Assembly (NCBI RefSeq): GCF_947623445.1
Contig: NC_135244.1
Span: forward strand, 21,638,860 to 21,702,859
Source of the DNA: Clavelina lepadiformis
Lineage: Eukaryota; Chordata; Ascidiacea; Aplousobranchia; Clavelinidae
DNA length: 64,000 nucleotides
Reading direction: 5' to 3'
The notes under the pieces were generated by a model, which did not search any database, was not told where the DNA came from, and was given only the letters and a program-made list of their open reading frames with translations. Below are positions 1 to 64,000 of this stretch, one piece after another (position 1 is the stretch's first letter; each line of letters opens with the position of its first letter). The position numbers and the translations under genes were made by a program.

Positions 1-63
1 ATTAAAACTTTTGAAAGTTATATGAAGAAATGTTTTTGGTCTACTATAATTGCAAATATATGC

Positions 64-1232
64 TTATGCTATACTCTGTCTCATAACTGGACGTTTTTCT
101 GGATTGAAATCGTAGCATTTTTCCATCCACATTTTCAAATCCTTAAAGATCTCCAAGTTTATTTCGTTTTCTCTTTGCTTCAGCACTAAGTCAATTTCGT
201 CCACTTTTCTCAGGTTAGGTTTTTGTCCCCGAGATTTAATGAGCTCAACAATGGCTGCGGATGGATTGCCACCAAATCCATTAGTTCTTGTAATGATATT
301 AAACAAAACGATTCCAAAGCTGTGAAAATAATAGAAAGCATAAAAAACTACAAAATCCCACCCATAACGCTTTACTTTCAACCTAAAGTTGTGATTGTGG
401 AACGGGTATATAGATATCATATAATCGTGATAAACTTAAGATGAACTGTAACAAACCTGTACACATCAGATGAAGGATCTCTTTTAGCGTTTGGATTCTT
501 CAAAACTTCAGGTGCTGAATATAACTCTGTATGCTGTGTCGTGTGTGAGAGGAACAAAGAATCGGTTGTCGCGTTGTGCTTTTGAAAGACGTGAGTGGAG
601 CCAAAGTCGACTATTTTTATATCCAGTTTCTCTGACAGAAGAATGTTCTGCGGTTTCAAGTCGCTGTGGATGTAAGCTCTCTTTGGATCGTGGTCGTGCA
701 AATAAAAGAGACCGTCAGCTATTTCACAGGAAAATTTAAGTCGGGGTAGCCAAGGTATGACTATCCTAGTGTCGGCCAACAAGTTGTCCAAAGTGCCAGC
801 ACTTGGATATTCCAGGATAATTCCGTGGCAATGATCCCATTGAGTAAAGCCGATATAACTCACGATGTTTGGATGATTCAGTCGCTTTAATACCTCTGTT
901 TCCCTTTGAACGCTATGAACAAATGAGATTAACAGTTTTTTGTTACACAACATATAGCTTAACGCTTGTAACAGAATTCCTTTCAAGTATTTACTTTTAG
1001 TTTTATACTATAGTCTTACTTATACTTTAGTACGCACTTACTTTTGCAAAGCTTTGTTCGGATCACCGTTGATTGGTTTAAGGTGATAACACTTTACAGC
1101 AACCGTTTTTCGAATCTTTTCAAAATAACATCTTCGTACTGTTGCGTAGCTCCCACAGCCTAAAAGATCGCTCGTGTCTGAACTTGTACGAAGAGTCGAT
1201 GCTTCGTGTAGACTTTCTTTTTTTGTTGACAT
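64..1232 (-). CDS. RIPK/TKL-like protein kinase, three exons, 300 aa
   Basis: Exons are 1232-1042, 912-457 and 319-64. All junctions are GT-AG and the phases close to 301 codons including the stop. The product is little more than a kinase domain. It has a glycine loop GCGSYATV at residues 25-32, VAVK lysine K47, an alpha-C glutamate near E70, a catalytic loop HSDLKPQN at 146-153 (D148), DFG at 166-168, APE at 197-199 and DVYSFGIVL in helix F. The ATP lysine, catalytic aspartate and DFG are all present, so it is probably active. Oddities are Ser for the HRD arginine and Ala for the third glycine of the loop. Overall it looks like the tyrosine-kinase-like group, close to RIPK or Mos. There is no signal peptide or membrane segment, so it should be cytosolic. 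Family placement is my inference. A last donor just before the stop could link it to a further exon beyond the window. Confidence 0.8.
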
Positions 1233-2871
1233 TTGAAATACTTATGCCTACTGTATGTTGTCTATGTTTGTACCTGTCATCTAAAAAGAGGGCGCTTATA
1301 TAATAGCACTTGTTAATGAATATGACCTGATATCAGCTCACTGCATACTCAAAAGAGGTTAAGAAATTTTAAACGATGCTTCTTATAGCTAAACCAGCAA
1401 TATAGTTAATCTATATCGGATCCACTGACTTAATTTTGCTTCTCTCTTTCTGGTCATGATTCTTCTTAGAAATTGAAAACTTATGCTTGTCTTTATAGTC
1501 CATCCAACAATATCAAAATCGTTATCTGCTTACAGATAAACGTAGCCAGTCAAATTATTCCAATCAATTATATCTCAGTAAAAAATGTCTTTTGCTTTCA
1601 GTCGTAGGCTACAAAGTGGGCCGAACAAGGCAAATGAACGTGTTTGCAACAACAATCTGGTGACAAATTTCGAGAAAAGTTTTAGCTAAAAATGTGACAA
1701 GATAAAACACCCGCTGCAACGCGAAACTTGAACCAGTGCATTTTTGTTCAAATTGTTTTCAGTTGACCTGTTATTGAATGAAGCTCGAGTGTGACGTCGT
1801 TAGATTTTCAATAAAGGGGTTTTCAGCGGTTTTTTACGTCAGAGTTAAATCTCGCATTCACTCGTCAATCGTCAAATTTAAACGAAGTCATATTTTTCTT
1901 GCTCTGTTGTTTCCGTTAATGCTGTTTATCACTAAACCAAATCTTTATCATCATCTACATAAATTTTGAACCACATCTCTCGTGCACACAAAATCAATTT
2001 CTTATATGTCTCTATTGGGCGATTTGTATCAAACCTGACACGTGACAAACATGTGAAACAATATCTTATTACGTAAAAGGAATACGACCTAACTTCGAAT
2101 AATAAAATCGGTAAAATTTTATTTTAATCCAAACGCTAATTTTTTCCGAAATGGTCCTTGTCAAGAATGATAGATTAAAAGTCCAAAAATTGATCAAAAA
2201 ACAAAACTTTTATTCCGTCGATGTTTGTACACAATGATAATGGGCGAATGACTGAAGATTCCACAAACAGTGAAATGTTAACATCATTGTCACAACAGCA
2301 AAATTAACAACAAAATTGGCTGATGTTTAGCATGCAAGAAGCTCATGCAATTTATTCAAATTCTCTTCGTTTGCAAAGATAAGACCAAAAAGAAAAACTA
2401 CCCTATAAAATATTTGTTAATCTTTTGTTTCGAATAAAATAGGAACTGGAAATAACGAAACCTTTTAAAAGAGGTGGAACAACAGACTGGGGAAATTTTG
2501 GTGATCTTAAAAGACAACAGCGTTGCACTTGTTTCGACTCATTCACCAACTACAAAGCTCTAAACAAAGGCAACAGACTGGAACTAACCGAATAACAGCG
2601 AGGTCTATCAGATTGCATCTTGATTTGCGTTACTTTGCAAAATAATTCAAACGCGCCCCAAAATGTAAACTCGTGAAACGTTTTTATCTCGCTTCAATTG
2701 AGTTAGACCGTTCACAGAACGTCAAATATAACAAAAGATAATTATTGAACGGAATATCAGTGAGATTGTTTATGGAAAGTTTCTAGGACAGGCTTAAATT
2801 AAGCTTTCTTTGATCAGCAGTTCAATTGGAAAAAAACTCTAGTCTAAAAAGTAGATGAACAGTCCTGAGTG
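1233..2871. other. Intergenic, divergent gene starts
   Basis: This lies between the divergent starts of the kinase (-) and the sushi gene (+). No ORF here resembles a protein I know. It should hold both promoters, but I see no clear TATA box. A short upstream ATG at 2855 opens a six-codon frame whose TGA overlaps the ATG of the sushi gene at 2872. Confidence 0.5.
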
Positions 2872-5090
2872 ATGGCTCAAACGAAACCAATAGAACTGAT
2901 TCAGCTACCACACAATAAGAAGCAACAGGAAGAAATTTACTCCCAGGGATACAGCGAAAATGTTGTGAAAACCCCAAGAACACAAACCGAATCACGCGAC
3001 GATGAACGACTTCTGTCAGGTTTTGCCCGTTCAGTTATGACGATAAATTGTCTTTATCTCGATCCAGTAACGTTCTTATCACAGAAAATGCATTCACTCG
3101 CCAACTTTGTATTTTTCTATAAATATTTATTATAAACATTTTTTTCTATAAATTTTTGTTAAAAGCTGACATCAAATTTTGTTTCAAAAGATTCCGACCA
3201 ATTTGAATGTTACGGTAAATTCATTAATACGATTCGATGCCCCAAAATCGGTTGTCGTGGAGTCAGTCTTGCATGGAAAGGTACGACGACACTGTCATAT
3301 TTGCTATAACTTAGGTTTAAATACTGTACACTTTATAGAGAGCCTAAACAAATAGTTTTATCAGGACCATTTCAGCATAAGAAAGGTCTAATAATAATTG
3401 GAGGGATTCTTCTCTTTTTGGCTGTTGCTTCTTTGTCAGCCGTTTTTACTTCAATTTCATATCGTAGCGGTCTAAAAGGCAAGTGACATTTATAGCAGAA
3501 AAACATCTTTCGATTATTGTATGCTGGTATTGAAAAATAAAAGCAATGATAGTTATTGTTATTGACCGTAACGTTTGTCCATGTAAGCTTCTGTTGTACA
3601 AAATCTATAACCATAAATTTGATTCTGTTATCTACAAATTCGTGTTTAGTCACAGAACGTTGCGCGATGTTAAATTTAACCGATGGACTCAATGTGCAAT
3701 GCACGAACGCCAACAAGATGGAATCAGTTTGCTACTTTGCATGCACAAACGGCAAAAAACTTTCTGTAAGTGCGTGGTTTGCTGCTGAATCAAATCCATT
3801 CAACATAAATAATGAAGCCATTTAAACCTTGTTGTTAAAGCAAAGACAAGTATTAAATAACAACTGGTCTACGTTAACAGGGTGGTGCTCACTCGGTGTG
3901 CAACCATTCTAACCTTTGATCGTCGGAAATTCCTTATTGTACGATAAGAGGTAAGATACATGAAAGGTAGAAAGAGAATAAGTAAGATCTAAAAAGTTTC
4001 AAAACTATGGTATCAATTAATCGATTAATCAATAAATATTAAACAATTAATCGAAGAAGTGACCAGCCGAATGCTGTTCCATATAATGTAGTAATTAAAA
4101 TTGTCAGCCAAAATACGACAAAATCTTTCAAATTTCACGGAAACGTTTTGAAACAAGAAAGGTTTCATACAGAAATAACATAAACAAACCGTAAAAAAGT
4201 TCCAGTTTTCAGCATGATTAGTAACAATATTCTCACTGTAGATTGCCCGTCATTGTTTTTGCCAGATGACATGGAAATAAAATGCAGCAACGACAACAAA
4301 GTAGGATCAACTTGCACTTTTGCGTGCACTGGAGACAAAATAATTGAAGTTAGTTTGACAAAATATTGCCTCACATCTTGCTGAAGATTAAGACCTTTCT
4401 GTTATAGCAAATCATCGCAAATCGAAAAGATGGAAATAAAAACCTTTGTAATATAACTTTTGTTAACAAACTTTAAATAAGTTTTTATTTCACAGGGAAA
4501 AAGTTACACTTCATGCAATGAATCATATCATTGGACATGTACACCTCCACGCTGTACGCTTAGAATATGATTAAAAATTGTATAAATGCAAGAAATATGT
4601 AACAATATCTAAAGCACTTAAGTAATGTTTGCAACATATTTAACCATAGATTTATATTTCTTGACTTTTTATTTATCAGGTTGCATATCATGGAAATCTT
4701 TAATGGATGACCTAAGCGTAATTCCTTTCACTACGTTAAAGGCGAGTCAAAGTTAATGTGAATTGCACGGTACTTCAGTATAAACTAACAAAGCTCACGC
4801 TAAAAAAACGCGTTTTTTGTCACATGCAGGTGGATTACGCCGAAGCGCATATCAATTGCAATACAAAGTTTATTTTCAACAACTTCGAAATTAGATACGA
4901 ATGCACCTGTAAAGATGCTTTAATAGATCATTCTCAAACATGTCGTTACTGGAAATCCCCGCTAGGCTCTTGCAAGCACGCGCTCAGTTTCCTGGTGCGA
5001 AATATGAACAAGATTGATCCTGATAGGTTCCCAATGCCTTGCGACCCAGAGAACATGGACAAGCGATGCGACAGACCTCTTGTTAAGTAA
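2872..5090 (+). CDS. Type II membrane protein with two sushi (CCP) domains and cysteine-rich tail; in-frame TGA
   Basis: Exons are 2872-3019, 3191-3280, 3365-3478 (GC donor), 3656-3765, 3881-3950, 4242-4348 and 4496-4570 (stop). A longer form could leave exon 7 at 4553 and continue with 4680-4741 and 4830-5090. All phases close (714 or 1020 nt). There is no signal peptide. After about 86 cytoplasmic residues ending in HKK comes a hydrophobic helix at about 87-110, so the C-terminus should be outside the cell. Exons 4-5 and 6-7 each spell a sushi domain, with Cys, G/S-x-C-x-F-x-C and a closing P-x-C pattern. The tail exon contains TCRYWKSPLGSC, loosely like an ShK-type cysteine module. In sushi 1 the conserved Trp codon position reads TGA (3917-3919). 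Exon 5 cannot be skipped without a frameshift. The gene is therefore a null allele, a pseudogene or a sequence error. ATTAAA lies at the 4570 stop. The specific ligand is unknown. Confidence 0.62.
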
Positions 5091-7003
5091 CTTTGCGAAC
5101 ATTTTACAAATCTTTCCTTTCATTGTCTCCGTATCCAGCGTTTTGTCATTGAATGGAACTCTTGCATGAAATGAACATGATTTGGATGACAATTGCGTGA
5201 ACGTTGCTGATTTTTTGTTTGTTACTTAGTTTAATAATTAGTTGACGAAAGTTTGTAATTATAACGGTGGAACATCTTATTACAGTTTAGCGTCCACAAC
5301 GAACGTTTATAAGCGATATAGTGGAATGCTGATATCTATTTATTGGTGATGTAATAAAACAGAAATCATAATTTTCATCAACAATTGCTGCTCATTCGCG
5401 ACATATCTGTTATGGCGTCTGCAGGCAATAAAGTCCAATTCCAAACGAATTTTTGAAATAGCCTAGGCCTACTTGGTTGCTATTTTGTTGGTCACTCACA
5501 GTATACCAATGACGCCTACTGACGACACAATTTTGCAGCCTGAAATAATTCTAGTAGACTAATGATGCCAAGTGGGATCTCTAAGTTTTTATAACCAAGG
5601 CGTTATATAACGGAATTTTTTTCACCACACAAACCATTTGGTCCCCAACGGTTAACCAAAATTATACGTCATGATTATGTACAATTAACGAAATTTCCCG
5701 AGACGCTTCAAGCGTACTCGGGATTTTTGTTTTTTCCGACAGTGACTGAGACCTTATCTTCGATTTCGAGCTTTGAATTAGACCTGTCAACGTGTTCTGG
5801 TATTTTAAATAACATGCAAATGCGGCCAATGCCCACTTTTTGTGAAGTTTAATTATTGCCAATTTCTTTTCATCGTTGCTTTTTGGAGGAATGAGGAGCT
5901 GTGGTAAAAAGCGCTGGGACGTTTTTTTCGGATGAGTTTGATTCAAAAATGTTCGAGGTCAACGACATCTTTTCTTCACTTGTTTTCAAAATCACTTTTC
6001 GGTGTTTGACTTTTAACTTTCAAGAAGAAGAGCAAAAAATTAATGGCGCCGCATGGGAGGCTTTAACGTGCGTAGAACATCAAACCTCAAAATTACTGAA
6101 TATTAGAAAACACAGTGTTTTAATAAAGCCAATTGGGATGTCTAATTTTAATAGTAGAGGCACTAAATTTTATGAAAAAGACACCACATAACTGATTTTT
6201 TGTCAAAGTAATGCTCATTATATCAGAACATCAAACCTGAGCATGATGAGCGACCTTTGATATCACAGTTTTGCTTCAGCTTTCTCTGGGTACAAGTCAA
6301 CTTCTGTACATCGACGTCCGTTTTGCTGTTTTGCAATCAGTTGATCAGAGCCATCACCAAATAAAAAACGTCTTGCCTCTGAGATGACAACAATCGATTA
6401 TTATAGAATAGATGGAGAAAGAGACAAAAAAGATTTATTTTCATTATTCCAGACAGTTATGTTGTGTTATGTACTTTTGATTTACTTTAGAATTCCTAGT
6501 GCATAGCTCTGTACCAAGGTGTTTCACTTCCGGGCGAAACGTGAATGTGGACTGTGTAACTGCGTTTGAAACAGTATTAATGTACGCTACAAAACATTGT
6601 ATTTTACACAATTTTTAAAGATTTTGACATGTTCTTGGCTACATGCATTTTTGTTATAAACAATGATAACAGCGGATTGTACTCAAACTATATCGTAAAA
6701 TGTTTGTTGATATCGGTGTTATAAGATGTTTATAATTAAGTATTTCTTGTATTCGGGAAAGCTACCCAATAAAAATTGCGGCAAAGTCCAAACTTGTAAA
6801 ATTTTAATTTCATTATTAGGCTAAACTCGGGCTTTTAGGCTACAGTTTGAATGAGTAGCTGTCTTACTGAGGGAAGTTGCATTATATTTATAGGCTATTG
6901 CTTATGAACAATGTTTGTAGTGTAGGCTAGGTTGTCTCCAAGAATTCAGGTTTAAATGTTTCACTTTTCAATAGGCTAAGTCACAACCTTTATCTATTTT
7001 ATA
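5091..7003. other. Intergenic, no recognised gene
   Basis: There are open frames of about 95 codons on both strands (5662-5946 on -, 5901-6191 on +), but they overlap each other and show no family signature. A sequence AATAAA at about 6769 could be a poly(A) signal. The Zwilch promoter should lie near 7003, but I see no clear element. Confidence 0.4.
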
Positions 7004-10000
7004 ATGGACGCCTTTTTTTCTGCATTGAACGCTTTTAATCGTGACGGTGTGGCAAACTGGAATGGATGTACTTTGGCAAATAAAATCCCAAATTTAGATA
7101 CCAGCCAGACTGGATTGGATCTTTTTGAGCGTGTTTATACGAATATATCTGGCAAAAATAATTGCAAAGTGAAGGCATTCATGTTTGTAAAAAACGACCG
7201 GATTACAAACAACTGTGGTAATGATAACGGCTTGAGCGAAGAAAATTATTACGGAAATCCATTGATCTATGACAACAATTCATCGTCTGAAGATGTCATC
7301 CTTGATAATAGTAAAACCGTTGGACAGACTGTTCTTGAACCTCAACATCTTGTTGAATTTCAAATGGGCCAGAGGTTTTTCTCTTATTTTGCCATTTCCT
7401 TTAAAAAGAACATCGAACAGTGCCAAGCATTACTGCCACTTTTTATATTTTGCGACGGGCACAAAAACAACAACAATATATACGGGCTTCTAGTGCATTG
7501 TCAATATGACACAGCAGTTAAGATCGCCACAGAAAATTTTCTCATTGTGGAAACGATTACCTGTAAAGGCCCTTTCCCATCGCAAATGTGGGAGAAAAAA
7601 AAAGTTGAATTTTTGACAAACCCAATCCTATATCAGCCACACATGCTGGGAGCACGTGGCGAACTGCCAGAGTCGTCTTCCTCTGTATTTCAGTCATTCT
7701 CTCACTTTCAGTTATTTGGCGCCAGCAGCTCTATCTTGAAATCACTTGAAATGGGTCTTGACATGTCATCAATCACTGCCGATGTAACTTGCAAGAAGGT
7801 ACGAAGGAATATTTGAATTCCTGTGATTCACAGCATGCTGCGATGTTTTATTGTTGTCTTCTGTTGTGACTTGTGTTAAGTATTTTTCCTTGGTAACGAA
7901 ATGTTTCTGTAGTTGATCATGTGGAATATTATTTAGCGTAATAGTGTGAGGGGACAAGTCACTGTCATGTTATTATTCAGCTTTAGAATGTTTTTATTTG
8001 TGAAAACGAAAAAATGTAAGACTGTGGTTGTGAATATTTTAAAGCTTTGTTCTCTGGTGCAGGAGAGATCTTAAGTGTTTTTATTGTAATTACTTTAATA
8101 TACATTCTAGGTGAGAGATGTTTTTGAAGTACTCCCCCAGTACATATCTTCAGTGAATGTCAATATATGTCCCGTACCAGGCGATATTAGAAGCCCAGCA
8201 TATTCCTTGTATAAAGATGTTCAAGTGTTAGAAGGTAAAATATATTTTCATTGCAGACAAGTATGTCTTGGTTACTACTTGGACTTGTATAAGCCTCGAC
8301 ATGTCACATGTTAGTCCACATTTAACAATATTTTCTAACATCATATTTTTATCACTTACTGCATATCACACAAACACAATTATTAACCAACAAGGTAATT
8401 GGTAACCCCTGATTTATACAACACCATGCATCGACAGTAATAAATATTATGATACCGTAGTAGAGCTAATTGATATGAATTGTTGGTAAAGGTCATCATT
8501 TTAGCAAAGTAATTCAATGGGATTCTACCACTTGGAGGAGACAAAGCTTTTATTGTATTTATTCACGTTATTTTCTTTCAACTTGAATGATCTATCAACT
8601 TGCAGGTCTACTCAGTGTTTTCGGTCCAAGTCAGGAAGTGAAGTGGGCACCGGAAGAAGCTTTTGATGAGGTTTGTTGCTTTTTTAGTTTTAACATTATT
8701 CAGCGCTGCGTGAGAGTATATTTTTTTACATTCTGCTACCTTTCTATTGTTACGATGGTGTGCTTTATAGAACGTAAATCATGCCCATTTCTTTAAAGAT
8801 AATTTTTTTTTGGAAACGAAAACATATATATACAACTTTGCTTGATATCTTTAATGTTGTTGAATTTTTCTTGGATATTGATTAGTGCTTGCTTATTGTT
8901 TCAGGTTGAAAAGAAACAGAAGAAGGACATTATTGCCAGGGTCAGAGAGGTCATAGCAGTGTTCAATGGTTATAAAACTTCACAAATGCTAGAGCAAAAG
9001 TTGGATGATCAAGAAAAAAGTATATAAAAAGTTCTTTCAAGCATTTGCATAGCTTTAACATTTATATGGTTATCGATTGTGAATATAAAACAATCTATTG
9101 CTCGTCTTAATTTTTTATTTGTGAAATTCTACTTGGTACAACCATCCGTTAAAGTAGATGTAGTGTAACAGTATGCAACCTTGCACTCTAGCATTATAAA
9201 GCCGTCGTGTTTTTACAACCCCTCCTTTGTAAGTTGTTACACCTTATGTTTCAGATGCATATGCTTCTTTGATACTTTTTGTTACTTTTTTGTTTGTAAA
9301 ATACTTAATTTAATTTTTTTTTCAACTTGGAAGATTCAGAAGAGGATGAAGACATTCTCTTCAATGTCATTGTCCCAAGAGAAGAGTTAGATTTTACAGA
9401 GTGCATGTGGGACGTCTTGAAGGTAGGTTTAGTTCTGCACAAAGCACCCCCGCACTGGTCCATGCACTTTTCATAATTGATTTGGTTTTGTTAGACCTCT
9501 CAAAGCTTGCAAGAACTGAAAAATGGTCTCAGTATCATAATAGACGAGATAGTGAGTGGTCGAACATCACATTTCTGGCTCCACGAGACAAGTGACTCCA
9601 TCATGGCTGACTTGATCAAGCAATCTTATGAGGTAGCTACTGATGTATTTGGTGTGAAGCTAAATACGGCAGAGAGAATATGTCCTTATTGCTAACAGAA
9701 TTGACCCAAAAGTTTGCGTAGACAAAGCTAAGCATGCATGTAGGTAGATATTCTTGTCAATTGTTTAGGTTGTTGGTGTAGTGGCCTGGTATCATTTGCT
9801 AGTGTAGCTGCAACTGCCACCCAGGCAACTCCTCACCTTTTTGTACAATGTTGTGCTGTAAAAAGTGGAATTTGTTTTAATTAATTCATAAACCTTATTA
9901 TTCAAGCCTGACAAAATAAAAGTGGTTTGTTTCCAAAATCCATTTATAGTTTTTCTTTGTGCCACTTATCAGCGTGCTTTCTTCCTATTGTCAGCTGTTT

Positions 10001-10922
10001 AGTGATGGCAACCAACTAGTTGCTTATTGGCATGTGGTTTATAACTCCTTGTGACCTAGGGAAAAGCAAAAGCTCCTTCGCTTAACGGAACACTGCCAAT
10101 TCAAGTTTTGGTCGAGATTGGACTCGATAAGTTGTCACATGACTACTTTAACTTCTTCGTCACGCATCGTCTATCCACCGCCGCCAAGTTGGCTAAAGTC
10201 TTTCCAGTACCATCCAGCAAAGACACTGATGCTGACAAGATGAGGCGGAAATTTTTAGGCATCCAAAATCTCCACCATGTTGTTGAGCTCACAGCTAACT
10301 GTCGTGTCTTTCTCCAACTTCCTTTGAACAAAATCAGCAAACTGATAAGGTGATTTTTGTCAGCGATTATGACTCTTGTTGATTATGATTATTGAGCGAT
10401 TATGAATATTGCCAGCCTTTTGTTGAAGTCTATTTCTTTAGGTCCACGCTCCAAACTTACCTTGATGAAGATGTTGATTTTAGCAAAGTCTTTTCTCTCG
10501 CGGTCTCCTACAATGAAATCACGGCTTACTTGTCCAACCTACAGCCCGTTACATGGAGGGTTACAGCTTCTGGTAGCAACGAATATGGCAAAGTAAATCT
10601 GACATCTTATAATAGATTGATAATAATGAAACGAATAATAATTTAATATAATTTGAAGAACAAACTGCTAGCATTGAAAATTTAATGCAGCTTCCCTTGT
10701 TAACTTTCCTGCATTTATTTGGCATAATTCATTTTAATGCGTTACAAATTATGTCTAATCCTGCAAGCTGTACCCGAATCAGTGATATCCACTTTATACT
10801 CGCTTCCTGTAGAACACTTGCAGCGCATTTTGGAGCAGGGATTTCCCCCTTTCCGATCTGATCTCACCACCATTGCTCGATTCGAGTATGACCGAGACCG
10901 AGACCGACCCAGAAGAAGTTGA
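7004..10922 (+). CDS. ZWILCH: Zwilch, RZZ complex kinetochore subunit, nine exons, 633 aa
   Basis: Exons are 7004-7798, 8111-8234, 8606-8670, 8905-9019, 9334-9422, 9495-9632, 10060-10349, 10442-10572 and 10768-10922. They total 1902 nt, or 633 codons plus stop; human Zwilch has about 590. The best match is exon 7, LNGTLPIQVLVEIGLDKL followed by IQNLHHVVEL, against SGTIPVQMLLEIGLDKL and VQKLHHILEI of the human protein as I recall it. SDSIMADLIKQSYE and the WRV motif also align. With ROD and ZW10, Zwilch forms the RZZ complex, which loads dynein/Spindly and Mad1-Mad2 on unattached kinetochores. The first exon is long and poorly conserved. At the last junction the strong donor GTAAAT (10593) gives the wrong phase, whereas GTAGCA (10573) fits. 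ATTAAA at 11081 may end the transcript. Confidence 0.9.
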
Positions 10923-11696
10923 AGAAAAACTGGAATATTATTTCTCTACGCTGAGTGAAAGCGTCCATCTCATATACTGATATTTGCTTACTACTAACTC
11001 GATACAACTCTGTACCAATTACATACGACAATCATCTCTAGGCATGTGAATGCACTGATATATATGTTTATGGTTTTTGTATTAAAATAGTTTTTGACTG
11101 TTGATAGACACTGACCTGTGCGAATGCGAGCCAATGTTGCATTCAGATATCTTCGGTAAACTTATGCGCTTGTGTTTCGATGGAAGCACTTACCTCTTAC
11201 ACCGGTAAAGTTACCAAGTAATTTCAGTGAATAGTGGTAACATTTTGTTTTCTTTTCTTTGGCGTTGCATTTTCTTACATAAATTGTCGTGTCTTTCTTT
11301 GGCATTTTCTTACATAGGGAGTCGGTAGTACTTGCTTTGGCGTTGCCAAAGTTTATTGGCGTGGGGCCACGGTGTTAGAGGGTTATTGCCAGAAAGTATA
11401 GGGCGAAATATGAATTATCTGAATCCAGATGCGTTAGATTGCTTTGTTGGACAATTCGACACGACAGCGATTGAACACAAACATTCAATGCACAGACAAC
11501 CACGCTAGATTTACTTTCATTCATGTGTAAGCATTAACATGCTTTAAACTATCTTACGTTTGAATATGCGGCTGAAAGTCCAACGTGCGGTTGCTGTAAC
11601 TCGTTTGTCAAATTCCGGCTTGTTGATCCATCTGGAACTAAAAATGACTGATAATTCAAAAGAATGCTGTAAATTTACTGAAACATAAGATTTTAT
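10923..11696. other. Convergent 3' region of Zwilch and the integrin-like gene
   Basis: This holds the 3' UTR of Zwilch, ending near ATTAAA at 11081, and a spacer before the 3' end of the minus-strand integrin-like gene. I looked on the minus strand for further integrin exons (FG-GAP repeats, calf or transmembrane segments) and saw none. Confidence 0.5.
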
Positions 11697-11697
11697 T
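11692..11697 (-). terminator. AATAAA poly(A) signal overlapping the stop codon
   Basis: On the minus strand the stop TGA (11699-11697) and AATAAA (11697-11692) share one A. The 3' UTR would be only about 15-30 bases. This supports a genuine transcript end directly after the I domain. Confidence 0.7.
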
Positions 11698-14661
11698 CAC
11701 AAACATTTCATCACTTCAGTCATTGACTCTTGCAAGGCGGTCACTGTAGTCACCAACTGGTCAAAGTTCTCTAAACCGAAGGTGTTTTCGTTCTCGTCCA
11801 TATCCGCATGATTCCCGGTGATGACCTGTACGACATACTTAGAGGTCATTAACTTAGGCCTACTTTCATATTTTAAAAAATCGGTAGGCCTAGCCAATAA
11901 AAAGATCATGACCGCAAGAATTATGACAATAGAAGTAGGACTACAAAACATAAGATAGTAGGCTAATAATAGCCTGCTGTGCACAAAATAATTATACCCT
12001 GACGACCAAAAATATAAGTTATAACTTCAATTTAATCTATAGATAGAGTGAGGAGACCGTTAGCCTCCGTAACATCAGAATGAAGAGCTCGAAACAGACT
12101 TTGCCAAACAGCAAGATTACTTTGCTAAAAATGTATTCTGTCACCTTGAGTTCCTCCTCAGCGAAAGAAGCGACTCCGACCGCGAAAATGATGATTCCGA
12201 ATGACCTGGCGTAGTGTGCAGAAGCCTCCAAGTAATCCACATCGTCAGATCTGTATACAGCCTACGTATACTGTACATATGCCTTTTTATGTTAAATTTA
12301 TTTAAAGAAAACTTATTTTCAAAATTAAAATAACAGGCCAGGTTTCTCTCATGCGTTATTTATGTGAAAATACTAAACTTCTTACCGTCCGTCTGTGAGC
12401 AAAATCATGATTTTTGTTGTTGTCGGATCGTGGAACCGCGATGAATTCTTAAAATCCTCCACAGTTTTATTGATAGCATGAGCAGTGTAAGTTGTGTACC
12501 CGTGACGTTGTATTTGGTGGACTGCCGCCTGCAGATACAGTGGGTAAAGGTCACTCAGGGTCTGTCGACTTGCTTTACCGTATGTGGGATATAAGCCTAC
12601 TTTTAAAATGTTCCAGCTTTCAAAAAATACAACATTCAAAACTTGTAAGTTAGTTTTTTTTTAAATATTATGACTTTTATGTTCAGCGTAACTGCCTGTT
12701 ACTCCACCGCCCAAAGACAAAAATTTAAATCTTCTGATATAGCCTACAGAGGTGCTGATGAACATTTAGCCTACTGAATATTTCCTAAGATATAAGCCTA
12801 AGTCTATGACCTAACCATACCGTGAAATTGCTAAAATCTTTTATTTTTCCGATAGCGATTTCTGTCTCCAAGAATTGTGATGCTTCCACTGGGCTGCAAC
12901 ACAGAAAGACATAATCGTAGGTGGGTAGTACCGAATTACTGTACCGCAGTACTTTTTCAGTACCGATACCATCGGTACTTTTGAAAAAAAGTACCAAATC
13001 TCTGTACCGAATTACTTTTTTCAAGAAATTTTTGTCGGTCCCAGTACTCGGTATTTTTTACGTGATAATTTCATAAATTTAACAAGTATGTTTCAAAACT
13101 ACATGTTAATTAATCCTTAATGCTAATTTTAATATCTGTTGATCTTTTTTAAGCTAGAAATGTCAAGTAAAATTGCAAGCGATTAACGTTATATATGCCT
13201 ATGTTTTGTCACATAGGCCATACCTTTACCGGGGGCATACTAGCGAGTAGCGGCAAGCATTGCATTTGCAACAGCATCTTTTATACAAAACGTACCGGTA
13301 CCGAGTACCGACAAAGTACCGAAATACGTTTTTAAAATAATACCGGAACCGTCGGTACATTTTTTGCCAAGTACCGGTACCGACGGTACTTTCAAAGTAC
13401 CGACTGCCCACCTCTGGACATAATAGGCCAATAGCTATTACAACAATTACACACAAACACACAATGCTCATTTCCTTTTCAGAATAAACCCTAACTTACT
13501 CATCAATATCCATGTAATAATGTGAATACTGAATCACGCCAATGTTTGTTGTGCCACTGACGTCAAAACGAGATGAAACAGCGATCAACCATTCGAGAAC
13601 TTTCTGAAAGTCGTCTTTTGACACGCTTGCTGAACCGTCCAGTAGAAAAACCAAGTCTAGCTTGGTATCACATTCTGTTTATAAGTATTATTTGTAACCA
13701 TTTTATCTAATAGGGTCTAGAAAAGTTTTATCAAAATATATGTTTTATTCCGCTAAGCTTCTAGTTGTAGAATTTCATGTGAAAATCATGTTGGTCAAAA
13801 ATTTCATAAAGTCTCACTGACTTAAGTTGAAATTTAATTTCATATTTCCTTATACCTGGATCCATTTTAGAGGAAATGCTTCTTGGTGTTGCTCCCCAAT
13901 TACTTCCAAAATCCGGAGATTTATAACAAGCTCCATGTGTGAAGAAACTGTCGGAGCATCTTCGGGCACGAAACGGAGCACAAGCCTAAAAGTTGATGGA
14001 TGTAAATTGCGGGCATACGTAATGCATGCGTTCTCCGAAGGATATCATTTTATGACAATGCCGGTAAGTCCAGCTCACCGTCAGAATTTTGCTACTCCTT
14101 GGGCTTGCTAAAGTCAAACCAAACCCATCTCTTTCTGTTATTACATCCGGGTTCGCGGATCTATTTGGCCTTTCAGGCATCACCGAAGTGCAGCTTTGAT
14201 AGGGAGATAACAATTTTACGGAACACGAGAATACATCTCCTGAACTAAGTCTCTCTGGCAATGGAAAATTTGAGGATATGGGTTGGTTTTTCCCTGTCTG
14301 CTGCCGCTGGATGGCATATGGCGCGCCTAGGATTAACCTCAAGAGAAAGAACAAGATTATTTCGAGCTTATACCTAAGTTCTGTTTCAAAAAGTGCAGCG
14401 GGACAAAGTAAGCTACACAAAGCTGTTCTTACAACTCGCTCTAGAACTATAGCCTACCTTATACAGTTATGCTTACTTGATGTCATCTGACCCTGGCGCC
14501 AGCGGTTGAGCAACTGAGAACTGGTATCCGAAAAAGCTATTCGGCGTGGAAGGAGAATGCGCAAAACATTTGGTACCACCTTCAATATTGAAGGCCAAGC
14601 TCGTGTTCACCAACAGAAAAGCCATGCATGTCAATGTTGTAATAATTGGCTCGGTTTGCAT
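11697..14661 (-). CDS. Short secreted integrin-alpha-like protein ending after its I (VWA) domain, 399 aa
   Basis: Exons are 14661-14477, 14337-14079, 13985-13856, 13674-13500, 12893-12821, 12528-12386, 12250-12145 and 11825-11697. They are all GT-AG and total exactly 400 codons with the stop. A signal peptide covers about 1-24. Next comes the integrin alpha N-terminus (FNIEGG, then FGYQFSV), an FG-GAP blade with LILGAPYA and GDVFSC, and a blade 2 stretch with ACAPF and HGACYKSPDFGSNWG. A complete alpha-I domain follows, with the MIDAS motif DGSAS at 204-208, Thr287 in HGYTTYTAHAI, and Asp320 in ILLTDG. A normal alpha chain continues with blades 3-7, the leg and a transmembrane helix (over 1000 aa). 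This one stops straight after the I domain, and its TGA shares a base with AATAAA. It could be a soluble ligand-binding decoy or a truncated duplicate; the clean frame favours expression. Confidence 0.82.
12916..13416. mobile_element. Non-autonomous hAT-like element rich in GTACCG repeats
   Basis: The 501-bp insert lies in the intron between I-domain exons 4 and 5 of the integrin-like gene. It is flanked by perfect 8-bp duplications GACATAAT (12908-12915 and 13417-13424). Its ends are imperfect inverted repeats, CGTAGGTGGGTAGT on the left and CAGAGGTGGGCAGT (reverse complement) on the right, the CAG-GGTGGG style of hAT elements. The sub-terminal regions are packed with GTACCG/CGGTAC motifs in both orientations and could fold. 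There is no transposase. The left end lies only 15 bp from the splice acceptor at 12894. Confidence 0.88.
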
Positions 14662-15337
14662 TATAGCCTCTTCAGTTGTTCGCACTGTGCTAGAAGCTGT
14701 TGTTTTTGAACCACGATAAGTTACCAAAAGCTGCACTTCACCCCGGGAAACTAATCTCCTCGGTTCTGATTTGCGTACGTACCACTACCAGCCACTAAAC
14801 CCAGCAGCTATGAGAAGCAGAAATGTTGTCACTGAGCGCTGACTAAGTCCAACCCTGGTCTTCGTTAATTTATTATTACGTCACTATTGTAAGTCTTACA
14901 TGATTCATTCTGGTTAGTTTACGCATGACGTCACTGTTAGTAAAACTGCGATTTGCATATTATTAAAGAAATGTTAAATTAGAAAACAAAGCTGGTGTTG
15001 GGAATCAGGCTGATTTATTGCTTTATACGATCAAACATTGCATTTGAAAAGCATGCAAATCCACACCAGGTAAAAATGGTCAAAAATGACCATAATATAA
15101 TTAGTTTGACAAAGAAGGTATCTCTTTTGTACTATACGTGACCTATAGCCATAAACACTTGACTTGCCGTACGCCAACTGTTGGCTGCGTTTGTTATTCT
15201 GAAATTTAGAGGGTTGGCCGGTTGAGCACCAACTCAATATCAAATCAAATATAGGCATTTATCATATAATTGTATGCAATCTATGTGACATCTTCGCACC
15301 AGAAACAAAAATTGGTTTTTGTGACGTCTGAAAGGAA
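14662..15337. other. Upstream of the integrin-like gene
   Basis: This should contain the promoter and 5' UTR of the integrin-like gene; its frame stays open upstream to 14736, with an alternative ATG there. On the minus strand AATAAA at 15018-15013 could end the small gene at 15338-16098. I recognise nothing else. Confidence 0.4.
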
Positions 15338-16098
15338 CTACAAAAATAAATCGCTTGTTTGAGATGGCATTGACATCGAAGACTCTGTTTTTAGATTTTC
15401 TGAAATATTTTGGATGAGATGAAAAAACGCCTTTGAGGGCGAAGAATCCAAGTGAAGCAATCTTCGATAGTAATCAAGTTCCACGGGGCTGCCATCTATC
15501 TGCTTAAGATGAACGCTACCAAGCCCAATATTGATTTGAACCACTGCGTATTCCTGATTTGAACGAACAAGTATTGGTGGCACTTCAAGTAGGCAATTTT
15601 TCATGATTTATTGTGACCCCAGATCTAAGACATTTTTGTATACTTTGTAGTATTTCCAAAAGATTTCAAACAACTTGCACTACTGCAAGATATGCTGACA
15701 GTCGCATTTGTAAGCGTAGATAAGCTTAGTTCAAAAGTTCTTTACGGTTGAACTGTTAAACTAAGTCTATAACTATAAGCAATCTTGGTTCAATTAATAT
15801 GTGGCAGTCAGTGTGATCAGCATACTTTTAGTTTGAACTGATGAATTTTAAGCATTGTCGGATTTATACTAAACGAACTCTACAAAGCAATTTTAAAGAA
15901 ATGGCAAATAAACTAAAAAAGATATATTGATGAAATCAATAAAAGAGAAGTTTTGAAAAGTCTGCATATAGACATTTTACACTCACCACAAACCATGTAG
16001 CCTGTCTTTATTTTTGTACATTTATACACACAATTTGGTGAACTACTGTATGGTCGAAGGGTGACTTCCGGATTCGGCCGGCTTGCGCCGGTTAACAT
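15338..16098 (-). CDS. Possible two-exon gene for a 118-aa protein of unknown function
   Basis: Exon 1 is 16098-15987, with a strong GTGAGT donor. Exon 2 is 15582-15338. The phases agree and the frame closes at 119 codons with the stop. The acceptor (CTTGAAG) has a weak pyrimidine tract. The N-terminal part is basic with three cysteines (NCVYKCTKIKTGYMVC). The C-terminal part includes EYAVVQINIGLGSVHLKQ, then a helical, leucine-rich stretch. There is no signal peptide, membrane segment or family motif that I recognise. It could equally be a chance pair of open frames. Confidence 0.35.
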
Positions 16099-17376
16099 GT
16101 ATTCTGGAATTTTACAGGCGACCCTTCTTATAATACCACAAGCCCAGCAAATCGATTATAAATGAACTACTGTGCAACTACAGCTTTGATGATAATAACG
16201 TTTGATGGAACTCGATTGGAACTTTAGGTTGTATGGTATAGAATGAAAACTGAGACTGTGCGCTAATACAGACATAAATGATTGTTGTTAACTGCTTTCT
16301 GGAGTGCACGTGCTTCATTACTGACTTCAAATGACATCGCTTTTTTCAGCAGATATACTGTGTCAGTGCACCATCAGTTAACTAATCCTTGAATACAGAT
16401 GGGTGAGGCGCTTTTTAAAGAGCGCAAAATAAACATTAACCGCGTTGCATATTTTCTGTGACTGACAAAGCATGCATTAGACTTACCAGAATTACCAATA
16501 AGCAAATAAAAGGGCTATCTAGCTGACGCGGCAATGCTTGTAACGCCAACACATTAATGAGTTCAAAGAACGACTATAAAATAGACATAGCATAGATAAC
16601 ATAACTTAAACATCTACACAAACCATCAGGTGAAACTTTAAATGTCCATCAGCTAATTTCCAGTAATAAAGCCAAAGATGGGAATTAGAAGTAGGTTGAA
16701 ATCACAACGTCACCACGTAACGGTGTATTGTTCCAACAATGACGAAACGACTTGTACGTTTTATGAAACAGTTTATTTGTGAAGCATTTCACAAGCAAAT
16801 TCGATTATCCACATCAAAAGTTGGTTTAAAATAATCTTTTCAGGCCGGTCTCAGAGAGATTGCATAAAACACATCCGTTATCCGTGCCCGTATGTTGTTT
16901 TGCAAGGCAGTTCCTGCTGGTTGCGAAACGATTTAGCCAATCACGAGATTACTGACGAAAAGCTTTCTTTCCGGCAAACGTGATTGGTGCTCGTATGTGT
17001 ACCAGTTTGACTCAGGCGGTTGTCATAATCTTTCCAATAAAATGCCGGATGAATCACGTGCTTATAATATCCTTTTTTCTCAGCATATTCTGCTAAATCC
17101 TTTAAAACATTGAAGCAAAATTACTGTCGTATCATTGACTGTAGCATTCTGTTGGAGACAACTGAGAACGTCAAAAAGGTTCGTGCAGTAGGTCTATGCC
17201 TATAATGTATTATTATTATTATTATCATAAGCTTTAATATGAAGCATGTTCTTACTGAACTTTCTACTTTTAGAAACTCGAAACTTACTCGTTTTTAGAA
17301 TTTACTGCAACTTAAAATCTACAAAACTAAATATTTCTTAAAGCAAACTTAACGATTTCTATTGTGTGCAGATAAA
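16099..17376. other. Intergenic between divergent starts
   Basis: This lies between the possible small minus-strand gene and the four-trefoil gene on +. There is a short ATT microsatellite at about 17209-17226 and no ORF I can identify. The promoter of the trefoil gene should be here. Confidence 0.4.
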
Positions 17377-18717
17377 ATGCAATTTGTTGTGTTGTTTATC
17401 TTCGCTTCTGCTTTGGTGGTTTCAGCCCAGGAAGGTGACTAAAATATCTATGATCATAGTCCACTAAACCTCTACAGTATCTAGAGCAATTTTTAGTGGC
17501 CAAAACTTTTGTTGGTTAATGTATAAGAGTTGGTGTTGGACATATATTTCTCCCAAAATGTTACTGTTTTGTCATAAAATTAACAATTCTTTAAAGGTTG
17601 TTCCAGCTGTCAAGAATGTTCAGAGAAGATCGACTGCGGTTACTATGGCATTGGAGAGGATGAATGTGAACTGAGAAGCTGCATGTGGTGTCCTGGTGAG
17701 ATTGACAGCGAAGAACCTTGGTGCTTCCATCCCTGGCAGCCAGTTGACGAAGAACAAGGCGTTTGTGCTATTGACGTGAGTTGTCTCGAGTTTCATTTCA
17801 TATATATTCCACTTAACGCAAACCAACGCAAAATCAAAATCATTTTCTGTGGAAAACTCTCAAAATAAGCTGTTAATTTAGCGGCAGTCGCAGTTTAATT
17901 ACGCTTATAGACACTGCGGATTAGTTGCTATATGTAATATAAACCATTTTTAAAGTAAGGCGCACATGACCAAGTCTTGCATTTTCCTTGAAACAGGGGG
18001 GTGATAGGATAGAGTGCGGTTATTACGGGATCAACAAAACAGAGTGCACTGACAACAATTGCTGCTGGGAGGAGGGGGAGGAAAACAGTCAGGCTCCCTG
18101 GTGTTTCATGCCCGGCAAAGTCATAAACACGCGTAAGTTTCCTCACAAGTCTGATAAACGTCGGAAAGCGAAGTTTTGAGACACACGTTTCTCAAAATGA
18201 ATTTGTTTGTTTTTTTCTGAGTTAATTTCGTGTCGCTTTTTCAGCTGAGTGCTCCGGCTGCGACAATTGCTACAAGAAATACGACTGTGGTTACTACGGC
18301 ATGACCGAGGAAGAATGCGCGGCCAAGGGTTGTCTCTGGTGTGAAGCAGAGAACGAACCGTCTTGCTTTTACAGCTACCCCATCGAACAACCTGCCGGAT
18401 GTGATGTAGAGGTATACGAAAGCGTATTGAAATATTAAGATTTGGACAAGATTATTTAGCCTTAGACGTTTTTCGACTCAATAACCACTTTATATGACTT
18501 ACTTCATTAAATCAATATACATTTATCTACAAACATTGTTATGACTGTTTTACTATTTTTGCTAATCAACTTTTTGTACATTGTTCGTAAGGATGATGTC
18601 AAAAAAGACTGTGGTTACTTTGGGATCGAGGAATCCGAGTGTGTCAACGTTAACAACTGTTGCTGGGCCCAATCCGACACCGCTGGTGTCCCATGGTGCT
18701 ACAACCCATCCAAATAA
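17377..18717 (+). CDS. Secreted protein with four P-type trefoil domains, 221 aa
   Basis: Exons are 17377-17434, 17597-17775, 17997-18132, 18245-18411 and 18592-18717; the phases close to 222 codons with the stop. Exon 1 is a signal peptide (MQFVVLFIFASALVVSA). Each later exon is one trefoil domain with the DCGYYGI-x-E-x-C start and PWC-F/Y end. Domains 1 and 3 carry a C-x2-C-x2-C lead-in and C-M/L-W-C in place of the usual CCW. Domains 2 and 4 have the canonical CCW. Trefoil proteins are protease-resistant, disulfide-rich secreted proteins, usually of mucous or epithelial surfaces; that role here is inferred. AATAAA overlaps the stop at 18714 and another lies at 18768. The decayed paralog follows downstream, and the six-domain relative is at 49276. 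Confidence 0.9.
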
Positions 18718-20797
18718 AAGCATAAGAAAGCTTGATATAAATGCAAAACGTCGTGTGTAGTGTGCAATAAAAAAATGACGTTACCGAAAAATAAAAACTG
18801 GACTGAAGCAAACTTTCTGTATTGCTATTTGTAACATTTTCGTGAAGTTTTCCGACCGTAAATTCTTCTTGAGAAATGGAGTTAGGGGTTTAGTTCGTTG
18901 ATACAAGCCAATACAAAAGCCATAAAAAATTTTGACGTGATAATCTTTCAATATTTCTCGCTGATATTGTATGAATACCAAATGATCAGATTAGCTCCGG
19001 GTCTTGTAAGTAATTGTTCATTGCAAAAGAAACCAATTGAAAGAACTCGTAAAGGTCTAATGCGAAAGCGTGACTTAATGACATAGGCCCCAATATTATA
19101 GTGCACAGAACGCATTGGAACAAATAGTGCTGAGTCGTTTTTTACGTTTTACAAAAATCTAAAACTCGTTTGTGTATAAAGCTTCTTAAAACCACTGTGC
19201 CAATATTTAATTTTAAAACCTCGTCTTTTTAAAGATTCAGTAATTTACGTTTGTCGCGATTTTTATTAAAATCGTGATGTAACGATTGCTCGAGCCGAGC
19301 TCAAGCCAAGTCTCGTGTTGTTGTCGTCCGCTCATTGCAGCAAATTTAGTGACTGCATAATTAAGTGAATGACTTTCCAGTAAACCACTTCAGAAGCGCA
19401 CAAAACATCTTTCAATTCTGAGAATTCAGTACGAATGGAGCAAAACTCAATGCAAATGCAAAACTGTAGCCCCTGCAATGTCCGAAGCATTTAACATTTT
19501 CTGAAAAATAAGGTCTTAATGGTACCAGTGGTTCTCAACCTTTCATGGTTCTTGGCCCACTTGCAGTGACTCTCAAAATACGTGGCTTCTGCTCATCAAT
19601 ATAAATTGAAGATTGTTTATCGCAAAACACTTTTTACTTCAACACTGCTTGTGCATGAGTGAAGCCCTGTGTTAAACAATACCCCACAAAGAGGTTGACC
19701 CCGATGCTGTATGAACAATGTGTTGCTTTACTGAGATCTGGTGAGTTTCATTTCTGCCAGATGCATCTTGCAAAACAATTCAACGTGTTATAATGTTTAG
19801 TCGTTTACTGATTCCTGCTTTATTAACGATGGGCATGGTAAACAACAACAACAACAACTGGCATCTTGATGACGATATGTCTGGCGCATGATTTCCGTTA
19901 AAGTAATGATTGCCTGTTAGTGTAGTCACGATTTTCCGGTTTTGCATTCGTCCGTTCTTGTCTGTAAACAAATTGAATATTTTACTTTCATTTGTCAGGT
20001 TGCGCAAAAGCTTTCGGTGAAGGTTTGTTTTTAAAGAATCTTTTGCTTGCGTTGCAGTGTGAATATTTTCACAAATTGCATGACGTAAAAGTTTTCGAGA
20101 AACCACTGAGAAAGGCAATATGAGAATCAACACAGCAAACAATTACACATTACACAGAGTTATTTAAAAAAATATCACATGGAAACTGATCGCTGAACAT
20201 TTCAACAACGCACTTTAGAATTACAATGATCCAAATACATATATCTTAAGCGTAATGTTAACATCATACTCACAAGAAAACACAATCTTGTCTTCCCAAC
20301 CAAATATTGTTCTCGTGAGATGTCTATAGGATCATGTAGGATCAAACTCAAGTCGTCATGCACATTATATTTGTATGACGTCATAGTCACCATCAAACGT
20401 GACACAATATTTGGCAAACTTGCACCATGGCCTTTACCCGAGCATATAAAAGGTAATGTGATGGTAAAGTAGGTTGAATCTTACGGCACGGCAAATTATA
20501 CCGTACGGTATCTTGCCTAGCCGTACGAACTCCAACTGGTGGTAGGTTACCGTATACACTGCAGGTTATTTTTGTGGGTACGAAAATAACTATAAAAATA
20601 TCATTTTAAATATTCCAGATTAATTTCCCCAATACCTTTATAACTAAAATCCACATTGTATAACAACCACATCAAAGCCTAATAACCTTTTCCGTTTCTT
20701 TGGTACAGGTTTCCAGGACATCTGGAACGAATCTGACAACAACTACCAAAATTCCAAGATCATTTAAGGGCATGCAGGGACGCACCAACGCACCAAA
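18718..20797. other. Intergenic
   Basis: No recognisable coding sequence. CAGTGGTTCTCAACCTTT at about 19536 resembles a hAT terminal repeat, but I find no matching far end. TATAAAAG at about 20445 may be the old promoter of the trefoil pseudogene that starts at 20798. Confidence 0.4.
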
Positions 20798-22262
20798 ATG
20801 CAAGTTGTTGTATTATTTGCCTTGGCTTCGGTTTTATTAGTTTCAGCTAAGGAAGTGAGTAAACACGCTATGAATTAGGCAAAACTCATTTATTGTACCA
20901 GTATTATTTTAACAGGTTTGTGCATTAAATATTTTCAAAGACTTGCACTCTGTTATCAAAACTCAATGGTGCGAATACAAGTTGTTCCAGCTGTGAAGAA
21001 TGTACTGAAAGGATTCTACGGTTTCTATGGTAACTACGGTATTGCACAGGTTGAATGCGAAATGAGAAACTTCATGTGGTGTCCTGATGAGATAAAAAGT
21101 GAAGAATCTTGGTGTGTTTATGCCTGGAAGCCAGTTGAGAAAAGGACCAACGTTTGCGATATTGAGGTGAAGCTTTATGAGTTACACGACCTGCAATGGC
21201 TGTCCAACCTAATCAAATGCTATAAGCCTTATAGTCAACAAACTTCAAGTTTTATATGCCCTCATAACTTGATGAGAATCTTTTGTTGCTTTACAGTACA
21301 CGTGACCGACATTATAAGTGACGAGTTGGCCTAGAATTTAAATAAACAAAATGCTCATGGATGCACTGCCTTCATTTTGCTATAAAATAGATGAAGAAAC
21401 ACGAAATTTTATTAATTCTGAACCTGTTTCAGTAAACCAAATATAAGTGTAACTACGCTTTTTGTAAACAATAGCTATTGCATAAATATGAAACAAACAT
21501 ATTCTACGAAACAGGGGGGTGATAGGATAGAATCAACGACGGAATCAACAAAACAGAGTGCACTGACATAAATTGCTGTTGGGATTGTGGCGTCATAACA
21601 AATTATAAATAGTTATGTAATTGTCATTTTAATAAGCGGATTGTGTGTTTCTCCAGTTAGAGGCAATTGAATATTTAAACAGATGTATTATTCGTGGTTA
21701 AAGCAGTTATTCAAACAAAGGAGTTTGAAGTGTTTCAAGTAGCATTGTATTTTACGGTGTAACGTTTTGATGGTACTTTGGTCATAGGTTATACGTAGCA
21801 ATGCAAAAATGACATGTTATTTTCTGATTGGTCAAACACGGGAGTATAAAAACTACTGTTTGGGTAAAATCGCTCTCTTCTCTTCTCTTCGCTCTTTCCG
21901 ATTCTTCTGTTTTGCTGAATTGAAGTTATTGCTGAATTATTCGGAATTGAAATCATTACTGAATTGGAGTTATAGCTTTGTTTAAATGTGAAAAGATGAT
22001 GAAAATGTTTCTAATTTGATACAACCTATTCGGACAATATAACAATTAGACTTTATGAAGCTGGTGTTGATTTGAAGAAACATTATAGAGACAGCAAACG
22101 CAACGGAGTCAAAGACAATTGTCTAGGAGTCTAACAGAAAGACTAATAGTCTTGGCTTTAGGCCAACCTAAAAGCAATCCACGTCGCCATCCCAACAGGA
22201 TGAAGAGGAAGAAGATAGCCAGGCTCCCTTGTGTTTCTACTCCGGCAAAATCATGAAGTCCG
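20798..22262 (+). pseudogene. Decayed trefoil paralog, interrupted by a solo LTR
   Basis: Exon 1 (20798-20854) encodes a signal peptide like that of the gene at 17377 (MQVVVLFALASVLLVSA). Exon 2 (about 20982-21166) aligns with exon 2 of that gene, but the DCGYYG segment is rearranged: the frame shifts there and the Cys-Gly pair is gone, while the later NFMWCPDEIKSEESWC part is still readable. The exon 1 donor has also lost one base of phase. Exon 3 begins at about 21517 with the same GGDR reading, has lost its CGYYG codons and is cut by the element at 21586-22197. It resumes with EEEEDSQAPLCFYSGK, where the invariant PWC is PLC. No clear exon 4 or 5 follows. Confidence 0.8.
21586..22197 (+). 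mobile_element. Solo LTR of an LTR retroelement
   Basis: The 612-bp insert starts TGTGG and ends CCAACA. It is flanked by a 4-bp duplication GGAT (21582-21585 and 22198-22201) and breaks the third exon of the trefoil pseudogene at a point where the host sequence resumes exactly. TATAAAA at about 21845 followed by a CT-rich stretch fits an LTR promoter on +. There is no internal region and no second LTR, so it is the usual remnant of LTR-LTR recombination. Family is unclear (Ty3/Gypsy-like is possible). It is younger than the exon it interrupts. Confidence 0.72.
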
Positions 22263-22445
22263 GAAACAATTCCCAGAATTCTGGTAAAAATTGATAGAAC
22301 ACAGTTTGAGAGTTTCTGGAAAAACTTATTCACTTTTTCAGATGAGCATCGATCTACTAACTTTACTTAATTAGGCTAATCAACTCCGGAGAAGTCAGTT
22401 ACTGTTCAGTTACTTCAGTCTTTCAGTCAGTTCAGTTACTCCGCA

Positions 22446-24653
22446 GAAATCAGTTTTTTTGTTATAATTTGTGTCAGATGGTAATATTTTCGCATTAATC
22501 AACTCCGGAGTAACGAGATTTCACTGCATTCACATCAAAGTGATCCCAGACAACATTCAAACGTCAACGCTCAAGAAAACAAACTGCGAAAATACAAACG
22601 AAAATTTTGTGCGTATATGACAAGGTTATGCGATTTACGGTTTCAGGCAACACCGGTAAACCCACTGTTTGTTACGAAACTATTGCATATTATGACACTC
22701 CGGGGCGGACTAAGCGTCATTAGTCACCTCGAACTAGACCTACTTTCTGTATCCTTTTTACTATTGCAGATTCAACTGGTCAATGTCCACACTGGCAGTC
22801 GCGCCAATACTGTACAGCAGGCATGTGCAACCTTTTTCACTGGAGGGCCAAATACAAAATTTTGAATGACAACGCGGGCCACATGATTTTTTCAGAAAAA
22901 ATTAGTATCATAAAACGACTTTCCTATGCAGTTTATATAGTTAAGAAATAGATTTAATGTAGTCCACGACACGAAAATGCGAAAATTTCCATTGCTTTGA
23001 TGTAAACTGCATCAAATAGTGATGGCTAGTATGAACTTCTAACATTTTGCTGAGCACCACGCGGGCCGCTTTGAACAACCTGGCGGGCCGCACTGCGGCC
23101 CGCGGGCCACTGGTTGCACATGTCTGCTGTACAGGAAGCAAAGCGTCATGCACATCCATATATATTTTCTAACACTCAACATTGCCCGCCGAACGTGTCA
23201 GAGTAGACGCCATATTTGCAACATATTTCCGGCGATATAATTTTCCAACCACTGCATTTTTTCATGGCTTTATGTCCAGTTTGTTTAGCTGTAATATCTT
23301 GCTAGTAACTACCTACCGATTCTTGTTAGAAACGGAATGTTGAATGAACATCTTTAATTTGCTGGAGAAAGGCTTTTGTAATATCGTATTAAAGGATTTA
23401 CGTTAAAACGTCAGCAGGCATCATGTTGTGTTTTCCTGCAATTATACACAGAAAGTAACGTGAGACAACCATCTTATATTTGCCGTTTACATGTCGCTTT
23501 CTGGTGGAGATGTAGTGCTTTTAGTACCAGTTTAAAGTTTAAAACAGGGAGATTGTAAATATTCATTCAAAGGGTTAAACTGAGTATCAAAAGCCCCTGA
23601 TAAGCTATGACTGCTTTAATATATGCTGTACAAAAGGCTAATAGCTACATCACTTCTTGTAAAAAGCGATGTCACGTTTCGTCTGATTTTCACAGCTTGA
23701 AGGGGCCTTATTGAAAAGCCGATTTCGTCTGGTAGTTTTGACAATCATTTGATAAGGTTAGGTTATATTGAGAAAACAGAAAAATAATTGTGTAATGTTA
23801 TCCTGTTACCGTAGACATTATGACTTCAGCTGAATTGACGGTTTAAGTTTATCGTAAGCACTTGGCAAGTAAGACTGCCCGATATGCTGCAGTAAGCAGC
23901 AAACAGAGCCTACCCAAAATGGTAGATATACGTCAGATTACGGAATAATTCGCATTCAAGGCGTAATTCAATTAAAGCGTACACCTAACTACATTTACGT
24001 ATTGGCAAGTGAAACTTAATATCTTGCTGTGGTTTCTTTAGTGCTACAGCGCTATTCTTTCAAGTGACCGCTTAAGCTAGTAAGTTGCAAGCTATCTAGC
24101 TACGATAATAACTAATTTTACATGCAACTGAAGCAATCCTTTGTGGTGGTCGATTGTAAGTAGCTACACGAGGCGAAGTGTTTGTAGCTTGAGGTTATGT
24201 TGTATGTAACGAGCTCAAGTAGGTAGAGGGTATGCTGTGCCAAGCAAGCTAAAACTTATCGGCATTCACGTGCAATTCAATCGTGCTCAAAGAATACGTT
24301 TACTCAGTTTCGCTTTGACAAAGACTATATATCAAGGAAACGTAACCTAGGCTATGGCCTACAACTGCTGGCGGATTAGACAAAACATAATGTAGGAGTC
24401 TAAGTTAGTCATGCATGACGGAGCTGAGGGTATGACAAGGGTAAGGTCAAGCTGTACGGAAAGATGTAGTGTCTTGCTTGCTGGGTGTTTGAGTACTTCT
24501 CTGTTCTCACAACACTTTTCCTGTTATCTAACAGTTTGTTTTCCCGTTCGGTACCGGTACTAGGCTATTCTAATAAAAACAAAGTTTGGTTATTTTGGTA
24601 AAACAAGTATGTTTTATATTGTAGATTAGCAATGCTGCTGTAAGCAACTTGAA
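22446..24653 (+). repeat. 5' flanking part of duplication unit A
   Basis: This is about 2.2 kb immediately upstream of transporter A. It recurs upstream of B (33326-35078), in part upstream of C (42812-44297), and for its last 300 bp upstream of D in reverse. It should hold the transporter promoter. It contains a hAT-like insertion (22818-23126) that is absent from B. Two copies of AATCAACTCCGGAG lie at about 22379 and 22498. Confidence 0.8.
22818..23126. mobile_element. Non-autonomous hAT-like element in unit A
   Basis: This 309-bp insert has inverted ends CAGGCATGTGCAACC and CAGACATGTGCAACC and flanking 8-bp duplications CTGTACAG (22810-22817 and 23127-23134). The interior is GC-rich, with GCGGGCCGC motifs. 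The paralogous site in unit B (about 33680-33700) lacks the insert, so it came in after the duplication. Confidence 0.92.
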
Positions 24654-27600
24654 ATGTCTGCGCACGAGAACCTTTTGGCTCCTCTTGCAAAATTTGGCTC
24701 GTTTCAAACACGGGTGGTGATAGTAGCGTACTTAACTGCAATTGTAGCAGGACCAAATGTCTGGATGACTGTCTTTGTAGTTTATACACCGCCCCATCGA
24801 TGCTACATTCCGGAGCTGGATGACGGCAACGACACGTCGTGAGTTTTAAAAGAATTAAATTTTTTATTACGGCGTTGCATTCGCTATTGTCTTGGATATA
24901 CGTTGTTTTAATACACGTTCTATTACACCTGCTTGCACCACATCGCAGGTGGTGAAGATTTCTATCAACGTGTATCGTCACATGAAATGCAATTTTACTA
25001 AAACTGAATACAGTGTTACAAGCAGCAAAGCGAAATGTCGTAGAGATTGTTTCGCCTTTATCTTTCCTTAAACGCGTTTCCGCTTTATTAATCGACTTGG
25101 CTTACCACAGCGACCGCAAAATAGAAAGTATTAAGGTTATCCGTGCAAATCAAAGAAAGCGGTACAACATGATGTGTACTACATGACGGTACAACATGAT
25201 GTGTACTACATGACGGTACAACATGATGTGATGTGTCTTGCACGTTGAGACACAGGGAGCACAGCATTATAATGCACAAGAGCTCACGAGATAAACAATT
25301 TCGGCCACAATTATTACTAAGCTAATTGGGTCATGTAGAAATTTTCTGTAAAAAGATGTACCATTTTCAAATGCTTGTTTATTGAGACAAGAGTTTTTCA
25401 ATTTGATTAATCGGGCCTCGTTAATTTTACTCGCGTTTGCCTCAGTTTTACACGTTTTCAGTAAAACATTTTCAGTGAAAATTGTTAATGTAGCTGGGTG
25501 TGCAACCATTGCACTGGTTAATGTCGACTTTTACGGTTGATTTAATATAGTCTTTGTTTAATTGCGTGGGTGCAGCTACTCTAGTCAATAACCGGCGTGT
25601 AGTTTTACCTATGTAGGTAAGGTTCGCATGAAACAGAATCGTGAATCGGTTCACCAAGTTGAGCATAAAGCAGTAGGCACTCGGGACTTAATGTTAAAGT
25701 GGTTGGAATTGACTGTTAAATAACAATTAAATGATGTAAACAACACACAGCAGAAGAAACGGCACGTCTAGTTGTAACGTTGCCTCGCCATGCAGCAGGA
25801 TGTTTCCGGATTCATGTTGCATTGTTGTGAAATGACGTCGTTCTTTGTACCTCAAATAGCTTCATTTACTTGCCTGATCCCTAATTAAATGTCGCCAATT
25901 GTAAGTGTTTTGGGTAAGCATTGTCCAGGCCTAAGGTTAGGCTTTAGATCACTGATTTTCAACCTTTTTTTAAGAACCACACATAGGACAATAATTTTGG
26001 TTTAACTTTCTCTATAAAGAAGTATACCTTGTCAAGTTTGTGTCAATAACTATAGATACAACTCGAAGAGAAGCATTTCTGATAACGTTTTTGGAAGTCT
26101 AGGTTATTAATATGCGTGCATTTTTATTTCCGTTTGTTATTTAAGTTGACTTTAACACAGTCTATCTTTGTCGAATCTTCTTATCGAAGCATTGCTTGCT
26201 CACTCGTTTATTCACGCTCTATTTTTGCGAAAACAATTTGACGGCGTCAAGAATTTAACGGCGTCAAGTGATTGGAAAAAATGGCTAAAATCCACAACCT
26301 ACAAATTTTTCAGATTTAGAGTTTTTTATCAGATTGTTGTAATTGAGGTCAAACTTCCTTTTTTGTGTAAAACTTAACAAATTGTTAGTTTGATAATCAC
26401 GCGCCTTGACTCCTAGAGGTTAAATCAAAGGAAAATATATTTTGGCATTGACAATGCTCTTGTACGTCATCTTGCTCTGAGGTTGGCTTGCCAGCTGCAA
26501 TATAGTTGCTGATGTCGTTGTTAGTTTTATAAGTCATCGAATACTCACCAGCTTAAAATGTATAGGTTTCATATTTTACACGTTTTTAGTCTGGTTGATT
26601 TGTCCATTGTAGCGAAGTCGACTGTGTTGTTGTACCAAGTAATCTGTCCAATAGCTCGGTAGCAAGATACATCCCCGTTGTCGATGGAAATCTACAAAAG
26701 CAGGAATGGAGTTCATGTACTCGCTACAACGAATCCACTTCGGCAGGTGAGAACAAGATGATCATTGTTTGAAAATTGTGTATATTTTAGTCAAAGCGTT
26801 TTTTTCAGCAAATCCCCACCACGTTAACAGAACTATAATCGCCAAGACATTGGCTTTCCTCATGGCGGCTGATATTTCTTTTACTGAAACATTTGCAAAT
26901 CTCATGTTTAATGTTTGTGATAATATTTATATTTACACGTATTTATATATATTTTTTACACTGGTATACATTTATATATTTTTATGTTATATAGTTACTT
27001 GTATTAATAACTTATACATTGTATTTGTTTACGTTTATATTTATATATATAATGTATATACTTTATACATATAGTCAGGGTTTTTTATAAGGTTTGGTTT
27101 GGGTGACCGCTAAGTAGTTTTAAGAGACCGCAAGTGTTTCATTTAAATACCAAAAAATAGTAGTAGTAAGTTGCAAGTCCAAATTTTGGGAAACCGCTGG
27201 AGAAATTTGGGGGACCGTTTCGGTCCCCCAAAACACCTTAAAAAAACACTGCATATAGTTATATATGTATCTCTTCGTCGGGTTCTGTTTGATGATGTGT
27301 GACAACGAGTTTACTCAAATGAACCATCTTTTGCAGGTCATGGTAATGTCAGTGTTGTTAGTTGTGACAGAGGATGGAAATACAAGACAGGAGAAAATGT
27401 AATAACTGCTGTGAGCGAAGTAAGTGACTCACACTTTTTACTGGCAACGCTCACTCACTTCGAAAAAGTTTCGGGAACCGTAACTGATATATGAGTTTAA
27501 ATTCTCTGGATTTTACCGCAATATTAACAACGAAGAAATAGTAACCAAATCTTGTGCTTTATTGCAGTAGTACATTTCCAGTTGGGAAACCTCAACATTT

Positions 27601-29838
27601 CCTTGGCAGAGTTAAATAACTTAACCAAATGTGTCTCTTATTGTCTAGTTTGATCTTGTTTGTGATAAGTCATGGCTTGCACCTCTGGTTCCATCTTGTT
27701 TGATGTTTGGTCTGATGGCCGGATCTTTTCTCGGGGGCATTTTGGCGGACAGGTGGGAAACCTAAGAAGCTTCGCTCTGCATAAATATACACCATAGGAA
27801 TTAATGCAGTAATTCATACATTGCACAACGAAAAGGTTTGGCAGAAAAAAGGTTGTACTGGGTGCCCTGGTGATCATGTGTGCCAGCTTGTCTATTTCTG
27901 CCTTTACTCCATCCTGGATCGGGTTGCATGTCCTCACCTTTTTTATCGGGCTTGGTGACGTTGCCCGAACATCTATTCTTACTATTCTACGTACGTTAAC
28001 ATCTTACTGTTGATATTTTGTAGACTAGGTTAATTTTTGTAATAATTTATTAAGAATATCTTCTCACACACGACGGTATCGCCTGTCAGCAAATTTTAGT
28101 TCGACTGTAAATGCTGGCAGACGTTTCGCATAAATTGTTGACAGGCGCATATCGCCTGCTAATACACCTGAATTGCAATTAAGATGTAAATAGTTATCTT
28201 TATCTTTGGCAGTGAGTGAAATTACGCCGAATAAAATTCGCTACAAAGTTACCGTTGCACACATCTTGGTGATGGCGGTTGGAAGCTGTATGCTGCCTCT
28301 AATGGCGTATCTTTTGCCTAACTGGAGGCACCTGTATGGCGCAGTGGGCTTATTGCATTTTCTGGTACTGATTCCGTCTTTCATGTAAGTAACGCTTTTC
28401 GTATTTAAACACAGCTTGAATGGGTGGCCGGTTTGTAGCAGTTCGTTTTAAAATACAACTTTGTAAATTTTAAAGAGTTTTCGAAGAATCTCCGCGATGG
28501 CTGTTGGAAAACGGCAAACTCGATGAAGCGAGGAACTTACTGAAAAAAATCGCAAAAATGAACAATGTTAAACTTGATGAAGCAAAGCTTCTGGAACTAG
28601 GACGCGACAGAGAAACCAGAGTCAACGTACGCGATGACGCAATAATTCATTCCACTGTCAATGCAATGTGTTATTTACATTTAAGTATTAAATATTAAAT
28701 ATGAATTTGAGTTACTTAACGATGTTTTCATAGCTTACGCATTAACAGCGTCTTCTATCGACAGCAGGAAGCTGAAAAGAAACAGCGCGGAAGAAGAAAG
28801 CTCTCATACCTCGACCTCGTCCGGGTGCCATTCTTGCGGAGAAGAATTATCATTTTGTCCATAGCATGGTAAGTTAACAACATGGTATTTCCGCGTATTT
28901 TAATTGAAACATTTATGCAAAAAGAATTTAGGGTTAAGTTTACCTTCGCGAGTTCTGCCCAACAGCGAACTTTGACTTCATTCCTACACTTGCCTCAGGT
29001 TGGCTGTTAACGTGTCATACTACGGCGTGTCGCTAAACGTAAACAATCTTGGCGGAAACCGCTACCTCACTTTCTTCGCGTTGGTGTCGGTCGAACTGCC
29101 TGGCCATATCCTCTCCTACTTTACGATACGAAAATTAGGCAGCCGAGTGGCGTTCATGATTTTCTCTTCAGTGTGCGGCGTCTTTATTCTGGCCGTGCCC
29201 CTTTTACAAGCTGGTATGATTCAAACTAAATGGATTTTTTGTCTTACAAGATACAGCACTTCAACTGTAATAATTAACCGTGATAATAATTAACTGGTGT
29301 AATTTCTATAACTTATTAAGTCGACGATACTGCTGTTGTTGTGAGCAATGTGATCGGAAAACTTTTTGCGACTGGCACCTTTTCCCTGTTGTACGCTTTC
29401 ACTGGAGAATTATTTCCAACGCTTTTGAGAAGCCAGTCGTACGGTGTTTGCTCTGTTGTCTCAAGAGTTTCCGCTGTGTTGGTGCCCTTCCTCCTATACC
29501 TTGGTATACACTTTGCTTATTGAACACTTCGTTGAGTAAAAGAGTTAAGCTCGGAAGAAACAAATTCAGTTGTTATATTTATTGTTTTTTGTATTTCAAG
29601 GAGAATTGTATCACCCCATCATTCCGTACTCCGTCATGGGAGCAATTGTCATTGGTGCCGCCGTAGGAATGTTCTTTTTGCCTGAAACCAAATCACAGCC
29701 AATGCCGGATACTATGGAAGATGCAAAATTGCAAAACAGGTGAACAGCTATAACTAAATTACTCTTATGACATAGTCATATGATATTAATGCAGTTTTGT
29801 TATCTTTTTACAGATTCATCTCAAAAGTTAGATGTTGA
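24654..29838 (+). CDS. SLC22-type organic ion transporter, copy A, 12 exons, 549 aa
   Basis: Exons are 24654-24838, 26613-26746, 27337-27419, 27649-27752, 27836-27990, 28213-28384, 28476-28626, 28765-28868, 28999-29213, 29321-29503, 29601-29739 and 29814-29838. Each phase agrees; the total is 1650 nt. It is a 12-helix MFS protein of the SLC22 (OCT/OCTN/OAT) family. TM1 is at about 21-43. A large extracellular loop follows with sequons NDT, NLS, NSS, NES and NVS, then FDLVCDKSWL, DRFGR (168-172) between TM2 and TM3, EESPRWLLENGK (281-292), YYGVSL with LGGN, GELFPTLLRS and LPET (522-525). The length is typical. Substrate cannot be read from sequence. Copy A has Cys at the VDC position where B, C and D have VDY. 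Intron 2 carries a hAT-like insert. Confidence 0.93.
25161..25231. repeat. 27-bp tandem repeat, about 2.6 copies, in intron 1 of copy A
   Basis: The unit begins GGTACAACATGATGTGTACT and is 27 bp, with starts at 25161, 25188 and 25215. Copies B and D have only the surrounding intron sequence, so it expanded after duplication. Confidence 0.8.
27076..27251. mobile_element. Non-autonomous hAT-like element in intron 2 of copy A
   Basis: This 176-bp insert has ends CAGGGTTTTTTATAAGGT and CAGTGTTTTTTTAAGGT (reverse complement of the right end). The flanking 8-bp duplications are CATATAGT (27068-27075 and 27252-27259). Copies B, C and D lack it. Confidence 0.88.
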
Positions 29839-30159
29839 GAAAATGTTAGAAGTCATTTCACCAGAAATTAAGAACCGTACCACGCATTTAATTTAAATAA
29901 CATCCTATCTTCATACGATGTTGTCCACAGTTTGTCAAAGGCGCTGTTTTGTGAAAAGTTTACGAAGCAGCAAAGCATCGCAAAGCAAACTCAAAATTTA
30001 CTATCAAATTTCTATGATTTTTTATATCAAAGTTTAGACATTGGGGTACATGGGGCAAAGATTGTTTTGCGATCTGCTAAACCCAGTGACGAATACGTTT
30101 AGGCTCCCGCGTCTTTCGCGGAGATAATGTATTATATGCACGATATTTGTTTTTACACG

Positions 30160-30275
30160 ATATTTGATATTATATATATATTGTGATATGATATTAGGAT
30201 ATTGTGATATGATATTATATATTGTGATATGATTTTATATATTGTGATATGATATTATATATTTCATATTGATAC
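30160..30275. repeat. AT-rich minisatellite downstream of copy A
   Basis: Tandem array of a roughly 20-22 bp unit containing TATTGTGATATGATATTATA. It is virtually identical to the array after copy B, which marks the two as recently separated. Confidence 0.8.
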
Positions 30276-30949
30276 ACGAATGTACGATATTTCTTTTTTG
30301 CTTACAGCTGTTGCGTAATACCAAAAAACACTAAAATTAGACGACTTGCTGGCTTTAGTGGACACAAAAGTGTCACTTTTTTGTTAGCTGTAAAAAGTAG
30401 TCCGTTGTGAAAAAGTTAAAACGAGGCCGTGGTTGGCTGGAGCTGTTAAAGTACGAGGAAGATTGTAACAGTGTTTTGTTACAAACTGGTTTGGATTAGG
30501 CTGCCCGAAGCAGACGATTTTAAGCCTAAACAACCACTTAGTCTTCACCAGCGCTATGCGTTTGACACCATACTCCCATACTCACAAGGTCATTGAAGAA
30601 ACTTTCGATAGAAATAAAAAAAAGCGAAATAGATAAAAATGTCAAATATTACTAAATAAATGCCTTGGTTTTATGGATTTTCCAAGATTGTTTTTTTGTG
30701 TTCGTATGCAAGTGTACCATGTAAGTAAGCAACTCTATTGCCTTGTACAGAGTTGAGATTTTCGTTCGAAGATTTGCTGAGTTCAGTTTCATCCGCACAT
30801 ATATATCCACAACTGACTAAACGTCATACTGTGTCAAATGACGTGATGAGGTACACGGCACATGTTGACATAAAGGCATTTCAAGCAATCGCTTGCAATT
30901 AGCATCTTTATTGCTCAATAAACCTCGATTGAAAACTAGCAGACAATTT

Positions 30950-31223
30950 TTAAACCGAACCATAATAGCACCAGGGTACTAGGTCCGACTGCGAAGGTGT
31001 CCAGCAACAAAGCCTGTGGTAGATGCAGTCAATCTCATTAATGCCTGGGTAGCCACATTCCCTTCTGTATGGTTCCTATATAATTAAAATTCGCAGACGT
31101 AACAGAATCCAAGCGATACGGATAAGTTAGTGCAGTAGTGCACTATACATTAGTTGCAGATATTGAATACGGAATACCCGCAGTCAACTCTTAAGGAACA
31201 TCTATCACAGCTGGAACACTCGG
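30950..31223 (-). pseudogene. Antisense trefoil relic in unit A (start of exon 4 joined to exon 7)
   Basis: On the minus strand, 31223-31170 matches the beginning of exon 4 of the six-trefoil gene at 49276, including its CTACTCAG acceptor and the reading PECSSCDRCSLRVDCGYS. After a gap that replaces exons 5 and 6, 31075-30950 matches exon 7 with its TATATAG acceptor and an intact trefoil domain (ECGYPGINEIDC to PWCYYGSV, stop TAA). There is no signal-peptide exon nearby, so it cannot make the full protein. It is a fossil copied along with the transporter. Confidence 0.85.
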
Positions 31224-31260
31224 CTGAGTAGGAAATAGTGAGTTGAAAAGCTGTACTAGG

Positions 31261-31346
31261 CAGGGTTGCCATACGTCCGGATTTAAAAACGGCTAGTGGG
31301 CACCAAAGAGTGTCCGGATTTTAGGCCCCGAAAATATGGTAACCCT
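31261..31346. mobile_element. Short hAT-like MITE in unit A
   Basis: 86-bp insert with ends CAGGGTTGCCATACGTCC and AGGGTTACCATA. The flanking 8-bp duplications are GTACTAGG (31253-31260 and 31347-31354). Unit B has the uninterrupted site at about 41410. Confidence 0.87.
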
Positions 31347-32765
31347 GTACTAGGCTTTATAGTTGAGTAACCTAATAAGTTTATATAAAGTTTTTTAAAA
31401 TTTTTCAGTCTGTGGCAAATTACAGTGTTATATTACAGTTGCTATATTACATATTGTATTATATTGCAGTGTTATACAATAGGCCTACCACATTATCTTT
31501 GTTTATTACAATACTGTATTGGATGATGTACCTGTATGTTTTTTATAACACAATAAGTACATGATTAAATGTAGTAGGCAAACTATTCCTAACTTGCATA
31601 TTTATATACATACATATAGATCTACGCTAGCTGGTTAAGCTTTTCAATATGCTCTTTTGCAGTACCGCCTACTTTGCAGTACCGCACCTTCTTCGTTCTG
31701 ACATAGATAATTAGGCCTAGATAATACCCGAAAATACTGGTTCTTTTATAAAAACTGGCTAAACCCATCAAAATACACAATTTTACACCCATAAAACTTC
31801 TTTTTTTGGAATACTTAATACTGCACCTTAACCTAACCCGACTACTCGTCTTTAAATAAGATACAAACCTGACTGCCCGAGACGACTTCCTAAACCAGGT
31901 TTCAGGTTTCATTCCTGTTATTTTACTGGTTGCCAAACCTGGAACGAAACCTGATTTTTAATCGTTCACACATGCGACTAACGTGATTCCTGGTCGCGAA
32001 ACCCGCACAGTATGAACGCACATTTTTAGCGAGTGTGAACGCACGCGGAGCGACCAGCAGGAACAGAACCTAGTTGTCTTTCCCTTATATGAACGCAGTC
32101 TTAGTCTTACTCCTCCGTTAAAGTTGAAAATGGTACTAGCTTGACGGCATCCGTTAAATATGTTGTCCTGTGATGTTACCATTTATACTTTACCATTTAA
32201 AATTACAAAAAAGATTGATTGAAAATGTTGTTTGTCGCTGAAGTTTACAAAGTATCACTTGTAACATCATGACTAAACAAGTATAAATGGAAAATAAAAT
32301 AGAAACTAAAGTTTTGTCTTCTTTTTTGTATTTTGTATTTTTCCATGTGCAGTTCCTAGTGTAAAATGTTTCTTATCAACCGAATCAAAAGGAATTTTTC
32401 GTATGTTTAGTATCAGATAAGTGTAGTCTTTTTATGTCATAGGTAAACGAAGAAATTTTGTTAATTTCGAGTTTGGGTAGAGCCTGTAAGATACTTTACC
32501 AGTACAGTCTACTTCATTATAGCTTATAGCGTTGTTTAGGGTGTAATGAATATTGCAAAACAGTTTTACGTTTCAAGATTGTCTATAAAGTTCGCCTTTG
32601 AAAACTATAAGCCGATTGTAGGAGATATAGGCTACTAGTAGATTTATGTTATTGGGACCGGACAATCGCACAGGCTTAAAACATTTGCGATACTCTTTTT
32701 TATAAGTAACGTCTAGTTTGTTCTTTGTCGAAGCTAGGTTAACGACAGGTTTATATATTGAAAGA

Positions 32766-33325
32766 TATTAAACCATCATGCTGTTGACGTGTCTGCCAAC
32801 CCATTTTCGTAAAAGTTTGTATTTCTAACAAAATAGTCACAATTTCCTGGCTTTATAGCTGTTTCCGATAAAATCTTTTCGAGCGAAAATAAATCTTCGT
32901 CCGGGTCGAAAACTGTTTCCAAATCGATAACACTTACTTGTTCAGGTTTTATGACGTCAGATGCCGAAACCTCATCTAGTCAGAAGTTGTCGTATTATTA
33001 TAATAAAATTTGCCTCGGACTTTGCGCAATCTCGTTTTCTTTGCTTACTTGTATAAATTAAAAGTAGCAACACTGCGATAACTTTACAATTTCTTCTGCA
33101 AGTCGTCAAAAAACCTGGAGTGGTGTCGATGTTACACTTGTCTTACGGCATCTTGCTTTAGTTTCGGAGTTAGTTGAATACGATTCTAATCTAAAGTTTG
33201 GACTTAGGGTAACTGAAAGCTTAACAACCCTTACAGCAGATAAGTGTGGTTTATGGATCAACTGATGGAGATGATTGAGTTTACCGAAACAAAACATCAG
33301 ATGCAATGCATTTGAATAGATATCT
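32766..33325. other. Spacer between units A and B
   Basis: About 560 bp not found in the other units. A 92-codon minus-strand frame (33106-33384) runs into the repeat and shows no family signature. I see no gene. Confidence 0.4.
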
Positions 33326-35078
33326 GAAGAAATCAGTTTTTTGTTATAATTTGTGTCAGATGGTAATATTTTCGCATTAATCAACTCCGGAGTAACGAGA
33401 CTTCACTGCATTCAGATCAAAGTGATCCCAGACAACATTCAACCATCAACGTTCTAGGAAACAAACTGCGAAAATTACAAACGAAAATTTTGCGGTTATG
33501 CGATTTGCGGTTTCAGGCAACACCGGTAAGCCCATTGCTTGTTACGACACTATTGCATATTATGATACTCGGGGGCGGACTAAGCGTCATAAGTCACCTC
33601 GAACTAGAGCTACTTCCTGTGTCCATTTTACTATTGCAGATTCAATTGGTCAATGTCCACACTGGCAGACGCGCCAATGTTGTACATTGTGTACAGGAAG
33701 CAAAGCGCCATGCACATGCATATATATTTTCTAAGGTTCAATATTTCCCGCCGAATGTGTCATAGTAGACGCCATATTTGCAACACATTTCCGGCGATAT
33801 AATTTTCCAACCACTGCATCTCTTCATGGCTTTTTGTCAAGATTGTCTAGCTGCAATATCTTGCTAATAACTACCTACCGATGCTTGTTAGAAACGGAAT
33901 GTTAAATGAACATCTTTAGTTTTCTGGATAAAGGCTTTTGTAATATCGTATTAAAGGATTTACGTTGAAACGTCAGCAGGCATCATGTTGTGTTTTCCTG
34001 CAATTATACACAGAAAGAAACGTGAGACAGGCATATTATATTTGCCATTTACATGTCGCTTTCTGGTGGAGATGTAGTGCCTTTAGTACCAGTTTAAAGT
34101 TTAAAACAGGGAGATTGTAAATATTCATTCCAAGGGTTAAAGTGAGTATCAAAAATCCCCTGATAAGCTATGACTGTTATAATATATGCCCTACAAAAAG
34201 CTAATAGCTCCATCACTTCTTGTAAAAACGATGTCACGTTTCGTCTAAGTTTCACAGCTTGAAGGGGCCTTATTAAAAAGCCGATTTCGTCTGGTAGTTT
34301 TGACAATCATTTGACAAGGTTAGGCTATATTGAGAAGGCAGAAAAATAATTGCGTAATATTATCCTCTTACCGTAGACATTATGACTTCTGCTGAATTGA
34401 CGGTTTACATTTATCGTAAGCACTTGGCAAGTAAGACTAATTCATATGCTGCAGTAAGCAGCAAACAGAGCCTACCCAAAATGGTAGATATACGTCCGAT
34501 GAAGGAATAGTTCCCAGTCAAGGCGTAATTCAATGAAAACGTACACCTAACTACATTTACGTATTGGCAAGTGAAGCTTAATATCTTGCTGTGATTTCTT
34601 TAGTGCTATAGCGCTATTCTTTCAAGTGACCGCTTAAGTTAGAGGTAGAGGTTATGCTGTGACAAGCAAGCTAAAACTTATCGGTATTCACTTGCAAATT
34701 CAATCGTGCTCAAAGAATACTTTTCCTCACTTTCGCTTTGACAAAGCCTGTAAATCAAGGAAACGTAACCTAGGCTATGGTCTACAACTGCTGACGGATT
34801 AGACAAAACACAATGTAGGAGCCTAAGTTAGTCATGCATGACGGCGCTTAGGGTATGACAAGGGTAAGGTCAAGCTGTACGGAAAGATACCTACTGTCTT
34901 GCTTGCTGGATGTTCGAGTGCTACTCTGTTTTTACAACACCTTTCCTGTTTTCTCACAGTTTGCTTTCACGTTCGGTACCGGTACTAGGCTGTTCTTATA
35001 AAAACAAAGTTGGGTTATTTTTGTAAAACAACAATGTTTTACATTGTAGATTAGCAATGCTGCTGTAAGCAACTTGAA
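33326..35078 (+). repeat. 5' flanking part of duplication unit B
   Basis: Counterpart of 22446-24653 without the hAT-like insert. A 78-codon frame at 33498-33734 includes CPHWQTRQCCTLC. In unit A the same stretch is interrupted by the insert, so I do not call it a gene. Confidence 0.75.
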
Positions 35079-38000
35079 ATGTCTGCGCACGAGAACCTTT
35101 TGGCACCTCTGGAGAAATTTGGCTCGTTTCAAACACGGGTGGTGATAGTAGCGTACTTAACTGCAATTGTAGTAGGACCAAATATTTGGATGACCGTCTT
35201 CGTGGTTTATACACCGCCCCATCGATGCTACATTCCGGAGCTGGATGACGGCAACAAGACGTCGTGAGTTTTAAAAGAATGTTTTTAAATACGGCGTTGT
35301 GTTTGCTATAGTCGTGGATATACGTTGTTTTGTCGCACGTTCTATTGCACGAGAAATGCAATTTTACTAAAACTGAATACAGAGTTGCAAGCATCAAAGC
35401 GAAATGTCGTAGCAATTGTTTTGCCTTTATTTTTCCTTAACCGCGTTTCCGCTTTAATATTCCACTTGGCTTACCACAGCGACCGCAAAATAAAAAATAT
35501 TAAGGTTATCCGTGAGATTGAATGAAAGTTATTATAACCTGTAAGTATGAATGCTACCTCACTTTGTGTATGAATGCTACCTCTCTGTATGTTGTACGTG
35601 CGTCGGTTGGTTGTTGGTACGACCCTGCGGCGATTCCGGATACTTGCGTAATTAATTCGGCTTCGCTGAATCCGCTGTGCCGGAAAACATTGCAACAGAA
35701 GCTGCAGCAAAGCATAATAACGTAAGATGATATTGTTTTGAAATACCTAAGTGTTGCAATAAGCACAACGAGTGCTGCAATATACATCTTTATTTAATAC
35801 GACGAAATGTCTGACATATTCCGCACCAACTTCAGACCCTCATCAGAGTAAAATGAATAGAATGGGATTTGAACACGGCGTGATGGTAAAAACCGGTTAA
35901 CTTCGTTTCAAAACAACAATGATAGGCTTCAAGACTGAATAATGGGCGATAATAATTGACGGACAAAGCAAAGAAACAGTGCGACATGATATGTAAAGTC
36001 TTGCATGTTGAGGCACAGGGAGCACAGCACTATAATGCACAATAGGTCACGAGATAAACAATTTAGGCAACAGTTACTAAGCCAAGTGGTCATGTGAAAT
36101 TTTCAGTAAAATAATGTACCATTTTCAATTGCTTGTTTATTGAGACTGGAGGTATCTTGTTTGACTAATAGGCCTCGTTCATTTTACTCTCGTAATCATT
36201 TTTGCATATTTTCAGTATTTGAAAGTTGTTAATGTTGCTGGGTTTCCAACCATTGCACTGGTTAATATGGCTGATATAATATAGTTTATGTTTAATTGCG
36301 TGGGTGCAGCTACTCCAGTCAAAGAATGGCCATAAAATGTAGTTTTACGTGTGAAGGTAAGGTTCGTATGAAACAGGGTCGTGAATTGGTTCACCAAAGT
36401 TGAGCGTAAAAGAGTAGACACACGAAACTTAATGTTAAAATGATTGGAATCGACTGTTAAATAACAATTAAATGAAGTAAATAATAACAGTAACACACAG
36501 CAGAAGAAACGGCATGCACAGCAGCAACGTTGCCTTTCCATGCAGCAGGGTGTTTCCGGATTGTTTGTTGTGAAATGTGAATATCGGTAAATCACACTAT
36601 TGCACCCATGAGCATAATTTGTTGTACTGTTTCAGTTATAAATTTTATCTTACCGGGCCGATTATGATTTATTATCACAATTAAAAGTTTACCAAGTGAC
36701 CACGCATGCAAATTTCACATGGGCAAAGTTTCGCGAGAGTGCAGCTGCAAGGGAACCATTTCTCACAATGTTTTTTTGAAATATAGTTTATTAGTATGCG
36801 TGCATTTTTATTTCCGGTTGTTATTTATGTTGAATTTTAAACAATCTATCAATCCATCTTCAATCTACACAACCTACAAATTTTCAAAAGTGAGAGTTTT
36901 TTACCGGATTTTTACTGCAATTCAGGTCAAACTTCCTTTTTGAGTGTTAAGTGCGACAAATTGTTAGTTTGATAATCACGCGCCTTGATTCCTAGACGTT
37001 AAACCAAGCGAAAATATACTTTGGCATTGGCAATGCTCTTGTACGCCATCTTGCTCTGAGGTTGGCTTAATTGTCAGCTACAATATAGTTGTTGTTGCCA
37101 AATTTAGTTTTATACGTCATCGAAAACTTACCAGTTTAAAATGTATAGGCTACATATTTCACACGTTTTTAGTTTGGTTGATTTGTCCATTGTAGCGAAG
37201 TGGATTATGTTGTTGTTCCAAGTAACCTGTCCAATAGCTCGGTAGCAAGGTACATCCCCGTTGTCGATGGAAATCTACAAAAGCCGGAATGGAGTTCATG
37301 TACTCGCTACAACGAATCAACCACGGCAGGTCACAACAAGACGGTCACTATTTGTAAACTGTGTATGCTTTAGTCTATGCGTTTTTGTAGCAAATAACCA
37401 CTTATACCATATCTCTTTGTCGGGTTGTGTTTGATGATATGTGACAACAAGTTTCCTTAAATGAACCATCTTTTGCAGGTCAAGGTAATGTCGGTGTCGT
37501 TAGTTGTGACAGAGGATGGAAATATATGACAGAAGAAAATGTAATAACTGCTGTGAGCGAAGTAAGTGGCTCACTCTTTTCACTGACAACACTCAGTCAC
37601 TTCGAAAAAGTTTCGGGAACCGTTACTAAATTCTCTGGATTTTATTGCAATATTATAACAATCAAGAAAAAATAACCAAATCCTATATGCTTAATTGCAA
37701 TAGTACATTGCCAGTTGGGAAACCTCTACATTTCCTTGGCAGAGGTAAATAACTTAACTAAATGTGTTTCTTGTTGTCCAGTTTGATCTGGTTTGTGATA
37801 AGTCATGGCTTGCACCTCTGGTTCCATCTTGTTTGATGTTTGGTCTGATGGCCGGGTCTTTTCTCGGGGGCATTTTGGCGGACAGGTGGGAAACCTAAGA
37901 AGCTTCGTTCTGCATACATATACACCATAGGAATTAATGCAGTAATTCATACATTACACAACGCAAAGATTTGGCAGAAAAAAGGTTTTACTGGGTGCCC

Positions 38001-40006
38001 TGGTGATCATGTGTGCCAGCTTGTCTATTTCTGCCTTTACTCCATCCTGGATCGGGTTGCACGTCCTCACCTTTTTTATCGGGCTAGGTGGCATTGCCCG
38101 AACTTCTATTCTTACTATTCTGCGTATGTTAACATCTTACTGTTGATATTTTGTAGATTAAATAACTTTTTGTAATAATTTGATAAGAATATTTTCTCAC
38201 ACACGACGGTATCGACTGTCAGCAAATTTTAGTATGACTAGTACTAAATCTTGGCCTTATCTTAGCAGACATTTCGCATCAATTGCTGACATGTGTACAT
38301 CGCCTACTAATACACCTGATTTGTAATTAAGATACAAATAGTTATCTATATCTTTGGCAGTGAGTGAAATTACGCCGAATAAAATTCGCTACAAAGTTAC
38401 CGTTGCACACATCTTGGTGATGGCGGTTGGAAGCTGTATGCTGCCTCTAATGGCGTTTCTTTTGCCTAACTGGAGACACCTCTATGGCGCAGTGGGCTTG
38501 TTGCATTTTCTAGTGCTGTTTCCGTCTTTCATGTAAGTAACGCTTTTCGTAATTAAACGCAGCTTGAATGGGTGGCCAGTTTATAGCAATCTATTTTAAA
38601 GTAGAACTTTGTAAATTTTAAAGAGTTTTCGAAGAATCTCCGCGATGGCTGTTGGAAAACGGCAAACTCGATGAAGCGAGGAATTTACTGCAAAAAATCG
38701 CAAAAATTAACAATGTTAAACTTGATGAAGCGAAGCTACTGGAACTAGGACGCGACAGAGAAACCAGAGTCAACGTACCCGATAACGCAATAATTCATTT
38801 CACTATCAATGCAATGTGTTGTTTACATTTAAGTATTAAATATGAATTTGAGTTACTTAACGATGTTTTCATAACTTACGCATTAACAGCATCTTCTATC
38901 GACAGCAGGAAGCTGAAAAGAAGCAGAGCGGAAGAAGAAAGCTCTCATACCTCGACCTCGTCCGGGTGCCATTCTTGCGAAGAAGAATAATCATTCTCTC
39001 CATAGCATGGTAAGGTAACAACATGGCATTTCCGCGTATTTTAAAAGGAAAATTTGTGCAAAAAGAATTTAGGGTTAAGTTTACCTTCGCGAGTTCTACC
39101 CAACAGGGAACTTTGAATTCATTCTTATACTTGCCTCAGGTTGGCTGTTAACGTGTCATACTACGGCGTATCGCTAGCCGCGAACAATCTTGGGGGGAAC
39201 CGCTACCTCACTTTCTTCGCGTTGGTTTCAGTCGAGCTGCCAGGCCATATTCTCTCCTACTTTACGATACGAAAATTAGGCAGCCGAGTGGCGTTCATGA
39301 TTTTCTCTTCAGTGTGCGGCGTCTTTATTCTGGCCGTACCCCTTTTACAAACTGGTATGATTCAAACTAAATGGATTTTATGTCTTACAATATACAGCAC
39401 TTCAACTGCCACACTGCTCATTTAAACAAAGTATAAGTATAACAGAGCACAATATATGTTAATGTAATTTCTATAACTTATTAAGTCGACGATAATGCTG
39501 TTATTGTGAGCAATGTGATCGGAAAACTTTTGGCAACTGGCAACTTTTCCCTGTTGTACGCATTCACTGGAGAATTATTTCCAACTCTTTTGAGAAGCCA
39601 GTCGTACAGTGTTTGTTCTGTTGTCTCAAGACCTTCAAGTGTGTTGGTGCCCTTCCTCTTGTACGTAGGTATACAAGTTTCTTGTTGAACACTTCGTTGA
39701 GTAAAAGGTTTACGCACGGAAGAAATAAATTCAGTTGTTATGTTTATTGTTTTTTTTTGTATTTGAAGGGGAATTGTATCACCCCATCATTCCGTACTCG
39801 GTGATGGGAGCAATCGTCATTGGTGCCGCTGTAGGAATGTTCTTTTTGCCGGAAACCAAATCACAGCCAATGCCGGATACTATGGAAGATGCAAAATTAC
39901 AAAACAGGTGAACAGCTACAACTAAATTACTCTTATAACATCGAGGTATGATGTTAATGCAGTTTTGTTATCTTTTTACAGATTCATCTCAAAAGTTAGA
40001 TGTTGA
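35079..40006 (+). CDS. SLC22-type organic ion transporter, copy B, 12 exons, 549 aa
   Basis: Exons are 35079-35263, 37196-37329, 37479-37561, 37782-37885, 37969-38123, 38361-38532, 38624-38774, 38906-39009, 39140-39354, 39486-39668, 39769-39907 and 39982-40006. Exon lengths are identical to copy A and the frame is open throughout. All SLC22 landmarks are kept: a glycosylatable loop, FDLVCD, DRFGR, ESPRWL, GELFPT and LPET. The sequon after exon 1 reads NKT. Intron 2 is only about 150 bp because it lacks the AT-rich block seen in A, C and D. The exon 2 donor is GTCACA, weaker than the GTGAGA of copy A. Likely a plasma-membrane carrier of organic ions or zwitterions; substrate unknown. Confidence 0.92.
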
Positions 40007-40319
40007 GAAGACGTTAGAAGTCATTTCACAAGAAATTAAGAACCGTATTACGCGTTTAATTTAGACAACATCCTATCTTCATACGATGTTGTCCAAAGTT
40101 TGTCAAAGGCCTTGTTTTGTGAAAAGTTTACAAAGCAGCAAAACATCGCAAAGCAAACTCAAAATTTACAATCAAATTGTTATGACTGTTTATACTAAAG
40201 TTTAGACATTGGGGTACATGGGGCAAAGATTGTTTTGCGGTCTCCTGAACCCAGTGACGAATACGTTTAGGCTCTCGTGAAGATAATGTATTATATGCAG
40301 GATATTTCTTTTTACACGA

Positions 40320-40430
40320 TATTTGATATTATATATATATTGTGATATGATATTAGGATATTGTGATATGATATTATATATTGTGATATGATTTTATATA
40401 TTGTGATATGATATTATATATTTCATATTG
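40320..40430. repeat. AT-rich minisatellite downstream of copy B
   Basis: Same 20-22 bp unit and almost the same array as at 30160-30275. Confidence 0.8.
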
Positions 40431-41102
40431 ATACACGAATGTACGATATTTCTTTTTTGCTTACAGCTGTTGCGTAATACCAAAAAACACTAAAATTAGA
40501 CGACTTGCTGGCTTTAGTGGACACAAAAGTGTCACTTTTTTGTTAGCTGTAAAAAGTAGTCCGTTGTGAAAAAGTTAAAATGAGGCCGTGGTTGGCTGGA
40601 GCTGTTAAAGTACGAGGAAGATTGTAACAGTGTTTTGTTACAAACTGGTTTGGATTAGACTGCCCGAAGCAGACGATTTTAAGCCTAAACAACCACTTAG
40701 TCTTCACCAGCGCTATGCGTTTGACACCATACTCCCATACTCAAAGGTCGTTGAAAAAACTTTCGATAGAAATAAAAAAATAGATGAAAAATGTCAAATA
40801 TTACTAAATAAATTTATTGCTTTTATGGATTTTCCAAGATTGTTTTTTTTGTGTTCGTATGCAAGTGTACCATGTAAGTAAGCAACTCTATTGCCTTGTA
40901 CAGAGTTGAGATTTTCGTTCGAAGATTTGCTAAGTTCAGTTTCATCCGCACATATATATCCACAATTGACTAAACGTCATACTGTGCCAAATGACGTGAC
41001 GAGGTACACGGCACATGTTGACATAAAGGCATTTCAAGAAATCGCTAACAATTAGCATCTTTATTGTTCAATAAACCTCGATTGATAACTAGCAGACAAT
41101 TT

Positions 41103-41383
41103 TCAAACCGAACCATAATAGCACCAGGGCACTCGGTCCGACTGCGAAGGTGCCCAGCAACAAAGCCTGTGGTAGATGCAGTCAATCTCAATAATGCCTG
41201 GGTAGCCACATTCCCTTCTGTATGGTTCCTATATAATTAAAATTCGCAGACGTAACAGAATCCAAGAGATACGGGTAAGTTAGTGCAGTAGTGCACTATA
41301 CATTAGTTGCAGATATTGAATACGGAATACGGAATACCCGCAGTCAACTCTTAAGGAACATCTATCACAGCTGGAACACTCGG
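41103..41383 (-). pseudogene. Antisense trefoil relic in unit B
   Basis: Same structure as in unit A. 41383 down to about 41330 matches the start of exon 4 of the gene at 49276, and 41228-41103 matches its exon 7 with acceptor and stop (TGA, as in the parent). The trefoil reading is intact (ECGYPGIIEIDC to PWCYYGSV). The shared internal deletion shows that the relic predates the A/B split. Confidence 0.85.
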
Positions 41384-42811
41384 CTGAGTAGGAAATAGTG
41401 AGTTGAAAACCTGTACTAGACTTACAGTTGAGTAACCTAATAAGTTTATATAAAGTTATTTAAATTTTACCAGTCTGTGGCAAATTACAGTGTTATATTA
41501 CAGTTGCTATATTACATATTATATTATATTACAGTGTTATACAATAGGCCTACCACATTATCTTTGTTTATTACAATACTGTATTGGATGATGTACCTGT
41601 ATGTTTTTTATAACACAATAAGTACATGATTAAATGTAGTAGGCAAACTATTCCTCTGTTGCATATTTATATACATACATATAGATCTAGGCTAGCTGGT
41701 TAAGCTTTTCAATATGCTCTTTTGCAGTACCGCCTACGGCACCTTCTTCGTTCTGACATAGATAATTAGGCCTAGGTAATACCCGAAAATACTGGTTCTT
41801 TTATAAAAATTGGCTAAACCCATCAAAATACACAATTTTACACCCATAAAACTTCTTTTTTTTGGAATACTTAATACTGCACCTTAACCTAACCCGACTA
41901 CTCGTCTTTAAATAAGATACAAACCTGACTGCCCGAGACGACTTCCTAAACCAGGTTTCAGGTTTCATTCCTGTTATTTTACTGGTTGCCAAACCTCGAA
42001 CGAAACCTGATTTTTAATCGTTCACACATGCGACTAACGTGATTCCTGGTCGGGAAACCCGCACAGTATGAACGCACATTTTTAGCGAGTGTGAACGCAC
42101 GCGGAGCGACCACCAGGAACAGAACCTAGTTGTCTTTCCCTTATATGAACGCAGTCTTAGTCTTACTCCTCAGTTAAAGTTGAAAATGGTACTAGCTTGA
42201 CGGCATCCGTTAGATATGTTGTCGTGTGATGTTACCATTTATACTTTACCATTTAAAACTACAAAAAAGATTGATTGAAATTGTTGTTTGCCGCTGAAGT
42301 TTACAAAGTATCATTTGTAACGTCATGATTAAACAAGTATAACTGGAAAATAAAATCGAAACTAAAGTTTTGTCTTCTTTTTTGCATTTTGTATTTTTCC
42401 ATATGCAATTCCTAGTGTAAAATGTTTCTTATCAACCGAATCAAAAGGAATTTTTCGTATGTTTAGTATCAGATAAGTGTAGTCTTTTTATGTCATGGGT
42501 AAACGAAGAAATTTTGTTAATGTCGAGTTTGGGTAGAGCCTGTAAGATACTTTACCAGTACAGTCTACTCCATTATAGCTTATAGCGTTGTTTAGGGTGT
42601 AATGAATATTGCAAATCAGTTTTACGTTTCAAGATTGTCTATAAAGTACGCCTTTGAAAACTATAAGCCTATTGTAGGAGATATAGGCTACTAGTAGATT
42701 CATGTTATTGGGACCGGACAATTGCACAGGCTTAAAAATTTGCGATATTCTTTTTCATAAGCAACGTCTACTTTGTTCTTTGGCGAAGCTAGGTTAACGA
42801 CAAGTTCTTAT

Positions 42812-44297
42812 ATTTTCTAAGGCTCAGCATTACCCGCCGAATTTTTCACAGTAGACGCCATATTTGCAACGTATTTCCGGCGATATAATTTTCCAAACAC
42901 TGCATCTCTTCATGGTTTTTTGTCCAGATTGTTTAGCTGCAATATCGTGCTAATAACTACCTACCGATGCTTGTTAGAAACGGAATGTTGAGTGAACATA
43001 TTTAATTTTCTGGAGAAAGGCTTTTGTAATATCGTATTAAAGGATTTACGTTAAAACGTCATCAGGGATCATGTTGTGTTTTCCTGCAATTATACACAGA
43101 AAGTAACGTGAGACAACCATCTTATATTTGCCATTTACATGTCGCTTTCTGGTGGAGATGTAGTGCCTTTAGTACCAGTTTAAAGTTTAAAACAGGGAGA
43201 TTGTAAATATTCATTCCAAGGGTTAAAGTGAGTATCAAAAATCCCCTGATAAGCTATGACTGTTATAATATATGCCCTACAAAAAGCTAATAGCTCCATC
43301 ACTTCTTGTAAAAACGATGTCACGTTTCGTCTAAGTTTCACAGCTTGAAGGGGCCTTATCGAAAAGTCGATTTCGTCTGGTAGTTTTGACAATCATTTGA
43401 CAAGGTTAGGCTATATTGAGAAGGCAGAAAAATAGATGTGTGATATTATCCTCTTACCGTAGACATTATGACTTCTGCTGAATTGACGGCTTAAGTTTAT
43501 CGTAAGCACTTGACAAGTAAGACTGCTTGATATGCTGCTGTAAGCAGTAAAAAGAACCTAACCAAAATGGTAGATATACGTCCGATCAAGGAATAGTTTG
43601 CATTCAAGGCGTAAATCAATGAAAACATACACCTAACTACATTTACGTATTGGCAAGTGAAGCTTAATATCTTGCTGTGGTTTCTTTAGTGCTACAGGGC
43701 TATTCTTTCAAGTGACAGCTTAAGTTAATCAGCTATCTAGCTACGACAATAACTAATTTTACATGCAACTGAAACAATCCGTTGTGGTGGTCAATTGTAA
43801 GTAACTATACGAGGCTAAGTGTTTGCAGCCTGAGGTTAAGTTGCAAGTAACGAGCTCAAGTAGGTAGAGGTCATGCTGTGCCAAGCAAGCTAAAACTTAT
43901 CGGCATTCACGTGCAATTCAATCGTGCTCAAAGAATACGTTTCCTCACTTTCGCTTTGACAAAGCCTATAATTCAAGAAAACGTAACATAGGCTATGCCG
44001 CTATGGCCTACAACTGCTGACGGATTAGACAAAGCCTAATGTAGGTTAGTAAGTTAGTCATGCATGACGGAGTTGAGGGTATGACAAGGGTAAGGTCAAG
44101 CTGTATAGAAAGATATAGTGTCTTGCTTGCTGGATGTTTGAGTGCTTCTCAGTTCTCACAACACCTTTCCTGTTTTCTCACAGTTTGCTCTCACGTTCTG
44201 TACCGGTACTAGGCTATTCTAATAAAAACAAAGTCGGGTTATTTTTGTAAAACAAGAATGTTTTACATTGTAGATTAGCAATGCTACTGTAAGTGAA
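42812..44297 (+). repeat. 5' flanking part of duplication unit C
   Basis: Counterpart of about 23165-24653 and 33720-35078. The first 0.7 kb of the unit is missing because of the breakpoint at 42812. Confidence 0.75.
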
Positions 44298-47200
44298 ATG
44301 TCTGCGCACGAGAACCTTTTGGCACCTCTGGAGAAATTTGGCTCGTTTCAAACACGGGTGGTGATAGTAGCGTACTTAACTGCAATTGTAGCAGGATCAA
44401 ATATTTGGATGACTGTCTTTGTAGTTTATACACCGCCCCATCGATGCTTCATTCCGGAGCTGGATTACGGCAACAACACGTCGTAAGTTTTAAAATATTT
44501 TTTTAAATTACGGCGTTGTGTTTGCTATAGTGTTGGATATACGTTGTTTTATTACGCGTTCTATTACACCTGCTTGCACCACATCGCAAATGGTGAAGAT
44601 TTCTATCAACGTGTATTCATTGTCACAAGTCAAGCCAAAATAAATTTTGGCATTAGCAATATTCTTTTACGCCATCTTGCTCTGAGGTTGACTTACCAGC
44701 TGCAATGTAGTTGCTGATGTAATTGTTAGTTTTATACGTCATCGAAAACTCATCTGCTTAAAATGTTTACATATTTCACACGCTTTTTGTCTGGTTGATT
44801 TGTCCATTGTAGGGAAGTGGATTATGTTGTTGTACCAAGTAACCTGTCCAATAGCTCGTTAGCAAGGTACATCCCCGTTGTCGATGAAAATCTACAAAAC
44901 CCGGAATGGAGTTCATGCACTCGCTACAACGAATCCACTTGGGCAGGTGACAAGAAGAAGATCATTGTTTGTAAATTGTGTATATTTTAGTCAAAGCGTT
45001 TTTGTAGCAAATCCCCACCAGGTTAACAGAACTAGAATCGCCAGGACATTTTCTTTCCTCATGGCAGCGGATATTTATTTTACTAAAACATTTGCAAAGC
45101 TCATGTTTAATGTCTGTGATAATATTTATATTTACACGTATTTATTTATACTTTTATGCTATATAGTTACTTGTATTAATAATTTATACATTGTATTTGT
45201 GTACGTTTATATTTATGCATATATACTGTGTATTGTATTATGTATATATCATTTATATATCATCATTTTCATTATCATTTCTTTATAAATCTTTCTTGCA
45301 GGTCATGGTAATGTCAGTGTCGTTAGTTGTGACAGAGGATGGAAATACATGACAGGAGAAAATGTAATAACTGCTGTGAGCGAAGTAAGTGGCTCACACT
45401 TTTCACTGACAACACTCACTCACTTCGAACAAGTTTCGGGAACCGTAACTGATATATGAGTTTAAATTCTCGGGATTTTACCGCAATATTAACAACCAAG
45501 AAATAGTAACCAAATCGTGTGCTTTATTGCAGTAGTACATTGCCAGTTGGGAAACCTCTACATTTCCTTGGCAGAGTTAAATAACTTAACCAAATGTGTT
45601 TCTTATTGTCTAGTTTGATCTGGTTTGTGATAAGTCATGGCTTGCATCTCTGGTTCCATCTTGCTTGATGTTTGGTCTGATGGCCGGGTCTTTTCTCGGG
45701 GGCATTTTGGCCGACAGGTGGGAAACCTAAGAAGCTTCGCTCTGCATAAATATACACCATAGGAATAAATGCAGTAATTCATACATTACACAACGAAAAG
45801 GTCTGGCAGAAAAAAGGTTCTACTGGGTGCCCTGGTGATCATGTGTGCCAGCTTGTCTATTTCTGCCTTTACTCCATCCTGGATCGGGTTACATGTCTTC
45901 ACCTTTTTTATCGGGCTTGGTGACGTTGCCCGAACATCTATTCTTACTATTCTGCGTATGTTAACATCATACTGTTGATATTTTGTAGATTAAATAACTT
46001 TTTGTAATAATTTGATAAGAATATTTTCTCACACACGACGGTATCGACTGTCAGCAACATTTCTGTGTGACTGTAAATGCTGGCAGACGTTTCACATGAA
46101 TCGTTGACAGGCGCATATCGCCTGCTAATACACCTGACTTGCAATTAAGATGTAAATTGTAATTTATATCTTTGGCAGTGAGTGAAATTACGCCGAATAA
46201 AATTCGCTACAAAGTTACCGTTGCACACATCTTGGTGATGGCGGTTGGAAGCTGTATGCTGCCTCTAATGGCGTATCTTTTGCCTAACTGGAGGCACCTG
46301 TATGGTGCAGTGGGCTTATTGCATTTTCTAGTATTGTTTCCATTTTTCATGTAAGTAACGCTTTTCGTTATTAAACACAGCCGGAATGGGTGGCCAGTTT
46401 GTAGCAGTTCATTTTAAAATAAAACTTTTAAAATTTTAAAGAGTTATTGAAGAATCTCCGCGATGGCTGCTAGAAAACGGCAAACTCGATGAAGCGAGGA
46501 ATTTACTCCAAAAAATTGCAAAAATTAACAATGTTAAACTTGATGAAACGAAGCTACTGGAACTAGGACGCGACAGAGCAACCAGAGTGAACGTACGCGA
46601 TGACGCAATAATACATTCCGTTATCAATGCAATGTGTTGTTTACATTTAAGTATTAAATATGAATTTGAGTTAGTTGACGATTTTTTCATAACTTACGCA
46701 TTAACAGCATCTTCTATCGACAGCAGGAACCTGAAAAGAAGCAGAGCGGAAGAAGAAAGCTCTCGTACCTCGACCTCGTCCGGGTGCCATTTTTGCGAAG
46801 AAGAATTATCATTCTCTCCATAGCATGGTAAGGTAACAACATGGTATATCTGCGTATTTTAAAAGAAAAATTTGTGCGAAAAGAATTTAAGGTTAAACTT
46901 ACCTCCGCGAGTTCTGCCCAACAGCGAACTTTGAATTCATTCTTATACTTGCCTCAGGTTGGCGGTTAACGTGTCATTCTACGGCGTATCGCTGAACGCG
47001 AACAACCTTGGGGGAAACCGCTACCTCACTTTCTTCGCGTTGGTTTCAGTCGAGCTGCCAGGCCATATTCTCTCCTACTTTACGATACGAAAATTAGGCA
47101 GCCGAGTGGCGTTCATGATTTTCTCTTCAGTGTGCGGCGTCTTTATTCTGGCCGTACCCCTATTACAAACTGGTATGATTCAAACTAAATGGATTTTATG

Positions 47201-47827
47201 TCTTACGAGATACAGCACTTCAACTGCCACATTGCTCTATTAAACACAGTTCAAGTATAACGAAGCACAATATATAGTTAATGTAATTTCTATAACTTAT
47301 TAAGTCGACGATACTGCTGCTATTGTGAGCAATGTGATCGGAAAACTTTTTGCAACTGGCACCTTTTCCCTGTTGTACGCCTTCACCGGAGAATTATTTC
47401 CAACGCTTTTGAGAAGCCAGTCATACGGTGTTTGCTCTTCTGTTTCAAGAGTTTCCGCTGTGTTGGTGCCCTTCCTCCTATACCTTGGTATACACTTTGC
47501 TTATTGAACACTTCGTTGAGTAAAAGAGTTAAGCTCGGAAGAAATAAATTCAGTTGTTATTTTTATTGTTTTTTTTTTTGTATTTGAAGGGGTATTGTAT
47601 CACCCCATCATCCCGTACTCGGTGATGGGAGCAATTGTCGTTGGTGCCGCCGTAGGAATGTTCTTTTTGCCGGAGACCAAATCACAGCCAATGCCGGATA
47701 CTATGGAAGATGCAAAATTGCAAAACAGGTGAGCAGCTTTAATTAAATTACTCTTATAACATCCAGGTATGATGTTAATGCAGTTTTGTTATCTTTTTAC
47801 AGATTCATCTCAAAAGTTAAATGTTGA
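44298..47827 (+). CDS. SLC22-type organic ion transporter, copy C, 12 exons, 549 aa
   Basis: Exons are 44298-44482, 44813-44946, 45302-45384, 45614-45717, 45801-45955, 46179-46350, 46442-46592, 46724-46827, 46958-47172, 47305-47487, 47590-47728 and 47803-47827. Lengths match copy A exactly and there is no internal stop. The MFS loop motif DRFGR reads DRSGR here. GELYHP reads GVLYHP, and VFEESPRWL reads VIEESPRWL. Intron 1 is only 330 bp against about 1.8-2.2 kb in the others, through an internal deletion near 44612. It is the most diverged of the three tandem copies at conserved positions, so its function may have shifted; this is inference. Confidence 0.91.
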
Positions 47828-49275
47828 GAAAATGTTAGAAGTCGTTTCACCAGAAATTAAGAACCGTACCACGCGTTTAATTCAAACAACATTCTATCTT
47901 CATACGATGTTGTTCACAGTTTGCCAAAGGCGTTGTTTTGTGAAAAGTTCATAAAGCAGCAAAGCATCGAAAAGCAAATCAAAATTTACGATCAAATTGT
48001 TATGACTGCTTATACTATGCTTTAGACATTCGGGTACATGGGGCAAAGATTGTTTTGCGATCTGCTGAACCCAGTGACGAATACGTTTAAGCTCTCGTGA
48101 AGATAATGTATTATATGCAGGATATTGATATATTTGATGTTAAACATTTTTTGTGGTATGATATTATGATATTGTCATATGATTTTATATATTGTGATAT
48201 GACATTATATATTTGATATTGATACACGAATGCACGATATTTATTTTTGCTTATAGCTGTTGAGTAATACAAAAACAGTAAAATTAGACGACTTGCTGGC
48301 TTTAGTGGACACAAGTGTGTCATTTTTTTGTTAGCAGTCAAACGCAGTCTGTTGTGAAAAGGTTAAAACGAGACCGTGGTTGGCTGGAGCTGTTAAAGTC
48401 CGAGGAAGATTGTTACTAATTGAATGTTTCATGACACGAAAATCGGAACAGGCAGCGAAACAAACTTTTGATGTTTTTAACAATTTTTGGATGGGCCATT
48501 TTTGATTATTCTTCTCTAACGTCATTATGTTTCATTCATCTCCTTGCAAAAGCATTAACGAATTAAGAAACAATAAAGAAAAAACCAGCCTAAATTACGA
48601 GCGTTAGAATAAATCGATTTATTCTATGGTATGGTGGGGCAACTGCTGTGCTGCTGTTTTGTGCGATTTGTTATAATCTTGTTTCTTGCTTGAAAAAAGT
48701 AAGTTATACTGTACAATGATATAGCGGTCCAGAAGTAGTTCAATGTTCAAAATAAATAATTTTGCGGGGCAAGTTTTATTGTAAATCGGGCCGGGAGTTT
48801 GACACGTATGATCTATGAGGCCATAAAAATAATTGATGCTTATAACCATATATATACTGCACTTGATTTTCAAAAACGATTTTCTGCGATGGTGCAATCA
48901 CAATGCCGGATGAGTCAAATAATTTTCCTTTATTCATGTCTTTTCAACTGAACTGTAGCCAATAAGCGACAGCTTAGACATATTTACCAACGCTTTTTGT
49001 GCAAAAATTTTCTCTTAATGAACAGACGAGATGGATTTGTTATGTAACCCAAACTTAGGGGCTTTTTATTTCTTAAACAGACGTTTTTGTGAACCGGTGA
49101 TTAAATCTTAGTCTACTACATAGGCAATGACGTCATACGCCTCTTAATGAAGAGCATCTGTCGGGAAACATCTGGACTAGCTAGAACGCTTCGATCGTTC
49201 TCAATTTTATCATCATTTTGCTAAAGCCAGCTTGCTTTATTTAAACTGGGCTTTAGATCATATATAAGCATTAAA
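47828..49275. other. 3' remnant of unit C and unique spacer
   Basis: Up to about 48415 this matches the 3' flank of units A and B, with a shortened AT-rich minisatellite (48125-48225). The match stops abruptly, and no trefoil relic is present. From 48416 to 49275 the sequence is unique, with no recognised ORF. TATATAAG at 49261 lies too near the ATG at 49276 to be a standard TATA box. Confidence 0.65.
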
Positions 49276-51370
49276 ATGGATTGTTTCAAGTTTATTGTTG
49301 GAATATTTGTAGCGTTCATTCACGTCCTACTTGTTCAAAGCGGTGAGTTTACTTAATATTGCAGCGTAGTTTGTTGTGCCTACTTGTCCTTTTGTATTGA
49401 CATGATAAAAAAGTAGCTAGAACCACGCATACTTGGGGATTTTCAATTAGAAATGTCAGCTTTGACAGAATCAGCTCAGGCGGAAGTTCTTTCTTGTTGT
49501 GTGCTCATCAACTATCCTCTGTTATAGCTAAGTGGAAAGGCAAACAGCTATCGGCTTAAATTAACATTTTACCATTCAGAACAGCAATGCACCAGTTGTT
49601 TTGAATGCGCGGACCAGATAAGATGCGGACATAACAGTGTCAGTCGGGCCGGATGCGAGGAGCAAGGATGTATGTGGTGTCCGAAAACGGCTGGAAATAT
49701 TCAACAATGCTTTTATCCGTGGAAACAAACGAACAAAACAGACTGTATGGTTGAAGTGAGGCATTGTCTTGTAATTGATGCTTATAAATAGCTTAGGAGA
49801 AATAAGCTTATAAATATAGCTTAGCTTAAATAAATAGCTAGGGGCCGAGTGATTTGCTGTGTTCTAGGCTTAAGCCTTTATGTTGCCGCGGTTATTAACC
49901 AAGCTTACAATATAAACGTTTGCAGGAAAACGTGCGCGTTGGATGTGGTGATAACTGTGTTACGGAAACAAATTGCAAGGAGGAGCATTGTTGCTGGGAA
50001 GAGTCCACAGGAGAAAACATCCCGTCCTGTTTCTTCTCCAACAGGATGAAATCTGCTCCATCACGTAATAACAGTCTAAAATCCGTTTAAAGTCTCATCA
50101 TTTGTGCTTTGTTTTAAGGCATTTATGTATTATTTTACCCAACTATATAGCTTAGTACAGCATAGCTCTTTTTCAACTCGCTATTTCCTACTCAGCCGAG
50201 TGTTCCGGCTGTGATAGATGTTCCTTAAGGGTTGACTGCGGGTATTCCGGAGTCAATGAGGCAGGATGCCTGGAAAAGGGATGTCTGTGGTGCCCCACTG
50301 ACATGGAAGATGAACCCTGGTGCCTCTACCCATGGGAGGAGAACCTGTCAAAAGAAAAAAAATGCAATATTGAGGCGAGTAAACAAGCTGGGACTTCGAA
50401 AGGGGTTAGGTTATGATTGGCTTGTTGCTTAGCTCAAAAAAGAAAACGCTATAAACTAACTTGGCCGCGGATTTTTATTTGCATGCATGGTTTGTGTTTT
50501 CACCATGTAGGAAGACATGAGGCTGTATTGCGGATTGTTCGGTATTGATGAGAAGACTTGTTCAAGCAAAGGTTGTTGCTGGGACGAAGTGAATTCCCCG
50601 TATGATATACCCTGGTGCTATCATTCGGATAAAGTCAAAATTACACGTAAGTACTCTTGGTTACTACCAATGCTAGTCACAAGCATCGGAAATATAAACA
50701 CTTTATTGCTTATGTTTCCGATGTCCATGTGTTTATATTACCGATGTCTATGGACACAAGTACAGGAATATTGGAAACAATTATTTCATTTCATATGCAA
50801 CAATCGATTTTACAATTAATCTTTAATGATAACATTTTCCGAAAAATTATCATTACTTTTTTATCGTTGCCAAAGCACAATGCCTGAATTGTGATCAATG
50901 TTTTCAAAAATTTCGCTGTGGACGTCCGGGAATCAACAAGACTGAATGCGAAAAAATGAGCTGTCTCTGGTGTCCAGAGGAGGGCGGTAATGATCCCTGG
51001 TGTATTTATTCGCTACATCCGGGTACTTCGATAGGAGCTGAGAACACTTGCCTCATACAGGTGAAGAAAAATACGGTTACACACAAGCTGGACCATCAAA
51101 AAGAGATGTTTGAAGATCAAATGTGTTCGATTGAAATGCAGTCTGAGCTTAATTATTAGTGATTCATTATCTACAGTGTAACTATTACAATAGCTTACCC
51201 GTATCGCTTGGATGCTGTTACGTCTGCGAATTTTAATTATATAGGAACCATACAGAAAGGAATGTGGCTACCCCGGCATTACTGAGATTGACTGCATCTA
51301 CCACAGGCTTTGTTGCTGGGCACCTTCGCAGTCGGACCGAGTGCCCTGGTGCTATTATGGGTCGGTTTGA
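49276..51370 (+). CDS. Secreted protein with six P-type trefoil domains, 335 aa
   Basis: Exons are 49276-49342, 49580-49755, 49926-50064, 50196-50374, 50511-50646, 50876-51060 and 51245-51370. The phases close to 336 codons with the stop. Exon 1 is a signal peptide of about 20 residues (MDCFKFIVGIFVAFIHVLLV). Exons 2-7 each carry one trefoil domain. Domains 1, 3 and 5 have a C-x2-C-x2-C lead-in (CTSCFEC, CSGCDRC, CLNCDQC) and C-x-W-C cores; domains 2, 4 and 6 have the classic CCW core. Exon 4 ends in a GC donor (GCGAGT). It is convergent with transporter copy D. Exons 4 (start) and 7 recur as relics in units A and B. A luminal or mucous-surface protein is the likely role, by family. Confidence 0.9.
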
Positions 51371-52531
51371 AAATTGTCTGCTAGTTATCAATCGAGGTTT
51401 ATTGAGTAATAAAGATGCTAATTGTTAACGGTTGCTTGAATGCCTAAATGTCAGTATGTGACGCGTAACCTCATCACGTCACATGGCGCAGTATGACGTT
51501 TTGTCAATTGTGGATATATATGTGCGGATGAAACTGAACTCAGCAAATCTTCGAACAAAAATCTCAACTCTGTACAAGGCAATAGAGTTGCTTACTTACA
51601 TGGTACACTTGCATACGAACACAAAAAACAATCTTGTAAAATCCATAAAAGCAAGGCATTTATTTAGTAATATTTCACATTTTTCATCTATCTCGCTTTT
51701 TTTGATCAATGTCAAAAATTTCTTCAATGACCTTGTGAGTATCGGAGTATGGTGTCAAACGCATAGCGCTGGTGAAGACTAAGTGGTTGTTTAGGCTTAA
51801 AATCGTCTGCTTCGGCCAGCCTAATCCAAACCAGTTTGTAACAAAGCACTGTGACAATCTTCCTCGTACTTTAACAGCTCCAGCCAACCACGGCCCCGTT
51901 TCAACTTTTTCACAACAGACTGCGTTTGACTATTAACAAAAAAGTAACACACTTGTGTCCACTAAAGCCAGCAAGTCGTCTAATTTTACAGTTTTTTGGT
52001 ATTACGCAATAGCTGTAAGCAAAAAGAAATATCGTGCATTCGTGTATCAATATGAAATTTATAATATCATATTACAATATATAATATCATTTCACAATAT
52101 ATAAAATCATATGACAATATATAATATCATATCACAATATATAATATCATATCAAAATATCATAATATCATATCACAATGTATAATATCATATCACAATA
52201 TATATATAATATCAAATATCGTGTAAAAAGAAATTTCGTGCATATAATACATTATCTTCGCGGAAGCCTAAACGTATTCGTCACTGGGTTCAGCAGATCG
52301 CAAAACAATCTTTGCCCCATGTACTCCAATGTCGAAACCATAGTATAAGCAATCATAACAATTTGATTGTAAATTTTGAGTTTGCTTTGCGATGCTTTGC
52401 TGCTTCGTAAACTTTGTACAAAACAACGCCTTTGGCAAACTGTGAACAACATCGTATGAAGATAGGATGTTGTTTAAATTAAACGCGTAATACGGTTCTT
52501 AATTTCTTGTGAAACGACTTCTAACATCTTC
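51371..52531 (-). repeat. 3' flanking part of duplication unit D (inverted)
   Basis: Reverse-complement counterpart of the 3' flanks of copies A and B. Homology runs on through the last trefoil exon to about 51200. In this unit the trefoil exon belongs to a complete gene, which makes D the likely ancestral arrangement. Confidence 0.78.
52050..52215. repeat. AT-rich minisatellite downstream of copy D
   Basis: Inverted and longer version of the 20-22 bp array found after copies A, B and C (TATAATATCAT units). Confidence 0.78.
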
Positions 52532-55500
52532 TCAACATCTAACTTTTGAGATGAATCTGTAACAAGAAAAACTGCATTAATATCATATGTCTATGTCATA
52601 AGAGTAATTTAGTTATAGCTGTTCACCTGTTTTGCAATTTTGCATCTTCCATAGTATCCGGCATTGGCTGTGATTTGGTTTCCGGCAAAAAGAACATTCC
52701 TACGGCGGCACCAATGACAATTGCTCCCATCACCAAGTACGGGATGATGGGGTGATACAATTCCCCTTGAAATACAAAAAACAATAAATATAACAACTGA
52801 ATTTATTTCTTCCGTGCTTAAGTCTTTTACTCAACGAAGTGTTCAATAAGCAAAGTGTATACCAAGGTATAGGAGGAAGGGCACCAACATAGCGGAAACT
52901 CTTGAGACAACAGAGCAAACACCGTACGACTGGCTTCTCAAAAGCGTTGGAAATAATTCTCCAGTGAAGGCGTACAACAGGGACAAGGTTCCAGTCGCAA
53001 AAAGTTTTCCGATCACATTGCTCACAATAACAGCAGTATCGTCGACTTAATAAGTTATAGAAAATTACATTAACTATATATTGTGCTCCGTTATACTTAT
53101 ACTTTGTTTAATTGAGCAATGTGGCAGTTGAAGTGCTGTATCTTGTAAGACAAACAATCCATTCAGTTAGTTTGAATCATACCAGCTTGTAAAAGGGGTA
53201 CGGCCAGAATAAAGACGCCGCACACTGAAGAGAAAATCATGAACGCCACTCGGCTGCCTAACTTTCGTATCGTAAAGTAGGAGAGAATATGGCCTGGCAG
53301 CTCGACTGAAACCAACGCGAAGAAAGTGAGGTAGCGGTTCCCCCCAAGGTTGTTCGCGTTTAGCGACACGCCGTAGTATGACACGTTAACCGCTAACCTG
53401 ATGCAAGTATAAGAATGAATTCAAAGTTCGCTATTGGGTAGAACTCGCGAAGTTAAACTTAACCCTAAATTCTTTTCGCACAAATTTTCCAATTAAATAA
53501 CGCGGAAATACCATGTTGTTACCTTACCATGCTATGGAGAGAATGATAATTCTTTTTCGCAAGAATGGCACCCGGACGAGGTCGAGGTACGAGAGCTTTC
53601 TTCTTCCGCACTGTTTCTTTTCAGCTTCCTGCTGTCGATAGAAAACTTTGTAAACGCATAAGTTATCAAAACATCGTTAAGTAACTCAAATTCATATTTA
53701 ATACTTAAATGTAAACAACACATTGCATTGATAGTGGAATGAATTATTGCGTCATCGCGTACGTTCAGTCTGGTTTCTCTGTCGCGTCCTAGCTCCAGTA
53801 GCTTCGTTTCATCAAGTTTAACATTGTTCATTTTTGCGATTTTTTGCAACAAATTCCTCGCTTCATCGAGTTTGCCGTTTTCCAACAGCCATCGCGGAGA
53901 TTCTTCGATAACTCTTTAAAAGTTACAAAGTTCTACTTTAAAATGAACTGCTACAAACTGGCCACCTATTCAAGTTGTGTTTAAATACGAAAAGCGTTAC
54001 TTACATGAAAGACGGAAACAGTACTAGAAAATGCAACAAGCCCACTGCGCCATACAGGTGCCTCCAGTTAGGCAAAAGATACGCCATTAGAGGCAGCATA
54101 CAGCTTCCAACCGCCATCAACAAGATGTGTGCAACGGTAACTTTGTAGCGAATTTTATTCGGCGTAATTTCACTCACTGCCAAAGATATAGATTACAATT
54201 TACATCTTAATTGCAAGTCAGGTGTATTAGCGAAGCGGTTTGCGCATGTCAACAATTGATGCGAAACGTCTGCCAAGATTTAAAGTCATACTAAAATTTA
54301 CTGAAAGTCGATATTCAAAAGCAAAAATCAACAGTAAGATGTTAACGTACGCAGAATAGTAAGAATAGACGTTCGGGCAACGCCACCAAGCCCGATAAAA
54401 AAGGTGAGGACATGTAACCCGATCCAGGATGGAGTAAAGGCAGAAATAGACAAGCTGGCACACAAGATCACCAGGGCACCCAGTAAAACTTTTTTTCTGC
54501 CAAACCTTTTCGTTGTGCAATGTATGAATTACTGCATTAATTCCTATGGTGTATGTTTATGCAGAGCGATGCTTCTTAGGTTTCCCACCTGTCCGCCAAA
54601 ATGCCCCCAAGAAAAGACCCGGCCATCACACCAAACATCAAACAAGATGGAACCAGAGGTGCAAGCCATGACTTATCACAAACCAGATCAAACTAGACAA
54701 TAACAGACACATTTAGTTAAGTTATTTAACTCTGCCAAGGAAATGTAGAGGTTTCCCAACTGGCAATGTACTACTGCAATAAAGCATAAGATTTGGTTAT
54801 TTTTTCTTCATTGTTAATATTGCAATAAAATCCTGAGAATTTAAACTCATATGTCAGTTACGGTTCCCGAAACTTGTTCGAAGTGAGTGAGTGTTTTCAG
54901 TGAAAAGTGTGAGCCACTTACTTCGCTTACAGCAGTTATTACATTTTCTCCTGTCATGTATTTCCATCCTCTGTCACAACTAACAGCACTGACATTACCT
55001 TGACCTGCAAAAGATGGTTCATTTAAGTAAACTCGTTGTCACACATCATCAAACAGAACCCGACAAAGAGATACATAAATAACTATATGTATAATGTTCA
55101 TATATTTAATATATAATTGATATATACATAATACAATATGCATTATATATACATAAGCATAAACGTACAAAAATTATAATTTATTAAGGCATGTAACTAT
55201 ATAACAAAAAATATATAAATGTTTACAAGTGTAAAAAATACATATAAATACGTGTAAATATAAATATTATCACAGACATTAAACATGAGCTTTGCAAATG
55301 TTTTAGTAAAAGAAATATCAGCCGCCATGAGGAAAGTAAATGTCCTGGCGATTCTAGTTCTGTTAACCTGGTGGGGATTTGCTACAAAAACGCTTTGATT
55401 AAAATATACACAATTTACAAACAATGATCGTCTTGTTGTCACCTGCCGAAGTGGATTCGTTGTAGCGAGTGCATGAACTCCATTCCGGCTTTTGTAGATT

Positions 55501-57913
55501 TCCATCGACAACGGGGATGTACCTTGCTACCGAGCTATTGGACAGGTTACTTGGTACAACAACATAATCCACTTCCCTGTAATGGACAAATCAACCAGAC
55601 AAAAAGCGTGTGAAATATTTAAACATTTTAAGCTGATGAGTTTTCGATGACTTATAAAACTAACAACGACATCAGCAACTACATTGCAGCTGGTAAGCCA
55701 ACCTCAGAGCAAGATGGCGTACAAGAGCATTTCTAATGCCAAAATATATTTTCCCTTGATTTAACCTCTAGGAGTCAAGGAGCGTGATTATGAAACTAAC
55801 AATTTGTCGCATTGTTAAGTTTTACACAAAAAAAGGAAGTTTGAGTTCAAATACAGTAACAATCCGGTAAAAAACTCTAAATTTAGAAAATTTGTAGGTT
55901 GTGGTTTTGAGTCGTTTTTTCCAATCACCTGACGCTTGTAAATTCTCGGCACTGTTAAATTGTTTTCGCAAAAATAGAACGTGAATAAACGAGTGGGCAA
56001 GCAATGCTTCGATAACAAGATTCGACAAAGAAAGACTGTGTTACAGTCAACTTAAATAACAGCCGGAAATAAAAATGCACTCATATTAATAACCTAGAGT
56101 TCCAAAAATATTGTGGGAAATGGTTCCCTTGGAGTTGTATCTACAGTTATTGACACAATTAAAAAAGTCAATTAAATTAAATCAATATAATTGTGCTATG
56201 TGTGGTTCTTAAGAAAAGGTTGAAAATCAGTGATCTAAAGCCTAACTTTAGGCCTGGACAAAGCTTACCGAAAACACTTGTAATTGGCGACATTTAATTA
56301 GTGATCAGGCAAGCAAACGAAGCTATTTGAGGTACAACGAGTGATGTCCTTTCACAACAATGCAACACGAATCCGGAAACATCCTGCTGTATATAGCGAG
56401 GCAACGTTACTACTAGACGTGCCATTTCTTCTGCTGTGTGTTATAGTTACATTATTTAATTGTTATTTAACAATCGGTTCCAACCACTTTAACATTAAGT
56501 CCCGAGTGTTTGCTGCTCACGAGCCTGTTTCATACGAACCTTACCTACATAGGTATAACAACACGTCATTCTTTGACTAGATTAACTGCACCCACGCCAT
56601 TCAACAAAGATGTATTAAGTATATAGTCAAAGACTATATTAAATCAGCGGCAAAAGTCGACATTAACCAGTGCAATGGTTGCACACCCAGCAACATTGAC
56701 ACTTTTCACTGAAAACATGCAAAAATGATGTAAGCGGGAGTAAAATGAACGAGGACTAAAATCAAACTGAAAAACTCCTGTCTCAATAAACAAGCATTTG
56801 AAAATGGTACATCTTTTTACTGAAAATTTCTACATGACCCTATTGGCTTAGTAATTGTTACCCAAATTGTTTATCTTCCTAAATTGTGCATTATAATGCT
56901 GTGCTTCTTGTGTCTCAACGTGCAAGACCTTACATATCATGTCGCACTGTTTTCTTTGATTTGTCCGTCAAATACTATCGCCCATTTTATTCAATCTTGA
57001 AGCCCATCAATTTTCTTCTAAAACGAAGTTTACCAGTTTTTATCATCACGTCGTGCTTTTTAATATTTCAAATCCCATTCTATTCATTTTACTCTTATGA
57101 GGGTCTGAAGTTGGTCCGGATTATGTTAGACAGTTCATCGTATTAAACAAAGATGTCTATTGCAGCACTCGTTGTGCTTATTGCAACACTTTGGTATTGT
57201 AAAACAATCTCATTTTACGTTATTAATATTTTCTGCAGCTTCTGTTGCAATGTTTCTCGGCACAGCGGAGTCGGCGAAGCCGAATTAATTACGCAAGTAT
57301 CCGGCATCGCCACAGGTTCGACCAACAACCAACCGACGCACGTTCAACATACAGAGAGGTAGCATTCATACACAAAGTGAGGTAGCATTCATACTTACAG
57401 GTTATAATAACTTTCATTCAATCTCACGGATAACCTGAATATTTTTTATTTTACGGTCGCTGTGGTAAGCCAAGTGGAGTATTAAAGCGGAAACGCAGTT
57501 AAGGAAAGATAAAAGCAAAACAATCGCTACGACATTTCACTTTGCTGCTTGCAACTCTGTATTCAGTTTTAGTAAAATTGCATTTCATGTGACGGTACAC
57601 GTTGATAGAAATCTTCACCACCTGCGATGTGGTGCAAGCAGGTGTAATAGAACGTGTATTAAAACAACGTATATCCAAGACTATAGCAAACACAACGCCG
57701 TATTTTAAAACTTTCTTTTAAAACTTACGACGTCTCGTTGCCGTCATCCAGCTCCGGAATGTAGCATCGATGGGGCGGTGTATAAACTACAAAGACAGTC
57801 ATCCAGATATTTGGTCCTGCTACAATTGCAGTTAAGTACGCTACTATCACCACCCGTGTTTGAAACGAGCCAAATTTCTCCACAGGTGCCAAAAGGTTCT
57901 CATGCGCAGACAT
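52532..57913 (-). CDS. SLC22-type organic ion transporter, copy D (inverted), 12 exons, 549 aa
   Basis: Exons from 5' to 3' are 57913-57729, 55576-55443, 55004-54922, 54692-54589, 54505-54351, 54176-54005, 53913-53763, 53631-53528, 53397-53183, 53045-52863, 52765-52627 and 52556-52532. Exon lengths match the three plus-strand copies and the frame is open. SLC22 landmarks are all present: FDLVCD, DRFGR, ESPRWL, LGGN, GELFPT and LPET. Small differences include FGVMAG for FGLMAG, LRKR for LRRR and RETRLN for RETRVN. It faces the six-trefoil gene tail to tail; the stop codons are about 1.2 kb apart. Substrate is unknown. Confidence 0.92.
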
Positions 57914-58215
57914 TTCACTTACAGTAGCATTGCTAATCTACGATGTAGGCCTAAAACATTCTTGATTTACCAAAATAACCCGACTTTGTTTTTATTAGAA
58001 TAGCCTAGTACCGGTACCGAACGGGAAAACAAACTGTTAGAAAACAGGAAAGGTGTTGTGAGAACAGAGAAGCTCTCAAACACCCAGCAAGCAAGACAGT
58101 AGGTATCTTTCCGTACAGCTTGACCTTACCCTTGTCAAACCCTCAGCTCTGTCATGCATGACTAACTTAGGTTCCTACATTATGTTTTGTCTAATCCCTC
58201 AGCAGTTGTAGGCGA
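57914..58215 (-). repeat. 5' flanking part of duplication unit D
   Basis: About 300 bp that match, in reverse, the sequence just upstream of copies A-C. Beyond about 58215 there is no match. Only this proximal stretch is common to all four copies, so the shared core promoter should lie here. Confidence 0.7.
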
Positions 58216-60423
58216 TAGCTAGGACTACCTCATAATGGAATATGACATGGTTCCCATAGCTCCAGCTCCTGTCACCTAGGTTCAAGAACAGAAGTGGGTT
58301 TTTGACCTAAAAATACACTATTCACTAGTTTTCATGCCAACTTGTATCTACATACTTCTCGGATCTTTGAAAGGCGCCAAATGCTAGGGCAATTCCCATG
58401 TTAAAAAACAGCACCAACTAAGCTGCTACCTGATAAGTCCAAACTGGTTTTTAAAATCATCTGTAAGAAAGAAATCAGAGAAATCTTATCTTTTCATACA
58501 TACCAACCCTAGGCCTATTGCATCACAAAACGTTATGTAAATTAGTCATAGTTCCTCTTTATAAAATCTATCCATAGATTTGCCCAGATCCGGACAACTT
58601 GAACAAAAACTGCAAGTTTTTAAGGAAATATTTTAACATCGGCCGCAGACACTGTACAGTTGAAATCAAACTTTGAATCAAAAGTTAAAGTACTGTGCTG
58701 AAAAGACAAATGATAGGCGACAAAATAGTGTTCATGTTTTCCCGACGGACTGGCTTCACTTGACAACTGGTCGAGAGACTAAACGTCATTTCCACTCAGG
58801 GTTCAGAGGTCAACAACAGAAACTTTCCTTATGCGAAATATTTTAAAAATCCTAAATTTTAGTTCAAGTTTAGCATCAGGGTTTCAGGCAGCACACAAGC
58901 AATGATTTAAGCAATCATCTCCTTTCTGTTTCTTGTGCTATGTAAGGCACAAATTTCTTCTTTACGTTGCGATGTGATCAAACGATAAATCATGAGCATG
59001 ATTGCTCTCCGCTTCATAAATTTTATTTGAATAAAATTCACACCACACAGAAAACCACAAGTCGCTGAAAGAACTCGCTTCTTGGCTGGTGAAGAATATT
59101 ATTTCCAGAATTGAAAATCCATAGAAATGACATTGTACATTTCATTTCCAGTGACACCATTATAAAGGACGATTTATAAAATCATCGGGATATATTTCGC
59201 AAGTCCATTTCGAAGGCGCAGCAAAATTGCACGAATCCAAACGTGAAAGTTGGCAAAAAAAGTTAAAACGAGCACTAAAACAGATACAAAAACTAGAGAC
59301 ATAACTAACTTCATGGTGATGTCAATGTATCGGTCTATGTAGGAGCGATATAATCCGGGAAGGACGAATATTGTAAAGGAAAATGTAAATACGGTCCTGA
59401 ATTGCCTATATTACTGGAGATCAATTTCAATAGATGCGGTCTCGGTATCTGTCTTTTACGGAACTTTAGGTTGCTTAAAAACAGTGAATAACTCGTCATG
59501 AAAAATATAACTTTACAGACATTTTGAATATTACTAGTTTGCAAATAAATAAGACCATGTTATAAATCTTTGTTCTGTAAATAAGTCTATTCGAATTAAC
59601 ATAATTTTAAGCGTTCGCCAACCCAAGTTATTCTAATAAGGTTTAGGGCGATTTGTTAATTTAGGATCATTTATTAATTTGAAAAGTGTAACATTAAACC
59701 GATTCTATGAGGTGTTGACATCCATGGAACCGGTAACGACCGATAAAATAACAACAATTTCGAAATAAACATTATTTAAGTAAAAAGTGCCTCTGTCAAT
59801 TACACATTCATCATAACGACAGCAATGAAAAGTTGATCAAACATGTTATAAAAGGCACTTGATTTAAAAAGATAATATTTCAGCCATAAAACTCCATTCA
59901 ACGGGCGTTTAGAAAACAAAGGCATAATGCAGTAAAATTGTGGTGGGTAACAGCAATAAATAATGTATAATTGTACATTATTTCATACTAATTGTGAAAA
60001 GCTGTCAAAACTTTTTATGACAACATAAAATGTTTTAATGACGTCATCAAAATGTAATTAAAATTTGGCTTCGGTCAAGTTGTCAAAAAGCTTTAAAGGT
60101 GAAATATTCACACGAACGCACTATAGTAAATTTGTCGCAAAATTAGTGCAATCTTGGCCAATCAGACAGTGGGTATATTTAACAATACTGGGGCATTGTG
60201 CTAGTCGGCTGCTCACAGCGTGAGACGATAAAAGAATTTTGTTACCTGAAGTAACTACTGCATCAAAAGCTCATTGCGAGATCTTTTCTATATCTACGGT
60301 TTCGGTCTTACCAAAGGCAACCATTGTGATGTCATAAAGAACCTGTTGGGATCAGAGTTTGCATTGGCAACGTCACGTGATCGACGACGTAACAGCTCAT
60401 AGATCGGTGAGGTAACGATGACC
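58216..60423. other. Intergenic
   Basis: Single-copy sequence between the transporter field and the MKK3/6 gene. It includes the 3' UTR of the kinase on the minus strand. I see no supported ORF or RNA gene. The 69-codon frame at 59335-59544 (-) shows no family signature. Confidence 0.45.
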
Positions 60424-61467
60424 TCATCCAAGGATGAGACTTATAAAGGATGAGATTTGTCGACGGTTTTCGTGCAAATGCGATTGGATGAAGACGTGTT
60501 CTTCGAGATCGCGATAATTTGGTCGTCTGGCGGCGTCCTTGTGCAAGCAACAGCGGCAAAAATCGACCAATTCGTTAGAGAATTGATTGGCGGGCAGGGA
60601 CGGAGAAGGATCTTCGATGACCTGTATGAAAAGGTCAGCATAAAAGCACGAAAGCCTCATGACTAGTTCATGGTCACGGGAAACAGGAACTCTCAAAAAT
60701 ATCGTGAATTTTAAGCGATATCGTCTCCGAAAACTCCCCAGTGCTTTTAAAACAATATTATCCACTAATTTAATTTTTTTTGGTGATATTTGTTGAAGCG
60801 AGGATATCAATTTCATATAAGCAATAAGATTAACATGAGAATATAATCAAAAATATTTGAACATAGCCGTTATGTGACGGAATATAAGACGACAACATAT
60901 TCTGCGAAGCATAAACTAATTAAAATACAGTAACTTGGCTAAGCTCATGTTTGATTTGTTGGAGCGGCCGCCATTTTACTCGAAATTTCCAATGTGGCCC
61001 TAGTTGCGAATTGAGTTTGACATCGTTGCTATATGTGATTCATTATATAGTCTATTTCACAGCCTAATTTACCGTATAAACTTCCACAAACATTAATACG
61101 TAATAGAAATCATTTGTGACGCATAATCTTGGTGGGTTGTCCACAATTCATTGTACTGGGACGGATGAAACTTTGTGCTTTCCAATTTTAATGAAAAATT
61201 AATGTAAAAAATATAATATTGAGGGTTTTACCTGTTTCAGTTGGTGAAATGGGTTCTTCCATGTGTCGTATGGAAAGTGGCCGGTCGCCACTTCAATCAT
61301 CGTGATTCCGAGGCTCCATACGTCACTCTTGACGTCATAGCCCTTCTTATTAAGGTCAGGGTCGATGCGTTCGGGTGCCATATATGGCTTGCATCCAGCA
61401 TCGATGGTTTTAGCGAGTGAGTCGACCAGTTGCCCGCTAATGCCGAAGTCGCACAGTTTGACTTGAC
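60424..61467 (-). CDS. MAP2K3/6: MAP kinase kinase 3/6 (MKK3/6), last two exons, 5' part outside the window
   Basis: Exons are 61467-61232 and 60621-60424. The first begins in phase 1 at VKLCDFGISG and carries the activation segment DSLAKTIDAGCKPYMAPERI with the S-x-A-K-T phospho-acceptor pair, then GYDVKSDVWSLGITMIE and PYDTWKNPFHQLKQ. The second has VIEDPSPSLPANQFSNELVD, the RRPNYRDLEEH motif and ends ISSFISLILG. This matches MKK3/6, which phosphorylate p38 MAP kinases, better than MKK4 or MKK7: IDAGCKPY and EDPSPSLPA are MKK3/6-like. The N-lobe and the HRD exon are not found up to 64000, so the preceding intron is at least 2.5 kb. Confidence 0.9.
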
Positions 61468-64000
61468 CTAAACAAGGAAGATGCTTGATTATTTTTATCA
61501 CTTGTGTTGGGGGCAGGTGCTACGAGAGTTATAGCGCGGTGAGTTTCTCTTATGGAGGTTAGCTCCGCGCATGCCCTGAAACGAAATTTTTTGTTCTATT
61601 TATAAAGACCTGGGTGTCACGAACGAGTGAAAAATTGATGGAACGCAACTGAACCTTGTCTATTCAACTAACGCAAACACTATGGGAAATTCCCGCTTTC
61701 GAGAATGGCAGTTTTAGTAAATTGCGGAAGACGGGATGAATCATCGGCCGTTATATCAAAGCTCTTTCAAATGAATCATCACGTGAATGCGTTTAGGTCG
61801 TAAAACGAGAAAATGGTCAAATAGTGTTATCAATGTGAGTGATAAAGATATATTATATAAACCGTTGGGAGAAAAGTGAAGGTTATAAAATTGACTGCCA
61901 CTATTTCACAAGAAAAAAATCGTGCGTTCGAAGCTATTTTTCACAGTATCTCATTAACCTAGCTTAAATGCTATAGCATAGCAACTTGAATCTAACTTAA
62001 ACCTACCTTTTAATCTTAATCCAACTCCAATAAAACTTTAAATAACTAAAATAAACTTTTTGGATAACCATTCTCCCAACACTACAGCCTATCTTGTACT
62101 ATGGGTGGCGTGACTTGAATATAGTGAAATAGTCACTTGGTAAACAATACTGTCCCTTATTGTTCAGGTTTGGCCCCAAATCTCGGCAAATGCTATTTGA
62201 CATTTTCATAAAATTCATCATGAACTCGAAATGTCTTGACAAGAAAAATTCCCTCCCAATTAGCCACAAACAAGCCGAAGGGCCAAGTTTGGGGAAAGCA
62301 GGAATAGGACGTTGTCTCATTTGCAAGCGCGCCACGCACAGCGTAAAGGTCATTTCGAACTCAAGACACGCGGGTGATACAATTAACGCCAGAAAAACCT
62401 CATCGGAAGAGACTGAATACAGTAAAGCCACGAAATGTTTCTCGTACTGTACTACTAACACGGTAACTTGAACGACATACAATACAGGAGGTGATACACA
62501 CTAATCTGCAAGTATTGCGCTATGTTACACTTAAAAACTTTTTCAGGTTGTTAGTCGTGTGGGATTTAAATGCGAAATGGGTAAAATTGTATGACTATGT
62601 TCAAAAATTAGGAATAACTCCAATTTCGTTGATGTCTGAAATTAAAATGGTTAATTTGGACTCATCTTAATCATATCTGGTTTAAAACAAGTTTAAATCT
62701 TGATAAATTTGGGAAATTCCGTGGGAAACTTTTACTTTAAAATCTCTGCCTTAACTTGGTACTATGAGGCCGAGTTGCTAGAATCATTTAGTCCACCGTT
62801 TCTCATAAAAAATTGTGTGCGTGGACGTGGTAAAAACAATACCGGGGGCGGTAGAAACGTTCCCAAAATAAAACTGAAAAAAAAACAGATGTAAGATAGA
62901 AGACCGATACTAAAAACGTTTCGCAAATTTTATGCTCAAAATAAGGTATCATTTCGTACAACGAAAGCATCATGAAAAACAGCAAATACAGTAGACTTGC
63001 AAAGAGGCCCTATCAAAATCATTAGGTAACCACCAGTCAGTTCCACTTGACTTGCATGAATTAAAATAGGATGGAGGGATGTCATAATTTGGCAAGAGGT
63101 AGTGATATTTATTCCTTGACTGAAACAAAAGTCTTGTCAAGAAGTTACTCAACCGGTCACTAATCCCCAAGAAGTTTAAGCCCTTAGGATGAAATGTGAT
63201 AGCTTATTGTACGCAATCGCCGGTGTGAATGGACAAGGAAATTTTAAACAAACACAAGGTTGTATTGTATCATAAACAAAAATAGACACGACAATGTTTC
63301 CGATTAAGCCCTAAATAGACAAGACGAGTTTTGTAGTAGCTGACTTAACAAGAGCTTCATTCAAGGCCAAAGTACCGCGGGTTTGAAACATTTCGAACAC
63401 AACACCATTGTTACGTCATTCACCGCAATTGTGATGCTAAAAACGGGTGTTGACGGCTGAAAATAGACCGTGAGTCTCTCATCTATGGCAACTTGGCCTT
63501 AATACCTATTAGGTAGGAAACTTGAGGCATTTCGCCTACAATAGAGAAAGGAGAGAGATAAGCTTCACGTCACACTTCATCGCAGACACGTGATTTAAAT
63601 AAAAAAAACAAACAGCCGTGAAAGAGAGACAACAAACAAAGTCTCTTCTCTGTAGGTGAGTTGACGGTCTGGCGATTGTAAATGTAATTATGGCGTAACA
63701 ATTGTCACAACAATAGACAGGCCTCATACGAATGCAGGAGTCAAAGTGAAACAAAGCTATTGTGAAGCTATTTCTTCTGACCCTTAACAAACAATGCCTT
63801 CATTTTCCCACGAAACTCACAAACGTTTACATTCTAAAACTTCGTGAGTTTATCTAAGACAAGCGCCGTATTATTTTGAAAAGTTTGCTTTTCGTTATAG
63901 TACTGCGCGTAAATATTGGACAGTGCAAACAGCTATTTTTCAACTTTGTTAAAATCAATTTTTAAGTTTTAACAAGAAAAGATGGAATTGAATAATGAAG
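61468..64000. other. Probable long intron of the MKK3/6 gene
   Basis: No kinase exon (HRDVKPSN, VAVK or glycine-loop motif) is visible on the minus strand here. The largest frames (62099-62482 on -, 62160-62471 on +, 63536-63790 on -) lack family features. It may also hold regulatory sequence. Confidence 0.5.

Follow-up and report, generated by a model that had tools for sequence, protein, structure and literature searches.

Alpha-I genes without a recognisable integrin propeller form a family in the ascidian Clavelina lepadiformis

The I domain arose within the integrins of tunicates and vertebrates, where it binds an acidic ligand residue via the metal of the MIDAS. A published survey reports 11 alpha chains in Ciona, 8 of which carry an I domain (PMC1145181). 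Another study (PMC12422189) describes an I/LEGT motif that follows helix 7, binds the beta MIDAS through its glutamate and was found in no other VWA proteins. In this work, an alpha-I gene was analysed on the minus strand of a 64,000-nucleotide stretch of the Clavelina lepadiformis genome (C5:21638860-21702859, referred to as the window). Judged from its sequence, the product of this gene is somewhat more likely than not to be a secreted, metal-dependent ligand binder which derives from an integrin and is no longer an integrin subunit.

Conceptual splicing of the window joined exons 1-8 in frame through GT/AG borders into 399 aa and a stop codon, as the initial annotation had proposed, and the five MIDAS residues listed there were each found at the given number (Table 1). 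The I domain matched the VWA family in Pfam (PF00092, E 2.7e-28). Among PDB sequences, the top whole-chain match was collagen VI alpha 3, with a score summed over many VWA domains, and the best integrin match was alpha-X (phmmer, E 2.6e-17), residues 72-341 of which are co-linear with query residues 133-422, a segment spanning blade 2, the I domain and exon 9 in that order. Based on this co-linearity and on an exon 9 phase identical to that of a full-length gene, the I domain is placed after blade 2, as in integrin alpha subunits. The beginning of the protein is signal-peptide-like as judged from hydropathy, and no TM-like segment occurs in residues 1-424, where the top 19-residue hydropathy beyond residue 30 is 1.57 and lies inside the I domain. 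The three cysteines of exon 3 were invariant in all eight aligned copies of the family. Judged by eye, intron 4 holds an element (12917-13416, minus strand) whose ends read CAGAGGTGGG...CCACCTA and which contains many copies of GGTACCG; it looks like a hAT-type miniature transposon.

Table 1 The alpha-I gene and neighbouring features in the window
Feature	Position	Strand	Description
Exon 1	14477..14661	-	ATG, putative signal peptide (hydropathy maximum over residues 6-24), FNIEGG as N-terminus of the mature protein, first strand of the propeller; matches the first exon of the C2:24.375 Mb paralog
Exon 2	14079..14337	-	Blade 1 and beginning of blade 2
Exon 3	13856..13985	-	Piece of blade 2; Cys150, Cys158, Cys168
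Exon 4	13500..13674	-	I domain begins; MIDAS DGSAS (D204, S206, S208)
Exon 5	12821..12893	-	I domain
Exon 6	12386..12528	-	I domain; MIDAS T287 and D320
Exon 7	12145..12250	-	I domain
Exon 8	11705..11825	-	I domain ends; MK-F at the position where 6 of 13 modelled copies carry the internal-ligand LEG motif
Stop codon of the initial annotation	11699-11697	-	Here placed in intron 8 (begins gtttgtga); possible alternative end with AATAAA
Exon 9 (overlooked in the initial annotation)	11637-11558	-	FPDGSTSRNLTNELQQPHVGLSAAYSN (F split with exon 8), then donor gtaaga
Exon 10 (candidate last exon, low confidence)	11418-11383	-	IIHISPYTFWQ and stop; AATAAA at ~11357-11352; from acceptor-anchored ORF listing
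Zwilch (RZZ kinetochore complex), C-terminal exons	10054..10980	+	PF09817, E 1e-9 at 10054-10341; converges on the alpha-I gene
Protein kinase exons	64-1241	-	Pfam Pkinase, 2.4e-29; near the left end of the window

The initial annotation had the reading frame stop exactly where the I domain ends. This part was not upheld, as the stop sits just beyond a phase-1 GT (11704-11703) with exon 9 behind it, and the C-terminus proposed there probably reads into intron 8. Exon 9 carries the frame on from exon 8 in phase, and its peptide corresponds to the strand following the I domain in alpha-X and also matches exon 9 of the nearest paralog (C2:24.375). A clear exon 9 was seen in six truncated genes (the window gene, C2:24.375, C2:24.385, C8:6.450, C8:6.469 and C8:14.824), and in each of them a phase-0 donor follows it, at a position varying within a few residues; this donor reads GTRAG in five of them and GTGCT in one, and the full-length alpha-I gene also has a phase-0 donor at the end of exon 9. 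Since this donor was kept in six truncated genes, at least one more exon probably follows, which would be short in the window gene.

No conserved exon 10 was found by tblastn of downstream ORFs among three truncated loci and the full-length locus, by acceptor-anchored peptides (47, 30 and 29 candidates after a strict acceptor filter), by acceptor-anchored ORF listings covering 0.8-1.6 kb, or in the closest pair, C8:6.450/6.469. The top score was under the best control in three of the four comparisons and one point over it in the fourth (35 vs 34). No homologue was found for the candidate exon 10 of the window. The sequence downstream of C8:6.469 shares a 28-nt DNA match with the window (E 0.002), in opposite orientation. 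Exon 9 itself was not found within the 0.3-1.1 kb examined past exon 8 in five modelled copies (C7:9.80, C8:4.249, C8:4.303, C2:24.174 and C2:26.248) and was doubtful in C3:1.338; the downstream sequence of most copies was limited in length, and that of C8:2.232 did not include the exon 9 region. The family may therefore have more than one type of 3' end. Downstream of exon 9 at C8:6.449 Mb, a second, altered exon-9-like stretch was observed (LLARIGFSSHSSTGKVSLFH vs LQLAQIGFSSHYSNKKVSLFH), which is perhaps an internal duplication.

It had also been claimed that neither blades 3-7 nor a transmembrane leg is visible downstream of the I domain. For this part, 16 peptides (exon 9 to TM) of the alpha-I gene at C8:6.480 Mb were used as tblastn queries. 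The propeller peptides (exons 10-14) matched C8:13.54, 13.57 and 15.25 Mb (best E 1e-15) and gave nothing below E 0.1 across the window and 10 kb beyond its left end. The complete set of 16, leg and TM included, gave nothing below E 0.1 in the same range, where the leg/TM queries are insensitive: they mostly matched their own gene only, two of them also reaching C8:15.25 (E 1.7e-5 and 7e-6), and PF08441 likewise gave no match at any of the four alpha-I loci with a propeller. A genome-wide search with the FG-GAP profile (E<=10) returned 35 matches. Among them were the four loci taken here as alpha-I genes with a propeller, and none lay on the chromosome of the window. Pfam searches of the three minus-strand frames of positions 1-11556 found a kinase only, and no leg or TM. 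By tblastn, Pfam and FG-GAP searches, the window gene lacks a recognisable seven-bladed propeller with FG-GAP repeats; the claim was thus confirmed for the propeller and tested less stringently for the leg and TM.

The joined exons of the neighbouring Zwilch gene matched PF09817 at 9.5e-15 over 146 of 200 aa, a match that does not extend over the last exon, which was judged by eye to end at ~10922 or 10980. As Zwilch is convergent, only ~0.5 kb is left for the 3' end of the alpha-I gene unless the two genes overlap. A fusion of the alpha-I gene to the kinase was considered and rejected, because the kinase is 10 kb off and behind Zwilch, and no kinase was seen by eye among the downstream ORFs of the C2 paralog. 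On the plus strand at ~17.6-22.3 kb, the ORF list contained repeated cysteine-rich exons, which by eye look like P-type trefoil domains.

The C. lepadiformis genome (209 Mb, 95 contigs) was searched for I-domain exons by using the window protein and the C8:6.450 and C8:4.303 proteins as queries. Matches were grouped by hand, and a locus had to show the exon-4 piece together with one or more other exons of the I domain lying in the same orientation and no more than ~4 kb away. In this way, ~23 truncated cassettes including the window were counted by exon matches, among them C8:2.213 and C8:2.217, the further exons of which rest on matches of E 0.08-0.5; two doubtful extra loci (C3:5.216 and C1:24.205) were left outside this number. 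Thirteen of the 23 loci were modelled by a spliced-alignment script, several from exon 3 or 4 onward, with exon 1 wholly or partly missing in all models other than those of the window and C2:24.375, and ten are known by exon matches alone. The final models of the 13 copies contain no stops, partly by construction since the script penalises them.

The propeller and FG-GAP searches identified three propeller-bearing alpha-I genes (C8:6.48, 13.54 and 15.25 Mb). At a possible fourth (C8:13.57), the I domain is represented by a single weak match (E 0.69). Five alpha loci have a propeller and no I-domain match listed nearby. The C8:15.25 Mb gene carries the MIDAS DASVS and LES in place of LEG, and the C8:13.54 Mb gene carries DESGS and LEG. 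Two cassettes, C8:6.450 (on the opposite strand) and C8:6.469, lie <40 kb from the 6.480 propeller, and no propeller exon was found in the 7 kb downstream of C8:6.469; the other 21 have no FG-GAP match within 100 kb in the E<=10 listing. Dense clusters of alpha-I cassettes with mixed orientations were observed at C8:2.047-2.235 and 4.20-4.32 Mb. In the convergent pair C8:2.2128/2.2177 Mb, 2.9 kb separates the two weak exon-8 matches (E 0.43 and 0.49); no full-length-gene peptide was detected below E 0.03 in the 2 kb inside the pair, and at C8:2.2142-2.2162 Mb neither an I-domain exon (by eye) nor exon 9 (by HMM) was seen. A literature search whose coverage excluded most subscription journals yielded no paper on truncated alpha-I genes of ascidians.

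The window gene and C2:24.375 share 48% aa identity over 403 codons, with pS 0.75 and pN 0.33 (0.87 and 0.47 for the 26 codons of exon 9), and six other pairs gave pS 0.67-0.83 and pN 0.20-0.42. In all seven pairs, drawn from eight copies, pN was well under pS, the ratios being qualitative as dS is saturated in most pairs; the copies show signs of purifying selection. A complete five-residue MIDAS is present in 12 of the 13 modelled copies. Two of these residues are lost in the cassette at C2:24.174 Mb (EGSSA replaces DxSxS), and metal binding may not be needed in every relative. In an I-domain tree of the 13 truncated copies, three propeller-bearing alpha-I genes and three other VWA domains, the truncated copies formed one clade (bootstrap 68) neighbouring the C8:6.480 gene (57), and the window paired with C2:24.375 (100). 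A single truncation followed by duplication would be the simplest, weakly supported reading of this tree. Taken together, the ~23 cassettes, the purifying selection and the grouping in the tree show that the window gene belongs to a gene family and is not a lone fragment. The core of the first proposal, an alpha-I protein that lacks the remainder of the integrin, survives and is strengthened by the similar loci and the selection, and the gene is not a lone case.

At the internal-ligand position, six of the 13 modelled copies have LEG and one has IDG, the window gene has MK-F in place of the glutamate after helix 7, and five others have neither motif, two of these five being read beyond the model end. 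According to PMC12422189, the motif is in no other VWA proteins, so its presence in six cassettes supports an integrin ancestry. Its replacement points to a loss of beta-subunit coupling in the window copy and in roughly half of the related copies.

Among the other explanations of the locus, the one given most weight is that the product of the initial annotation is right after all, with exon 8 as the last exon, the transcript ended by the AATAAA and exon 9 a leftover. The exon-8 donor is weak: it scores 4.2 bits on a matrix of 81 donors from spliced-alignment models, some of them modelled wrongly, a value that 91 of the 364 GTs in 10-16 kb also reach, so the frame may instead end at 11697. The AATAAA does overlap the stop codon as first noted, and the copy at C7:9.80 Mb likewise has an early stop, an AATAAA at +22 and no exon 9 in the next 0.8 kb. 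However, an AATAAA lies within 31 nt at 3.3% of minus-strand positions, which makes the overlap weak evidence; the 8-mer gtttgtga is also found at the exon-8 end of C2:24.385, which retains exon 9; and exon 9 of the window is still recognisable and in frame, with a donor behind it, despite saturated dS. A 399-aa product with its poly(A) signal on the stop codon is therefore considered less likely than splicing into exon 9, and the explanation as a whole unlikely, if far from negligible. Somewhat less likely again is a full-length integrin or other membrane protein, in which a long intron would separate exon 9 from anchor exons that are far away or cannot be recognised. The conserved phase-0 donor calls for another exon, none was identified and the leg and TM searches were insensitive, so an unrecognised anchor-bearing exon may lie farther off; yet the convergent Zwilch gene is ~0.5 kb away, the chromosome has no FG-GAP match, and the 2 kb examined inside the convergent C8:2.2128/2.2177 pair gave no peptide of the full-length gene below E 0.03.

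We regard a functionless pseudogene or a recent partial duplication as improbable. Two thirds of the parent gene have left no trace, the exon-8 donor is weak and one related copy has a broken MIDAS, but the excess of pS over pN in every pair, the intact MIDAS in nearly all modelled copies and, to the extent that the script allows, the open frames of the 13 models argue against it. That downstream exons were dropped by an assembly error is very improbable: only one assembly was available, but cassettes without a nearby propeller recur at many loci on several chromosomes.

The preferred reading is thus a secreted protein of ~425-440 aa, predicted to consist of a signal peptide, a cysteine-bearing blade 1-2 remnant, a whole alpha-I (VWA) domain and the post-I strand, and to be terminated by a short last exon that is not conserved or, as the less likely option, by read-through at 11697. 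Against this reading, no case is known of two propeller blades folding by themselves. The gene would descend from an alpha-I integrin of ascidians in which blades 3-7, the leg and the membrane span were lost, probably once, and which was afterwards duplicated into ~23 loci. An acidic ligand residue would most likely be bound through the metal at the I-domain MIDAS, in solution or in the matrix. The propeller/beta-I interface could not form in such a protein, and since the glutamate offered to the beta MIDAS is lost in the window copy, integrin-type signalling is not expected. One may guess at a soluble recognition molecule, a decoy or an opsonin of the blood or tunic. A bolder and, in our view, doubtful proposal is that the ~23 proteins form a diversified soluble recognition repertoire, in which the LEG-bearing half may dock in trans on the beta MIDAS and trigger or block integrins, and the LEG-less copies would only bind ligand. 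Independently of this proposal, a large set of I-domain genes detached from the receptor would represent the reverse of I-domain capture: a module of integrins that went back to being secreted and was multiplied, perhaps in the service of immunity or the tunic matrix. It would also supply naturally free I domains, some with the internal-ligand glutamate and some lacking it, in which the role of this residue would be testable outside a receptor.

Compared with known systems, the window gene resembles the ascidian alpha-I chains (Ciona alpha1-8 and Halocynthia roretzi alpha1), which PMC1145181 describes as an ascidian-specific clade with a MIDAS and an I domain between blades 2 and 3. However, according to that survey the eight alpha-I chains of Ciona resemble vertebrate chains in their TM and intracellular features, and no such feature was found for the window gene. 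The full-length C. lepadiformis gene at C8:6.478-6.490 Mb has the same I-domain exons and an exon 9 with a phase-0 donor, but runs on into propeller, leg and TM exons. The leukocyte alpha-I integrins, human alpha-X/alpha-M, are similar in the co-linear segment shared with alpha-X, whereas in the window gene the rest of the propeller, the leg and the TM were not found and the internal-ligand Glu is replaced. With secreted VWA proteins such as collagen VI, von Willebrand factor and proximal thread matrix protein, it would share an extracellular VWA domain. To our knowledge, these proteins have no integrin-type blade 1-2 exons, whereas the window gene does have them, and almost half of the modelled cassettes carry LEG.
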